Below are positions 1 to 64,000 of a stretch of DNA of 64,000 nucleotides, piece after piece. Both the position numbers and the translations under genes were made by a program. This DNA is from Hylemonella gracilis (lineage in GTDB: Bacteria > Pseudomonadota > Gammaproteobacteria > Burkholderiales > Burkholderiaceae_C): the NCBI RefSeq assembly GCF_004328645.1, contig NZ_CP031395.1:707501-771500 (forward strand), in the 5' to 3' direction. The first letter of the stretch is position 1. The number at the start of each line of letters is the position of its first letter. The notes under the pieces are model-generated. The model ran no database searches, was not told where the DNA came from, and saw only the letters and a program-made list of their open reading frames with translations.

Positions 1-1192
1 CCTGTACTGCGCCGAGCAGTTGGTAGGGTTTCCCGTCATGCAGTTCGACTTCACCGATCAGGCGCAACCACAGCTCCTGACCGTCCGCCTGGGTCAGCTT
101 GAGCGCCTGGGTAAAGGAGTGGATACGCCCTTCGATCAGGCTGTTCACATTGGCCCGCAACTCTTCGGCTTCTTCCGATGACAAGCGCCGCATGACCTCT
201 TCGACATGCATTTGGGCCGACTCCAGCTGCAGTATGGACCGCGCCTCCTCGGAGAAATGCAGCAGGTCCGAACCGACGTGCCCGTACCATCCGCCCACAC
301 CGGCGATCTTGCCAGTACGCCGCAGCAAAACTTCATGGTTCTTGAGCGCGGTGATGTCGGTACGGACCGACACGTAGCGCTCGGGCAGTCCGTCATGACC
401 CAGTAGAGGAGCGATCACGCTGTCGACCCAGTACAGGGAACCGTCCTTGGTGCGGTTGCATATTTCTCCGCGCCAGATAAGCCCTCCATTGATCGTTGAC
501 CACATAGTGCGCCAGAACGTCGGCGAATGATGGCCAGAGTTGAGCAGACGATGGTCCAGCCCCAGCAGTTCGTCCTGACGATAACCACTGATCTCCATGA
601 AACGGTCGTTGAACCGCAGAATGCGGCCCTGCAGGTCGGTCTCGGAAATGATGGCGTGTTGATCCACGATGCTTCTGAAGCTTTCGTGCTCACGCAGGAT
701 CTGCTGTGTCCGCCTTTGCTCGCGCCAGGTTTCTTCGATGTCGATTTGCACGATCATCACCCCGGTGATTCGCCGGCCGGCGGGATCATGGAGGGGATGC
801 AACTCCACGACCATCCAGCGCCAGTCGCCCTGCCGGCGCTGGAACTGCAGACGGGTGCGCAGTTCCAGTCCCGCCGCCAATGCTTCCCCCAGCGCTTCGC
901 GCCCCGGGCCTTCCTTGATTCTTGCCTGCAGCAGTTCCGCGACCGTCATCCGCTGCAGCTCCGTCATGCCGAAGCCCGTCAGATTTGCGTAGGCATGATT
1001 GGCCCGGATGATCCGACCTCCGGTGTCGCTCAGGCAGATGGCATCCTGCTTGAGGCGCCCCATGCAGATCGTGCGCACCATGCGTTCGTCCGGCCGATCG
1101 CGACGACGCGCCATCCAGATCAGGCCGACCAAGCCCAATAGCGCGCCTTGCGCGCACACCGCGAGAAACCAGGTCCAGGCGGTGCTTTCCAT
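1..1192 (-). CDS. Multi-PAS sensor protein, C-terminus cut by window edge
   Basis: The frame is open from an ATG at 1192 down to base 1, so at least 397 residues are present and the C-terminal output domain lies outside the window. The N-terminus has one membrane segment (about residues 5-24, ending at an arginine cluster), followed by three PAS-like segments: one after the anchor, one around the middle beginning HAIISETDLQGRI, and a PAS_3-like one ending in a PAC-type strand at the edge. PAS folds sense ligands or redox state and usually precede a histidine kinase or GGDEF/EAL output; which one cannot be told here. It starts 6 bases after the receiver gene, so the two are probably co-transcribed and act in one signalling route. 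Confidence 0.85.
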   Translation of the reverse strand, partial: MESTAWTWFLAVCAQGALLGLVGLIWMARRRDRPDERMVRTICMGRLKQDAICLSDTGGRIIRANHAYANLTGFGMTELQRMTVAELLQARIKEGPGREALGEALAAGLELRTRLQFQRRQGDWRWMVVELHPLHDPAGRRITGVMIVQIDIEETWREQRRTQQILREHESFRSIVDQHAIISETDLQGRILRFNDRFMEISGYRQDELLGLDHRLLNSGHHSPTFWRTMWSTINGGLIWRGEICNRTKDGSLYWVDSVIAPLLGHDGLPERYVSVRTDITALKNHEVLLRRTGKIAGVGGWYGHVGSDLLHFSEEARSILQLESAQMHVEEVMRRLSSEEAEELRANVNSLIEGRIHSFTQALKLTQADGQELWLRLIGEVELHDGKPYQLLGAVQ

Positions 1193-1198
1193 GCCCTG

Positions 1199-1654
1199 TC
1201 ACGACGTTGCCTGAACGTCGATCCTCTGCACGACATGGCGCAACCCATCCACCGTCAAGGGTTTGGAAAGCATGCCATCGGCCCCCAAGGCGATGTAGTG
1301 TTGACTCGTCGACTCATCGTCATGTCCGGTCACCATGAAGATCCGCAGGCGCATACCCATCCGCGCGCGCAATGCCAGCAGGGTTTCCTGTCCATTGAAG
1401 TGCGGCATCTCGACATCCAGCAAGACCAGATCAAAGACCTGCTCCTCGATCAGCCGCAAGGCCGTGAGCCCGTCCGGGGCCAGGGCACCCTGGCAGTCCA
1501 GATCGCGCAGGAGTCGGGCCGCCACCTGCAGGCTCAGGCCGTTGTCGTCCACGACCAGGACGCGCGGTTTCCTGATGGCATTTGCCACCGTCGATGAATG
1601 AGGCTCCATGGATGCCATGGCGGGCATGATTGCATGCCACCGCCTCCGATTCAA
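1199..1654 (-). CDS. Single-domain response regulator (REC)
   Basis: The protein is a stand-alone CheY-like receiver of about 150 residues with no DNA-binding domain. The acidic pair is in VLVVDDN, the phospho-acceptor aspartate in LVLLDVEMP, the switch threonine in MVTGHD and the conserved lysine in MLSKPL. The first 25 or so residues are not part of the fold, and internal ATGs exist, so the true start may be downstream (for example near 1609). It lies 6 bases upstream of the PAS sensor and 22 bases after the methyltransferase remnant, all on the minus strand. It probably receives phosphate from that sensor or a kinase nearby; this is inferred from context. Confidence 0.85.
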   Translation of the reverse strand: MNRRRWHAIMPAMASMEPHSSTVANAIRKPRVLVVDDNGLSLQVAARLLRDLDCQGALAPDGLTALRLIEEQVFDLVLLDVEMPHFNGQETLLALRARMGMRLRIFMVTGHDDESTSQHYIALGADGMLSKPLTVDGLRHVVQRIDVQATS

Positions 1655-1676
1655 CGGTCTGCCGGCGATGTCGTGA

Positions 1677-2458
1677 TCAGACCGAGACAGCCGCTGGCGG
1701 CCACCGGTAGACCCAGATTGGCTTACCCCCCACGGTTTTCAGTTTCGCCGTGGGCTTGAAACCGCGTGCCTCAAATTCCAGGCTGACCAGCCAGGCGCCG
1801 GATCGCATTTCCACCGCCGCCTTGGCCATGGCGCGGGGCAGCGTCTCGGGGCGCTGGAAGAGATAGACCAGGTCGTAAGCCGACCAGTCCACCTCCCACA
1901 TATCACCGCGCTCCACGTGCGCGCGGATGCCTCGCCCCTGGCAACGCCGCCGGCACCACCAGGCCAGCGGGCGGCTCCATTCCACACCGTGCAGGTCGGC
2001 CAGCGGGTAGGCCTGGCGCAAGGCCTCCAACCCATGACCCAGGCCGCAGCCAGCGTCGAGCACCTGGGCACCTGGCTCCAGCGGCGCCACTTCGGGCAGG
2101 TCGTTCAGGGCGTCCTCGGGAGTCGGGAACAGGGGCGCATCCCGCCAGGCGTTGAGTGGGTAAATCAGGGCCAGCAACACCAGCGGAAGCAACCAGGCCC
2201 AGGCAGGCAGGCTCAAGGCCCCGAGAAAAACAGCGAGAGCGGAAAGCCCAGGCCGATGACCAGCCGGCGCCACCAGGTGCCTCCCAGCAGGCTGAGCAAC
2301 ACACCAACCAGGGTGACCAGACCCAGCACGGACCACAGGGGCATGCCGGTCTTCATCCGCAGCAGCGAATAGAGAAACCAGCACACGCTCCAGGCCATCA
2401 GCGCGGGCAGGGGCCAACCGAAGGACCGGAACGACGTCCGTGGCAAGGAAGACCGCAT
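1677..2458 (-). pseudogene. Membrane-anchored class I SAM methyltransferase, frameshifted
   Basis: Two overlapping frames together make one protein. The upstream frame from ATG 2458 encodes hydrophobic segments and ends in SLFFSGP and a stop; the downstream frame continues as LSLPAWAWLLPLVLLALIYP, then a soluble domain with the SAM-binding motif VLDAGCGLGHGLEAL and ending at 1677. Adding one base to the C4 run at 2219-2222 (G4 in the mRNA) would join them as FFSGALSLPAW. A functional family would have a membrane N-terminus and a Rossmann methyltransferase; the substrate is unknown. It follows parB by 25 bases. Either a real inactivation or a homopolymer assembly error. Confidence 0.75.
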
Positions 2459-2483
2459 GGCGCGCCCGTTGCTCCGTACCCGC

Positions 2484-3428
2484 TCAGTCGCCGCTGCCCG
2501 TGCGACGCAGGCGGTCGATCAGGCCGTTGAGCTCGTCGAGCGAACCGAACTGCACGGACAGCTCGCCCATCTCTTCCACGCGCCCGTTGCGCTTGACGCG
2601 CTTCTTGACGCGCACCTCGACCTGGGCAGTCAGCAGATCCGACAGTTCTTCCTCGACGCGTTTCAGGTCGCGCGATTTTTCCTTGCCGGGCTTCTGCGGC
2701 GCCAGACTGAATTCGGCGCCTAGCTTCTTGACCAGGCTCTCGGCCTCGCGGACGGAGTACTTCTTCGCGGCGATCTGGTTGGCCGCCGTGATCTGGGTGG
2801 CGCGGTCCAGCGCTAGCAAGGCACGCGCGTGGCCCATGTCCAGGTCACCCGCCATCAGCATGGCCTGCACCGGCTCGGCGAGATTCAGCAGACGCAACAG
2901 ATTGCTGGCCGCGCTGCGCGAGCGGCCCACCGCCTGCGCGGCCTGCTCGTGCGTCAGGCCAAATTCGCGGATCAGGCGCTGCAGGCCCTGGGCCTCTTCC
3001 AGCGGGTTGAGGTCCTCGCGCTGGATGTTCTCGATGAGGGCCATCGCGGCGGCGGCCTCATTGGGCACCTCCCGCACCAGCACGGGCACGCTGTCCAGGC
3101 CCGCCAGTCGGGCCGCGCGGAAGCGCCGCTCACCCGCAATGATTTCGTGCTTGCCCGCGTTCGGTCCCTCATGGAGCTTGCGGACCAGAATGGGCGACAT
3201 GATGCCCTGGGCCTTGATGGACTCGGCCAGCTCGTACAGGGCACCCTCGTCCATGCGGGTGCGCGGCTGGTACATGCCGGGCACCATCTCTTCCAGGCGC
3301 AGGCTGCCAACCTGACCGGCCTGCGGCACCAGACCGTCCGGTGCCGGTTCGGCCTGATGCTCCTCGACCTTGGGACCCAGCAGGGCTTCCAGGCCCAGGC
3401 CCAGGCCCCTGGTTTTTTTCGTGACCAT
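2484..3428 (-). CDS. parB: Chromosome partitioning protein ParB
   Basis: ParB/Spo0J CTPase clamp that loads at parS and spreads, working with ParA to segregate origins. With the start at 3428 (MVTKKTRGLGLGLEALLG) it has 314 residues, normal for the family; the open frame continues upstream to 3530 but those residues are not ParB-like. The CTP/nucleotide-binding box is seen in GERRFRAARLAG, and the helix-turn-helix in LTHEQAAQAVGRSRSAASNL. The C-terminal part holds a charged linker and the dimerisation segment ending SLDELNGLIDRLRR. Four parS-like sites lie 2-5 kb away in the same cluster. An alpha/beta hydrolase gene separates it from parA. Confidence 0.97.
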   Translation of the reverse strand: MVTKKTRGLGLGLEALLGPKVEEHQAEPAPDGLVPQAGQVGSLRLEEMVPGMYQPRTRMDEGALYELAESIKAQGIMSPILVRKLHEGPNAGKHEIIAGERRFRAARLAGLDSVPVLVREVPNEAAAAMALIENIQREDLNPLEEAQGLQRLIREFGLTHEQAAQAVGRSRSAASNLLRLLNLAEPVQAMLMAGDLDMGHARALLALDRATQITAANQIAAKKYSVREAESLVKKLGAEFSLAPQKPGKEKSRDLKRVEEELSDLLTAQVEVRVKKRVKRNGRVEEMGELSVQFGSLDELNGLIDRLRRTGSGD

Positions 3429-3542
3429 CTCTGTATGTACTCCCGGTGGCGTCAGATTCAGGTTCAGATCGGGCGGCATGACCGCCAAGGCAGTTTGTGG
3501 AAACCGCCGTTTCGTGTGTCGTTGTTTCATCGTGCCGCAGGG

Positions 3543-4100
3543 CTAGGCGGGCGGCTGCATCAGGGTCTGCAGCAAGGCATGGCCTTCGGGCCAGTCGCCC
3601 AGGCCCGAGTCGGCATTGATGTGGCCTCGCTCGCCGTAGTCGATGAAACGTGCGCCCCAATCCGCCGCCAGTCCCTGCGCCCGTTCAACGCGGCAGTACG
3701 GGTCATTGCGGCTGCCAAGCAGGATGCTGGAAAAGGGCAAACGCTGGCGCGCGATGGGCGACCAACTAGGCAGTTGGCCGCGAATCTCGTCGCGTTCGGC
3801 ATCCCCAGGCGCGACCAGCAAGGCACCTTGGACGCGGTGGGTGTTGCGGCTGTGCGCGGCCCAGGCCGCGACCAGGATGCAACCCAGACTGTGCGCCACC
3901 AGCACCACGGGCCCGGTGCGGTCGGTGTCGCAAGCCAGGATGGTCTCTTCCAACTGGATCTGCCAATCACCGCGAAGTGGGCGCTCCCAATCATGCTGCT
4001 GAACCCGCAGGTAACCGTACCTGGCTTCCCACAGGCTCTGCCAATGGGCGGCACCGGAGTCGTACCAGCCGGGCAGCAGCAGGACGTTGTTGTTATTCAT
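3543..4100 (-). CDS. Alpha/beta hydrolase, RBBP9/YdeN type
   Basis: A 185-residue serine hydrolase-like protein. The nucleophile elbow is VAHSLGC (serine near residue 71), the acid is likely in GSRNDPYC and the histidine in GERGHINADSG, and the N-terminal LLLPGWYDSG forms the oxyanion region, as in the DUF1234/RBBP9 family. The family's substrates are mostly unknown. The start at 4100 (MNNNN) has no strong ribosome site; an in-frame GTG at 4127 overlaps the parA stop as GTGA and would allow translational coupling. It lies between parA and parB, so it is probably co-expressed with the partition system, but a role there is not shown. Confidence 0.88.
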   Translation of the reverse strand: MNNNNVLLLPGWYDSGAAHWQSLWEARYGYLRVQQHDWERPLRGDWQIQLEETILACDTDRTGPVVLVAHSLGCILVAAWAAHSRNTHRVQGALLVAPGDAERDEIRGQLPSWSPIARQRLPFSSILLGSRNDPYCRVERAQGLAADWGARFIDYGERGHINADSGLGDWPEGHALLQTLMQPPA

Positions 4101-4123
4101 CTGGGGCAAGCACTTACTTTGAA

Positions 4124-4909
4124 TCACATCTTGCCGATGCGGCCGACCATTTCTTCAGCGAAGGTGAAGAAGGACTGGGCACCGCGCGCGGCCGGGTCGA
4201 AGACCACGCCGGGCAGGCCATAGCTCGGTGCCTCGGCCAGACGCACATTGCGCGGGATCACCGCGTCGAAGACCTTGTCTCCGAAGTGGGCCTTGAGCTG
4301 GTCGCTGACCTGGGCCTGCAAGGTGACGCGGGGGTCGTACATCACGCGCAGCAGACCAATGATCTGCAGATCCGGATTCAGGTTGGCGTGCACCTGCTTG
4401 ATGGTGTTGACCAGGTCCGCCAGACCCTCGAGCGCGAAGTACTCGCACTGCATGGGCACGATGACACCGTGCGCGGCGCACAGGCCGTTGAGCGTGAGCA
4501 TGGACAGGCTGGGCGGGCAGTCGATCAGCACAAAATCGTAGTCGTCCGTGACCTCGGCCAAGGCGTTCTTGAGGCGGCGCTCGCGCTGATCCAGATCGAC
4601 CAGCTCGACTTCGGCGCCGGCCAGTTCACGGTTGGCGCCCAGGATGTCGTAGCTGTAGCCAGCTTCCACCAGCTTGTCGCTCTTGACGCGGGCCTCGGCC
4701 ACGGAGGCATTGCCCAGCAGCACGTCGTAGACCGTGCGCGGGATCTGGCGCTTGTCCACACCGGAGCCCATGGTGGCGTTGCCCTGCGGATCCAGATCGA
4801 CCATCAGCACGCGCTGGTTCAGCTTGGCCAGGCCGGCCGCCAGGTTGACCGTGGTGGTGGTCTTGCCCACGCCACCCTTCTGATTCGCAACGCAAAAAAT
4901 TTTGGCCAT
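4124..4909 (-). CDS. parA: Chromosome partitioning ATPase ParA
   Basis: A 261-residue ParA/Soj ATPase that drives origin movement by ATP-dependent nonspecific DNA binding and ParB-stimulated hydrolysis. The deviant Walker A motif KGGVGKTTTT starts at residue 11, Walker A' is VDLDPQGNAT near residue 37, and the Walker B region is FVLIDCPPSL. There is no N-terminal helix-turn-helix, which marks it as the small chromosomal type, not a plasmid ParA. It lies 52 bases after the LysE-type gene and overlaps an alternative start of the hydrolase. Together with parB and the parS sites it forms the segregation system. Confidence 0.98.
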   Translation of the reverse strand: MAKIFCVANQKGGVGKTTTTVNLAAGLAKLNQRVLMVDLDPQGNATMGSGVDKRQIPRTVYDVLLGNASVAEARVKSDKLVEAGYSYDILGANRELAGAEVELVDLDQRERRLKNALAEVTDDYDFVLIDCPPSLSMLTLNGLCAAHGVIVPMQCEYFALEGLADLVNTIKQVHANLNPDLQIIGLLRVMYDPRVTLQAQVSDQLKAHFGDKVFDAVIPRNVRLAEAPSYGLPGVVFDPAARGAQSFFTFAEEMVGRIGKM

Positions 4910-4961
4910 GCAGCACTCGTGTTCTGAACTCTTGTCGTGGGGGAAAGACCGAGCTTCGGTC

Positions 4962-5576
4962 TTATTTCGTCAGTGCCAGCTTCAGGCCGAAACCGATCAG
5001 GAAAATGCCCGCCAGCTTTTCCAGCGTCCGTCCGATGCGCGGGCTGGCCCGCAGGCGCTCGGCGAGGTGATGCGTGAGCAACACCGCAGTCAGCGAATAC
5101 AAAAACCCGAGCACCGCGACGGTGGCCGCCATCACGCCGAAGGTGAGCAGCCCCTGATGCTGTGCAGGGTTGATGAACAGCGGGAAGAAGGCCATGTAGA
5201 ACACGATGGCCTTGGGGTTGAGCAAGGTGATGACGAAGGCTTGCCTGAAGTAATGGCGGGGCTCGATATGCAACACGGGTGCGCCGCCGGGCTTGGCCGT
5301 CAGCATCTTGAAGCCCATCCACGCGAGGTAGGCCGCGCCCAGCCACTGCACAAGATGGAAGGCGGTGGGATAGGCCACCAGCAGCGCAGCCACGCCCGCG
5401 ACGGCGGACCACATCAAAATTTGATCGCCCACGATGATGCCGAACGCTGCGGCCATCCCCCCTGCCCGTCCGCCCTTGCCGGTGGACGTGATGATGGCCA
5501 GATTGCCCGGCCCCGGAATCAGCAGGAAAAGGATGATGGCGGTGACAAAAGCGCCGTAGTCTGCAATGCCGAACAT
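4962..5576 (-). CDS. LysE/RhtB family amino acid exporter
   Basis: A 204-residue inner membrane protein with about six hydrophobic segments. The family signs are the N-terminal LLIPGPGNLAII, a Gly-rich loop with GIIVGDQ, and the LLNPKAIVFYMAFFP motif near the middle. LysE/RhtB carriers export amino acids or related compounds by proton exchange; the substrate cannot be assigned from sequence. It sits between rsmG and parA on the same strand with gaps of about 50-60 bases and could be part of the mnmG-rsmG-parA transcript. Confidence 0.9.
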   Translation of the reverse strand: MFGIADYGAFVTAIILFLLIPGPGNLAIITSTGKGGRAGGMAAAFGIIVGDQILMWSAVAGVAALLVAYPTAFHLVQWLGAAYLAWMGFKMLTAKPGGAPVLHIEPRHYFRQAFVITLLNPKAIVFYMAFFPLFINPAQHQGLLTFGVMAATVAVLGFLYSLTAVLLTHHLAERLRASPRIGRTLEKLAGIFLIGFGLKLALTK

Positions 5577-5635
5577 GGGGAAGCGTCTCTCAAAAAGGAG
5601 GCGTCGAGTGTACGACGCCCACCGTGTGCCGCGAC

Positions 5636-6313
5636 TCAGGCGGAGGCGCTTGCGTCCGTTTTTTTGCGTAACCAGACCATGCAGCGCTCCGCCTCCAGCC
5701 CCGGCACGGTCAGTGGTTCCACGTGAAACATCTCCACCTCCGGGGGCAGCGCGGCGATTTCATCGGCAGGGTGTCGGCCTTTCATGGCCATCCAGACGCC
5801 CTGCACCGCCAAGGCACCAGCGGACCAGGCCGTGAAATCGGCCAGGGAGGCGAATGCCCGGGAGGAAACCACGTCAAAAGGCCCTTGCAGGTTTTCCACC
5901 CGCGCATGCACGCCGTGCAGCCCAGGCAGCTTGAGCGCGATGGCCACCTGCTGGATGAACGTGGCTTTCTTCGCCACCGTGTCCACGCACGTCACGTCGA
6001 TCTCCGGGCAGCAAATGGCAATGACCACCCCCGGCAGCCCCGCCCCCGAACCGACATCAAGCAGCCGGATGGCCCGTCCTTGGGTCTGCCGCCGTAGCGA
6101 CGGGATGACGGCCAAGCTGTCCAGCACGTGGTGCGTGAGCATGTCCTCCGCGTCCCGCAGTGCCGTCAGGTTGTAGACCTTGTTCCATTTCTGGATCAGG
6201 CCCAGGTAGTCCAGTAGCTGCGTCCGCTGTGCATCGGACAAGGCCAGGCCGAGCGCGCCGACACCGGATTCCAGGCGAGCGGCCAGATTCGTTGCCAGCA
6301 CGGCCATCGTCAT
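5636..6313 (-). CDS. rsmG: 16S rRNA (guanine527-N7)-methyltransferase RsmG
   Basis: A 225-residue SAM-dependent enzyme that methylates G527 of 16S rRNA (formerly GidB). The SAM motif [16 protein letters not shown] lies at about residues 84-99, preceded by the family segment [11 protein letters not shown] and HHVLDSL; the [10 protein letters not shown] motif follows. Its ATG overlaps the mnmG stop as ATGA, the usual gidA-gidB coupling. A second in-frame ATG lies at 6307. A parS-like 16-mer is embedded in the 3' part of the gene (5715-5730). Confidence 0.97.
5715..5730. promoter_or_regulatory. parS-like site inside rsmG
   Basis: The 16-mer GGTTCCACGTGAAACA matches the bacterial parS consensus (TGTTTCACGTGAAACA) at 14 of 16 positions, with the central CACGTG and one full half-site kept. 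It lies in coding sequence. ParB would load here, about 16.5 kb from the oriC candidate. Confidence 0.7.
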
Positions 6314-8355
6314 GCCGCCTCGACCTCAGCCATCTTGACGAACCCCTTGAAGCCGCCCTTGCGCAAGTGGATCAGCAGCAGCGAAATGGTTGCCGGCGTG
6401 ATGCCCGAGATGCGGGAAGCCTGGCCCAGGGTTTCGGGGCGATGTTTCTGCAGCTTCTGCCGGGCCTCGATGCTCAGCGCGGACACAGCCATGTAGTCCA
6501 GGTCCACGGGTAGCTGGAGCTGCTCGTAGTGGGCGGCGCGCTCCACCTCGTCGCGTTGGCGGTCGATGTAGCCGGCGTACTTGGCGGCAATCTCGATCTG
6601 GTCCACCACGGGCTCATAGAGATCACCCAAGGTTTCACGTGAAACACCGGCCAGCGTGAGGGCGGTTGCGCTGGGATCTTGCGCCTCGTCCCGCGCCCAT
6701 GGAACCGAGTGGGCGTACTTGCCACCGTCCATGGACATCAGTTCCGCATACTTCACGCCCGGGCGACGCAACAGATCAAAGAGGTGGTACTCGTGCTCGA
6801 TGCCCACGCCCAACACCCGCTGGGCCTCAGCATCCGGCAGGATGCGCGGGTTCACCCAGGTCGACTTCAGGCGTTCGGTTTCACGTGAAACAGCATCCCG
6901 CTTGCGGTTGAAAGCGTCCCAACGGGCATCGTCCACCAAGCCCAGTCGGCGGCCGACCTCGGTGAGGCGCATATCGGCGTTGTCTTCGCGCAGCTGCAGG
7001 CGGAACTCGGCCCGGCTGGTGAACATGCGGTAAGGCTCGGTCACGCCCTTGGTGATCAGGTCATCCACCAGCACACCCAGGTAGGCCTGGTCGCGGCCCG
7101 GCAGCCAGGCCGCCTCACCCCGGCACTGCAGGGCGGCATTGATGCCGGCAAACAGCCCCTGGGCGGCGGCCTCTTCGTAACCCGTCGTGCCATTGATCTG
7201 GCCGGCGAAGAACAGGCCCTGGATCTGGCGGGTCTCGAAACTGCCCTTGAGCGAGCGCGGATCGAAATAGTCGTATTCGATGGCGTAACCGGGCCGCAGG
7301 ATGTGGGCATTTTCCAGGCCCCGCATGGAGCGCACCAACGCCAGCTGAATGTCAAAGGGCAGGCTGGTGGAAATGCCGTTGGGGTAATACTCGTTCGTGG
7401 TCAGACCCTCGGGCTCAAGGAAGATCTGGTGGCTGTCCTTGCCCGCGAACCGATTGATCTTGTCTTCCACACTGGGGCAGTAGCGCGGCCCCACGCCTTC
7501 GATCTTGCCCGTGAACATGGGGCTGCGGTCGAAACCCGAACGGATGATTTCGTGCGTGCGCTCATTGGTGTGGGTGATCCAGCAGGGCATCTGCCGGGGG
7601 TGCATTTCCCGGCGGCCCATGAAACTGAACACCGGGATCTCGCCCTCGTTCGCGCCCTGGCTGGCAGCGCCGGGCATGCCGTCCCCCGGCTGCTCCGTGC
7701 ACCGGGAGAAATCGATGGTGCGGCCGTCCAGGCGCGGCGGCGTGCCGGTCTTGAGTCGCCCCTGGGGCAGCTGGAGCTCCTTGAGCCGCGCCGAGAGGCT
7801 GACTGCGGGCGGGTCGCCCGCGCGGCCGGCCGCGTAGTTGTCGAGGCCGATGTGGATTTTTCCGTCCAGAAAGGTTCCGGCCGTCAGCACCACGGTGCGG
7901 CCGCGAAAAGCGATGCCGGCCTGGGTGACGGCGCCGACCACCCTCGCCCCATCCCCGTCGCCCTCCACCATCAGATCGTCCACGGCTTGCTGGAACAGCA
8001 TCAGGTTCGGCTGGTTTTCCAGCCGACGGCGGATGGCGGCCTTGTACAGGATACGGTCCGCCTGGGCGCGCGTGGCGCGCACAGCCGGGCCCTTGCTGGC
8101 GTTGAGGATGCGGAACTGGATGCCGGCCTCGTCCGTGGCGATGGCCATCGCACCGCCCAAGGCATCCACCTCCTTGACCAGGTGGCCTTTGCCAATGCCG
8201 CCGATGCTGGGGTTGCAACTCATCTGCCCCAGGGTTTCGATGTTGTGGGTCAGCAGCAGGGTCATGCAACCCATGCGTGCCGCCGCCAGGGCGGCCTCGG
8301 TGCCGGCATGACCGCCACCCACAACGATGACTTCAAATTCTTCGGGATACAGCAT
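6310..8355 (-). CDS. mnmG: tRNA uridine-5-carboxymethylaminomethyl enzyme MnmG
   Basis: A 681-residue FAD protein that with MnmE modifies U34 of certain tRNAs (cmnm5U). The FAD-binding motif [12 protein letters not shown] is at about residues 11-22, the substrate loop [17 protein letters not shown] with the conserved Cys follows near residue 47, and the C-terminal helical MnmE-binding domain ends [11 protein letters not shown]. The length is slightly above the usual 620-640. It begins the minus-strand cluster that leads to parAB, and carries two parS-like sites. mnmE lies on the other side of the origin. Confidence 0.98.
6631..6646. promoter_or_regulatory. parS-like site inside mnmG (first)
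   Basis: GGTTTCACGTGAAACA matches the parS consensus at 15 of 16 positions; only the first base differs. The inner 14 bases form a perfect palindrome. It lies in the mnmG coding sequence. Confidence 0.88.
6877..6892. promoter_or_regulatory. parS-like site inside mnmG (second)
   Basis: The same 16-mer as at 6631, 246 bases away, again inside mnmG and again 15 of 16 to consensus. Two identical copies within one reading frame argue for selection on the DNA site. Confidence 0.88.
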
Positions 8356-8485
8356 GGGGACATCTCCTGTGGCAGCAGGCCTTGGAACAAGGCGGGACGC
8401 ACAGACAGCGAGAAGAGGAGTGCGAGGGGCGAAATTTTACCGGGCCGCCCCCTTTTCCGCCATGGCGGTGTATTGGCGGGTTTTG

Positions 8486-8501
8486 TGTTTCACGTGGAAC
8501 A
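8486..8501. promoter_or_regulatory. parS-like site upstream of mnmG
   Basis: TGTTTCACGTGGAACA matches the consensus at 15 of 16 positions (one G for A in the right half). It lies in the divergent spacer (8356-8619) between mnmG and the FMN reductase, about 130 bases before the mnmG start. ParB bound here could also affect the mnmG promoter. No other clear site is seen in this 264-base spacer. Confidence 0.85.
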
Positions 8502-8619
8502 CCACACGCTCAGCACACCAGCTTGCCAGTCCCTGCGACCAGACATGGCGAGCCGTCCTGCCGCGCTGCGCAGGCTTACCCGCGACCGCCCGCCCCAAGT
8601 CTGTGGTTCAATGCCGGCC

Positions 8620-9198
8620 ATGAAAGTCCTCGTCTTCGCGGGCAGCACCCGCCAGCAATCCCTGAACCGCCAACTCGCTCACGTCACAGCGGCCATGGTC
8701 CGCGCCAGCGGTGCCGAGGTCATGCACCTCGAACTAGGAGATTACGACGTGCCGCTGTACAACGGCGACCTGGAAGCACGAGGCACGCCGCCCGATGTGG
8801 TCCGCCTCAAGCAAGTCTTTTTCGAGCATCCGGCCTGGATCATCTGCACACCCGAGTACAACGCCAGCTACCCGGCCCTGGTCAAGAACACCTTTGACTG
8901 GCTCTCGCGCCCGGTCGCCGACAACCCGGACTGGGTGGACGGCTACAAGGCCACGCGCGGCAAGGTGGTGGGCGTGCTCAGTGCCTCGCCGGGTGCGCTC
9001 GGTGGCCTGCGCTCGCAAAGCCATCTGGTGCCCCTGCTGCTGAACCTGCAATGCTGGGTCACGCCGCAAAGCTATGCATTGGGGCGAGCGGGCGAAGCGT
9101 TTGATGCCCAAGGGCAACTGCTGTCGGACCGCGCCCGCAGTGCCGTGCAGGCCGTGATCGACCAAGTGCTGTTCGCGGCACCCCGGCTGAGCCGCTGA
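8620..9198 (+). CDS. NADPH-dependent FMN reductase family protein
   Basis: A 192-residue flavodoxin-like oxidoreductase. The FMN phosphate loop is [14 protein letters not shown] at about residues 6-19, and the [20 protein letters not shown] segment binds the flavin ring, as in the NADPH:FMN reductase/chromate reductase (ChrR/SsuE-like) family. Members reduce FMN or quinones; the partner is unknown. Another in-frame ATG lies 9 bases upstream (8611). It is transcribed away from mnmG and followed 17 bases later by the YkgJ gene, so the two may be an operon. Confidence 0.9.
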
Positions 9199-9215
9199 GC
9201 GCCTGGACCTCGACC

Positions 9216-9482
9216 ATGGATTGCCGCCCCGGATGCGCCGCCTGCTGCATTGCCCCATCGATCTCCAGCCCGATTCCGGGCATGCCGGTGGTCAATGGCA
9301 TCAGCAAGCCGGCCGGCGTGCCCTGCATCCAGCTCGATGAGCGACTGCGCTGCAAGCTCTTCGGCCGACCCGAGCGGCCCGCCGTCTGCGGCAGCCTGAT
9401 ACCGACGCCCGAGATGTGTGGCGACAGCCGGGCCCAGGCCCTGCGCTTTCTGGGCTGGCTGGAACAGGACACCGCGCCTTGA
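9216..9482 (+). CDS. YkgJ family cysteine cluster protein
   Basis: An 88-residue protein with eight cysteines: C3, C7, C10, C11, C37, C46, C58 and C68. The N-terminal CRPGCAACC and the later GVPCIQL, RCKLF and AVCGS segments fit the YkgJ/UPF0153 family, thought to bind zinc or an Fe-S cluster; the function is not established. The length is normal for the short version. It follows the FMN reductase by 17 bases and converges on copA. Confidence 0.9.
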
Positions 9483-9540
9483 CCTCACTCGCCTGGACGC
9501 GCACCGCGCAGCCTTCCCCGGTATCGGGTCTCCGCCGTGG

Positions 9541-11847
9541 CTAGCGCCCCTTCCAGCGCCGCAGCAACAAGGCATTGCCCATCACGCTGACGGAACTCAA
9601 GGCCATGGCCGCGCCCGCCACCACCGGACTCAGCACGCCCAGCGCCGCCATGGGAATGCCGGCCACGTTGTAGATGAAAGCCCAGAACAGGTTCTGACGG
9701 ATCTTGCGTACCGTGCGGCGGGAAATGTCCAGTGCCGCCCCGACCAAGGCCGGGTCCCCTCGCATCAGGGTGATGCCGGCCGCATGCATGGCCACGTCCG
9801 TCCCGTTGCCCATCGCGATGCCCACATCGGCAGCAGCCAGGGCGGGCGCGTCGTTGACACCGTCCCCGACCATGGCGACCACATGCTGCCCCGCGCGCAA
9901 GGCGCGCACCTGGGCCGCCTTGTCGCCAGGCAGCACATTGGCCAGCACCTCGCCCGCTTCCGGTCGCAAGCCCAGCCGGCGCGCCATGGCCTGCGCGGCG
10001 CCTGGGTTGTCACCGGAAATCATGACCAAACCCAGGCCCCGCTCGCGCAAAGCCTGCAAGGCAGCGGCCGCACCGGGTTTGGGCTCATCGCCAAACGCCA
10101 ACAAGGCGCGCACCTGAACCGTTGCATGCACGCCCCCCGTGCCCGGCACGTTTTCGGCCAGCACGGAGACCGTCGCGCCCTGCGCCTGCAGGTGAGTGGC
10201 CTGCGCCTCCAATGCGCCCAGGTCCGCACCCAAATCCCCCATCCAGCGCAAACTGCCGACGCGCCAGGTGACGCCCTGAACGTCCCCCTGGCTCCCCCGC
10301 CCCGGCACTGCCTGCACGGCATGCGGCTCGGGCCAAGTCAGGCCCCGCTCGCGCGCTGCCTGCAGAACCGCTCTTGCAAGCGGGTGCTCGCTTCCACTCT
10401 GAAGGCTGGCGGCAGCCTGCATGAGCGCCGCCTCATCCTGCCCAGCCGACGCCACCAGCGCGGTCAAACGAGGCTGGCCCACGGTCAAGGTGCCGGTCTT
10501 GTCGAAGGCCACGATGTCGACCCGGTGCGCAAGTTCCAGCGCCTGCGCGTCCTTGATCAGAATGCCCCGGCGTGCCGCCACGCCCGCACCGGCGATCAGG
10601 GCCGTGGGCGTGGCCAGACCCAAGGCGCACGGACAGGCGATGACGAGCACAGCCACGGCATGCATCAGCGCGGTTTCCATGTCTGCCCCGGCCCAGAGCC
10701 ATCCAGCCAGGGTGAGCAGGGCCAGCACCAGCACCACGGGTACAAAAACGGCGGACACCTGGTCCACCAGGCGCTGGATCGGGGCCTTCGCCGCCTGGGC
10801 ATCCTCGACCAGACGGATGATGCGCGCCAGCACAGTCTCACTGCCGGTGGCTGTGACTCGCAGAATGACGCGGCCTTCCCCGTTGACCGAGCCGCCGGTG
10901 AGCATCGCGCCGGGGGCTTTGCCTAGCGGCAAAGGCTCGCCCGTCAGCATGGATTCATCCACCTGGGTCTCGCCCTCTAGCAGCAGGCCATCGGCGGGAA
11001 TGCGTTCACCGGGGCGTACGGCCACGCGGTCACCCACCAGCAGCTCGGCAATCGGAATATCGGTTTCGTCCTGGGGCGCCTGGTCGGACCCCAGCCAATG
11101 CGCCAGTTCGGGACGCAGCGCATGCAGGGCGCGAATCGCGGCCGTGGTCTGGCGCTTGGCCCGGGCTTCCAGCCACTTGCCGAGTAGAACCAGGGTGATC
11201 ACCACGGCACTGGCCTCGAAGTAAAGGTGAGGCTGCTCCGCGGTGTGAGCGCCCGCATGCAAGTCCGAGGACGCACTCAACCAGAGCCAGACCGACAGGC
11301 CCCAACCCGCGCTGGTGCCCAGCGCCACCAGCAGGTCCATATTGCCGCTGCGGCTCTTCAGGGCGTGCCAAGCCCCACGGTAGAAACGTGCACCAAGGAT
11401 GAATTGCACCGGCGTGGCGAGCAAGAACTGCATCCAGGCAGGCAGCATCCAGGCATGGCCGCCTCGCCCAAGGCTCAGCCAGCCCAGCAGCATGGGCACC
11501 AGCAGGGGCAAGGACAAGGCGACACCCAGGGCCACGGGTGCGAAACCCGCCCAAGGCGATGCCTCTTCGTGCATCAGCGCATCGGCGGCGCGCGGCTCGT
11601 AACCGGCGCTGCGAACAGCGCGTCGAAACTGCGCCGCACCATCGGCCGCCAGTGGCTGGTAGGTGATGCGGGCGGTCTCCATGGCCAAATTGACCACCGC
11701 GTCCTGCACGCCGGGCACTTTTTTCAAGGCCTTTTCCACGCGCAGCACGCAGGCCGCACAGGTCATGCCGCCGATGCCCAGGTCCAGCGTGGCAAGGTCT
11801 TGCGCCGGGCGGTTTAAGCCGGCAAGTGGCGTGTCAAGGTTGTCCAT
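9541..11847 (-). CDS. copA: Copper-exporting P1B-type ATPase
   Basis: A 768-residue heavy-metal pump that moves Cu(I) out of the cytoplasm. There is one N-terminal HMA domain with GMTCAAC (C30 and C33), then membrane helices, the actuator loop, the CPC metal-binding motif in [16 protein letters not shown], the phosphorylation site [10 protein letters not shown], the SEHPLARAV histidine-proline motif and [10 protein letters not shown]. The start at 11847 is chosen because the HMA domain follows within 25 residues and a CueR-type promoter lies just upstream; the open frame runs on to 12168 but reads through that promoter. It is divergent from copZ-cueR. Confidence 0.97.
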
Positions 11848-11854
11848 AGGTGGG

Positions 11855-11885
11855 ATTCTGAACCTTGCCCCCAGGGCAAGGTCAA
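11855..11885 (-). promoter_or_regulatory. CueR-type promoter of copA
   Basis: A 21-base dyad (11862-11882) with 9-base arms ACCTTGCCC and GGGCAAGGT and a 3-base centre lies between a -35 TTGACC (11885-11880, minus strand) and a -10 CAGAAT (11860-11855). The spacer is 19 bases, the long spacing typical of MerR-family activated promoters. CueR encoded next door is the likely activator with Cu(I). Confidence 0.85.
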
Positions 11886-11948
11886 GCAGCTGGGTCCCGT
11901 GGATGCCTACGCTGCTCAGCCCCGGGGCCTGTGGCACGCCGCCGGGGC

Positions 11949-11979
11949 TTGACCTTGCCCTGATGGGAAGGTTGAAAAT
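11949..11979 (+). promoter_or_regulatory. CueR-type promoter of copZ-cueR
   Basis: The sequence ACCTTGCCCTGATGGGAAGGT (11952-11972 by position) forms an imperfect dyad like the copA one, between -35 TTGACC (11949-11954) and -10 GAAAAT (11974-11979), again with a 19-base spacer. It should drive copZ, cueR and the DUF2892 gene and make cueR autoregulated. Confidence 0.82.
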
Positions 11980-12036
11980 AACGTCATGACCGGCATCTGC
12001 CGGATGAAACACCCCAGCATTCCGGAGGAACACCGC

Positions 12037-12234
12037 ATGAACCAGTCCTTCACCGTCACCGGCATGAGCTGCGGCCACTGCGAAAAAGCCGTCACCCAGG
12101 CGATTCGACAGCTTGATCCGCAGGCCGAAGTCCGGATCGACCGCAGCCACAACCTCGTCGAGGTGCAATCACAACAGCCGCGCGCAGCCCTGAGCCGCGC
12201 CATCGCGGAAGAAGGTTATGCCGTCGCTGCCTGA
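12037..12234 (+). CDS. copZ: Copper chaperone CopZ-like HMA protein
   Basis: A 65-residue single HMA domain with the metal-binding motif GMSCGHC (C12 and C15). Such proteins bind Cu(I) in the cytoplasm and hand it to CopA. The start at 12037 has a good ribosome site (GGAGG at 12024-12028). The 3' end overlaps the cueR start by 17 bases in another frame. It lies behind a CueR-type promoter, divergent from copA. Confidence 0.93.
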
Positions 12235-12679
12235 ACCGGCGCGAAACCAGGACCGCTGGCCGATCCCCATCGGCCAGGCTGCCCAGCGCTCGGGCATTTC
12301 GGCCAAGATGGTGCGGCATTACGAATCCCTGGGTTTGCTGCCCCGGGTGACGCGCACGGGCGGAGGCTACCGGCAGTACGGCGAAACCGATGTGCGCCAG
12401 TTGCGCTTCATACGACGCGCCCGTGACCTGGGCTTTTCCATCGATGAAATCACCGAACTGCTGGACCTCTGGAGCAACCGCGGCCGCGCCAGCGCCAGCG
12501 TCAAGCGCATCGCACAGCGGCATGTGGACGAGCTGTCCATGCGCATCGATTCACTGCTGGCCATGCAGCGCAGCCTGAAGCAACTGCTGCATCATTGCCA
12601 TGGCGACGACGGGCCCGACTGCCCCATCCTGGATGACCTCGCGGGCGACACCAGGCGCCCATCGGCTTCACTCAACTAA
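12218..12679 (+). CDS. cueR: MerR-family copper-responsive regulator CueR
   Basis: A 153-residue MerR-type activator. The N-terminal winged helix begins IPIGQAAQRSGISAKMVRHYE, followed by the long dimer helix. The C-terminal loop HCHGDDGPDCPI holds two cysteines (about C127 and C135) spaced eight residues apart, as in the Cu(I)-binding loop of CueR. It should sense cytoplasmic Cu(I) and activate the two 19-base-spacer promoters flanking copA and copZ. The ATG lies inside copZ, so translation is probably coupled; the first 15 residues are not conserved family sequence. Confidence 0.93.
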   Translation: MPSLPEPARNQDRWPIPIGQAAQRSGISAKMVRHYESLGLLPRVTRTGGGYRQYGETDVRQLRFIRRARDLGFSIDEITELLDLWSNRGRASASVKRIAQRHVDELSMRIDSLLAMQRSLKQLLHHCHGDDGPDCPILDDLAGDTRRPSASLN

Positions 12680-12689
12680 GGAGATGTTC

Positions 12690-12893
12690 ATGAAACGCAA
12701 TGTTGGCGGCGTCGACCGCGCACTTCGCATCACGGTTGGCCTCGTGCTGATCGGCCTGGCCTTGTCGGGCGTCGTCGGTTGGTGGGGTTGGTTGGGCCTG
12801 CTGCCGCTGGCCACCGGCCTGATGGGCTGGTGCCCGCCCTACGCATTGCTGGGTTGGAACACCTGCGCAAGCAAGTCCGGCGACGCCGCCTGA
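12690..12893 (+). CDS. DUF2892 small inner membrane protein
   Basis: A 67-residue protein beginning MKRNVGGVDRALRITVGLVL with two hydrophobic segments, the second around LLPLATGLMGWCPPYALLG. This is the DUF2892 (YgaP-like membrane domain) family; the GWCPPY motif is typical. The ribosome site AAGGAG at 12678-12683 favours the ATG at 12690 over one at 12684. It lies 10 bases after cueR and probably belongs to the copper operon. The function of the family is unknown; homologues often sit beside sulfur-transfer or metal genes. Confidence 0.85.
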   Translation: MKRNVGGVDRALRITVGLVLIGLALSGVVGWWGWLGLLPLATGLMGWCPPYALLGWNTCASKSGDAA

Positions 12894-13008
12894 GTCCCCT
12901 CGGTCTCCCAACCAAGCGAGTCGGGTCCCCGGACACCTCGAGGGGTACTCGACCCGGCGGCCACGGCTGTGTTCCAATGCAAGCCACTTAGGCCTCCACG
13001 ACCATGGC

Positions 13009-13935
13009 TTGAACACCGACGACCCGCGCCTTCGATTGCTCGATTACCTGGGTGACGCAGCCTCAGGGATTGGCCTGTTCGATCCCGACGACAGGCTGCG
13101 TTATGCCAATGGCTACATGCGCGCGGCTTACGGCATCGCATCCGATGCCGTCCCGAGCTGGGCAGACATGATGCGCAACTGCTTTCACGAGCAGGTCGGT
13201 CTGTTGATCCAGACCGACGACATCGAAAGCTGGTTGCGACAGATCGGTCAACGGCGGCGCCAGTCCACATTGCGTTGCTTCGAGTCCGACTTGGTGGACG
13301 GCCGCTGGATGCGAGTCACGGAAACCCTGCACGAGGACGGCTGGCTCCTGACCGTGGTCACCGATGTCTCGGCGCTCAAGGCCCACGAGTCCATGCTGCA
13401 ACAGGCGCGCGATCAGGCCGTGCAACTCGCAATCACCGATCCGCTCACGGGTCTGTTCAATCGGCGCCATGTCTTCGCCAGGCTGGATGCCTTGTTCCAG
13501 CAAGCCCGTGCCCTGCGCTATCCGCTGACTCTGGCCGCCATTGATCTGGACCATTTCAAGCACGTCAATGACAGCTACGGTCACAGCGTTGGTGACCAAG
13601 TCCTTGTGCATTTCGCTCAGAAGTTCGAGGCCCGGCGCCGGCCTCAGGATTTGGTGGGCCGTATCGGTGGCGAAGAGTTCCTGATGGTGCTGCCCAACAC
13701 CACCGTCCAGGGCGCGCGTCAGGTGTTAGCCCGCCTGCGCCAGGATCTGGCCGATGCACTGCCCGCTCCCGATCACCCGGAACTGCGCCTGAGTTTTTCG
13801 AGCGGCCTGGCTCAGATGAAACCGCAGGACGTCGACGCGGCCATGCTTTACCAACGGGCAGACCGCGCCTTGTACGTGGCCAAGCGCGAAGGCCGCGCAC
13901 GGGACCTCGCCGACGACGCACCGTCCCCTACCTAG
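13009..13935 (+). CDS. PAS-GGDEF diguanylate cyclase
   Basis: A 308-residue protein with an N-terminal PAS-like domain (about residues 10-125) and a C-terminal GGDEF domain. The active-site motif is RIGGEEF and the inhibitory RxxD site (RPQD) sits five residues before it, so the enzyme should make c-di-GMP with product inhibition. There is no membrane segment. The only in-frame start is a TTG at 13009; an ATG at 13004 reads ATG GCT TGA and overlaps it. This may mean a non-ATG start or a lost base. The 115-base gap before it holds no clear promoter. Confidence 0.88.
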   Translation: MNTDDPRLRLLDYLGDAASGIGLFDPDDRLRYANGYMRAAYGIASDAVPSWADMMRNCFHEQVGLLIQTDDIESWLRQIGQRRRQSTLRCFESDLVDGRWMRVTETLHEDGWLLTVVTDVSALKAHESMLQQARDQAVQLAITDPLTGLFNRRHVFARLDALFQQARALRYPLTLAAIDLDHFKHVNDSYGHSVGDQVLVHFAQKFEARRRPQDLVGRIGGEEFLMVLPNTTVQGARQVLARLRQDLADALPAPDHPELRLSFSSGLAQMKPQDVDAAMLYQRADRALYVAKREGRARDLADDAPSPT

Positions 13936-14124
13936 CCGGTCGCGCGGCGGTGGATGTGTCTCGCGCGCGCTTCCAATTCACCGTGGCTCGCGAGGCGTCC
14001 CATTTGCGCTTGCTTCGTTCATCTTTACACGCAAGCAGCAAGGACACATGCACAGGACATGCGCGGGCCAGAGACTGGCATCGCCCCGCCCACTTGGCGG
14101 CGGGATGCGTGAAAGGATGACGCC

Positions 14125-14655
14125 ATGAAAACCCGCATGACCCCTCTGTCGACCGCGATGCTTGCGGCATCGCTGCTGCTGGCCACCTCCACCCTGTCAA
14201 CGCCCGCCCTCGCGGCGCCCCCCGGCCCACCGAATGGATCGGCGCCGGATATGCAAGGGGAGCACAAACCGGACCGCCGCGCGGACCACATGGCCGGACG
14301 TCAAGCCGAGCACTGGGAAAAACGCATGGCGGATTTGCATGCCAGCCTGAAGCTGACGTCCGCACAAACACCGGCGTGGGACGCCTTCCAAGCCGCCGTC
14401 AAGCCGCCCGAGCACCCGGCGCAGGCGGGCCGCCGTGAGGACCTCCAGCGGGAGGACTGGGCCAAGCTGAAGACGCCGGAACGTCTGGACCGCGCGCGGG
14501 CAGCGCGCCAGGCGCGCGATGCGGCCGCGGCGCAGCGCGAGGAGGCGACACGAACCTTCTACGCCACGCTGAGCCCCGAGCAACAGAAAATCTTCGATGC
14601 CCGCACGGCGCAACCCCTCTTCGGGGAGGAACCGGGCCATCCCGGGCCGCGCTGA
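14125..14655 (+). CDS. Spy/CpxP-like LTXXQ periplasmic protein
   Basis: A 176-residue protein with a Sec signal peptide (cleavage probably after the ALA at about residues 28-30). The mature part is charged and helical, with two LTXXQ-type motifs, LTSAQTPAW near residue 77 and LSPEQQKIF near residue 149, as in Spy and CpxP. These act as periplasmic chaperones or stress sensors, often in metal or envelope stress. It stands alone between a GGDEF gene and nnrU. The 189-base gap before it has no clear promoter that I could assign. Confidence 0.85.
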   Translation: MKTRMTPLSTAMLAASLLLATSTLSTPALAAPPGPPNGSAPDMQGEHKPDRRADHMAGRQAEHWEKRMADLHASLKLTSAQTPAWDAFQAAVKPPEHPAQAGRREDLQREDWAKLKTPERLDRARAARQARDAAAAQREEATRTFYATLSPEQQKIFDARTAQPLFGEEPGHPGPR

Positions 14656-14744
14656 ACACGCTGAAGAACGCGAAGGACAAAGCGGACCCGCCGGACGCCC
14701 GCACGCACAGCGCTCAACCCACGCTGGCCAGCGTGCCTCCGGGA

Positions 14745-15338
14745 TCAACCCAGGGGCTTGATGCCGATCAGCAGGCCGTGCAAGCCAAAAGCAAACACGG
14801 CCCAGCCCGCCAGGCCCAGGGCGACGGTCAGCACCGTGGCGCGCCACCGGCCTCGCGGGTACCGGACGCCAGCCAGCCGGTCGCGACGACGCGAGAGCGC
14901 GTAGTTCGCGATGGCCCAAAGCAGGAAACTGCCGAACAACACCAGGTGCGCCAGCATGCCCGCCACCAGCAGGTGGGCGAAGGCCCAGGTCTTCACGCCT
15001 AGCACCATGGGATGCCCCAGTCGCGCCTTGAGGTGGTTGCCGGGTACATAGGCAGCCGCCAGCAGTACGAAGGCGAGCACGGTGAACAGCACGGCCCCAT
15101 GGCGCAAGCCCATGGCCATGGCGGGAGAGGACGGCATCCAGACGATGATCGGGTTCTCGCGCGCGGCGTCAAAGCCCCAGGCGATGAGGGCCAGTCCGGC
15201 CAAGGCCAGCAGGGAATACAGGCCCTTCCAGGTGCCCGCGCCCAGACGGGTGCGCCACCGCTCGCGCGTCGCGGGGGCCAGCATGCGGATCGAATGCAGG
15301 CCCAGGAAAAGCAGCAAGCCAGCCAACAGCAATGTCAT
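14745..15338 (-). CDS. NnrU family membrane protein
   Basis: A 197-residue inner membrane protein with five to six hydrophobic segments, beginning MTLLLAGLLLFLGLHSIRML. The start at 15338 has a ribosome site AAGGAG nine bases upstream; the longer frame to 15461 reads into the preceding GGDEF gene. The FLGLHSIR and GHPMVLGVKTWAFAHLL segments fit NnrU, found next to nitric oxide or denitrification genes and in many other contexts; the function is unproven. It follows the GGDEF gene by 31 bases. Confidence 0.9.
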   Translation of the reverse strand: MTLLLAGLLLFLGLHSIRMLAPATRERWRTRLGAGTWKGLYSLLALAGLALIAWGFDAARENPIIVWMPSSPAMAMGLRHGAVLFTVLAFVLLAAAYVPGNHLKARLGHPMVLGVKTWAFAHLLVAGMLAHLVLFGSFLLWAIANYALSRRRDRLAGVRYPRGRWRATVLTVALGLAGWAVFAFGLHGLLIGIKPLG

Positions 15339-15369
15339 GACACAAACTCCTTGAATCCTTGCGGCCGAG

Positions 15370-16959
15370 CTAGGCCGCGACCACGCGGTTCTTGCCCGCG
15401 CGCTTGGCCAGGTACATGGCCTGGTCGGCGCGGTGCACCGCCTGTTCCGCCGTCTCGTCAATCGTCAGTTGCGCGACACCGGCGCTGAAGGTGATGAAAA
15501 CCTTGTCCTGCTCGGTGCCGACCACGGCGGACTCGCCGCCGCTTTCAGGCTTCACACCCTGTCGCGGTCGCGCGAGAAAAAATCGCTTGCTCAGCTCGCG
15601 CTGCAGCCGGGTCATGACTTCCATGCCCCGCTCCAGCTCGGTGTCCGGCAAGAGAATGACGAACTCCTCGCCCCCGTAACGGGCCAGGGAGTCCTGTGGG
15701 CGCAGATTTTCCTTGGCCACGGTCACCAGGTGCTGCAAGGCGACATCGCCTGTTTCATGTCCACGGGCGTCGTTGAGCCGTTTGAAATTGTCGATGTCCA
15801 GCATGGCCACGCTCAAGGGTGCATCCTTGCGTCGCACCGCGGACAGTTCACGCATGAAGGCCTCGTCCAGGCCTTGCCGGTTCAGCGCGCCCGTCAGGCC
15901 GTCGTGGCGCACCTGGGCGCTCAAGCGCTCCAATTCGGCCTGCAGCTTGCGCAACTCGACTTCCTTGGCTTGTACCTGCGCGCGCATGGACTGCAGTTCC
16001 TCTCCCACGTTGACAGTTTCCAGCCGCATGTCCCGCGTCGCGCGGATCAGCCCGCGCAGCACGGGACCGATGTCTTCCAGGGTCTTGGCCTGCTCCAGAT
16101 CACGCAGGCTGTCTTCCATCTTTTCCTGGTAGTCGCCACTGGCCGCCGTGACTTGGGACAGACGCGTGATGAACGCCGCCAGCATCTGCCGCAGGGATTC
16201 CTGTGCCTCGATGGCACGACCCTTGGCCTCGGTCTGCTTGAAGATCACATCCTTGAGCTGATGCTCGACTTCGTCCAGACGGCGCAAGGTCAGCGGCGGC
16301 TGGGCCGCCGCCTGGAGGGCATTGATCTGCCCTTGCAGCCAGGCATCATCCGGGCTGAGCTCCCCAATGTTCTTGATGATGAGCTGCAAGAGCTTGAACA
16401 GGGCCAGGCGGATCTCGGACTGCTCCTCGGCAGCGAAGGAAAGCCGGTGATTGAAGTCCGCCAACAGGCTTCGCACCCTGGCGACGCTGGTCCCGGGATC
16501 GCGCAAGGCCTCCAGCGTCTGCTGCATCCGCTCATGGAATCGGGTGTCTTCTCCGCCAAAAGCAGGTTGGGCGAATTCGATGAGCCGGGCAACCTGTTCC
16601 AGGACATCGGGTGTGATGTCCGGTGCGTAGGCCGTCAACGGTTCGGGCGCGGCCGGATGCGGCACACCGCCGGGCACAGCGAATCCGGCGTACCCCAGCA
16701 GGGCATTCTGCACCCCCTGCCAGTTGCGCTGGCCAATGGCGTAGTCCAGCAGTCCCAACTGCTTTTCCTGACCCGGATTGCGTGCGGGCAAAGCCTGGGC
16801 TATGCGTCGCAAGGGTTCTTCGGGAAACAGCTCCACCTGCGGCAAGCCAGCCACGGCGTGGTAGATGGCCTGGTAGTTGACTGGCGTCGGCGGCAGCTTG
16901 CGCAGCGTGATCTGCTTGAGCGTTTCGCGCGCGATCTCGAAGGGTGTCTTCTCGCTCAT
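15370..16959 (-). CDS. Diguanylate cyclase with long helical N-terminus
   Basis: A 529-residue soluble protein. The first 350 residues are helical, with a coiled-coil segment (about 260-365) just before the GGDEF domain. The active site is RYGGEEF near residue 443 and an RxxD inhibitory site (RPQD) lies five residues before it, so it should synthesise c-di-GMP. No transmembrane segment is seen. The N-terminal region resembles the TIGR-type diguanylate cyclases of Burkholderiales with an unknown sensory half. It lies upstream of nnrU on the same strand. Confidence 0.92.
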   Translation of the reverse strand: MSEKTPFEIARETLKQITLRKLPPTPVNYQAIYHAVAGLPQVELFPEEPLRRIAQALPARNPGQEKQLGLLDYAIGQRNWQGVQNALLGYAGFAVPGGVPHPAAPEPLTAYAPDITPDVLEQVARLIEFAQPAFGGEDTRFHERMQQTLEALRDPGTSVARVRSLLADFNHRLSFAAEEQSEIRLALFKLLQLIIKNIGELSPDDAWLQGQINALQAAAQPPLTLRRLDEVEHQLKDVIFKQTEAKGRAIEAQESLRQMLAAFITRLSQVTAASGDYQEKMEDSLRDLEQAKTLEDIGPVLRGLIRATRDMRLETVNVGEELQSMRAQVQAKEVELRKLQAELERLSAQVRHDGLTGALNRQGLDEAFMRELSAVRRKDAPLSVAMLDIDNFKRLNDARGHETGDVALQHLVTVAKENLRPQDSLARYGGEEFVILLPDTELERGMEVMTRLQRELSKRFFLARPRQGVKPESGGESAVVGTEQDKVFITFSAGVAQLTIDETAEQAVHRADQAMYLAKRAGKNRVVAA

Positions 16960-17013
16960 GAACCGAGTGGCTCCTGCGGAGGGTGGGCTGAATTATGCGT
17001 GCTTGCCGGTCAG

Positions 17014-17043
17014 AAAAAACGGCGTGGGATCAACCACGCCGTT
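17014..17043 (-). terminator. Intrinsic terminator after the uracil/xanthine permease
   Basis: On the minus strand a perfect 10-base stem (AACGGCGTGG and CCACGCCGTT) with a 6-base loop is followed by a run of six T. It lies 34 bases after the permease stop and ends the gyrB-side transcript. Confidence 0.9.
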
Positions 17044-17076
17044 CTCGGTATTTTGCTGTTGTTTTTCCGCGCGGTC

Positions 17077-18366
17077 TTATTTCGTCGAGCGGCCCAGCAG
17101 GGCCCACAGCAGCACGGCACCGAAGGTTGCCGTGCCTATGCCACCCAGGGCGAAGCCTCCGAAACGGAGGGTGAAATCCCCGGTGCCGAGGATCAAGGTG
17201 ATAGCCGCGACGATGAGGTTGCGGTTGTCCGAGAAGTCCACTTTATTGTCCACCCAGATGCGCGCACCAGCCACCGCGATCAGGCCGAACACCACGATGG
17301 ACACGCCACCCATCACCGGCAGCGGAATGGCCTGGATCACCGCGCCAAACTTTGGACTGAAGCCCAGCAGCACAGCAATCAGCGCGGCCAGGACGAACAC
17401 GGCCGTTGAGTAGATCTTGGTGGCGGCCATCACACCGATGTTTTCGGCGTAGGTCGTCACGCCGGTGCCGCCCGCCGCGCCGCTGACCACCGTGGCCACG
17501 CCGTCACCGATGAAGGCCCGGCCCAGGTAAGGATCGAGGTTGCGCCCCGTCATAGCCGTCACCGCCTTGATGTGCCCCAGGTTCTCGGCCACCAGGATCA
17601 CGGCCACCGGGGCGATCAGCAACATGGCTGGCGCGCTGAAGACCGGTGCGCTGAACATGGGCAGGCCGAGCCAGGCTGCAGCGGCGATACCCGACAGGTC
17701 CAGCGGTTTGCCCAACCCCAGACCATTGGTCAACACGGTGTAGATGACACTCGCGGCGATCAGGCCCAGAAGGATCAGCAAGCGCTGCGCCATGCCACGC
17801 GTGAAGACCGCCACGGCCCCCACGCACAGAAAGGTGATGGCCTGCATCCAGGCGTCAAAGTTGGTGGGCGCCATGTTCTTGATAGGCACGGACGCCAGGT
17901 TCAGACCGATCACGGCCACCACCGAGCCCGTGACCACCGGCGGCATCAGGCGCTCGATCCAGCCGATGCCGATGATCTGCACGATGACACCGATCACGAT
18001 GTACACGACGCCACAAGCCACGATGCCACCCAGCGCCACGCCCAGGTTGCCGTTCAGGCCGCCGCCGGCGTAGCCCGTGGCCGCGATCACCACGCCGATG
18101 AAGGCAAAGGAGGAGCCCAGATAACTCGGCACCTTGCCACCGGTGATGAGAAAGAAGATCAATGTACCGACGCCGCTCATCAGCACCGCCACATTGGGAT
18201 CGAACCCCATCAGGATGGGGGCGAGCACCGTGGCTCCAAACATGGCAATGACGTGCTGCACACCCATGGCGGCCGTCTGACCCCAAGTCAGGCGTTCGTC
18301 GGGGGCGATCACGCCGCCCTGGGCGAGCACCTCGGCATTCTTCTTCTGCCAGTTGAACATTCCCAT
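17077..18366 (-). CDS. uraA: Uracil/xanthine (NCS2) permease
   Basis: A 429-residue inner membrane protein with about 14 hydrophobic segments, member of the nucleobase-cation symporter 2 family. The family signature appears as [15 protein letters not shown] and the preceding GGTGVTT, and [12 protein letters not shown] in the middle; the N-terminus has the soluble [19 protein letters not shown] segment. It is closest in style to UraA uracil permease, though xanthine cannot be excluded. It starts 29 bases after gyrB, so it may be read from the gyrB transcript, and it is closed by an intrinsic terminator. Confidence 0.9.
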
Positions 18367-18395
18367 TTGTTATCTCCGTGTACTTATGAAGGAAT

Positions 18396-22140
<3,745 letters not shown>

Positions 22141-22403
22141 GTCAACCTCTTCTTTAATAACTTCCAGAATCTTTATTAAAAATTAGTAGTAGTAGATAGA
22201 AGCCAGCTGGTTTCTGTGGACAGCTGCATTTTCTCTTTTTTTATCAAGCACTTGCGTTGTACCCAAGCCTGTGGGACGAAATCTTTTTGCATGGGCACCA
22301 GTTTGGACAAGTTCGATCAGTTTCAAAAGTCTGTGGATAAGTCCAAACTTGTCCAAAAATTATCCCCAGGGTTTGCGGTCGTGGCGTGGCGCTGGCTGAT
22401 TTC
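22141..22403. other. Candidate oriC, dnaA-dnaN intergenic region
   Basis: The 263-base spacer holds a perfect DnaA box (TGTGGATAA at 22332-22340), a one-mismatch box (TTATCCCCA at 22360-22368) and a weaker one (TGTGGACAG at 22215-22223). Next to the weak box, after a short GC stretch, are four tandem TAG triplets (22184-22195), then A, TAG and AAG, followed by the AT-rich stretch 22150-22183. This box, GC stretch, trinucleotide and AT-rich order fits the DnaA-trio unwinding element described for bacterial origins. No reading frame is supported here. Confidence 0.8.
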
Positions 22404-23837
22404 TTATCCTTTGAGCGTTTGTTCCAAGACATGGAGCTGCTGGTTCAGTTCGGTCAATTGCTGGCGCTCGCCTGAAATCTTTCGCACGGCATGCAGCACC
22501 GTGGTGTGGTCACGTCCACCAAACAACTCGCCAATTTCCGGCAGGCTCTTTTGTGTCAGCTCCTTGGCCAGGTACATGGCGATCTGACGAGGCCGGGCAA
22601 TCGAGGCCGGGCGCTTCTTGCTGTACATGTCCGCGACTTTGATCTTGTAGTAGTCGGCCACGGTTTTCTGGATGTTTTCCACCGAAATCTGCCGATTCTG
22701 GATCGACAGCAGGTCCCGCAGGGCTTCGCGAGCCAACTGAATCGAGACTTCTTTTTGGTTAAAACGGGAATAGGCCAGGATTTTGCGCAAGGCACCTTCC
22801 AGCTCCCGCACGTTGGAGCGCACGTTTTTGGCCACGAAAAATGCCACTTCTTCCGGCATGCTCGCGCCTTCGCTCTGAGCCTTGTTGATCAGGATTGCCA
22901 CGCGCATTTCGAGCTCGGGTGGCTCGATCGCGACGGTCAGACCGGAATCGAAGCGTGAAACCAGGCGCTGATTGATGTCCAGCAGACCCTTGGGATAGGT
23001 ATCGCTGGTCATCACGATGTGGCTTTTTTTGGTCAGCAGGGCTTCGAAGGCGTTGAAGAACTCTTCCTGCGTGCGGTCCTTGCCGGCGAAGAACTGCACG
23101 TCATCGATCAGCAGCAGATCCAGGGAGTGATATTTCTCCTTGAACTCGTCGAAGGTTTTGCGCTGGTAGGCCTTCACCACATCGGTGACAAACCATTCGG
23201 CATGTGTGTACAACACCTTGGCACCTGGCTTTTCGGCCAGCAGGCGGTTGCCCACTGCGTGGATCAGGTGGGTCTTGCCCAGGCCGGTGCTGCCATAGAT
23301 GAACAGCGGGTTGTAGAGCTGTCCGGGAGAACCAGCCACGTGCATGGCGGCGGCTCGTGCCATGCGGTTGGCCGTGCCCTCGACCAGGGTGTCGAAGGTT
23401 AACGCGGTGTTCAGTCGGTGTCTGCTTGAGGATGCGGACTGCACCGATCCGATGGTGTATGAGACTTCCTCGACGGGCAGGGCCTCGGGGAGAGACTCCG
23501 CCTCGACAAAACCTGCACCCTGGTTTCTGACCGGGTTGGCACTCTCGCGCGGTGCGATGGCCAGTTCCAGTGCGATGGGCTGCCCATAGATGCTCTCAAG
23601 CAAGGCGGCGATGCGCTTGCTGTACTGTGCGCGTATCCAGTCCAGCTTGAAGCGGTTGACGACGTACAGCGTCAGGCGGGAGTAATCGTCGGCCAGGCGG
23701 GCCGACAAGGGCCGGATCCAGGTGTTGAACTGCTGTTCCGGCAGTTCTTGCGCCAGTTGGTCCACGCATGCCTGCCACAGGCTGTGGCCGACGTCCTGGG
23801 TGGAGCCCTGCTGGGCATGGAAGAATCCGTCGCTCAT
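22404..23837 (-). CDS. dnaA: Chromosomal replication initiator DnaA
   Basis: A 477-residue AAA+ initiator. Domain I at the N-terminus contains [21 protein letters not shown]; a linker of about 60 residues follows; domain III has Walker [11 protein letters not shown] and Walker [11 protein letters not shown]; domain IV ends with the DNA-binding signature [15 protein letters not shown]. It binds DnaA boxes and opens oriC. The upstream spacer has a perfect DnaA box, consistent with autoregulation. It is divergent from rpmH and followed by dnaN and gyrB. Confidence 0.99.
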
Positions 23838-23903
23838 GCGGAAATCGTTCTGTTGTGGATATGTGGCATGAACCGGGGTGTGCGATTGTACCTTGTCAAT
23901 AAT

Positions 23904-23912
23904 TTATCCACA
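23904..23912 (+). promoter_or_regulatory. DnaA box upstream of dnaA
   Basis: TTATCCACA, a perfect DnaA box, in the 189-base dnaA-rpmH spacer. A possible minus-strand -10 (TACAAT, 23890-23885) lies just downstream of it, so DnaA bound here could repress its own gene. A one-mismatch box (TGTGGATAT) lies at 23854-23862. Confidence 0.8.
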
Positions 23913-23970
23913 CCGTTGTCCGCGCCGCCATGACGTCCGATGGCCTGTTGCCTGGACGTTGGCCATTTCA

Positions 23971-23999
23971 TTGTCGGGAAAGGAAATTTTTGGGATAAT
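23971..23999 (+). promoter_or_regulatory. Sigma-70 promoter of rpmH
   Basis: TTGTCG (23971-23976) and GATAAT (23994-23999) are separated by 17 bases and lie 27 bases before the rpmH start. It probably drives rpmH, rnpA, yidD and yidC. Confidence 0.75.
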
Positions 24000-24026
24000 C
24001 CAAGGTTTCCCCAAGGTATACATCCC

Positions 24027-24161
24027 ATGAAACGCACATACCAACCTTCCAAGATTCGTCGCGCCCGCACCCACGGTTTTCTGGTTCGCATGAAGACACG
24101 TGGCGGCCGTGCCGTCATCAACGCCCGGCGCGCCAAGGGCCGCAAGCGCCTGGCTGTCTGA
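24027..24161 (+). CDS. rpmH: Ribosomal protein bL34
   Basis: The 44-residue protein [20 protein letters not shown] and onwards is the highly basic L34 of the large subunit; the sequence is almost invariant in Proteobacteria. It is divergent from dnaA, the standard origin arrangement, and starts the rpmH-rnpA-yidD-yidC-mnmE run. Confidence 0.99.
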
Positions 24162-24174
24162 GTCGCACTTCGCG

Positions 24175-24603
24175 TTGAAAGCGCGCAGGCTGCGGGCTCA
24201 GCCTCAATTCGAGGCCTTGCGCTCCAGCCCTTCCCTGGCTCGCACGGAGCATTTCGTTTTGCACGGCCTGGCCTTGCAACCCTCAGCTGAACACGTGGCT
24301 GACCAGATGCCAGCCTTGTTTCCCGGCGAGGGGCCCTGGCTAGGCGCCGTCACGCCCAAGCGCTGGGCCAAACGGGCGGTCACACGCAATCTGATCCGAC
24401 GCCAGATTTATGGCGTGGGTCAGGCGCATGTGCATGCCTTGCGCATGTCGATGCCTCAATCGGTCTTTCTGGTGCGTTTGAAGACAGCGTATGGGGTGGA
24501 GCAGTTTCGCAGCGCCGCGTCCACGGTTTTGCGACAGGCTGTCCGCGCGGAGCTAGAGCGTTTGTTTGCCAGAGCCGCAGGCCTGAAACAAGGCAGGTCG
24601 TGA
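24175..24603 (+). CDS. rnpA: Ribonuclease P protein component
   Basis: A basic protein of about 142 residues that helps the RNase P RNA cut tRNA 5' leaders. The family motif is KRAVTRNLIRRQIY, and the N-terminal RLRAQPQFEAL matches the RnpA fold start. No ATG fits: an in-frame TTG at 24175, 13 bases after the rpmH stop, gives a sensible start, whereas the ATG at 24100 lies inside rpmH. Its stop overlaps the yidD start. Start confidence is low, identity is high. Confidence 0.92.
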   Translation: MKARRLRAQPQFEALRSSPSLARTEHFVLHGLALQPSAEHVADQMPALFPGEGPWLGAVTPKRWAKRAVTRNLIRRQIYGVGQAHVHALRMSMPQSVFLVRLKTAYGVEQFRSAASTVLRQAVRAELERLFARAAGLKQGRS

Positions 24604-24884
24604 TGCTGCGCTTGCCGGCCCGCATGCTGATGGCTCTGGTCCGGGGATACCGCTATTTTTTGAGTCCCTGGCTAGGGTCTGCCTGCCGTTTTGAACCTAC
24701 CTGTTCCCGCTACGCCCTCGAAGCTCTGGACAGGCATGGGGCGCTCGTCGGCAGCAAGTTGACTATGGGGCGCTTGTTGCGCTGCCATCCCTGGTGTGCC
24801 GGCGGCCATGATCCGGTTCCCGAGCAAAAGCTTGGCTTATTCACAGGCTTGTTGAAATCCCTTTCGGAAAAGAAAACGACATGA
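24603..24884 (+). CDS. yidD: Membrane protein insertion efficiency factor YidD
   Basis: A 93-residue amphipathic inner membrane protein. The YidD hallmark GYRYFLSPWLGSACRFEPTC and SRYALEAL, then the cysteine-containing RLLRCHPWCAGGHDPVP, are all present. It assists YidC and is always found between rnpA and yidC in such clusters. The ATG at 24603 shares one base with the rnpA stop; a GTG at 24600 is possible. The stop overlaps yidC by four bases. Confidence 0.96.
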   Translation: MLRLPARMLMALVRGYRYFLSPWLGSACRFEPTCSRYALEALDRHGALVGSKLTMGRLLRCHPWCAGGHDPVPEQKLGLFTGLLKSLSEKKTT

Positions 24885-26596
24885 ACGACATCCGCCGCAC
24901 CATCCTCTGGGTGATTTTCGGCTTTTCCATCGTCCTGCTCTGGGACCAATGGCAGATTCACAATGGGCGTTCGGCAACGTTCTTCCCCTCACCCACCGCC
25001 ACTGCAAGCAAACCCGTCGAATCCGCCAATCAGTCGTCCGTTTCGGCTGCAAGTGCAGAAGTGCCGCAGGCGCAGCAACGTCCGGCCGCGGGTGCCGAAG
25101 GTGGCGTGGCCGCCATCCAAGCGGCGGCCCAAGTGGCATCGTCCTTGCCTCGCGAGCGGGTGTCAGTGTCCACCGATGTACTGAAGCTGACCTTCGACAC
25201 CGAAGGCGGCTCGCTCGTGCACTCGGAGTTTCTGCGTCATCACGAGTCACATGACGTGCAGGCGCCGGTCGTTCTGTTTGATGAAAGCAAGGACCGCGTT
25301 TACCTGTCCCAGACCGGTCTGATCGGTGGCGCCGACCTGCCCACACACAAGACGGTGATGAAGCTGGTGAGCAGCGAGCGCGAACTCAAGGACGGGGTCG
25401 ACACGCTGACGGTGCAGTTCGAATCGCCAATCTCCGGCGGTGTGCAGCTTCTCAAGACGTACACGCTGAAGCGGGGCAGTTACGCCGTGGATGTGAAGCA
25501 CGAAGTGCGCAATGTTGGGCAGGACGCAGTCTCGCCCCAGCTCTACCTGCAGCTGGTGCGCGATGGCAACAAGATTCCGGGCGGCTCCTCCTTCTACTCC
25601 ACCTTCACCGGGCCCGCCGTCTACACCGAAGCCAAGAAATACCACAAGGTCGAATTCGGCGACATCGAAAAAGGCAAGGCTGAATTCGACAAGGAATCGA
25701 CCAATGGTTACGTGGCCATGGTGCAGCACTACTTTGCCAGCGCCTGGCTGCTGGCCGATGGCGTGCAGCGTGAAATTTTCGTGCGCAAAGTCAGCAACAA
25801 CCTGTATGCCGTGGGCATGATCGCGCCGTTGCAAGCGCTGGCACCTGGTGCCACACGTGTGCTGGATGCGCGGCTTTTTGTCGGACCGCAGGAAGAAAAG
25901 CAGCTGGAAACCCTGGCGCCCGGTTTGGAATTGGTCAAGGATTACGGGTGGCTGACCATCCTGGCCAAGCCCTTGTACTGGCTGCTCGACAAGTTGCACG
26001 GTCTATTGCACAACTGGGGCTGGTCCATCGTGGCCCTGGTCGTTTTGCTCAAGGCCGCCTTCTACTGGCTGAACGCCAAGGCTTACGCCAGCATGGCCAA
26101 GATGAAGGCCATCGCGCCGCGCATCACCGAGATGCGTGAACGCCTGAAGGACAAGCCGCAGCAGATGCAGCAGGAGATGATGCGCATCTACCGCGAGGAG
26201 AAGGTCAACCCGCTGGGTGGCTGCCTGCCCATCATGATTCAGATTCCCGTGTTCATCGCGCTGTACTGGGTCTTGCTGTCCAGTGTCGAAATGCGCAATG
26301 CGCCTTGGATCCTGTGGATCAAAGATCTTTCCTCACAAGACCCCTACTACATCCTGCCGTTGGTCATGACCCTGACCACGATGCTGCAGACCGCCCTGAA
26401 TCCCGCGCCGCCGGACCCCATGCAGGCCAAGCTGATGTGGATCATGCCCCTGGTCTTCAGCGTGATGTTCTTCTTCTTCCCGGCCGGCTTGGTGATGTAT
26501 TGGGTGACGAACAACGTGTTGTCGATTGCCCAGCAGTGGGTCATCAACAAGCGCATGGGCGTGCCGCCGCAGTTCAACTTGCCGAAATTCAGATAA
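24881..26596 (+). CDS. yidC: Membrane protein insertase YidC
   Basis: A 571-residue inner membrane insertase, Gram-negative type. An N-terminal membrane segment (MNDIRRTILWVIFGFSIVLL) is followed by a low-complexity Ala/Ser/Pro stretch, a large periplasmic beta domain (about residues 85-365) and then the conserved membrane core with the helical hairpin MKAIAPRITEMRERLKDKPQ and the NPLGGCLPIMIQIPVFIALY signature. It works with SecYEG or alone. Its ATG overlaps the yidD stop as ATGA. The C-terminal five-helix core is intact. Confidence 0.99.
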   Translation: MNDIRRTILWVIFGFSIVLLWDQWQIHNGRSATFFPSPTATASKPVESANQSSVSAASAEVPQAQQRPAAGAEGGVAAIQAAAQVASSLPRERVSVSTDVLKLTFDTEGGSLVHSEFLRHHESHDVQAPVVLFDESKDRVYLSQTGLIGGADLPTHKTVMKLVSSERELKDGVDTLTVQFESPISGGVQLLKTYTLKRGSYAVDVKHEVRNVGQDAVSPQLYLQLVRDGNKIPGGSSFYSTFTGPAVYTEAKKYHKVEFGDIEKGKAEFDKESTNGYVAMVQHYFASAWLLADGVQREIFVRKVSNNLYAVGMIAPLQALAPGATRVLDARLFVGPQEEKQLETLAPGLELVKDYGWLTILAKPLYWLLDKLHGLLHNWGWSIVALVVLLKAAFYWLNAKAYASMAKMKAIAPRITEMRERLKDKPQQMQQEMMRIYREEKVNPLGGCLPIMIQIPVFIALYWVLLSSVEMRNAPWILWIKDLSSQDPYYILPLVMTLTTMLQTALNPAPPDPMQAKLMWIMPLVFSVMFFFFPAGLVMYWVTNNVLSIAQQWVINKRMGVPPQFNLPKFR

Positions 26597-26737
26597 GCCC
26601 CTGGGGCGATGCGCCCTTTCCCCCGTTCATCCGACGGGGGTGGGGAGCGCAGCGCCACGGGCCCGTCCGACCAGGCATGGTCCACGGCGACCGCGGTGCA
26701 AGTCTGCCGTGCACAGATGACTGGGTAACATCGAATC

Positions 26738-28096
26738 ATGCTGGCGCGCCATCAGGAATCCATCGTCGCGATTGCCACCGCGCCCGGACGTGGCGCGGTC
26801 GGCATCGTGCGAGCCAGTGGACGCGATCTAAGCGCGCTCGTCCACGCGATCTGCGGCAAGGCCTTGATGCCACGCCATGCGACCTACCTGCCCTTGTGTG
26901 ATGCGAAGGGCGAGGCCATCGACCATGGATTGGTGATCCATTTTCCTGCGCCGCATTCCTACACGGGTGAGGAGGTGTTGGAGCTGCAGGTGCATGGCGG
27001 CCCGGTGGTCTTGCAACTGTTGTTGGCACGTTGCCTGGAAGCCTTACCCGGTTCGCGGATCGCCCAGCCTGGGGAATTCACACAAAGGGCATTCCTGAAT
27101 GGCAAGCTGGACCTGGCCCAAGCCGAAGCGGTTGCCGACCTGATTGACGCCAGCACCGAGGCCGCAGCCCGCAGCGCGGGCCGTTCCTTGGCGGGTGCTT
27201 TCTCGCGTGAGATCACCCATCTGCGCGACGCCCTGGTGCATCTGCGCATGCTCGTTGAGGCGACGCTGGATTTTCCCGAGGAGGACATCGACTTCCTGCG
27301 CCAGGCCGATGCGCAAGGGCAGCTCTCGCGACTGCGGGCGCAATTGCAGGCGGTTCTGGAGCAGGCACGACAGGGAAGCCTGCTGCGCGAGGGTATCAAG
27401 GTGGTGATTGCCGGGCAGCCCAATGCCGGCAAGAGTTCCCTACTCAACGCCCTCGCGGGCGCCGAACTGGCCATCGTCACGCCGATCGCCGGGACCACGC
27501 GCGACGTGGTGCAGCAGACCATCCAGATCGAGGGCGTGCCCTTGCACGTGGTGGACACGGCGGGATTGCGGGACAGCCAGGATGAGGTGGAGCGCATCGG
27601 CATCGAACGGGCCTGGGCGCAGATCGCGTCAGCCGATGCCGTGCTTTTCCTGCACGACCTGACGCGCCAGACACAGGAGGCCTACCGCGCGGCGGACGAC
27701 GCCCTGGCCCTGCGCCTGCCTTCGGACGTGCCAATCATCCACATTTGGAACAAGCAGGACCAGGCTCCTGAAGCCGCGACAGCGCCGGGGATTGCTTTGT
27801 CCGCCAAAACCGGCGCCGGCTTGGATGTGCTGCGCCAAGCCCTGCTGCACACGGTGGGTTGGCAGAGCGCGCCGGAGGGTTTGTTCCTCGCGAGGGAGCG
27901 GCATGTGCAGGCCTTGCGACGCGTGAGCGGACATCTGGACGCAGCCCAGCTGCATCTGGATGAGAAGGCGTTGGCCCTGGATCTCTTGGCCGAGGAGCTG
28001 CGTCTCGCGCAAAACGCGCTCAACGAAATCACGGGAGAATTCACCAGTGACGATCTGCTCGGGGTGATCTTCTCGCGATTTTGTATCGGCAAGTGA
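26738..28096 (+). CDS. mnmE: tRNA modification GTPase MnmE
   Basis: A 452-residue GTPase partner of MnmG in making cmnm5U34 in tRNA. The N-terminal folate-binding domain begins [19 protein letters not shown]; the G domain has [16 protein letters not shown], the DTAGLRDS motif and NKQD; the C-terminus ends with the conserved FCIGK. It follows yidC after a 141-base spacer with a G/C hairpin (CCCCCGT and ACGGGGG) lacking a T run. MnmG is on the other side of the origin. Confidence 0.99.
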
Positions 28097-28161
28097 ACCC
28101 GAGGTGTTGATCCCCGCGTCGTGTTGCCTGGTACGGGGTGATGACCAGCACCGGCATTGCC

Positions 28162-28707
28162 TCAATGCCCCGAGAAATCCACCAAGGTGAACAAGGCCAG
28201 ACCGCCGTCCCGCAGTCGAGTCGAGCCCTGAAGTTCGGGCAGATCGACGATGGCTGCCCCCTCCATCACCTGGGCGCCCAGTTTCTCAAGCAGGCGCTTG
28301 CCCGCCATCATGGTGCCACCGGTGGCAATCAGGTCGTCGACCAGCAGCACACGATCGCCTGGACGCACGGCGTCCGTGTGCAGCTCCACTGTGGCGCTGC
28401 CGTACTCCAGCTCATAGGTCTCCTCGACCGTGGTGAACGGGAGCTTGCCTTTCTTGCGGATGGGCACAAAGCCCACGCCTAGCTCATACGCCAGCACGGA
28501 GCCGATGATGAAACCGCGCGCGTCCAAACCCGCGACCACGTCGGGCCGAAGCCACTTGTCCATGTAGCGGTGGACAAACGTGTCGATCAGCACGCGAAAA
28601 ACTTTCGGGTCCTGCAGCAGTGGCGTGATGTCTCGGAATTGCACACCAGGCGCCGGCCAGTCGGGCACGGTGCGGATATGGGAGCGGAGGTAAGCGGAGG
28701 CGTCCAT
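28162..28707 (-). CDS. apt: Adenine phosphoribosyltransferase
   Basis: A 181-residue purine salvage enzyme making AMP from adenine and PRPP. The PRPP motif is [13 protein letters not shown], and the N-terminal [17 protein letters not shown] and [29 protein letters not shown] are classic APT segments. The length is standard. It converges with mnmE and is divergent from kdsD, with a 73-base spacer. Confidence 0.97.
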
Positions 28708-28780
28708 GGAGACATTATCGGCTCACGGAATCTGGGGGACTGAGATGGCGGCCTGGCAGGCAGTGCCGGATAATCGCGGG

Positions 28781-29767
28781 ATGAACTCCAAAACATTCGA
28801 TCCCATCCGAACGTTGTCCATCGCACGTGAAGCGCTGGACATAGAGGCCCATGCCGTGGCCGCACTTGCCGTGCGATTGGATGCCCGTTTTGCCGCCGCT
28901 GTGCAGTGTGTGCTGACCAGCAGTGGGCGTGTCGTGGTCATGGGCATGGGCAAGAGCGGCCACGTGGGGCGCAAAATCGCGGCCACCTTGGCGTCCACCG
29001 GAACGCCAGCCATGTTCGTCCATCCGGCCGAGGCCAGTCATGGTGACTTGGGCATGATTACCGTGAAAGATGTGGTGCTGGGGATCAGCAATAGCGGGGA
29101 AAGCGAAGAGTTGACCGTGCTGCTGCCGCTCATCAAACGCATGGGCGTGCCACTGATCGCAATGACTGGACGAGCCACCTCCAACCTGGCCCGTCACGCA
29201 GATCATCTGCTCGACACCTCTGTCGAGAAAGAAGCCTGCCCGCACAACCTGGCACCCACGGCCAGCACCACGGCCCAGTTGGCCATGGGAGACGCGCTGG
29301 CAATGGCCTTGTTGGATGCGCGCGGGTTCAAGGCGGAAGATTTCGCACGCTCACATCCCGGTGGCGCGCTCGGGCGCAAATTGCTGACGATGGTCAGCGA
29401 CATCATGCGCAATGAAGACGTCGTGCCCAGGGTTTCCCTGGACGCGGATCTGATGAGCTTGATGCGAGAAATCAGCGTCAAGGGGCTGGGAGCGGGTGCC
29501 ATCGTGGACGAAGAAAATCGACCAGTGGGAGTCTTCACGGATGGCGACTTGCGCCGTCTGATCGAAAAAGGCGGCGAAATCCGGCAAGCGAAGATTCGCG
29601 ACGTCATGCATGCCAATCCGCGCACCATTGCTCGTGACGCCTTGGCGGTCGAGGCAGCCAAGCTGATGGAACAGCAGAAGATCACAAGCGTGTTTGTCGT
29701 GGACGAAGCCGGGAAGCTCTGCGGAGCGCTCAACGCCAACGATCTGATGCGGGCGAAAGTCATATGA
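28781..29767 (+). CDS. kdsD: D-arabinose 5-phosphate isomerase, KdsD/KpsF
   Basis: A 328-residue enzyme making D-arabinose 5-phosphate from ribulose 5-phosphate, the first step towards KDO. An N-terminal SIS domain contains VVVMGMGKSGHVGRKIAATL and SNSGESEELTVLLPL with the sugar-phosphate-binding serines, and two CBS domains follow (about residues 205-325). The start at 28781 is chosen from homology. kdsC overlaps its stop by four bases (ATGA), followed by lptC, so these form an LPS operon. Confidence 0.96.
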   Translation: MNSKTFDPIRTLSIAREALDIEAHAVAALAVRLDARFAAAVQCVLTSSGRVVVMGMGKSGHVGRKIAATLASTGTPAMFVHPAEASHGDLGMITVKDVVLGISNSGESEELTVLLPLIKRMGVPLIAMTGRATSNLARHADHLLDTSVEKEACPHNLAPTASTTAQLAMGDALAMALLDARGFKAEDFARSHPGGALGRKLLTMVSDIMRNEDVVPRVSLDADLMSLMREISVKGLGAGAIVDEENRPVGVFTDGDLRRLIEKGGEIRQAKIRDVMHANPRTIARDALAVEAAKLMEQQKITSVFVVDEAGKLCGALNANDLMRAKVI

Positions 29768-30324
29768 GCGGCGAAGCAGTGCGCCCCGTCCGGACTTTTC
29801 CGCCAGAGCTGTTGTTGCGTGCCCAGAACGTCCGGGTGGCGTTCTTTGACGTGGACGGCGTGCTGACCGATGGCGGTTTGTATTTCGGTGAAACGGGTGA
29901 GTCGCTCAAGCGCTTTCACACCCTCGATGGTCATGGCATTAAGCTCTTGCAGCATGCCGGCATCACGCCTGCCGTCATCACGGGACGCGACAGCCCAGCA
30001 TTGCGCGTGCGACTCAAGGCTTTGGGCGTCACGCATGTGCATTTCGGCACGGAAGACAAACGGCCGGCCGCAGAACAGACTTTGCAAGCCTTGGGGTTGA
30101 GCTGGAGTCAGGCCGCAGCCATCGGCGACGACTGGCCCGACTTGCCCGTGCTGAGCCGAAGCGCCTTTGCCTGCGCCCCGCTGAACGCGCATGCCGAAGT
30201 GCTGGCAAGCGCGCACTACGTCACACGCGTCGCTGGTGGCGCGGGCGCGGCGCGCGAGTTCTGTGACTTGCTTTTGATCGGCAGTGGACGGTATGCGCAA
30301 CTGCTGGAAAAGGCCTTGCAGTGA
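29764..30324 (+). CDS. kdsC: KDO 8-phosphate phosphatase KdsC
   Basis: A 186-residue HAD phosphatase that removes phosphate from KDO 8-phosphate. The catalytic motif I is FFDVDGVLTDGGLYF, motif II VITGRDS, and the late motif IGDDWPDLPVL. Its start overlaps kdsD and its stop overlaps the lptC GTG start (GTGA), a tight three-gene operon. Confidence 0.97.
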   Translation: MSGEAVRPVRTFPPELLLRAQNVRVAFFDVDGVLTDGGLYFGETGESLKRFHTLDGHGIKLLQHAGITPAVITGRDSPALRVRLKALGVTHVHFGTEDKRPAAEQTLQALGLSWSQAAAIGDDWPDLPVLSRSAFACAPLNAHAEVLASAHYVTRVAGGAGAAREFCDLLLIGSGRYAQLLEKALQ

Positions 30325-30992
30325 CGAAGATGGGGGCCGGTCGCCGGTTGCGCCAGGGTTGGGATCGGCTCACGATCTACCTGCCCATGCTGCTGATGCT
30401 CTTGTTGGCCCTGGGCACCTACTGGCTGATGCGCAGTGCGCCCCTGTTCGCGACGCCGCGTGCCGAGAAAGAGGTCCGACGTGACCCCGACTATGAAATG
30501 AAACGTTTTTCCGTCAAGACCTTTGACCAGGAAGGACGTCTGAAAAGCGAGATCTACGGGGATCAAGCCTGGCACTATCCCCATAACGATGTGCTCGAAA
30601 TCAGTGGTGTGCAGATGCGCAACTACAACATCGAACGAGGTTATTTCACCCTGGCAACCGCCACGCGGGCCATCACCACTTCACAAGCCAAAGAGGTAGA
30701 ATTGATCGGCAATGCCCATGTCCTGAGGCCCGCGGTGGTGGACAAACAAGGCCGAGCACTTCCGCGGGTGAGCTTTCGCGGCGAATACCTGCATGCCTTT
30801 CTCGACGAGGAACGGGTGTTTTCCAACCAGCCTGTGGAACTGATACACGGAGAAAGCCACATCGAGGCGCAGAACTTGAACTTCAGCAATTACGACCAGG
30901 TCATCGAATTGCGTGGTCGGGTCCGGGGAACCCTCCTGCCGAGAGGTCCGGTGTCGGACATACAGGTGTTGCCGTCAACCGCGTCGGAGTAA
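30321..30992 (+). CDS. lptC: LPS transport protein LptC
   Basis: A 223-residue bitopic inner membrane protein with one N-terminal helix (YLPMLLMLLLALGTYWLM) and a periplasmic beta-jellyroll of the OstA/LptC type containing GDQAWHYPHNDVLEI and FRGEYLHAFLDEERVFS. It is part of the Lpt bridge with LptBFG and LptA. The start is GTG, overlapping the kdsC stop. The gene ends the operon: lptA and lptB, the usual next genes, are absent here. Confidence 0.93.
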   Translation: MTKMGAGRRLRQGWDRLTIYLPMLLMLLLALGTYWLMRSAPLFATPRAEKEVRRDPDYEMKRFSVKTFDQEGRLKSEIYGDQAWHYPHNDVLEISGVQMRNYNIERGYFTLATATRAITTSQAKEVELIGNAHVLRPAVVDKQGRALPRVSFRGEYLHAFLDEERVFSNQPVELIHGESHIEAQNLNFSNYDQVIELRGRVRGTLLPRGPVSDIQVLPSTASE

Positions 30993-31019
30993 GCCCCGTC
31001 CAACTGGTGCTAGGACAGC

Positions 31020-31050
31020 AAAAAGGCCCCAGGATTTCCCCAAGGGCCTT
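31020..31050 (-). terminator. Intrinsic terminator of the RRM protein gene
   Basis: On the minus strand, AAGGCCC and GGGCCTT pair around a 14-base loop and are followed by T5. It is 63 bases after the RRM stop. The stem also lies 31 bases after lptC on the plus strand, but there it has no T run. Confidence 0.78.
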
Positions 31051-31112
31051 GTTGCCAAGACGTCGCCAGCCGCGGAGGTTTTAAATTCCCCCAGCCGGGC
31101 TCGCCTCAGAGA

Positions 31113-31517
31113 TCAGTAGCTGCGGCGCCCGCCGCCGCCATTGCCGCCGCGGGGGTTGCCATAGGGGCTGCGGAAGCCACCATCACCGCCGCCATCGCCA
31201 TAACCACCGCCGCCGCCTTCACGGCGGGGACCGCCGAAACCACCGCCGCCGCTGCGAGGCGGGCGGGGCTCCATTGGCCGGGCTTCATTGACCACCACGT
31301 TGCGGCCGCTCAAGGGCTGACCGTTCAAGCCGTTGATGGCGGCCTGTGCCTCGGCATCGCTGCCCATTTCGACGAAGCCGAAACCCTTGGAGCGACCGGT
31401 GTCGCGCTCCATCATGACCTTGGCGCTGGTGACGGCACCGAACTGGCCGAAAGCCTGTTCGAGATCATTGTCACGAATCGAATAGGCCAGATTGCCCACG
31501 TAAAGTTTGTTGCCCAT
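31113..31517 (-). CDS. RRM glycine-rich RNA-binding protein
   Basis: A 134-residue protein with one RNA recognition motif (about residues 3-80): RNP2 is LYVGNL and RNP1 is KGFGFVEM. The C-terminal 50 residues are Gly/Arg-rich with GGGG and RRS blocks. Such small RRM proteins in bacteria are often cold-inducible RNA chaperones. A good ribosome site (AGGAG) precedes the start but lies next to a hairpin in the leader. The gene stands alone and has its own terminator. Confidence 0.96.
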   Translation of the reverse strand: MGNKLYVGNLAYSIRDNDLEQAFGQFGAVTSAKVMMERDTGRSKGFGFVEMGSDAEAQAAINGLNGQPLSGRNVVVNEARPMEPRPPRSGGGGFGGPRREGGGGGYGDGGGDGGFRSPYGNPRGGNGGGGRRSY

Positions 31518-31519
31518 CT

Positions 31520-31559
31520 AGGGACTCCTGAAAAACCGATGACAAGCGATGGGGTCCCT
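31520..31559 (-). promoter_or_regulatory. Leader hairpin near the RRM ribosome binding site
   Basis: In the minus-strand mRNA AGGGAC (31559-31554) pairs with GTCCCT (31525-31520), enclosing a 28-base loop that contains the AGGAG ribosome site next to the stem. It could limit ribosome access at some temperatures, as expected of a cold- or heat-controlled RNA-binding protein. The stem is only 6 base pairs. The rest of the 515-base stretch 31518-32032 holds no gene; its right half is the metX leader. Confidence 0.35.
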
Positions 31560-31874
31560 GAAACGCAAGCAATTCGTGAGTCGATGCGAATTCGGCAGAC
31601 TACCGCAATCTTGTGTTGAGCTGCTTAGGTAAACCTCCCTCACCCACACTTTATTATTATCAACTTGGAACCCTAGGGCCGGCAAGAAAACCAAGCCTAG
31701 GAGAAACCATAAACCGTTAAAAGTTTGTGTTTCCATGGTAAAGAAACGACGACATCGGGAAAAAGCACAGACGCATTTTCATCATCTGGGCATGATCCGT
31801 ATGCCAATCCTGCACCTCTGGATGGTTGATAGTCGGCTCTGATGCTTGGGCCGGTTCGGGCTCACAAACTTGCA

Positions 31875-31880
31875 TATACT
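31875..31880 (+). promoter_or_regulatory. Likely -10 element of metX
   Basis: TATACT lies 6 bases before the first base of the aptamer stem (31887), placing transcription start at or just before the riboswitch. No convincing -35 is seen upstream at 17-18 bases. Confidence 0.5.
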
Positions 31881-31886
31881 TGGGAA

Positions 31887-31965
31887 AGCGCCGATTTGAT
31901 CCCGATTGCGGGCGCTGGAACCGGAACCATATGGGCTGGTTCCAAAGTTCAGCTAAAGAAGGGGG
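31887..31965 (+). promoter_or_regulatory. SAM-II-like riboswitch aptamer upstream of metX
   Basis: P1 is AGCGCC (31887-31892) and GGCGCT (31911-31916). The P1 loop holds GATTTGATCCCGATTGC, and the 3' part has CAAAG (31943-31947), AGCTAAA (31951-31957) and GGGGG (31961-31965). The UCCC of the loop can pair with the 3' GGGG and the UUU with AAA, giving the SAM-II pseudoknot. The conserved GAUUU, AUUGC and AGCUAAA elements are all present. An extra hairpin (GGAACC and GGTTCC, 31917-31943) sits between P1 and the AAA segment. It should sense S-adenosylmethionine. Confidence 0.82.
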
Positions 31966-31980
31966 CTTTCTGTGCATAGA

Positions 31981-32020
31981 AACCCGGCTCGGCTGAATGC
32001 TGTGCCGGGTTTTGTGTTTT
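31981..32020 (+). terminator. Intrinsic terminator in the metX leader
   Basis: AACCCGGC (31981-31988) pairs with GCCGGGTT (32004-32011), an inner CGGC pairs with GCTG, and TTGTGTTTT follows. It lies 16 bases after the SAM-II-like aptamer and 13 bases before the metX start, so SAM probably promotes transcription termination. It also rules out the upstream frame start at 31997. Confidence 0.78.
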
Positions 32021-32032
32021 CCGACGTTTTCG

Positions 32033-33178
32033 ATGCTGATCGCCCAGTCCCAAACCATGTACTTTGACGCCGCTTTGGCTTTGCAAAGCGGTGCCAGCAT
32101 CCGCGGCTACAGCCTGAGCTACGAGACCTATGGCCAGCTCAACGCCGATAGATCCAATGCCGTCCTGATTTGCCACGCGCTCAACGCTTCGCACCACGTC
32201 GCTGGTGTCTACGCCGGGCAGCCCGGCACCGAAGGATGGTGGGACAACATGATTGGCCCGGGCAAGCCGGTGGATACGGACAAGTTCTTCGTGATCGGCG
32301 TCAACAACCTGGGATCCTGCTTCGGCTCGACAGGGCCCATGCACGTGAACCCTGACACTGGCAAGGTCTATGGCGCGGACTTTCCCGTCGTGACGGTCGA
32401 AGACTGGGTCAACGCGCAGGCGCGTCTGCTCGACACACTGGGCATCGGCCAATTGGCCGCGGTCATGGGCGGCAGCCTGGGTGGCATGCAGGCCCTGAGC
32501 TGGGCCCTCCAATACCCCGATCGCATGCGGCATGCGGTGGTGATCGCCAGTGCGCCGAACCTGAATGCCGAAAACATCGCCTTCAACGAAGTGGCGCGCC
32601 GCGCCATCGTGACCGATCCGGACTTTCATGGCGGCCACTTCTACGAACAGGGCGTGATACCCAAGCGAGGCCTGCGGATCGCCCGCATGATTGGGCACAT
32701 CACTTACCTGAGCGACGATGTGATGAACGAGAAGTTTGGACGCGAACTGCGCGGTGCCGTGGACGGCACCGCCAGGGCGGGTTACCAGTACAGCACGCAG
32801 GACATCGAATTCCAGATCGAGAGTTACCTGCGCTACCAGGGCGATAAATTCAGCGACTACTTCGACGCCAACACCTACCTCTTGATCACCCGCGCGCTGG
32901 ACTATTTCGACCCGGCGCGCCAGCATGGTGGCAAGCTCACAGCGGCTTTGGCCGCGGCGAGTTGTCAATTCCTGCTGGTGAGTTTCTCGACTGACTGGCG
33001 TTTTTCACCCGCACGCAGTCGGGAGATCGTCAAGGCCCTGCTCGACAACCGGCGTGACGTCAGCTATGCCGAAATCGATGCCCCGCACGGGCACGATGCT
33101 TTCTTGCTGGATGACCCCCGCTACTTGGGCGTGGTGCGGTCTTACTTCGACAACATGGCGAAGGAGCCGCGGACATGA
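32033..33178 (+). CDS. metX: Homoserine O-acyltransferase MetX
   Basis: An alpha/beta hydrolase-fold acyltransferase of about 381 residues, first step of methionine synthesis from homoserine. The nucleophile is in [10 protein letters not shown]; the early [17 protein letters not shown] and the late [11 protein letters not shown] (catalytic Asp and His region) are family signatures. Beta- and gammaproteobacterial MetX enzymes often use succinyl-CoA; acetyl or succinyl cannot be told here. The start at 32033 ([12 protein letters not shown]) follows the leader terminator. The stop overlaps metW by four bases. Confidence 0.95.
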
Positions 33179-33756
33179 GCGACACACGCATGCTGGAAGC
33201 GATCGCCAGCCTGGTTCCACCAGGTTCGCGGGTGCTGGATCTGGGCTGCGGGGACGGCGCGCTGCTGGCCCATTTGCAGGCTGAACGGCGCTGCAGCGGA
33301 TATGGCGTGGAACTGGATGATGCCAACGTGCAGGCCTGCGTGCGGCGCGGCGTCAACGTCATCCAGTTGAACCTGGATCAGGGCCTGTCGATGTTTGGGG
33401 ACCAGAGTTTCGACGTGGTGCTGCAGATCGACACCCTGCAGCATCTGCGCAATGCCGAAACCGTGCTGCAGGAGACGGCACGCGTGGGTCGCACTGGCAT
33501 CGTGGCGTTTCCCAATTTTGCGCATTGGCCGAACCGGCTGAGCGTGCTGGCGGGGCGCATGCCGGTCACCCGTCGCCTGCCCTACCAGTGGTACGACACG
33601 CCCAACATCCGTGTCGGTACCCTGTCCGATCTGGAGGTCCTGGCCCATCGGATTGGCTTGCGCATCCAGGACTGCTTTGGCCTGCACCATGGCCGGGTGG
33701 TGCGGTGCTGGCCCAACCTGAGGGCTAGCACGGCGGTGTTGAAATTTTCGCGCTGA
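33175..33756 (+). CDS. metW: Methionine biosynthesis protein MetW
   Basis: A 193-residue class I SAM-dependent methyltransferase-like protein with [15 protein letters not shown] at about residues 20-34 and the later [19 protein letters not shown] and [18 protein letters not shown]. MetW occurs coupled to metX in many Proteobacteria and supports MetX activity; its own reaction is unclear. Its ATG overlaps the metX stop, so the same leader controls both. Confidence 0.95.
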
Positions 33757-33770
33757 AGGAATCGAATCCC

Positions 33771-34412
33771 ATGAAGCTCTACAACTTCTTTCGCAGTGGC
33801 ACCTCGCACCGCCTGCGCATCGCGCTCAACCTCAAAGGGGTGGACACGGAGCAGGTCGGGCTGGACCTGCGCAAGGAGGCGCATCTGAGCGAGGAATTCA
33901 AGGCCATCAACCCACAACAGCTGGTACCGGCCATGACCCTGGACGACGGCACGACTTTGATTCAGTCGCCGGCCATCATCGAATGGCTGGAGGAACGCTA
34001 TCCCCAGCCGCCCCTGCTGCCCCGGGAGCCGGAAGCAAGGGCCCATGTTCGTGCCCTGGCGGCCATCGTGGGTTGCGATATCCACCCCATCAATAATCGG
34101 CGCATCCTCGAGTACCTGCGCAAGAACTTCGCCGCCGATGAAGCAGCCATCCTTGCCTGGTGCGGCACCTGGATCAGCGCGGGCTTCGATGCCATGGAGA
34201 CCCTGCTGGCGGCGGACCAGGGGCGAGGTGCCTTCTGTCATGGCCAAGCGCCGGGGCTGGCCGACGTCTATCTGGTGCCGCAGGTGGAAAGTGCCCGTCG
34301 TTTCAAGGTCGACCTGAGCCGCTGGCCCCTGATCAGCGCGATCGATGCGGCTTGCGCGCAGCTGGAGGCCTTCCGGCGTGCCTCACCCGCCGCGCAGGCG
34401 GACGCGACTTGA
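33771..34412 (+). CDS. maiA: Maleylacetoacetate isomerase (zeta-class GST)
   Basis: A 213-residue glutathione S-transferase fold protein, zeta type, with N-terminal YNFFRSGTSHRLRIALNLKG (the usual SSCSWRVRIAL region) and the LIQSPAIIEWLEERYP and PGLADVYLVPQV motifs. It isomerises maleylacetoacetate or maleylpyruvate in aromatic degradation. It starts 14 bases after metW, which is common in Burkholderiales but has no evident functional link. Confidence 0.88.
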   Translation: MKLYNFFRSGTSHRLRIALNLKGVDTEQVGLDLRKEAHLSEEFKAINPQQLVPAMTLDDGTTLIQSPAIIEWLEERYPQPPLLPREPEARAHVRALAAIVGCDIHPINNRRILEYLRKNFAADEAAILAWCGTWISAGFDAMETLLAADQGRGAFCHGQAPGLADVYLVPQVESARRFKVDLSRWPLISAIDAACAQLEAFRRASPAAQADAT

Positions 34413-34567
34413 GCGGCTTGCGCTCCAGCTTCTTTGTCACCCGACGGGCCCTCGCCCGCCCTGTCCCCGCTGTGCCATGGGTTTCCCTTGGGTGTACTTC
34501 CTGCGTCGCAAGCGCGGGCGTACGATGACACTCTACGCATCCGAGTCCATCTTGAGAAACCGTTGCC

Positions 34568-36085
34568 ATGAACGCTCCCCTGACTTCTCCGGCCCTGGAC
34601 GCCTTCTTGCCCGCCCAGGCGTTGAAAGACATCGACCAAACCTGGGACCGTGAGATCCTGCCCCAGCTACGGGACTACATCGCGATTCCAGCCAAGTCAC
34701 CGATGTTCGACCCCCAGTGGGCTGACCACGGGCACATCGACACCGTGGTGCGCAAGGCGGCCGCGTGGGTGGAGGCTCAGAAGATCACCGGCCTGCAACT
34801 GGAGATCCTGCGTCTCGAAGGGCGCACCCCGGTGTTGTTCTTCGAGGTGCCGGCCAGCGGCGGCGCACAGGAACAAGATAAAGGCCGTGACCGGTCGCAA
34901 CGCACGGTGCTGATGTATGGCCACTTGGACAAGCAGCCGGAGTTCAACGGCTGGCGCAATGATCTTGGTCCGTGGACGCCCAAGTACGAGGACGGCAAGC
35001 TTTACGGCCGCGGCGGCGCGGACGACGGCTATGCCGTCTACGCCAGCATTGCGGCCATCGCGGCGCTGCAGCACCAGCAACTTCCGCACCCGCGCATCGT
35101 CGGCCTGATCGAGACCTGCGAGGAGAGCGGCTCCTACGACCTGTTGCCCTACGTCGACGCGCTTCGAGGCCTGGGGGCAGCGGGCAAGGATCGCCTGGGC
35201 GACGTAGGGCTGGTGGTCTGCTTGGACAGTGGCGCGGGCAACTATGAGCAACTGTGGTTGACGACCAGTTTGCGCGGCATGGCCAGCGGCACGCTCAAAG
35301 TGGAGATCCTTACCGAAGGCGTGCATTCGGGCGACGCCAGCGGCGTGGTGCCCTCGAGTTTCCGTATCCTGCGCCACGTGCTGGACCGGCTCGAGGACAG
35401 TGCCACGGGGCGCCTGCTGCCCGCCCGCCTGCATTGCGAGGTGCCCGCTGAGCGCCAAGTCCAGGCCCGCGCCACAGCGGCCATTCTCGGGGAGGACCTC
35501 TACAAGCGCTTTCCCTGGGTGCACTATGACTGCGAGGGCGACACCCGTTTCTCGCTGCCCATGACCACCGATCCCGTGCAGGCCTTGCTGAACCGCACCT
35601 GGATGCCGACTCTGAGCGTCACTGGAGCGCAGGGGCTACCCGATCTGCAAAACGCGGGCAACGTGCTCAGGCCCTCGACGGCGTTCAAACTGTCGTTGCG
35701 TCTGCCACCGCTGGTGGATGCCGCCGCCGCCGTGCAGGAGGTCAAGGCCTTGCTGGAGGACAACGCGCCCTACCAGGCGCGCGTGACCTTCGAGGGTACG
35801 GGTGCGGCGACTGGATGGAATGCGCCCGAAACGGCGCCTTGGTTCGGCCAGGCGCTGGACGAAGCCTCGCGCAATTTTTATGGTGCACCCTGTGGATTCA
35901 TTGGTCAAGGCGGCACGATTCCGTTGATGAACATGCTTTCCAAGGGCTTTCCACAGGCGCAGATGATGGTTTGCGGCGTGCTGGGCCCGAAAAGCAACGC
36001 GCACGGACCCAACGAATTCCTGCACGTGCCCTATGCCCGCCGGCTGACGGCGGCAGTGGCGCAGGTGATTGCCCGCATGCCGTGA
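34568..36085 (+). CDS. M20 family metallopeptidase
   Basis: A 505-residue M20/M28-type metal hydrolase related to dipeptidases and carboxypeptidase G2. Metal ligands appear in LMYGHLDKQPE, GRGGADDGYAVYA and ETCEESGSYDLL; later LDSG and HGPNEFLHVPYARR complete the site. The dimerisation domain lies at about residues 220-380. The substrate is unknown. It shares one base with the next gene (TGATG). Confidence 0.9.
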   Translation: MNAPLTSPALDAFLPAQALKDIDQTWDREILPQLRDYIAIPAKSPMFDPQWADHGHIDTVVRKAAAWVEAQKITGLQLEILRLEGRTPVLFFEVPASGGAQEQDKGRDRSQRTVLMYGHLDKQPEFNGWRNDLGPWTPKYEDGKLYGRGGADDGYAVYASIAAIAALQHQQLPHPRIVGLIETCEESGSYDLLPYVDALRGLGAAGKDRLGDVGLVVCLDSGAGNYEQLWLTTSLRGMASGTLKVEILTEGVHSGDASGVVPSSFRILRHVLDRLEDSATGRLLPARLHCEVPAERQVQARATAAILGEDLYKRFPWVHYDCEGDTRFSLPMTTDPVQALLNRTWMPTLSVTGAQGLPDLQNAGNVLRPSTAFKLSLRLPPLVDAAAAVQEVKALLEDNAPYQARVTFEGTGAATGWNAPETAPWFGQALDEASRNFYGAPCGFIGQGGTIPLMNMLSKGFPQAQMMVCGVLGPKSNAHGPNEFLHVPYARRLTAAVAQVIARMP

Positions 36086-36939
36086 TGAGTGCCATGGAAC
36101 AAAGTACCTACACGACGGCGGATGGCGAGACACTGGCCATTCGGGACTGGCCGCTTGCCCCGGGTGCCCATGCGCGTGGCCTGGTGCTGATTGTCCATGG
36201 CCTGGGCGAGCACAGCGGGCGCTACGAGGACATGGCCCGGCGCCTGCACATGCAGAACTTCGTGGTGAGGGCCTATGACCACTATGGGCACGGCCATTCC
36301 AGCGGCGTGCAGGGCGCGCTGCCTTCGCGCCGGCGGCTCGTGGACGACCTGGCGCACATCGTCAACTTCACCCGCCGCACGGTGGGCCAGGGGCTGCCGT
36401 TGATCTTGCTCGGCCATAGCATGGGGGGTTTGGTGGCGGCCCACGCGGTGGCCCTGAACCGGGTGCGCACCGATGGCCTGGTGCTGTCCTCGCCCGCGCT
36501 GGACGCGGGCTTGAGTTTCGGTCGACGCCTGCTGCTGGCCATTCTTCCCACCTTCGCGCCCCATTTGCGCGTGCGCAACGGACTGGACGCCAGCGGGCTT
36601 TCCCACGATCCGGAGGTGGTCAAGGCGTACCAGCACGACCCTTTGGTCCACGATCGGATCTCCGCGCGACTGGGGCGTTACATCGCCGACGCGGGCCCCC
36701 GAGTCATCAAGGCGGCGCGGCGTTGGCACACGCCAACCTTGCTGCTGTACGCGGGGCAGGATCGGCTGGTCAACCCGGGCGGCAGTGCGGCATTCGCGCA
36801 GGCTGCCGCCGCGCAGGTCGAGCAGAAGCTGGTCGAGGTGCACTGGTATGCCCAGCACTACCACGAGATCTTCAATGAGCTGCACCGCGAGCCGGTCTAT
36901 CGGCAATTGACGCAGTGGTTGAACGCGCGCTTCAGCTGA
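36085..36939 (+). CDS. Monoacylglycerol lipase-like alpha/beta hydrolase
   Basis: A 284-residue serine hydrolase of the Hydrolase_4 family (PldB/MgLL type). The oxyanion motif LIVHGLGEHSGRY is near residue 35, the nucleophile elbow ILLGHSMGGLVAAH near residue 105, and the acid and histidine are in LLLYAGQDRLVNP and WYAQHYHEIFNE. It probably cleaves lysophospholipids or monoglycerides. The start overlaps the peptidase stop by one base. It converges with rsmE with an 8-base overlap. Confidence 0.92.
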   Translation: MSAMEQSTYTTADGETLAIRDWPLAPGAHARGLVLIVHGLGEHSGRYEDMARRLHMQNFVVRAYDHYGHGHSSGVQGALPSRRRLVDDLAHIVNFTRRTVGQGLPLILLGHSMGGLVAAHAVALNRVRTDGLVLSSPALDAGLSFGRRLLLAILPTFAPHLRVRNGLDASGLSHDPEVVKAYQHDPLVHDRISARLGRYIADAGPRVIKAARRWHTPTLLLYAGQDRLVNPGGSAAFAQAAAAQVEQKLVEVHWYAQHYHEIFNELHREPVYRQLTQWLNARFS

Positions 36940-37677
36940 AAGCTTGAAGTGTTAGCGCGGCCAGCGCGGCCAGCGGCGCGGTTTCGGCCCGCAATGTGCG
37001 CGGCCCCAGGCTGAGCGCCTGAAAGCCCGCGGCGCGCGCAGCCTTTTCCTCCGCCGGGCTCAAACCTCCTTCAGGCCCGGACAGCAGCAGAATCGTGCGC
37101 GGATCGTTCTCGGGCATACGGAGGCGACTCAGCGGCAGGCTGTCCCTGTCCAGGGACAGCAAGAAACGTTGTTGAACCGAAGGCGGGTTCCAGATCGCGA
37201 AGTCCTGCAGGGGGCGAGCGGCGTGCACGGGTGGGAGGCGGTTGCGACCACATTGTTCGCAAGCCGCGATGGCGATGCCTTGCCAGTGCTGCTGTTTCTT
37301 GAGCGCTCGCTCGCCGCTCAGCCGCAGCACACTGCGCTCAGCCACCAAAGGCTGGATGCTGGCCGCGCCGAGCTCCACGGCTTTTTCTACCAGCCAGTCC
37401 ATGCGGTCGTTCGCGGGCATGCCGACGGCCAGATGCACTTCCAGCGGTGCCTCGCGCTCGGTGGCATGGTGCATTTCTACGCGGACCGTGACGTTGGAAC
37501 GGCCCATGCGCAGGATGGTTGCCGTCCATTCCCCGTCACGGCCGTTGAACAACGTGACCGTGTCTTCGGGCTGCAGGCGCACTACCTGCACATGGCGCGC
37601 GGTTTCGGGGGGAGCTCGATCTCGGCCCCTGCGCGGAGCACGGTCGAGGCGTCTTCAGGGCAGTAAAAACGTGGCAT
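36932..37677 (-). pseudogene. rsmE: 16S rRNA (uracil1498-N3)-methyltransferase RsmE, frameshifted
   Basis: The normal start MPRFYCPED is at 37677, but this frame stops after PPKPRAMCR. The rest of the protein is in another frame, continuing VQVVRLQPEDTVTLFNG through the SPOUT motifs LLSGPEGGLSPAEE and SLGPRTLRAETAPL. Adding one base to the G6 run at 37607-37612 (C6 in the mRNA) gives LPPETARHVQVVRL, as expected. If the base is really missing the cell lacks full RsmE unless translation restarts at the ATG at 37591, which would drop the N-terminal PUA-like part. Confidence 0.85.
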
Positions 37678-37720
37678 CTGGACCGTGAGGCGGTGGCGTA
37701 GGGCAGGAGCGATTCCGTTT

Positions 37721-38845
37721 TCAGACGCGGCCGAAGGCGTAGCCGCTGGCTTCATTGACGCCTTCGACCTCGTCCACCAGGCGCAGCAGTGGCTTGAGTT
37801 CGGCATACCGTGCACAGGTGGCGCGGATGTAGGCGATGAAGCGGGGCGCATCGGCCAGGTACTTGGGCTTGCCGTCACGCAAGGTCAGCCGCGCGAAGAT
37901 GCCCGCGACTTTCAGATGACGCTGCAGGCCCATCCATTCCACGGCGCGGAAGAACTCGCCGAAGTCGTCGTGTACCGGCAAGCCCGCTTGGCGGGCCGCT
38001 TGCCAGTAACGCACGGTGATGTCGAGCACGAAATCCTCGTCCCAACTCAGGAACGCGTCGCGCATCAAGCTGGCGATGTCGTAGGTGATGGGGCCATAGA
38101 CGGCGTCCTGAAAATCAAGCACGCCCAGACGCTCTTCCGGTGCTTGCCCGGCGGTGGGTCGGGTCGGATCACCCGGGATCATCAGATTGCGGGGCATGAA
38201 GTCGCGATGGACGTAGACCGAGGGGCTGGCCAGATTGCGTTCGACGATGAGCGTGAACATCTGGTCCAGGGTCCCGCGCAATTTGCCCTCCACCGCGACG
38301 CCGCGGTGCCGGGCCAGGTACCAGTCGGGGAACAGTTCCAGTTCGCGCCTCAGCAGGGCCGCATCATAGGCCGGCAACACGCCCGGTTGCGAAGCTAGCT
38401 GCCAGCGGACCAGGGCGTCGATGGCTTTGCGGTAGAGCGGCAGATTGGCCTGGGGCTCGTCGGCATGCAGAACCTGCATCATGGTGCGTGTGCCCAGATC
38501 CGTCAGCAACAGGAATCCTCGGGCTTCGTCCCAGTCCAGGATGCGGGGTGCCAACAAGTCGGCTTGCGTCAGAAGCGCGGCGATCTGGACGAAGGGCTTG
38601 CAGTTTTCCTTGTCGGGTGGCGCATCCATGATGATGCGGGTGCCACCGTCTTCGGCATCGATACGGAAATAGCGGCGGAAACTGGCATCAGCCGATGCCA
38701 TGCGCAAGGTTGCGGTGCGCAGTTGTTGCGGGCCCGCCAGGCCGTTCAACCAGCTTGAAAAAGCGGCGGCGCGGCCGGGATCGGCCCAGGCAATGTCGGA
38801 AGTGGCGAGGGGATTTGGGTCGGGGCGCAAAGCGGGAGAGCTCAT
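37721..38845 (-). CDS. amgK: N-acetylmuramate/N-acetylglucosamine anomeric kinase AmgK
   Basis: A 374-residue aminoglycoside phosphotransferase-fold kinase. The Brenner motif is VHRDFMPRNLMI and the Mg motif LDFQDAVYGPITYDIASL. In Pseudomonas AmgK phosphorylates MurNAc and GlcNAc for the recycling path that bypasses de novo UDP-MurNAc synthesis and gives fosfomycin tolerance. It is divergent from lptD, the classic neighbour. Its usual partner murU is not adjacent but lies about 10 kb away (49234-50040). Confidence 0.9.
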   Translation of the reverse strand: MSSPALRPDPNPLATSDIAWADPGRAAAFSSWLNGLAGPQQLRTATLRMASADASFRRYFRIDAEDGGTRIIMDAPPDKENCKPFVQIAALLTQADLLAPRILDWDEARGFLLLTDLGTRTMMQVLHADEPQANLPLYRKAIDALVRWQLASQPGVLPAYDAALLRRELELFPDWYLARHRGVAVEGKLRGTLDQMFTLIVERNLASPSVYVHRDFMPRNLMIPGDPTRPTAGQAPEERLGVLDFQDAVYGPITYDIASLMRDAFLSWDEDFVLDITVRYWQAARQAGLPVHDDFGEFFRAVEWMGLQRHLKVAGIFARLTLRDGKPKYLADAPRFIAYIRATCARYAELKPLLRLVDEVEGVNEASGYAFGRV

Positions 38846-38915
38846 GGATAATTCGGTCTGGTTTTCATTCTACAAACAGGCGGACCGAGCCGGCTCGCCT
38901 GCCCTGCCTGTGGTC

Positions 38916-38944
38916 ATGCCTGCAAGCGCTTGCAGGCATTTTTT
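38916..38944 (+). terminator. Perfect 24-base palindrome with T run upstream of lptD
   Basis: ATGCCTGCAAGC and GCTTGCAGGCAT are exact inverted halves (38916-38939), followed by T to 38944. On the plus strand this is an intrinsic terminator in form, 25 bases before the preferred lptD start and 70 bases after the amgK start on the other strand. It may be an attenuator or the end of a small RNA. The short loop would be about four unpaired bases. Confidence 0.65.
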
Positions 38945-38968
38945 CGTTGTTGCCCGGATCCCTCCGTC

Positions 38969-41359
38969 TTGTTCCGCCCTGACCGCCCCCTCGTCCCCTC
39001 GCTGCTTGCCCTGGTTTGCGCGCTGCTGACCGGTGCAGCCCATGCCGAGTTGAAGCTAAAGGTCAGCCCGCTGTTACAGGACCGCCTGACCGTTGAGCAA
39101 AGGGCGGCCGCGCCGACCTTTGTCCAAGGCCAGCGTATGGAGTCGGAGACAGGCCTCAGCCTGGAAGCCGAGGGCGGCGTGGAATTTCGCCGTGCCGACA
39201 TGGTGTTGCGGGCGCAGAAGTTGGAGTATGACCAGGCCACGGACACCGCACGTGCGCGCGGTGAAGTCCGAGTCAACCAAGCCGGGAATGTCTTCGAGGG
39301 CGAGGCCCTGGATCTGCGCGTCGACGCTTTCGAGGGCGAGTTCACGAATGCCCGCTTTTCCCTGCTGGCCATCGACGCCCATGGCGACGCCGAGCGCATC
39401 GAGTTCCTGGATCAAACCCGTTCTGTGGTGCAAAACGCCACATTCACGACCTGCCGACGGGAAGGTGGGCCCGAATGGGTTCCCGCCTGGTTTCTGCGTG
39501 CCACCACACTGCATTTGGACAGCGAGGAGGAGGTGGCCGAGGCTGAAGACACTACCCTGCGCTTTCAGAACGTGCCCGTGCTGGGTCTGCCGGCGATGAG
39601 TTTTCCGCTGAGTGGTGAGCGCCAATCGGGGGTTCTATCGCCCGTCTACGGAGTGGACAACATCAGCGGAACCGAAATCACGATTCCCTATTACGTGAAC
39701 ATCGCGCCCAATCGCGATGCGACGCTGTACCCGACCTGGATGCGTCTGCGAGGTGTCAACTATGGTGGCGAGTTTCGTTACCTCGAAGAAAGCTACAGCG
39801 GTCGCTTGCGTGTCGATTACATGCCCGACGACAAGCTGCGAGAAATGGACCGCGAAGGTTATTATTTTGAACATCGAGGCGGTGTTTCAGGTAGTTATGG
39901 TTCTCTGGGCCTGAACCTGAACATCGCTCGCGTGAGCGACGACAACTACTGGCGAGACTTTCCCCGCGCCAGCGGTTCCCTGACCCAACGCCTTCTGCCT
40001 GCCGATGTGAGCGTGAACTGGGGACTAGGGCCTTACTCAGCCTCGGTCCGTTCCTTGCGCTGGCAGACGTTGCAGGTACCAGACGCTCCCATCGTGCCGC
40101 CCTATGACCGGCAGCAGCTGACGGCCCGTTATGCAGAACCGAGTTTGGGCGGTTTTGACTTCAGCCTGGACGGCGAATACACAGAATTCACCGTGGATGC
40201 ATTGGCGTTGAGCAGCCAAACCAGCGCGGAGCGTGTCAATGCAGATAGAACGGTCTGGCGTGGCTCCCTGAGCTACCCATTCCGGGGTGCAGCCGGATTT
40301 TTCATTCCCAAGGCCTCCATCCATACGACAAACTACAGGTTTGAACAGCCTGTTGACCTGAGCAACTACTCGGGCGCTTTGACCGGATTGAGCGCCGATG
40401 CCACTAGTGCCACCCGGACCGTGCCGACGTACAGCCTGGACACCGGTTTGGTGTTTGAGCGGGCGACCAGTTATTTCGGCGCGGCCTATCGCCAGACCTT
40501 GGAGCCTCGGCTGTTTTACACGCGAACGCCGTTTGTTGAGCAGGGGTATCTGCCCAATTACGATTCCGCCGCCCAGGACTTCAGCCTGACCAGCGTTTAC
40601 AGCGAAAGCACGTTCATGGGCAATGACCGGATTGCCGACAACAATCTGCTGACCGCTGGCGTTTCGACCCGTTTCTTCGACGCAGAAACGGGAGCGGAAA
40701 CCGTGCATCTGGGCGTCGCACAGCGTCTGCGCTTCGAGGATCAGCGTGTCACCCTGCCCGGGGGTACGCCGTCGCCCGAAGGCCTGAGCGACATCCTGCT
40801 GGGGGCCGAGTTGAACGTGGATCCGCGCTGGCATGTCGACACGGCCGTGCAATGGAACGACCGCTTGGGCGAATCCGAGCGCAGTACGTTCAGCGTACGC
40901 TACAACCCCAGCCCCTACCGTGTGGTGAACCTGGCATATCGCTTTCAGCGTGCGCAGAGCGAAACCAGTGAAGACAGCGAACTGATCGATCTCGGTTGGC
41001 AGTGGCCCATCAATGACCTTTGGCGCGACTGGGGTGAGGACCTTGGTCCGGGGCGGGGTCAGGGTTCTGGGCGCTGGTACAGCGTTGGTCGCTTGAACTA
41101 CAACCAAACGGACCGCAAGTTGGTGGATACCACCATGGGCTTTGAATACGATGCCGGTTGCTGGCTGGGGCGGGTTGTGTTCGAGCGCCTGCAGACCGGC
41201 CTGACCACGGCCAACCAGCGCATCATGTTCCAGTTGGAGTTGGTGGGTTTTGCCCGTGTGGGTGTTGATCCACTGCAGACCTTGCAGAAAAACATACCGC
41301 GTTATCAACTGCTGCGCGAACAAACGACGGCACCGAGCCGCTTCAGCAATTACGAGTGA
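38969..41359 (+). CDS. lptD: LPS assembly outer membrane protein LptD
   Basis: An outer membrane beta-barrel of about 800 residues that inserts LPS with LptE. An N-terminal signal peptide ([15 protein letters not shown]) leads to an OstA-like periplasmic domain (about 30-230 in this numbering) and the barrel. No ATG is in frame; the first candidate is TTG at 38930 inside the palindrome, and the next TTG at 38969 (FRPDRPLVPSLL) gives a normal signal peptide, so it is preferred. The downstream gene surA begins 4 bases after the stop. Confidence 0.93.
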   Translation: MFRPDRPLVPSLLALVCALLTGAAHAELKLKVSPLLQDRLTVEQRAAAPTFVQGQRMESETGLSLEAEGGVEFRRADMVLRAQKLEYDQATDTARARGEVRVNQAGNVFEGEALDLRVDAFEGEFTNARFSLLAIDAHGDAERIEFLDQTRSVVQNATFTTCRREGGPEWVPAWFLRATTLHLDSEEEVAEAEDTTLRFQNVPVLGLPAMSFPLSGERQSGVLSPVYGVDNISGTEITIPYYVNIAPNRDATLYPTWMRLRGVNYGGEFRYLEESYSGRLRVDYMPDDKLREMDREGYYFEHRGGVSGSYGSLGLNLNIARVSDDNYWRDFPRASGSLTQRLLPADVSVNWGLGPYSASVRSLRWQTLQVPDAPIVPPYDRQQLTARYAEPSLGGFDFSLDGEYTEFTVDALALSSQTSAERVNADRTVWRGSLSYPFRGAAGFFIPKASIHTTNYRFEQPVDLSNYSGALTGLSADATSATRTVPTYSLDTGLVFERATSYFGAAYRQTLEPRLFYTRTPFVEQGYLPNYDSAAQDFSLTSVYSESTFMGNDRIADNNLLTAGVSTRFFDAETGAETVHLGVAQRLRFEDQRVTLPGGTPSPEGLSDILLGAELNVDPRWHVDTAVQWNDRLGESERSTFSVRYNPSPYRVVNLAYRFQRAQSETSEDSELIDLGWQWPINDLWRDWGEDLGPGRGQGSGRWYSVGRLNYNQTDRKLVDTTMGFEYDAGCWLGRVVFERLQTGLTTANQRIMFQLELVGFARVGVDPLQTLQKNIPRYQLLREQTTAPSRFSNYE

Positions 41360-41363
41360 TTCG

Positions 41364-42716
41364 ATGACCATGACCCACCATCCCGCTTTGGGCCGCCTTC
41401 TGATCGCGTTCGTGCTCTTCGCTCTGCTGACCGGGGCCGCGCATGCGCAGCGCGCTTCCAGCTCGCCACCCGATGTGCGCTCCGCCGACTACATCGTCGC
41501 GGTGATCAATTCCGAACCCATCACCAACGCGCAGGTGAATGCGGAAGTCACACGCGCGCTGCGGCAATTTGCCGCTCAGCGCAGGCCAGCGCCGGAAGGA
41601 CAGGCCTTGCGACGCCAGTTGTTGGACCAACTCATCAACGAACGCGCCCAGCTGCAACTCGCACGCGAGATGGGCCTGAAGATCGATGAACCTTCGGTGG
41701 ATCAGGCCGAGCAGAACGTTGCCCGCCAGAACCAACTGACTGTGGCACAGCTGCGTCAGCAGGTGCAGCAGCAGGACGGCATGACGCCGCAGACCTTGCG
41801 CAGCCGCTTGAAGGATCAGCTGCTTCTGACACGCCTGCGCGAGCGTGAGGTGGATGCTCGCGTGCGCGTCAGCGACGCCGATGTCGAGCAGTACCTGGCC
41901 GAACAACTGCAACGCAACAGCAACCCTGCAAGCCAGCTCATCAATATCGCGCACATCCTCGTGGCCGTGTCCGAGGACGCCAGCGAAGCCCGTCAGGCTG
42001 AACTGCAGCGCAAGGCCGATCAGGTCGCGCGACGCGCGCGCGAAAAGGGCGCGGACTTTGCCGCCCTGGCGCGGGAGCTCTCGGACGCCGGTGACCGAGC
42101 CAACGGGGGCCAACTCGGCTTGCGCGCGGGTGATCGTTATCCCGCCTTGTTCACGAACGCCGTGCGCACGCTGGCGGTCGGCGAGGTCAGCGAGCCTGTG
42201 CGCTCAGGAGCGGGTTTCCACGTGCTGAAGCTGATCGAGCGTCGCCAACCCGCGCTGCCACCCCAAACGGTGACGCAGAGTCGGGCGAGGCACATCCTGC
42301 TGATTCCCGGCGCGCAGTTGAGTGAGGCGCAGGCGCGCGACAAGCTCAATGATTTCCGTCGTCGCATCCAGGCGGGAGAGACGGATTTCGCCACGCTGGC
42401 GCGGCAGAACTCGCAGGACGGCAGTGCCGTGCAGGGCGGTGACCTGGGTTGGGCCAACCCAGGCATGTACGTCCCGGAATTCGAAAGCGTGATGAACCAG
42501 CTTGCGCCGGGCCAGATCAGCGATCCCCTGATCTCGCGCTTTGGTGTTCATCTGATCCAGCTGCTGGAGCGGCGGCAGGCCACCCTGAACGAACGTGAGC
42601 AGCGTGAGCTGATCCGCAACATGCTGCGTGAGCGCAAGATGGCCGAGGCCTATGACAATTGGGTGCGTGACACCCGGGCGCGGGCCTATGTGGAACTGCG
42701 CGAGGCGCCGCAGTGA
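41364..42716 (+). CDS. surA: Periplasmic chaperone/peptidyl-prolyl isomerase SurA
   Basis: A 450-residue periplasmic folding factor for outer membrane proteins. A signal peptide ([17 protein letters not shown]) is followed by an N-terminal chaperone domain ([19 protein letters not shown]) and two parvulin domains, [10 protein letters not shown] and [11 protein letters not shown], and a C-terminal helix. It follows lptD by four bases. The start at 41364 has the signal peptide right after it. The next gene is rsmA; pdxA, often between them, is missing. Confidence 0.96.
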
Positions 42717-42762
42717 ACGAGGCAGCGAATTCACCGCTTCGTGCGCCGATGGATGTGCAGCG

Positions 42763-43518
42763 ATGAAACACATACCGCGCAAACGCTTTGGCCAGCATTT
42801 TCTGGCTGACGAGGGCGTCATCGATGCCATCGTGCGTACCATCGCGCCTCAGCCAGGCCAGGCCATGGTGGAGATCGGGCCGGGCCTGGCGGCCATGACG
42901 CAGCCTTTGGTGGAACGACTGGGGCGCTTGACGGTCATCGAACTGGACCGAGATCTGGCCGCGCGGCTGCGCAACCATCCTCAGCTGGACGTTATTGAGT
43001 CCGACGTGCTCAAGGTGGATTTCACGGCACTGGCCGGCGGCCGGCACCGGCTCCGCGTGGTCGGCAACCTGCCCTACAACATCTCGACCCCCATTCTTTT
43101 CCATCTGCTGGCACATGTCGATGCCGTGGAGGATCAGCATTTCATGCTGCAGAAGGAGGTTGTGGACCGCATGGTGGCCCGGCCTTCCACGGCCGACTAC
43201 GGCCGTCTGAGCGTGATGCTGCAATGGCGTTATGAGATGGAGGATGTGCTGTTCGTCCCACCCGAGAGCTTCGACCCACCGCCGCGCGTCGACAGCGCCG
43301 TGGTCCGCATGGTGCCCCATGCCGCGGCCGCACCCGTGGATGTGCGACGACTCGAAGAAATCGTGCAGGTTGCTTTCAGCCAGCGTCGCAAATTGCTGCG
43401 CCACACGCTGGGCCGCTGGCTAGAGGAAAAAGGACACCGGGGTGACTTCGATGTTCAGCGCCGTGCCGAAGAAGTGCCGGTGGTTGAATACGTCACCCTC
43501 GCGCAGGCACTGTCTTGA
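42763..43518 (+). CDS. rsmA: 16S rRNA dimethyladenosine transferase RsmA (KsgA)
   Basis: A 251-residue enzyme that dimethylates A1518 and A1519 of 16S rRNA. It begins [18 protein letters not shown], with SAM motif [14 protein letters not shown] and the target-binding [10 protein letters not shown]; the late [10 protein letters not shown] matches the family end. It follows surA by 46 bases. After it the 3' flank holds a GC-rich dyad without a T run. Confidence 0.97.
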
Positions 43519-43633
43519 TCGGAGTACTTCCGAAACCGGTCTTGCCAGATCGCAGACCAGTGAATGCGACCCCTGCCACCGAACATCGATGTTCAGGGGT
43601 GAAGCGGCGTAGCCGCTCAGGCGCCGCTACGCT
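43519..43633. other. Gap after rsmA with dyad symmetry
   Basis: The stretch between rsmA and the small ORF holds a short hairpin (AGCGGC and GCCGCT around 43601-43615) and a partly inverted copy of GAAGCG/CGCTTC around it. No T run follows, so it is not a normal intrinsic terminator. I see no gene in the first 115 bases. Confidence 0.4.
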
Positions 43634-43858
43634 TCACGCTGCGGCTTGCCAGTAACTCGCGTTGAAGGGGCTGCTCATGCGCAGCGCCAGGGGCGAGACG
43701 TCCACCAGTTTGTCGGTTGGCATTCTCTCGCCGCTGTCATCGTCGACGGTCTCGGCAACCATGAGCTGTGCATGTTCGCCGCCGTTTTCAGCCTCGTTCG
43801 CCCGTTCCGCTTGGCTGTTGCTTTGCGCAGAACGGGCTACAGAAAAGAATAGAAACAC
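43634..43858 (-). CDS. Small hypothetical ORF downstream of barstar
   Basis: Seventy-four codons from a GTG at 43858, overlapping the barstar stop by 22 bases. The C-terminal half has strong third-position GC and a protein-like composition (acidic VAETVDDDSGE, then DKLVDVSPLALRMSSPFNAS), unlike the shadows around it. An ATG at 43762 would give 42 residues. No known family is recognised. It could be a third gene of the RNase-barstar unit or a remnant. Confidence 0.4.
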   Translation of the reverse strand: MFLFFSVARSAQSNSQAERANEAENGGEHAQLMVAETVDDDSGERMPTDKLVDVSPLALRMSSPFNASYWQAAA

Positions 43859-44238
43859 CGGAAAGGCACCTTCCGATCACCCCAGTAATCGGCGGCGTCG
43901 CGGAAGATGTCCAGGAGCTGCTCGCGCGCTTCCTTGTCGAACTTGGCGTTGGCGGGAATGTGCTCCAGCACGGCGATGAAGCCTGGCTGCGGGCCGGACT
44001 TGTGCAGCGGATCGGTCAGCACGTCGTAGAGTGCGTCGAAATTCTTGCCCACGTGGGTGGGCAGGATGAACTGCTGGGCGATCAGATCCAGCACATCCTG
44101 TTTGGACTGTGCCTGCGCCAGATTGGCGTAGAGGAAATGATGGCCAAGGGCCTGGGCCGCCTCTTGCAGATCCGGCACCCGGAAAGCGCGGATCGACTGG
44201 ACGATGTTGGTTCTAACGGTACGAAGTGGCGTATCCAT
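43837..44238 (-). CDS. Barstar-family ribonuclease inhibitor
   Basis: A 133-residue protein starting MDTPLRTVRTN. The centre shows the barstar pattern: VLDLIAQQFILPTHVGKNFDALYDVLTD, with the N-F-DALYD helix that contacts the RNase active site. It lies 31 bases after a barnase-like RNase gene on the same strand, so it is the cognate inhibitor by context. It is cytoplasmic (no signal peptide), consistent with guarding against intracellular RNase. Confidence 0.9.
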   Translation of the reverse strand: MDTPLRTVRTNIVQSIRAFRVPDLQEAAQALGHHFLYANLAQAQSKQDVLDLIAQQFILPTHVGKNFDALYDVLTDPLHKSGPQPGFIAVLEHIPANAKFDKEAREQLLDIFRDAADYWGDRKVPFRCFYSFL

Positions 44239-44269
44239 CTCCGCTTCACTTTCTTGTTGAAAAACGGTT

Positions 44270-44677
44270 TTACGGCGCGATCCGGCGGAAACTGGCGTAG
44301 TGATCGGCGGTGTAATAACAGGCGTCGGGCGAGCGACGGACATTGCCCCCGCACACGATACGGTGCGTGCCACGATGGGACAGGCCCGGCGTGGGAACGG
44401 TGTATTCACGGTAATAACCGCGTGGATGGGCCGGGAGCAAGCGCTCTCGATTGCCAAACACCGTGCCATCTTTCTCGTATGGAAACGGACCGCCTTGAAG
44501 AATCAGGCGGTAGGTTTCTGCGCCCTGGGGCGGCAGACTGGCCAACGAAACGGTGGCCGAATCAGCCTTGGCGGGATTCGCGGGACGAGGCGCTGGAGCC
44601 TCGGCACCCAAGGGCAGGCAAACCAGCCAAGACAACAAGCCAGTAAGCACCAACTTGCCGACGAGGCCGCGCACCAT
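44270..44677 (-). CDS. Secreted guanyl-specific RNase (barnase/RNase Sa type)
   Basis: A 135-residue protein with a signal peptide (residues about 1-25) and a low-complexity Ala/Pro linker. The catalytic domain shows VFGNRERLLP, YYREYTVPTPG (catalytic Glu), HRGTHRIVCGG (Arg) and TADHYASFRRI (His), the RNase N1/T1 arrangement of RNase Sa and barnase. Extra cysteines (CGG and ACYY) may form a disulfide. The downstream barstar gene protects the producer; the pair could act as a secreted nuclease, in nutrient scavenging or in competition. Confidence 0.92.
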   Translation of the reverse strand: MVRGLVGKLVLTGLLSWLVCLPLGAEAPAPRPANPAKADSATVSLASLPPQGAETYRLILQGGPFPYEKDGTVFGNRERLLPAHPRGYYREYTVPTPGLSHRGTHRIVCGGNVRRSPDACYYTADHYASFRRIAP

Positions 44678-44748
44678 AAGACTAAGCTGTTATGACGACC
44701 GGGTTCACCCGGAAGATTCCAAGCCCGAAAGTGTCGCCGATCTGGGTG

Positions 44749-44785
44749 AAAAAAGCAAGGGCCTGCCTAATGATTAGGCAGGCCC
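44749..44785 (-). terminator. Intrinsic terminator of maeB
   Basis: A perfect 12-base stem (GGGCCTGCCTAA and TTAGGCAGGCCC) with a 3-base loop, followed on the minus strand by four bases and a run of six T. It is 68 bases after the maeB stop and separates it from the RNase gene. Confidence 0.92.
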
Positions 44786-44853
44786 GAGGGGGATTGGGCG
44801 CTCAGAGGTACCGAGAAAAAGCGCCAGACCGCCCGGTTTCAGCGATTGCTGAG

Positions 44854-47163
<2,310 letters not shown>

Positions 47164-47388
47164 GGAATCTCCTGCAGCAAATCAATTGCCCGTGGATGAT
47201 GCGACCGCGTAATGCATCCTGATGCACTGTCGGCGCCCGGGCAAAAGAGGTTTGCTCTTTTTGGGGGAGTTGGATTGTATGCCCCGGCACGGTGCGGGCT
47301 CGGCAGCTGTGGCGCGAATGCCTCAGCGCTGGGCGGGAGTCTTGACTGCGGCGCGGTGGCCTGTTTCGACGACCCCAATCGCACGAAC

Positions 47389-47643
47389 TCAGGGTGCGGG
47401 CGCAGGCGACACCTGGGTCAGACGCTGGCGAGGAGACCGGCGTTCCCAGACCTTTTCGTGGAAAAAGAAGGCCACCGCCTGAACCGTGGGTTCCAGCAGG
47501 CTCAGGGTGAAAGCCATGAACAGATTACCTGTCACGGCGTAAGCCACTGCCGCAGCCACGACGATGTGCATCACGTAGTAGCTGGCGGTTTTCTTGAGTA
47601 GGGGCAAATTGGTGCGGGCAAAGCGGGTCATGGCAAATCTCAT
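47389..47643 (-). CDS. DUF2061 membrane protein
   Basis: An 84-residue protein with hydrophobic segments SYYVMHIVVAAAVAYAVTG and FMAFTLSLLEPTVQAVAFFFHEKVW, the typical DUF2061 two-helix layout with the EPxxxxxxYFxHE-like end. The function is unknown. A second ATG at 47631 is possible. It lies in a 637-base interval between maeB and pepP in which the remaining sequence shows no other gene. Confidence 0.85.
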   Translation of the reverse strand: MRFAMTRFARTNLPLLKKTASYYVMHIVVAAAVAYAVTGNLFMAFTLSLLEPTVQAVAFFFHEKVWERRSPRQRLTQVSPAPAP

Positions 47644-47755
47644 GAATTTCGACTATCAAAGCGGATTAATGATAGTCAATGCGACCTGCCTGACGGATTA
47701 CTTTTGTCTAATCAGAGGATAGTGAAAACGGCGCGATGCGCCTCCGTCCTGCTTG

Positions 47756-47788
47756 AGTGACCCCAGACCGGAAAGGCCTGGGGTCACT
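47756..47788 (-). repeat. Hairpin after pepP
   Basis: AGTGACCCCAG and CTGGGGTCACT form an 11-base stem with an 11-base loop, 13 bases past the pepP stop. There is no T run, so it may be an RNA-stabilising hairpin or a weak terminator. Confidence 0.4.
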
Positions 47789-47800
47789 GGGCGGGCGCTT

Positions 47801-49237
47801 TCAGGCCCGCATCAGCGCCTCGATCTCGTCCGCCTTGACTGGCACGCCCCGGGTGATCAGTTCGCAGTCGCTCTCGGTGACGAAGGCGTCGTCCTCGATG
47901 CGGATGCCGAGGTTCCAGAACGATTCCGGCACGTCCTCTGCGGGGCGCACGTAGAGGCCGGGTTCCAGCGTCAGGCACATGCCGGGGCGCAGGATGCGGC
48001 TGGGCCGGTCCTTGATGATTTCCCCGGACAGCGCATCCTTGCGCTCGCTGGTCCGGCCGAGCTCGGTGGGTTCCACATAGCTGCCGCAGTCGTGCACGTC
48101 CATGCCCAGCCAATGGCTGGTGCGGTGCATGTAGAAGCGGAAGTAGGCACGGCTGGCGATGACGTCGTCCACGGTGCCGCACTTGTCGCGGCTGAGCAAG
48201 CCCAGGTCCAGCAGGCCTTGCGACAACACGCGCACCACGGCTTCGTGCGGGTCATTGAAGCGCGCGCCGGCCCGGGTCACCGCCACGGCCGCATCCTGGG
48301 AAGTCAGCACCAGATCGTAGAGCGCGCGCTGAGGCCCGCTGAATCTTCCGTTGGCAGGGAAGGTGCGCGTGATGTCGCTGGCATAACCATCCAGCTCGCA
48401 GCCCGCGTCGATCAGGACCAGATCGCCATCGCGCACGGGCGCGGCATCAGCCCGGTAGTGCAGCACGCAGGCGTTGGCGCCGGCGGCGACGATGGAACCA
48501 TAGGCCGGATACTGCGAGCCCCCAAGGCGAAACTCATGCAGCAGCTCGGCGTCCAGGTGGTATTCGCGCAGGTTCTGGCCCTCGCGCAGCATGCGGGCAG
48601 AGCGCTGCATGGCGCGGATGTGCGCGCGGCCGCTGATGGCCGAGGCGCGGCGCATCACGTCTTGCTCGTACTCGTCCTTGACGAGGCGCATCTCATCCAA
48701 GAGCGCGCACAGGTCGCGCTGGGCTTCCGGACAGAGCGCGCCGTAGCGCACGCGGGCGCGCACGGCCTTGAGCCAGCCGTCGACGCGGGCTTCCAGCCCG
48801 GCGTGGGTGGCGAAGGGGTACCAGACCGTGGCCTGGTTCTCAAGCAGCTTGGGGAGGCGCTGCTCCAATTCGGTGACCGAATGGGCCGCGTCCACGCCCA
48901 GCGCCAGTGGGGCCGCCTCCGGACCGAGGCGGATGCCGTCCCAGATCTCGCGTTCCAGGTCCTTGGGCTGGCAGAACAGCGTGGTGCGGCCGGTGCCGTC
49001 GATGAGCAGCCAGGCGTTGGGTTCCGCGAAGCCGATGAGGTAGTGGAAGTAGCTGTCGAAGCGGAACAGGTAGTCGCTGTCGCGGTTGCGCATGCGCTCG
49101 GGCGCCGTGGGGATGATGGCGATCGCGTCCGGCCCTCCCAACAGCGTCATCTGCGCCGCCAGCCGCGCGCGGCGTTGCGCGTACTGAGCGAGGGGGGCTG
49201 GCGTGAGCCAGGCGGAATGCTTCAGCGGGGCGTTCAT
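47801..49237 (-). CDS. pepP: Xaa-Pro aminopeptidase PepP
   Basis: A 478-residue M24 metallopeptidase that removes N-terminal residues before proline. The two-metal site is built from LIDAGCELDGYASDITRTFP, HRTSHWLGMDVHDCG, CLTLEPGLYV and GIRIEDDAFV. The N-terminal creatinase-like domain starts [19 protein letters not shown]. The longer open frame upstream belongs to the murU region. Its ATG overlaps the murU stop (ATGA), so translation is coupled. Confidence 0.96.
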   Translation of the reverse strand: MNAPLKHSAWLTPAPLAQYAQRRARLAAQMTLLGGPDAIAIIPTAPERMRNRDSDYLFRFDSYFHYLIGFAEPNAWLLIDGTGRTTLFCQPKDLEREIWDGIRLGPEAAPLALGVDAAHSVTELEQRLPKLLENQATVWYPFATHAGLEARVDGWLKAVRARVRYGALCPEAQRDLCALLDEMRLVKDEYEQDVMRRASAISGRAHIRAMQRSARMLREGQNLREYHLDAELLHEFRLGGSQYPAYGSIVAAGANACVLHYRADAAPVRDGDLVLIDAGCELDGYASDITRTFPANGRFSGPQRALYDLVLTSQDAAVAVTRAGARFNDPHEAVVRVLSQGLLDLGLLSRDKCGTVDDVIASRAYFRFYMHRTSHWLGMDVHDCGSYVEPTELGRTSERKDALSGEIIKDRPSRILRPGMCLTLEPGLYVRPAEDVPESFWNLGIRIEDDAFVTESDCELITRGVPVKADEIEALMRA

Positions 49238-50040
49238 GGCGATGGCGTCTCGGTGGTCTGGGGATGCGTGGCGTTGAGCTCGCGCAAGCGTTCGGGTGTG
49301 CCGACATCGGTCCAGGGCCCGTTGTACAGCTCGGCGCTCACGGCGGCATTGTCCATCGCCGCGCGCAGCATCGGTGCCAGTGGGGCTTTGACGCCCGCCG
49401 GGTTGCCGGGCGGGAGGGTGTCCACGGACTGGACAAAGGGCGCGGTGAAGAATCCACGCCGATACAGACCGATGGTGCTGTAGGTATAGGTGTGCGTGTT
49501 CTCTCGAAGCGCGGCGGGAACGTTCAGTGCCAGCCCGTCCGGGCTCAGCCCGAAGTCCCCCAGGGGGTTGTGGGGCGGGTTGGGCACCAGCCAGAGGTGC
49601 GCCAGTTTGTTGCCCTGGGCGAAGCGCCGAAGGGCCGCCGCGCTGAACGTGAATCCGGGGGTGTACACATCGCCGGCCACGACCCAGAAGACCTCGGCCA
49701 GACGTGGTAAGGCGCGCACGATGCCGCCGGCCGTCTCCAGGGCCGCGCCGAAATCCCGGCCTTCTTCGGAGTAGGCGATGCGCAGGGCCTGCCCATCGCT
49801 GGTGCGGGGCGCGGCACCGAAATGGGCGGGGATTTGCTCGCCCAGCCAGGCTGTGTTGATGACCAGGTCCGTGCATCCGCCTGCGGCCAGGGCGTCCACA
49901 TGCCATTGCAGCAGGGGGCGGCCCTGGACCTGAAGCAGGGGTTTGGGCGTGGTGTCAGTCCAGGGGCGCATGCGTTCGCCGCGGCCGGCGGCCAGGATCA
50001 GGGCGTGCGCGCGATCAGAGGTGTCAAGCATGCGCTTCAT
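49234..50040 (-). CDS. murU: N-acetylmuramate 1-phosphate uridylyltransferase MurU-like
   Basis: A 268-residue nucleotidyltransferase with the N-terminal [26 protein letters not shown] motif, WVVAGDVYT and [10 protein letters not shown]. In Pseudomonas MurU makes UDP-MurNAc from MurNAc 1-phosphate in the AmgK recycling route. Other ATG candidates lie at 50031. The kinase partner amgK is in this window at 37721-38845, but murU here is coupled to pepP. Assignment as MurU instead of a generic sugar nucleotidyltransferase is helped by the presence of amgK. Confidence 0.85.
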
Positions 50041-50164
50041 TCTGGCATGCGGCGCCCGTGGGGGCAGCACGCGGGACGGGGTCGAGGCGCATGCCGGGAC
50101 GCCCGGTAAAATGCCGGGTTTCCCCGCCCTCTTCACCCGCGCTGAATTCCGGAGTCGCCTCGAC

Positions 50165-53238
<3,074 letters not shown>

Positions 53239-53252
53239 ACGGAGTTGTGACC

Positions 53253-53765
53253 ATGAAAGGCTGGGCGTCCCTGCTGCTGTCCACCACGCTCGCCAGTGCG
53301 GCCGGGGCGCAGGAGATTGCCGTCCAGTCCCGGGTTCCGTCCGTGACGGCCTTGCCGGCCAAGCAGGCTTGGCAGCCCTTTGATCCCTGCTTCACAGCGG
53401 CGGCCGAGCGTTTCAGGGTGGATAAGCACATGCTGATCGCCATCGCCAAGACCGAGTCTGCCTTTGACCCGGACGCGGTGGGTCCGACCAATGCCGACGG
53501 TACCCATGATGTCGGCCTGATGCAGATCAACACCCGCTGGTTGCCCCAGCTGGCCGAAATGGGCATCCACCGCGAAAAGCTCAAGGGCGCCTGCACCAAC
53601 ATCTATGTCGGCGCCTGGATTTTGTCCAACAAAATCCGCCAGCACGGCACGCTCTGGAAGGCGGTGGGCGCCTACAACGCCATCGCGCCCGCCAAGCGGG
53701 CCAGTTACATCGCCAAGGTGCAACGTAACTACGCGCGGGTGCGCGCCCTGCTGCTCAAGGGCTGA
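53253..53765 (+). CDS. Lytic transglycosylase, SLT domain
   Basis: A 170-residue exported protein with a signal peptide (ending about residue 20) and a lysozyme-like fold: catalytic Glu in IAKTESAFDPDAV, then DVGLMQINTRWLPQL, and AVGAYNAI. It cleaves the MurNAc-GlcNAc bond. It is of the short IagB/PilT-like type that trims peptidoglycan for envelope machines, but no such machine is nearby. A ribosome site (GGAG) precedes the start. It converges on topB. Confidence 0.9.
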   Translation: MKGWASLLLSTTLASAAGAQEIAVQSRVPSVTALPAKQAWQPFDPCFTAAAERFRVDKHMLIAIAKTESAFDPDAVGPTNADGTHDVGLMQINTRWLPQLAEMGIHREKLKGACTNIYVGAWILSNKIRQHGTLWKAVGAYNAIAPAKRASYIAKVQRNYARVRALLLKG

Positions 53766-53785
53766 CCCGCGCGTCTGGGCACCTC

Positions 53786-56689
53786 TCAGCTGAGGTGCTT
53801 GCCCACCAGGCCGGTGATCTCGAACATCGTCACCCGGTCCTTGCCGAAGACGGGCTGCAGCTTGGCATCTGCCAGCACGCTGCGTTTGTCCTTGGGATCC
53901 TGCAAGCCCTGCGCCTTGATGTAGTCCCAGATCTTCTTGATGACTTGGGTGCGCGCCACGGGTTCGTTGCCGATCACGGCCGCGAGTTCGGCACTGGGCG
54001 TCAGGCCAGCAGCCGGTTTCCTGGTGCTTGATTTCTTGGCCGCTGCTTTTTTAGCCGGTGCTTTCTTGGCTGCAGCCTTGCCGGGAGCCGTCTTGGCGGC
54101 TGCGCCATTCCGGCCACCTGCGGATGCGCCAGTTTTGCGCGGGAATTTCGAGGGTTCGAACTCGAATGCCACCTTGCCTTCCTCCGCGTTCCAGGCCAGG
54201 TAGGCCTTGAAGGGCCGGCGCGTGCGCATGGAGACAAATTTGTCCAGTAGATCGGTCTTGCCCGTGGCGAGCAGCTTCATCATCTGTTCGCGCTCGACGG
54301 GCTGCTGCAGGATGATCTGACCGCTCTTGAAGTCACAGCTCGGCGTGGCTTGCGCTTGCGTGGGCACGGATTTTTCGCAGACGTAATTCTTGCCATGCTC
54401 GTAAATGGCGCCGCCGCACTTCGGACAGGCGCCCAGCGATTCCCGGCCGGAGAAGTCCACCAGCTCGCCGGTTTCGGACTCGTCCTCATTGCCGAAGTCG
54501 AATTCCAGCTTCCAGTTCTTTTCTTCCTCGTTGTAGACCAGCGCGATCTCGGCGGTGAAGGGCCAGCCCGCCTTGGAGCGAAATCCCTCCAGCGGGCCGA
54601 TGCGCTTGTCGCGCAGGAACTGTTCCACCTCGGCCAGTTCAAAGGCGCGGCCGGCGGGCATCTTGGTGAAGGAGAAGCCGCAGGCATCCTCGCCCGTGCC
54701 CTTCTTGCCCACGCAGGCGTAGCGGCGGTAGTTCTCCTTGACCACGCCGCCGCAGTTCGGGCAGGGCGTGGCCAGGGTGGCGTAGTCGCCGGGCACGGTG
54801 TCGCGGTCGTATTCCTTGGCCTTCTTGACGATGTGTTCCGTCATGGCCGCGATCTCGCGCATGAAGGCCTCGCGCGTGAGCTGCCCGCGTTCCATCTGCG
54901 ACAGCTTGTACTCCCATTCGCCCGTCAGCGCGGGTTTGGAGAGCTCTTCCACCCCCAGGCCGCGCAGCAAGGTCATCAACTGGAAAGCCTTGGCGGTCGG
55001 GATCAGTTCCCGGCCCTCGCGCAGCATGTACTTCTCGGTCAACAGCCCTTCGATGATGGCGGCGCGCGTGGCCGGCGTGCCCAGGCCCTTTTCGCTCATG
55101 GCCTCGCGCAGATCGTCGTCTTCCACCATCTTGCCGGCGCCTTCCATGGCGCTGAGCAGCGTGGCCTCGCTGTAGCGGGCCGGTGGGCGGGTCTTGAGGC
55201 CCTTGGCGTCCGCGGTCCGGGTCTTGACTTTCTCGTCCGGTTGCACGGGGACGAGGATCTTGCTGTTTTCCTTCTCGTCACCCGTTTCCTCATCGGCTTC
55301 CTTGCCGTAGATGGCGAGCCAGCCCGGCCTGACCAGCACCTTGCCTTCGCTCTTGAAGTGATGGCTGGCGGCGATCGTGATCCGCGTGGTCACCATGTAT
55401 TCCGCGCTCGGGAAGAACACCGCCATGAACCGTCGTGCCACCAGATCGTAGAGCTTCTGTTCGGCCTCGCTCAAGCCGCTGGGTGCTTGCAGCGTGGGGA
55501 TAATGGCGAAGTGATCGCTGACTTTTGCGTTGTCGAAGATGCGTTTGCTGGGCTTGACATAACCATTCTTGAGCGCCGTGGCCGCGTGCGGCGCCAGGTG
55601 TCTGAGGCCGGAGTCGGCCAGCATGCCGAAGGTTTCCTTGGCCACGGACAGGTAGTCCTCGGGCAGGTGGCGCGAGTCGGTCCGCGGGTAGGTCAGCGCC
55701 TTGTGGCGTTCGTACAGGCTCTGCGCGATGGACAGCGTCGTCTTGGCGGAGAATCCGAACTTGCCATTGGCTTCGCGTTGCAGGCTGGTCAGGTCGAACA
55801 GCATGGGCGAGGCTTGTGTGCTGGGTTTGCTTTCCTCGGTGACCGTCGCCAGCTGCCCGCGCACGGCGTCGGCAATGGCGCGGGCTTCACCCTCGTTCCA
55901 GAGGCGATCGGCCTTCTTCTCCGCATCTTCCTCGTTCTTTTTCCACTTCGGGTCGAACCACTTGCCGGCGTAGTCACCGGCTTGCGCGCCGAAGTTGGCA
56001 TGAATTTCCCAGTAGTCGCGGCTGATGAACTTGCGGATCTGTTCCTCGCGTTCCACCACCACGGCCAGCGTGGGCGTCTGCACGCGGCCCACGGTGGTGA
56101 GGAAGAAGCCGCCGTCGCGCGAATTGAAGGCTGTCATGGCGCGCGTGCCGTTGATGCCCACCAGCCAGTCGGCTTCGCTGCGGCTGCGCGCGGCGTCGGC
56201 CAGGGGCAGCATCTGCTTGTCGCTGCGCAGCTGCTCGAAGCCGTCGCGGATGGCCTGGGGTGTCATGCTCTGCAGCCACAGGCGGGAGACCGGCTTGCCC
56301 AGCGGCTTGGCGCCGCTGGCATATTGCTCGATCAGGCGGAAGATCAATTCGCCCTCGCGCCCCGCGTCGCAGGCGTTGATCAGCTTGTCCACGTCCTTGC
56401 GCTTGGCCAGCTTGACCACGGCGTTCAGCCGCGTCTTCGTCTTGTCGACCGGCTTGAGCTCGAAATGCGGTGGAATCACGGGCAGGTGGGCGAAGCTCCA
56501 CTTGCCCCGTTTCACGTCGTATTGCTCGGGGGCCTGGATCTCCACCAGGTGTCCCACGGCGCTCGTTACCACGTACTGCTCGTTCTCGAAGTGCTCGTCG
56601 TGCTTCTCGAACTTGCCGGCCGTGGGCGTGAGGGCGCGCACGATGTCTTGCGCGACCGATGGCTTCTCAGCGATGACCAAAGTCTTCAT
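53786..56689 (-). CDS. topB: DNA topoisomerase III with C-terminal SWIB domain
   Basis: A 967-residue type IA topoisomerase. The Toprim part is LVIAEKPSVAQDIV and NACDAGREGELIFRLIEQY; the catalytic Tyr segment is LTYPRTDSRHLPED. Three zinc-type cysteine clusters follow (CPNCGG, CPKCGG and others). Residues about 885-965 after a Lys/Ala/Pro-rich linker form a SWIB/MDM2-like domain (ELAAVIGNEPVARTQVIKKIWDYIKAQGLQ through VGKHLS). Such SWIB tails are known on bacterial topoisomerases. The enzyme unlinks replication intermediates. It is divergent from a SET-domain gene. Confidence 0.95.
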   Translation of the reverse strand: MKTLVIAEKPSVAQDIVRALTPTAGKFEKHDEHFENEQYVVTSAVGHLVEIQAPEQYDVKRGKWSFAHLPVIPPHFELKPVDKTKTRLNAVVKLAKRKDVDKLINACDAGREGELIFRLIEQYASGAKPLGKPVSRLWLQSMTPQAIRDGFEQLRSDKQMLPLADAARSRSEADWLVGINGTRAMTAFNSRDGGFFLTTVGRVQTPTLAVVVEREEQIRKFISRDYWEIHANFGAQAGDYAGKWFDPKWKKNEEDAEKKADRLWNEGEARAIADAVRGQLATVTEESKPSTQASPMLFDLTSLQREANGKFGFSAKTTLSIAQSLYERHKALTYPRTDSRHLPEDYLSVAKETFGMLADSGLRHLAPHAATALKNGYVKPSKRIFDNAKVSDHFAIIPTLQAPSGLSEAEQKLYDLVARRFMAVFFPSAEYMVTTRITIAASHHFKSEGKVLVRPGWLAIYGKEADEETGDEKENSKILVPVQPDEKVKTRTADAKGLKTRPPARYSEATLLSAMEGAGKMVEDDDLREAMSEKGLGTPATRAAIIEGLLTEKYMLREGRELIPTAKAFQLMTLLRGLGVEELSKPALTGEWEYKLSQMERGQLTREAFMREIAAMTEHIVKKAKEYDRDTVPGDYATLATPCPNCGGVVKENYRRYACVGKKGTGEDACGFSFTKMPAGRAFELAEVEQFLRDKRIGPLEGFRSKAGWPFTAEIALVYNEEEKNWKLEFDFGNEDESETGELVDFSGRESLGACPKCGGAIYEHGKNYVCEKSVPTQAQATPSCDFKSGQIILQQPVEREQMMKLLATGKTDLLDKFVSMRTRRPFKAYLAWNAEEGKVAFEFEPSKFPRKTGASAGGRNGAAAKTAPGKAAAKKAPAKKAAAKKSSTRKPAAGLTPSAELAAVIGNEPVARTQVIKKIWDYIKAQGLQDPKDKRSVLADAKLQPVFGKDRVTMFEITGLVGKHLS

Positions 56690-56706
56690 GAATACAATCC
56701 CTGTCT

Positions 56707-56761
56707 CGCGCGCACGCCTACACGCGTGTGCGCACGCTTACGCGGGCACGCCCGCGCGCGC
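56707..56761. other. GC-rich alternating purine-pyrimidine stretch
   Basis: Between the topB start (56689) and the SET gene start (56795) the DNA alternates purine and pyrimidine for long runs (56707-56717, 56719-56737, 56739-56744, 56753-56761). Such sequences can adopt Z-form under negative supercoiling. It probably holds part of the divergent promoters, but no clear -10 could be assigned. Confidence 0.5.
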
Positions 56762-56794
56762 CCATACGAGTTCACCTTACCAAAAAATCCCGCC

Positions 56795-57271
56795 GTGTCC
56801 AAACCCTCTGCTTCATCTTCTTCCGCCGGTCGTCGTATCCAGGTGCGGCGCTCCGGCGTCCACGGCAAGGGCGTGTTCGCCCTGCAGGACATTGCCAGGG
56901 GCGAGATGATCATTGAATACGTGGGCGAGATCATCAACTGGAAAGAGGCCTTGCGTCGTCACCCGCACGATCCCAAGGACCCGAACCATACCTTTTACTT
57001 CCACGTTGACGAAGACCACGTGATCGACGCCAAGGTGGGGGGCAACGCCTCGCGCTGGATCAACCATTCCTGCAACCCGAATTGCGAGGCGGACGAGACC
57101 GACGAAGGCCGCGTCTTCATCAAGGCGCTGCGCAAGATCAAGGCCGGCGAGGAACTGAACTACGACTACGGCCTCATCATCGACGAACCCTACACGAAGA
57201 AGCTCAAGGCCGAATACCCTTGCTGGTGTGGTAACAAGAATTGTCGGGGCACTTTGCTCGCGCCGAAATGA
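56795..57271 (+). CDS. SET-domain lysine methyltransferase
   Basis: A 158-residue protein consisting almost only of a SET domain: QVRRSGVHGKGVFALQDI, RWINHSCNPNCEAD and ELNYDYG are the SAM and catalytic motifs, and CWCGNKNCRGTLL is a post-SET-like zinc site. The only start in frame is a GTG at 56795. Its targets in bacteria are unknown; protein-lysine methylation is expected. The stop overlaps birA (ATGA). It is divergent from topB. Confidence 0.93.
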   Translation: MSKPSASSSSAGRRIQVRRSGVHGKGVFALQDIARGEMIIEYVGEIINWKEALRRHPHDPKDPNHTFYFHVDEDHVIDAKVGGNASRWINHSCNPNCEADETDEGRVFIKALRKIKAGEELNYDYGLIIDEPYTKKLKAEYPCWCGNKNCRGTLLAPK

Positions 57272-58032
57272 CGCTGCGCTGGCCCGCCGAGGCGATCTGG
57301 GAATCGCTGGCCCCGCACTTCCCCGGGTTCACGGTCGAAGTGCTGCCCGAGGTGGATTCCAGCAACGCCGAGCTGATGCGCCGTGCCAAGGCCGGGCAGG
57401 CAGAACCCGTGCTGCTGGTGGCCGAGCGCCAGACGGCGGGGCGAGGCCGCCTTGGGCGGGCCTGGAACAGTGGCGCGCAGCCCGGTGATCTGCTGATGTT
57501 CTCCCTGGGCCTGCCTTTGCAGATGACCGACTGGTCCGGTCTGTCGCTGGCGGTGGGCCTGTCGCTGGCGCAGGGCTTGCACCCCAGCGTGCAGCTCAAG
57601 TGGCCCAATGACCTCTGGCGCCAGGACCGCAAGCTGGCCGGCGTGTTGATCGAGGCGCTGGATCTGCGGTATGCCGTGATCGGCGTGGGCCTGAACATCA
57701 ATGCCGCCGTTGCCCAGGGAGCGGATGGCATGAACACGCAGCCCGCCTGGGCGCAGGAGTTCGACCCGGCCTTGGACGCACCGGCTGCGTTGTTGCGCCT
57801 GGCGGCACCTCTGGCGCATGCGGTGCTGCGGTTCCAGGACCAGGGTTTCGCGCCGGTGCGCGTGGCCTGGCAGGCGCGCGACGCGCTGGCGGGGCGCGCG
57901 GTGCGGCTGAGCGATGGCATGGAGGGGCTGGCTCAGGGCGTGGACGAGCGCGGGGCGCTGCTGGTGCATACTGCCGACGGCATGAAAAGAATCGACTCCG
58001 CCGAAGTCAGCGTGCGCCCGATGAGGGCCTGA
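57268..58032 (+). CDS. birA: Biotin-[acetyl-CoA-carboxylase] ligase BirA
   Basis: A 254-residue biotin protein ligase. The catalytic loop is QTAGRGRLGRAW, and WPNDLWRQDRKLAGVLIEAL and IGVGLNIN are conserved. It lacks the N-terminal helix-turn-helix of E. coli BirA, so it is a ligase only. It overlaps the SET gene stop by four bases. coaX, a frequent neighbour, is not here. Confidence 0.93.
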   Translation: MTLRWPAEAIWESLAPHFPGFTVEVLPEVDSSNAELMRRAKAGQAEPVLLVAERQTAGRGRLGRAWNSGAQPGDLLMFSLGLPLQMTDWSGLSLAVGLSLAQGLHPSVQLKWPNDLWRQDRKLAGVLIEALDLRYAVIGVGLNINAAVAQGADGMNTQPAWAQEFDPALDAPAALLRLAAPLAHAVLRFQDQGFAPVRVAWQARDALAGRAVRLSDGMEGLAQGVDERGALLVHTADGMKRIDSAEVSVRPMRA

Positions 58033-58084
58033 GATCGGCTCCGCAGGTCCTATTTCCGTCCCCTCTTACCCGTCCTTCGTCCGC

Positions 58085-58810
58085 ATGCTGCGCATCGTCG
58101 CCCTGTTGCTGATTTTGTTGAACGCCAGCTACTTTGCCTGGTCGCAAGGACTGTTGCGTGCTTATGGCTGGGCGCCAGCGGAGCAGCACGAGCCCGAGCG
58201 TCTCGCGCAGCAAGTCCGGCCCGAGGCCATCCGCATCCTGTCGGCGCCCGCCCTTCCCGCCGCCGTGCCCTCGGTGGCCGCAGCGGCGACTCCGGCGCCC
58301 GTGGCCACGGAAGAGTCCCTGGGCCGCGCGACCGCGCAATGCTGGCAGGCCGGTCCATGGGACGTGACGCAGCCCGCGCAGCTCGAGGCGCTGCGTCGCC
58401 AGTTGGGCCAGTCCCTCTCGGCGGGAAGTTGGACGCTGGATGTGCGCGTCACGGCACCCGCGCGCTGGATCATCTACATGGGGCGTTATGCCAACGCGAC
58501 GGAGCTGGACCGCAAGCGTGCGCAGCTTTCACCCCGCACCCGCCGTGCCCTGCAGACGCTGGACAATCCCGAATTGCAGCCGGGCCTCTCGCTGGCGCGT
58601 TTCGAGACACAGGCCAAGGCCGAGGGCGAGCTGGACGCCATGCAGAAACGCGGCCTGCGCTCGGCGCGGGTGGTGCAGGAATGGCCCGAGCGTCGGCAAG
58701 CCTCGGTGCGCGTTCAGGCCGCGGACGCGGCCCAGGCAGCCACCGCGCAAGCCGCCTTGCAAGCCTTGCCTGCGATCAACGGCAAGGCTCCCTCGGCCTG
58801 CGCACCTTGA
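58085..58810 (+). CDS. Membrane-anchored SPOR-like protein
   Basis: A 241-residue protein with one N-terminal membrane helix (LRIVALLLILLNASYFAWSQ) and an Ala/Pro-rich linker, then a C-terminal domain. The segment RWIIYMGRYANATELDRKRAQL resembles the SPOR fold that binds denuded glycan at the septum, but the match is partial. It follows birA by 52 bases. In Comamonadaceae such a gene commonly follows birA or coaX. The function is inferred. Confidence 0.7.
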   Translation: MLRIVALLLILLNASYFAWSQGLLRAYGWAPAEQHEPERLAQQVRPEAIRILSAPALPAAVPSVAAAATPAPVATEESLGRATAQCWQAGPWDVTQPAQLEALRRQLGQSLSAGSWTLDVRVTAPARWIIYMGRYANATELDRKRAQLSPRTRRALQTLDNPELQPGLSLARFETQAKAEGELDAMQKRGLRSARVVQEWPERRQASVRVQAADAAQAATAQAALQALPAINGKAPSACAP

Positions 58811-58840
58811 GCCACGCCCTGAGGGGCGCGTGCGGCGCCT

Positions 58841-60364
58841 TCAGGACGCCAAGGACTTGCGCACCGCAAAACGCACTGTGAAACGGGCGCCGGGGGAATG
58901 CTGGCCGGGGTGCAGGTCCTCGACCTCGATGCGGGCCTGGTGCTGCCGGGCGATCTCCTGCGCGATGGACAGTCCCAGGCCCGAACCATCCGCCTGCGTG
59001 CCCAAGGCACGGTAGAAGGGCTGGAAGATCAGTCCGCGCTCCGCTTCGGGCACGCCAGGGCCCGAGTCCTCGACTTGCAGCAGCAGCACCTGGCCAAAAG
59101 GGTCGGACAGCACACGGGCCGTGATGACGCCCGGACGTTCCGGGGTGCTGGGCGTGTACTTGATGGCGTTGTCCAGCAGATTACGCACCAGCTCTTTCAG
59201 CAGCGTCGGATTGCCGTCGAGTTGCGCGATCGGCGTGCCGGGGACGGGGCCGTCGTAACCGATGTCCAAGTGTTTTTCCAGGGCCAGGGGCACGACTTCG
59301 CGCAGGGTGTCCATGGTGATCTGGGCCAGGTCGCAGGGTTGCTGCGCCAGGGCCGCACCGCTGCCTTCAGCGCGGGCCAGGGCCAGCAACTGGTTGACGG
59401 TGTGGGTGGCGTTGGTGCTGGCGCGCACGATCTGTTGCAGCGACTGGCGCAGGTTCTCGGTGCTGGCGTCATGGCGCTGGGCCAGATCGGCCTGCATGCG
59501 CAGGCCGGCCAGCGGGGTCTTGAGCTGGTGAGCGGCGTCGGCCAGGAAGCGTTTCTGGGCGGCGATCGATTCCGTGAGCCGCGTCAGCAGCTCGTTCATC
59601 GACGTCACCAGCGGTGCCACTTCCAGGGGCACGGCGCGTGTCTCCAGTGGGCTCAGGTCGTCGGGCGCGCGCGCGCGGATGTTGCCGGCCAGATGGTCCA
59701 GCGGTCGGATGGCCTGCGCCAGCGCGAGCCAGACCAGCAGCACGGCCAGGGGCAGGATGGCAAATTGCGGGAGCATCACGCTCTTGATGATTTCCGCCGC
59801 CAGCTGCGAGCGCTTGTCCAGGGTCTCGGCCACCTGGACCAGGGCCAGTGGTGAACCTGCCGCGGGGGCACCATCGCTGAAAGGCATGGGTGCGAGCGCG
59901 ATCCACAGGTAGGCGATGCGCACGGGTGTGCCTTCGAACTCGTCGTTGTGCAACTGCACCACGCCTGGCTCCAGGCCCGGGCGGGCGATGCCTTCGTGGC
60001 TTTCAAGGGGCGGCGGTGGCGGGAAGTCCGGGTCACCGGAGAGAAACTCTCCCTGGGCGCCCAGCACCTGGAAGTGCAGGGTGTCGGTAGCATCCGCGTG
60101 CAGCAGCGTGCGCGCAGGCATGGGGGGATCGAAGCGGGTGTTGCCCCGGGGGCCCGGGCTCTGGAGCTTCAGGTGCTGCGCCAGTGCACGGACCTGAAGC
60201 TCCAGGGCATGGTCGAAAGGTCGACCCGCGATGTTCTGGGCCACCAACCAGGTGAGGATGAGGCTGACAGGCCAGAGGATGAGCAGGGGGGTCAGCATCC
60301 AGTCCAGGATTTCCCCGAACAGCGAACGTTGTTCCCGTTGGAAGAGCTTTCTGCCGAACGGCAT
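58841..60364 (-). CDS. Sensor histidine kinase, TctE-like
   Basis: A 507-residue membrane kinase. Two membrane helices (about 25-45 and 185-210) flank a periplasmic domain; a HAMP-like linker follows, then the H box FLADAAHQLKTPLAG, an N box ELVRNLLDNAIKYTP, G1 DSGPGV and G2 GSGLGLSIAQEIA. It probably phosphorylates the regulator 27 bases upstream in the same operon. The signal is unknown; TctE homologues sense citrate or related acids. Confidence 0.92.
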   Translation of the reverse strand: MPFGRKLFQREQRSLFGEILDWMLTPLLILWPVSLILTWLVAQNIAGRPFDHALELQVRALAQHLKLQSPGPRGNTRFDPPMPARTLLHADATDTLHFQVLGAQGEFLSGDPDFPPPPPLESHEGIARPGLEPGVVQLHNDEFEGTPVRIAYLWIALAPMPFSDGAPAAGSPLALVQVAETLDKRSQLAAEIIKSVMLPQFAILPLAVLLVWLALAQAIRPLDHLAGNIRARAPDDLSPLETRAVPLEVAPLVTSMNELLTRLTESIAAQKRFLADAAHQLKTPLAGLRMQADLAQRHDASTENLRQSLQQIVRASTNATHTVNQLLALARAEGSGAALAQQPCDLAQITMDTLREVVPLALEKHLDIGYDGPVPGTPIAQLDGNPTLLKELVRNLLDNAIKYTPSTPERPGVITARVLSDPFGQVLLLQVEDSGPGVPEAERGLIFQPFYRALGTQADGSGLGLSIAQEIARQHQARIEVEDLHPGQHSPGARFTVRFAVRKSLAS

Positions 60365-60391
60365 GGAAAGGTGGGGTGGTTCTGCCGTGTT

Positions 60392-61111
<720 letters not shown>

Positions 61112-61245
61112 GCATGTGTCTCCGTGCAGTGCACCGCCTTACGGGGGCGGCCTGCGTCATGTCTGGGCTGATTTTAGGCGGGATGCCGCGCAAGCCCATG
61201 CACTCGGTCAGGCGCGGTGCATGGGGCCAGGGCCGTCGCGGCGGG

Positions 61246-61764
61246 CTAGCTGCCTGCGTAGGCTTCCAAGCCCAGCGCGATCACGGTGGCCACTTCCTCG
61301 CCCACGGCGTGCCGCAGCTCGGCCTCAGCCTGGCGCACGGCCCGCTGGAAACCACCGAGCCAGGCCAGGCCGGCGGGTGTGAAGCGCACCTGCTTGGCGC
61401 GGCCGTCGTGCGCATCGGCCTCTCGTGTCACCAGGCCCCAGGCCACGCATTGGTCCACCAGCTTGCCCATGGCCTGTTTGCTCATGCCGGCGGCGTCGGC
61501 CAGATCCTGCAGCCGCGAGCCCGTCACGGCCAGGTGCCGGGTGATGTGGATGTGCGCGGCGCTGACCTGCCCGCGTGCCGCCAGATGGGACAGGGCCAGG
61601 GGGACCTCGGCGTCATGTGCCATCAGTGCCTGCACACGGGTGTCGAAACGGCGCATGGCATGGCCCAGGAGGCGGCCCAGGTGGGTCTGGCGCCACCCGT
61701 CGTCGTTCGGGATGCTTGTCAGGGGGGTGACGGCGTCGGGCAGCATGCTCAAATGGTAAGCCAA
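61246..61764 (-). CDS. MarR-family transcriptional regulator
   Basis: A protein of about 166-172 residues with a winged helix: SRLQDLADAAGMSKQAMGKLVDQC is the recognition helix and READAHDGRAKQVRFT the wing. The starts at 61764 and 61746 are both possible. It is divergent from recA with 112 bases between. The ligand and targets are unknown; autoregulation from this spacer is plausible. Confidence 0.9.
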   Translation of the reverse strand: MAYHLSMLPDAVTPLTSIPNDDGWRQTHLGRLLGHAMRRFDTRVQALMAHDAEVPLALSHLAARGQVSAAHIHITRHLAVTGSRLQDLADAAGMSKQAMGKLVDQCVAWGLVTREADAHDGRAKQVRFTPAGLAWLGGFQRAVRQAEAELRHAVGEEVATVIALGLEAYAGS

Positions 61765-61781
61765 AATGACTAAAAAATGGC

Positions 61782-61810
61782 TTTACGGCAAAATACTCGG
61801 CTGATAGAGT
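61782..61810 (+). promoter_or_regulatory. Candidate recA promoter
   Basis: TTTACG (61782-61787) and TAGAGT (61805-61810) lie 17 bases apart, with a LexA-like box immediately after the -10. Both hexamers are weak. Confidence 0.5.
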
Positions 61811-61811
61811 G

Positions 61812-61827
61812 CTGTTCAAGTATCCAG
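61812..61827. promoter_or_regulatory. LexA-like box upstream of recA
   Basis: CTGTTCAAGTATCCAG fits the CTGT-N8-ACAG pattern with one mismatch (C for A in the right half). It overlaps the likely recA transcription start, a classic SOS position. The rest of the 61765-61876 spacer shows nothing else clear. Confidence 0.7.
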
Positions 61828-61876
61828 CCTGTTTGAAATGTCAGGTGCTCAATCCCAACCCCTCAAAGGAAAAACC

Positions 61877-62944
61877 ATGGACGCCGCCGTCAAGAACGCC
61901 AACAGCGAAAAAGCCAAAGCCCTGCAGGCCGCCCTGGCCCAGATCGAGAAACAGTTCGGCAAGGGCACCATCATGCGTCTGGGTGAGGGCGAGAAGATCG
62001 AGGACATCCAGGTCGTCTCCACCGGCAGTCTGGGCTTGGACATCGCCCTGGGCGTCGGCGGTTTGCCGCGTGGCCGCGTGATCGAAATCTATGGCCCGGA
62101 ATCGTCAGGCAAAACCACGCTGACCCTGCAGGTCATCGCCGAAATGCAGAAAATGGACGGCACCTGTGCGTTCGTTGATGCCGAACACGCCCTGGACACC
62201 CAGTACGCGCAGAAGCTGGGCGTGAATTTGCAGGATTTGCTCATCAGCCAGCCGGACACAGGCGAGCAGGCACTGGAAATCGTGGACAGCCTCGTGCGCT
62301 CCGGTGCGGTGGACCTGATCGTGATTGACTCGGTGGCCGCGCTCACGCCCAAGGCCGAAATCGAAGGTGAAATGGGCGACAGCCTCCCCGGTCTGCAAGC
62401 GCGCCTGATGAGCCAGGCCCTGCGCAAGCTGACGGCCACCATCAAGAAGACCAACACCACCGTCATCTTCATCAACCAGATCCGCATGAAGATCGGCGTG
62501 ATGTTCGGCAGCCCCGAAACGACGACCGGCGGCAATGCGCTCAAGTTCTACGCCTCGGTGCGCCTGGACATCCGCCGCACCGGCACCATCAAGAAGGGGG
62601 AGGAAGCCATCGGCAACGAAACCAAGGTCAAAGTGGTGAAGAACAAGGTCAGCCCACCCTTCAAGAGCGCTGAATTCGACATCCTGTTCGGTGAAGGGGT
62701 CAGCCGCGAGGGCGAAGTGATTGATATGGGGGTGACCGCTCACATCATCGACAAGTCAGGTGCTTGGTACGCCTATAACGGTGAAAAAATCGGCCAAGGC
62801 CGTGACAACGCCCGTGAATTCCTGCGTGAGAACCCGGAATTGGCTTTGGAAATCGAGAACAAGGTGCGTGAATCCCTGGGCATTCCGCTGCGCGGCGAGG
62901 ATGTGTCCGTAGCGGTTGCGGGACCCGGTGACGCGCAAGCCTGA
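61877..62944 (+). CDS. recA: Recombinase RecA
   Basis: A 355-residue DNA strand exchange protein and SOS coprotease. Walker A is GPESSGKTT, the Walker B region [14 protein letters not shown]2 loop [14 protein letters not shown]; the start [16 protein letters not shown] matches the family. recX follows after a 25-base gap. Confidence 0.99.
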
Positions 62945-62969
62945 AGCAGTCTCCGCATCGGCCGCCGAC

Positions 62970-63479
62970 ATGCCTGACCGATCCGAAGGCGAAGGCCAGG
63001 GGCGCAATCGCAAACTGGCTTTTCAACCCAGCCTGAAAGGTCGGGCGCTGCGCCTGCTGAGCCAGCGGGAACACACCCGGCGCGAACTGGAGCGCAAGCT
63101 CGCGCGCTTCGAGGAGGCGCCCGGGACCCTGGCCCAGGCCTTGGACGAGTTGCAGGCCCGGGGTTTGTTGGACGAACGCCGGGCGGCCGAATCACTGGCG
63201 CATCGCCGCGCCAGCCACCTGGGCGTGGCGCGCTTGCGGCAGGAGATGCAGGACAAGGGGCTGGACCGCGAACTGATCACCCAGACCTTGGCCAGCCTGC
63301 AGGACAGCGAGGAAATACGCGCCCGACAGGTCTGGCAGCGGCGTTTCGACGCCGCGCCCGTGGAGGCCAAGGAGCGCGCCCGGCAAGTCCGGTTTCTGCT
63401 GGCGCGCGGATTTTCCGGCGACGTGGTGCGTCGTGTGCTGGACGGCAAGGGCCTGGGCCTCGACGGCGAGGACGCTTGA
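62970..63479 (+). CDS. recX: RecA regulatory protein RecX
   Basis: A protein of about 169 residues with the three-helix repeat of RecX: LRLLSQREHTRRELERKL, ARGLLDERRAAESLAHRRA and GVARLRQEMQDKGL and RARQVRFLLARGFSGDVVRRVL. It modulates RecA filament growth. The start at 62970 (MPDRSEGEG) is chosen from the nearest ATG; the open frame begins inside recA at a TTG at 62916. It is downstream of recA in the same direction. Confidence 0.93.
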   Translation: MPDRSEGEGQGRNRKLAFQPSLKGRALRLLSQREHTRRELERKLARFEEAPGTLAQALDELQARGLLDERRAAESLAHRRASHLGVARLRQEMQDKGLDRELITQTLASLQDSEEIRARQVWQRRFDAAPVEAKERARQVRFLLARGFSGDVVRRVLDGKGLGLDGEDA

Positions 63480-63511
63480 AGCCTTGAAGTGCGGCCCTGG
63501 GCCTCGGGGTT

Positions 63512-64000
63512 TCAGAGCCCCAGCATCAGCTTGAGGTTCTGCACTGCGGCGCCGCTGGCGCCCTTGCCCAAGTTGTCGAAACGTGCCACCAGCACGGCCT
63601 GGCCCAGCGCATCGTTGCCGTAGACGCTGAGCTCCATCAAGTTCGTGTTGTTGAGCGCGGTGGGTTCCAGGCGGCCGCTGGGCTGGGGCGGCACGACGCT
63701 GACCCACTCGCTGCCCGCGTAGTGGGCGCGCAGCGCTTCTTCCAGCTGGTCGCTCTTGCGCACGTCCTTCATCAACTCGAACTGCAGGCCGATCTGATCG
63801 ATCATGCCCGCGTAATAGTTCGCCACGGCAGGCACGAAGATGGGCCGGCGCGTCAGACCCGCGTAGCGCTGGAACTCGGGCAGATGCTTGTGCGTCAGGC
63901 TCAGGCCGTAGACCTCCAGCGGCGGCGCGGTCTGGGTGACTTCGTAGGCTTCGATCATGCTGCGTCCACCGCCCGAGTAACCCGAGTAGCCCGACAGCAC
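63512..64000 (-). CDS. argC: N-acetyl-gamma-glutamyl-phosphate reductase, C-terminal part
   Basis: The last 162 residues of ArgC, cut by the right edge at the N-terminal side. The segments SGYSGGGRSMIEAYE and FGLQFELMK, and the end LVARFDNLGKGASGAAVQNLKLMLGL, fit arginine biosynthesis ArgC. The N-terminal NADP-binding part and the catalytic cysteine lie outside. A nine-base repeat (YSG twice) appears near the edge. It converges with recX. Confidence 0.88.
   Translation of the reverse strand: MLSGYSGYSGGGRSMIEAYEVTQTAPPLEVYGLSLTHKHLPEFQRYAGLTRRPIFVPAVANYYAGMIDQIGLQFELMKDVRKSDQLEEALRAHYAGSEWVSVVPPQPSGRLEPTALNNTNLMELSVYGNDALGQAVLVARFDNLGKGASGAAVQNLKLMLGL

Follow-up and report, generated by a model that had tools for sequence, protein, structure and literature searches.

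Is the leader of metX in the analysed window (a 64,000-nt stretch of Hylemonella gracilis DNA, numbered from its first letter) a SAM-II riboswitch although a hairpin has been inserted into it, and how would it act on the genes behind it? Comparison with related leaders and predicted folds suggest that it is very probably a SAM-sensing switch of the SAM-II kind that has gained a hairpin. We give a probability of roughly 85% to the reading that this putative SAM-II element, with its linker replaced by a hairpin, controls metX-metW by transcription attenuation.

Organization of the metX leader

The leader is flanked upstream by a gene for an RNA-binding protein on the minus strand (31113-31517) and downstream by the plus-strand genes metX (32033..33178; homoserine O-succinyltransferase type, NF047916, 651.8 bits against a cut-off of 560) and metW (33175..33756; TIGR02081, 237.6 bits, cut-off 189.5). 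The probable metX start is ATG 32033, conserved among relatives; the start given in the list of open reading frames, 31997, falls within the terminator. All features of the leader lie on the plus strand. The sequence-only reading had placed transcription start at the aptamer on account of a -10 hexamer, which we find as TATACT (31875..31880), predicting a start at the foot of the stem P1, at about 31887. P1 comprises 6 bp between AGCGCC (31887..31892) and GGCGCU (GGCGCT in the DNA, 31911..31916), both recognized in the sequence and in the match of R1, a covariance model made from 109 uninserted relatives, and the former also in alignments of relatives. Between them lies the 18-nt loop L1 (GATTTGATCCCGATTGCG, 31893..31910) with GAUUU, CCC (31901-31903) and AUUGC (31905-31909), which contains the 5' strand of the P2 pseudoknot (RF00521 12.2 bits, R1 35.0 bits).

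Behind P1, a 27-nt inserted hairpin (31917..31943) takes the place where P1 is usually joined to AAA by a linker of 4 nt. The P2 3' strand, AAAGUUCA-GCUAAA-GAAGGGGG (31944..31965; a weak R1 match of 11.8 bits), includes AAA (31944-31946), GTTCA (31947-31951), GCTAAA (31952-31957) and GGGGG (31961-31965). According to prefix folds and an alignment of the genus, positions 31947-31954 double as the 5' strand of a predicted antiterminator (31947..31998), in which they pair with 31991-31998 and in which 31963-31965 pair with 31983-31985. The terminator before metX that the sequence-only reading had also noticed is present as an intrinsic terminator (31979..32020) with the stem 31979-31988/32004-32013 (-23.9 kcal/mol) and a T-rich tract to about 32020. 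The region 31880-32025 folds with z = -3.95, much of which comes from the insert and the terminator. A pattern scan of the window reported neither the TATACT promoter nor the metX terminator, because its promoter pattern includes a -35 hexamer and its terminator pattern a loop of 3-8. No second copy of the element was found within the window.

Conservation of related leaders

Matches to the DNA of the leader were obtained in 37 of 100 relatives, and the pattern CGATTTN{5,13}TTGCGGGCGC occurs in 231 of 299 family genomes, with 0 for a reversed-pattern control among the matches listed. From 200 loci (188 yielded an element, 12 none) we extracted 174 distinct elements with a pattern that demanded [GA]ATTT, TTGC, GCTAAA and a pairable P1 (four or more pairs, among them the three innermost), so that conservation of these core letters is partly imposed; since the elements are related, their counts are not independent. 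A TANNNT hexamer ends at most 14 nt from P1 in 148 of 173 elements, compared to 6 of 173 when the search interval is shifted 20 nt upstream, and TATACT is the commonest -10 hexamer (67). The five inner pairs of P1 form in 174 of 174 elements and the outermost in 101. RF00521 matches from other classes carry a different P1 (CGTGGT/GCCACG), hence P1 covaries between classes. GAUUU, UUGC and GCUAAA have identical letters in the RF00521 elements of other classes, and this core is present in the window. Pairing of UUGC with GCUAA is possible in all aligned rows, yet invariant, and the P2 core yields no covariation because it never varies. The outer P2 helix was rejected as covariation support, own and swapped strands giving the same value (2.59 versus 2.58, no signal).

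The linker from P1 to GCTAAA measures 11 nt in 116 of the 174 elements, 12-14 nt in 10, 5 nt in three and at least 23 nt in 45. For RF00521 matches from other classes of the phylum, presumably Alphaproteobacteria, it was 11 nt in all 25 that were parsed (30 fetched), and for order loci over the RF00521 cut-off 11-14 nt in all 25 parsed (26 fetched). The nearest assigned downstream gene is metX in 144 elements, metZ in 15, metH in five, metN in three, metK in one and none in six (n = 174), so methionine or SAM genes stand behind 168 of 174, with metX-metW in the window. L070, counted under metZ, is better named a cystathionine gamma-synthase family protein. Three minimal SAM-II-like elements with the 5-nt linker (L069, L079, L086) precede ABC transporters, for which MetN is the best NCBIfam match, under its cut-off. 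A threonine ammonia-lyase gene follows the SAM-II-like element of L072, and the proteins behind the SAM-II-like leaders L050, L068 and L083 are without a Pfam match.

Relation to SAM-II

RF00521 (SAM_alpha) scores 12.2 bits on the window, over 31887-31916 only, against a cut-off of 36, and no Rfam family exceeds its gathering cut-off anywhere in the window. The covariance-model check that went with the sequence-only reading thus comes out against SAM-II for the window sequence itself, whereas the order of segments claimed there (P1, GAUUU, AUUGC, AAA, GCUAAA and a G-run) is borne out by the sequence and by R1. This model finds the window element in two pieces which flank the insert and lie in order. 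The 31887-31916 piece (35.0 bits) is the top match genome-wide, with E 1.5e-6; the 31944-31965 piece is weak alone (11.8 bits; E 0.24 for 37 sources and 5.9 for the genome). The next-best R1 match in the genome is an element before metK (19.2 bits, E 0.046), and the remainder have E of at least 0.39.

Scores over the RF00521 cut-off were obtained for 26 of 150 order genomes versus 0 of 14 control genomes; at E ≤ 1, matches appeared in 117 of 150 order genomes and also in 7 of the 14 controls, none of the latter over the cut-off. Two uninserted elements that precede metX in the family of the window pass, L027 with 38.4 and L057 with 36.2 bits. Among ten loci searched at gathering scores, L032 and L040 from other families also pass, and the uninserted family member L108 and the inserted L029, L065 and L150 fail. 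Two further uninserted family relatives are under the cut-off (G152 with 23.3 and G192 with 28.5 bits), and six additional loci, four with inserts, gave no RF00521 match at E ≤ 0.5. The insert as sole cause of the Rfam miss was rejected, some uninserted family members being missed as well; it lowers the RF00521 score, and so does sequence drift. Membership in RF01726 (SAM-II long loops), a SAM-II variant by name and by its listing in the accessible text of Weinberg 2010, was rejected, with 0 of 41 genomes over the cut-off and no match in the window.

The SAM-II reading was kept because uninserted family relatives pass RF00521 and R1 finds the window, and we take the window element as a putative SAM-II aptamer by descent, despite a score below the Rfam threshold. 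It resembles RF00521 in the order of P1, GAUUU, UUGC and GCUAAA, in its terminator and methionine genes, and in the 11-nt linker of most uninserted relatives, but differs in the 27-nt linker hairpin, the sub-cut-off score and a short, unsupported outer P2.

The inserted hairpin

The insert folds as a hairpin in 45 of 45 elements, compared to 0 of 129 short linkers. These hairpins start 0-2 nt after P1, the weakest (-1.4 kcal/mol) being that of L175. In the 24-nt insert class (18 aligned sequences), each of the 90 stem cells is paired, with two-sided changes at three of the five pairs; its covariation score, which refers to the whole counted structure, was reached by 0 of 500 shuffles. Within the window's family, inserts were found under 13 genus codes; five further families (f3, f8, f23, f31, f32) have inserts of dissimilar sequence. 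A search with the insert pattern returned 39 matching stretches, 36 of them from Hylemonella, Curvibacter, Limnohabitans or other Comamonadaceae, Burkholderiaceae or Burkholderiales. The Comamonadaceae-type element of L231, which is labelled Akkermansia muciniphila, probably comes from a mislabelled or mis-binned genome. The insert is a lineage variant of SAM-II, not a one-off.

A MetX tree of 141 rows, 39 with the insert, was made by a quick method. A single origin of the insert was considered and not adopted: the trait needs at least 12 changes on this tree, but well-supported branches force only one. The hairpins of the five other families are unlike, suggesting several origins, and a recurrent origin of the insert is likely rather than proved. 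Beginning right after P1, the hairpin would probably stack coaxially on it; it may serve as a spacer or stabiliser and would leave the binding core intact.

Terminator and predicted antiterminator

A terminator-like hairpin with dG ≤ -15 stands behind 159 of 174 elements, versus 25, 27 and 29 in dinucleotide shuffles of the downstream sequence; at the looser dG ≤ -8 the count is 164 of 174 versus 72, 72 and 63. The sequence-only reading had called both the extra hairpin and the terminator unusual. The first holds in the sense of a lineage trait; the second does not, a terminator being not unusual for SAM-II, and the accessible text of Corbino 2005 (PMC1273637) describes putative terminators on many SAM-II RNAs. 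No terminator hairpin was detected at -8 in ten elements. L143 among them appears by eye to have been missed by the detector, and in six others of the ten (L020, L022, L023, L040, L054, L111) AGG or GAGG and an ATG are seen by eye right after GCUAAA, for which reason translation control probably exists in the family. Three of these six elements come from genomes that carry the genus code of the window.

The longest Watson-Crick helix between the P2 3' strand and its own terminator is 5.40 versus 4.29 for shuffled sequences (164 elements, p < 0.05 in 33). The control, the P1 5' strand, gave 4.55 versus 4.48 (p < 0.05 in 7 of 164). L1 is near chance (5.00 versus 4.89; p < 0.05 in 11 of 164), with pairing of 8-10 bp in a few loci; as a general antiterminator strand it was rejected, this role holding for some loci only. 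Duplex energies against swapped terminators are weak and noisy, the advantage of own terminators being 1.99 kcal/mol with the P2 3' strand and 0.07 kcal/mol with L1. The candidate partners are GUUCAGC:GCUGAAC in the window's genus (not significant alone), GCUAAA:UUUAGC in many members of the window's family (each alone not significant), UGCCGCUA:UAGCGGCA in L027 and UCAGCUUGCG:CGCAAGCUGA in L029, L032, L036 and L041. The window's own antiterminator helix, taken alone, has 6 bp and p 0.11, which is not significant. Judged from these sequences, predicted antiterminator complementarity is present across relatives, with partners that change between lineages.

When the segment that runs from the P2 3' strand up to the loop of the terminator is folded, z averages -1.82 across 164 elements. 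In 99 of 164 this fold occupies four or more bases of the terminator 5' arm and also four or more of the P2 3' strand, a count without a shuffled control. Window prefixes to 31998 and 32003 fold as the antiterminator (-44.0 and -44.2 kcal/mol); other structures are predicted for the prefixes to 31965, 31978, 31990, 32010 and 32020, of which those to 32010 and 32020 contain the terminator and lack P1. The unconstrained full leader likewise forms the terminator with P1 absent, in a nested folding program that cannot show a pseudoknot. When the P2 strands are reserved, the 32003 prefix rises to -32.1 kcal/mol, a 12 kcal/mol gap that excludes the energy of the pseudoknot and of SAM. Across 16 members of the genus, the outer antiterminator helix is 99.2% paired and mostly invariant and the terminator stem 96.0% paired; the alignment holds two two-sided changes in the whole structure, a number which 18 of 500 shuffles reach.

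These folds are compatible with the following mechanism. SAM bound in the P1/P2 pseudoknot would hold the P2 3' strand (GCUAAA...GGG), barring GUUCAGCU from GGCUGAAU and GGG from the CCC of the terminator 5' arm. With the antiterminator blocked, the terminator would form and metX would be off. When SAM is absent, the P2 3' strand would make the antiterminator and RNA polymerase would read through. The window element would accordingly have SAM as its ligand, be off at high SAM and make use of its antiterminator.

Alternative explanations

It is unlikely that the RNA binds SAM in front of a constitutive terminator and exerts control via translation or RNA stability. Such an arrangement resembles S. 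meliloti metA, whose terminator is not predicted to respond to SAM in the accessible text of Scheuer 2022, and six of the ten elements in which no terminator hairpin was detected, those with ribosome-site-like motifs, fit it too. Against it, the P2 3' strand tends toward terminator complementarity across relatives, and the window's G-run cannot be the ribosome site of ATG 32033, since about 70 nt separate the two. That the fold is SAM-II-like but responds to a different compound, for instance SAH or methionine, is still less probable in view of the letter identity of GAUUU, UUGC and GCUAAA with RF00521 elements of other classes and of the methionine or SAM genes behind nearly all elements. The closest prior description leaves the ligand open in its accessible text (Leyn 2014, PMC4239095), whereas SAM binding has been shown for the SAM-II class (accessible text of Corbino 2005).

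The Rfam label RF02424 (Bp2_287) of a Burkholderia homologue would instead make the leader a trans-acting or antisense small RNA, a reading to which we attach very little weight. In the accessible text of Khoo 2012 (PMC3521395), the sRNA Bp2_Cand287 was validated by RT-PCR, lies before methionine genes in most genomes and was itself proposed to be cis-acting, with a role tied to methionine. It shares the locus type, before metX or metZ, and its top-scoring locus L061 has an insert of its own; the difference is that the Rfam sRNA family is built on the antisense strand. RF02424, whose cut-off is 70, gives 18.4 bits on the window, on the opposite strand, and 107.5 bits at L061, likewise opposite the SAM-II core. 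Such a core lies opposite the RF02424 strand in 28 of 30 loci (27 tagged by script, plus L070, where the locus ends early; L089 and L090 are without a core). What RF02424 describes is the strand complementary to the SAM-II leader of metX or metZ.

A divergent element before metK

Elsewhere in the genome from which the window comes, a SAM-II-like RNA that has diverged lies directly before metK on the minus strand (G000 C1:1673273-1673336; loci L271 and L305). Its layout is GUCGCY-GAGUUA...AACUUGCAG-GGCGAC, a linker and then GCUAAAGCGUUCGCC, with GAGUU (GAGUUA) in place of the SAM-II GAUUU. Its GUUCGCC could pair with GGCGAAC in the metK start region, and in many copies GCUCC could pair with the ribosome site GGAG. 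The DNA of this element matched 49 of 80 relatives, with a query that reached 26 nt into metK; part of these matches extend over the 3' portion only. P1 pairs in all 15 distinct sequences, and two pairs are changed on both sides.

R2, a model of this element from 16 sequences, gave matches at E ≤ 0.01 in 138 of 250 genomes of the order, weaker-scoring canonical SAM-II elements included. At E ≤ 0.001 it matched 22 of 185 genomes of the class, of which two belong to the family of the window. Ten newly fetched class loci comprised several canonical SAM-II elements before metZ-like genes, and L338 before metK. Among 40 R2 loci, metK is directly behind in 19 and two tandem cores occur in 10. For the metK element itself Rfam gave no match, whether for L271 at E ≤ 5, for 20 loci searched with gathering scores or for 11 of the 20 at E ≤ 0.1. 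Neighbours of the metK-type element include a SAM-I/IV aptamer (L331, with a single core beside it), a canonical SAM-II (L318) and a weak SAM-II match (L334); in genomes other than the window's, the metK-type element stands behind a canonical SAM-II or a SAM-I/IV aptamer. We consider it somewhat more probable than otherwise that the metK element belongs to the SAM-II superfamily as an aptamer not described before, which works on translation and possibly has a changed specificity.

Tandem SAM-II-like cores share one leader in L311-L313, L318, L320, L321, L328, L329, L334 and L337, and several of the tandem-core leaders precede small proteins starting MYDC. In L287-L297, L299, L301 and L302, P1 of the metK element is followed by an insert that folds, within a linker of 52-67 nt; this post-P1 insert in the window's relatives parallels the metX insert.

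Discussion

The metX leader as a probable SAM-II element with an inserted hairpin, likely acting by attenuation, brings together several earlier descriptions. In its accessible text, Leyn 2014 reports a novel 'metXZ' RNA element with a pseudoknot and a terminator in 35 beta-proteobacterial genomes, its ligand unnamed, and confines SAM_alpha to Rhizobiales and Rhodobacterales. The elements studied here likewise stand before metXW or metZ in beta-proteobacteria and have a terminator. They share with metXZ the genes, taxa, pseudoknot and terminator/antiterminator; metXZ, however, was held apart from SAM-II, with another pairing proposed and no insert mentioned in that text. From genes, taxa and architecture, metXZ is almost certainly the window's element. 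Bordetella bronchiseptica is named in an alignment legend of Corbino 2005. For the S. meliloti metZ SAM-II, the accessible text of Scheuer 2022 predicts SAM-dependent termination, a likeness to the window element, and reports the RZ sRNA to be up at high SAM; no inserted hairpin is described there.

Neither Leyn 2014 nor Khoo 2012, in their accessible texts, tied their element to SAM-II. The open-access literature, with few subscription journals covered, yielded in its accessible parts no link of metXZ or of Burkholderiales leaders to SAM-II, no inserted hairpin in SAM-II and no Burkholderiales metK element. The SAM-II link of metXZ and RF02424, the insert as a lineage variant, the predicted change of antiterminator partners and the candidate metK element are new.

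An orphan methionine element of beta-proteobacteria thereby gains a likely ligand, and descriptions that had been named separately are joined. The results also show how copies that have diverged or carry an insert escape the Rfam model. The family represents a natural experiment, in which elements with and without the hairpin, termination versus probable translation platforms and varied putative antiterminator partners are combined with one near-invariant core.
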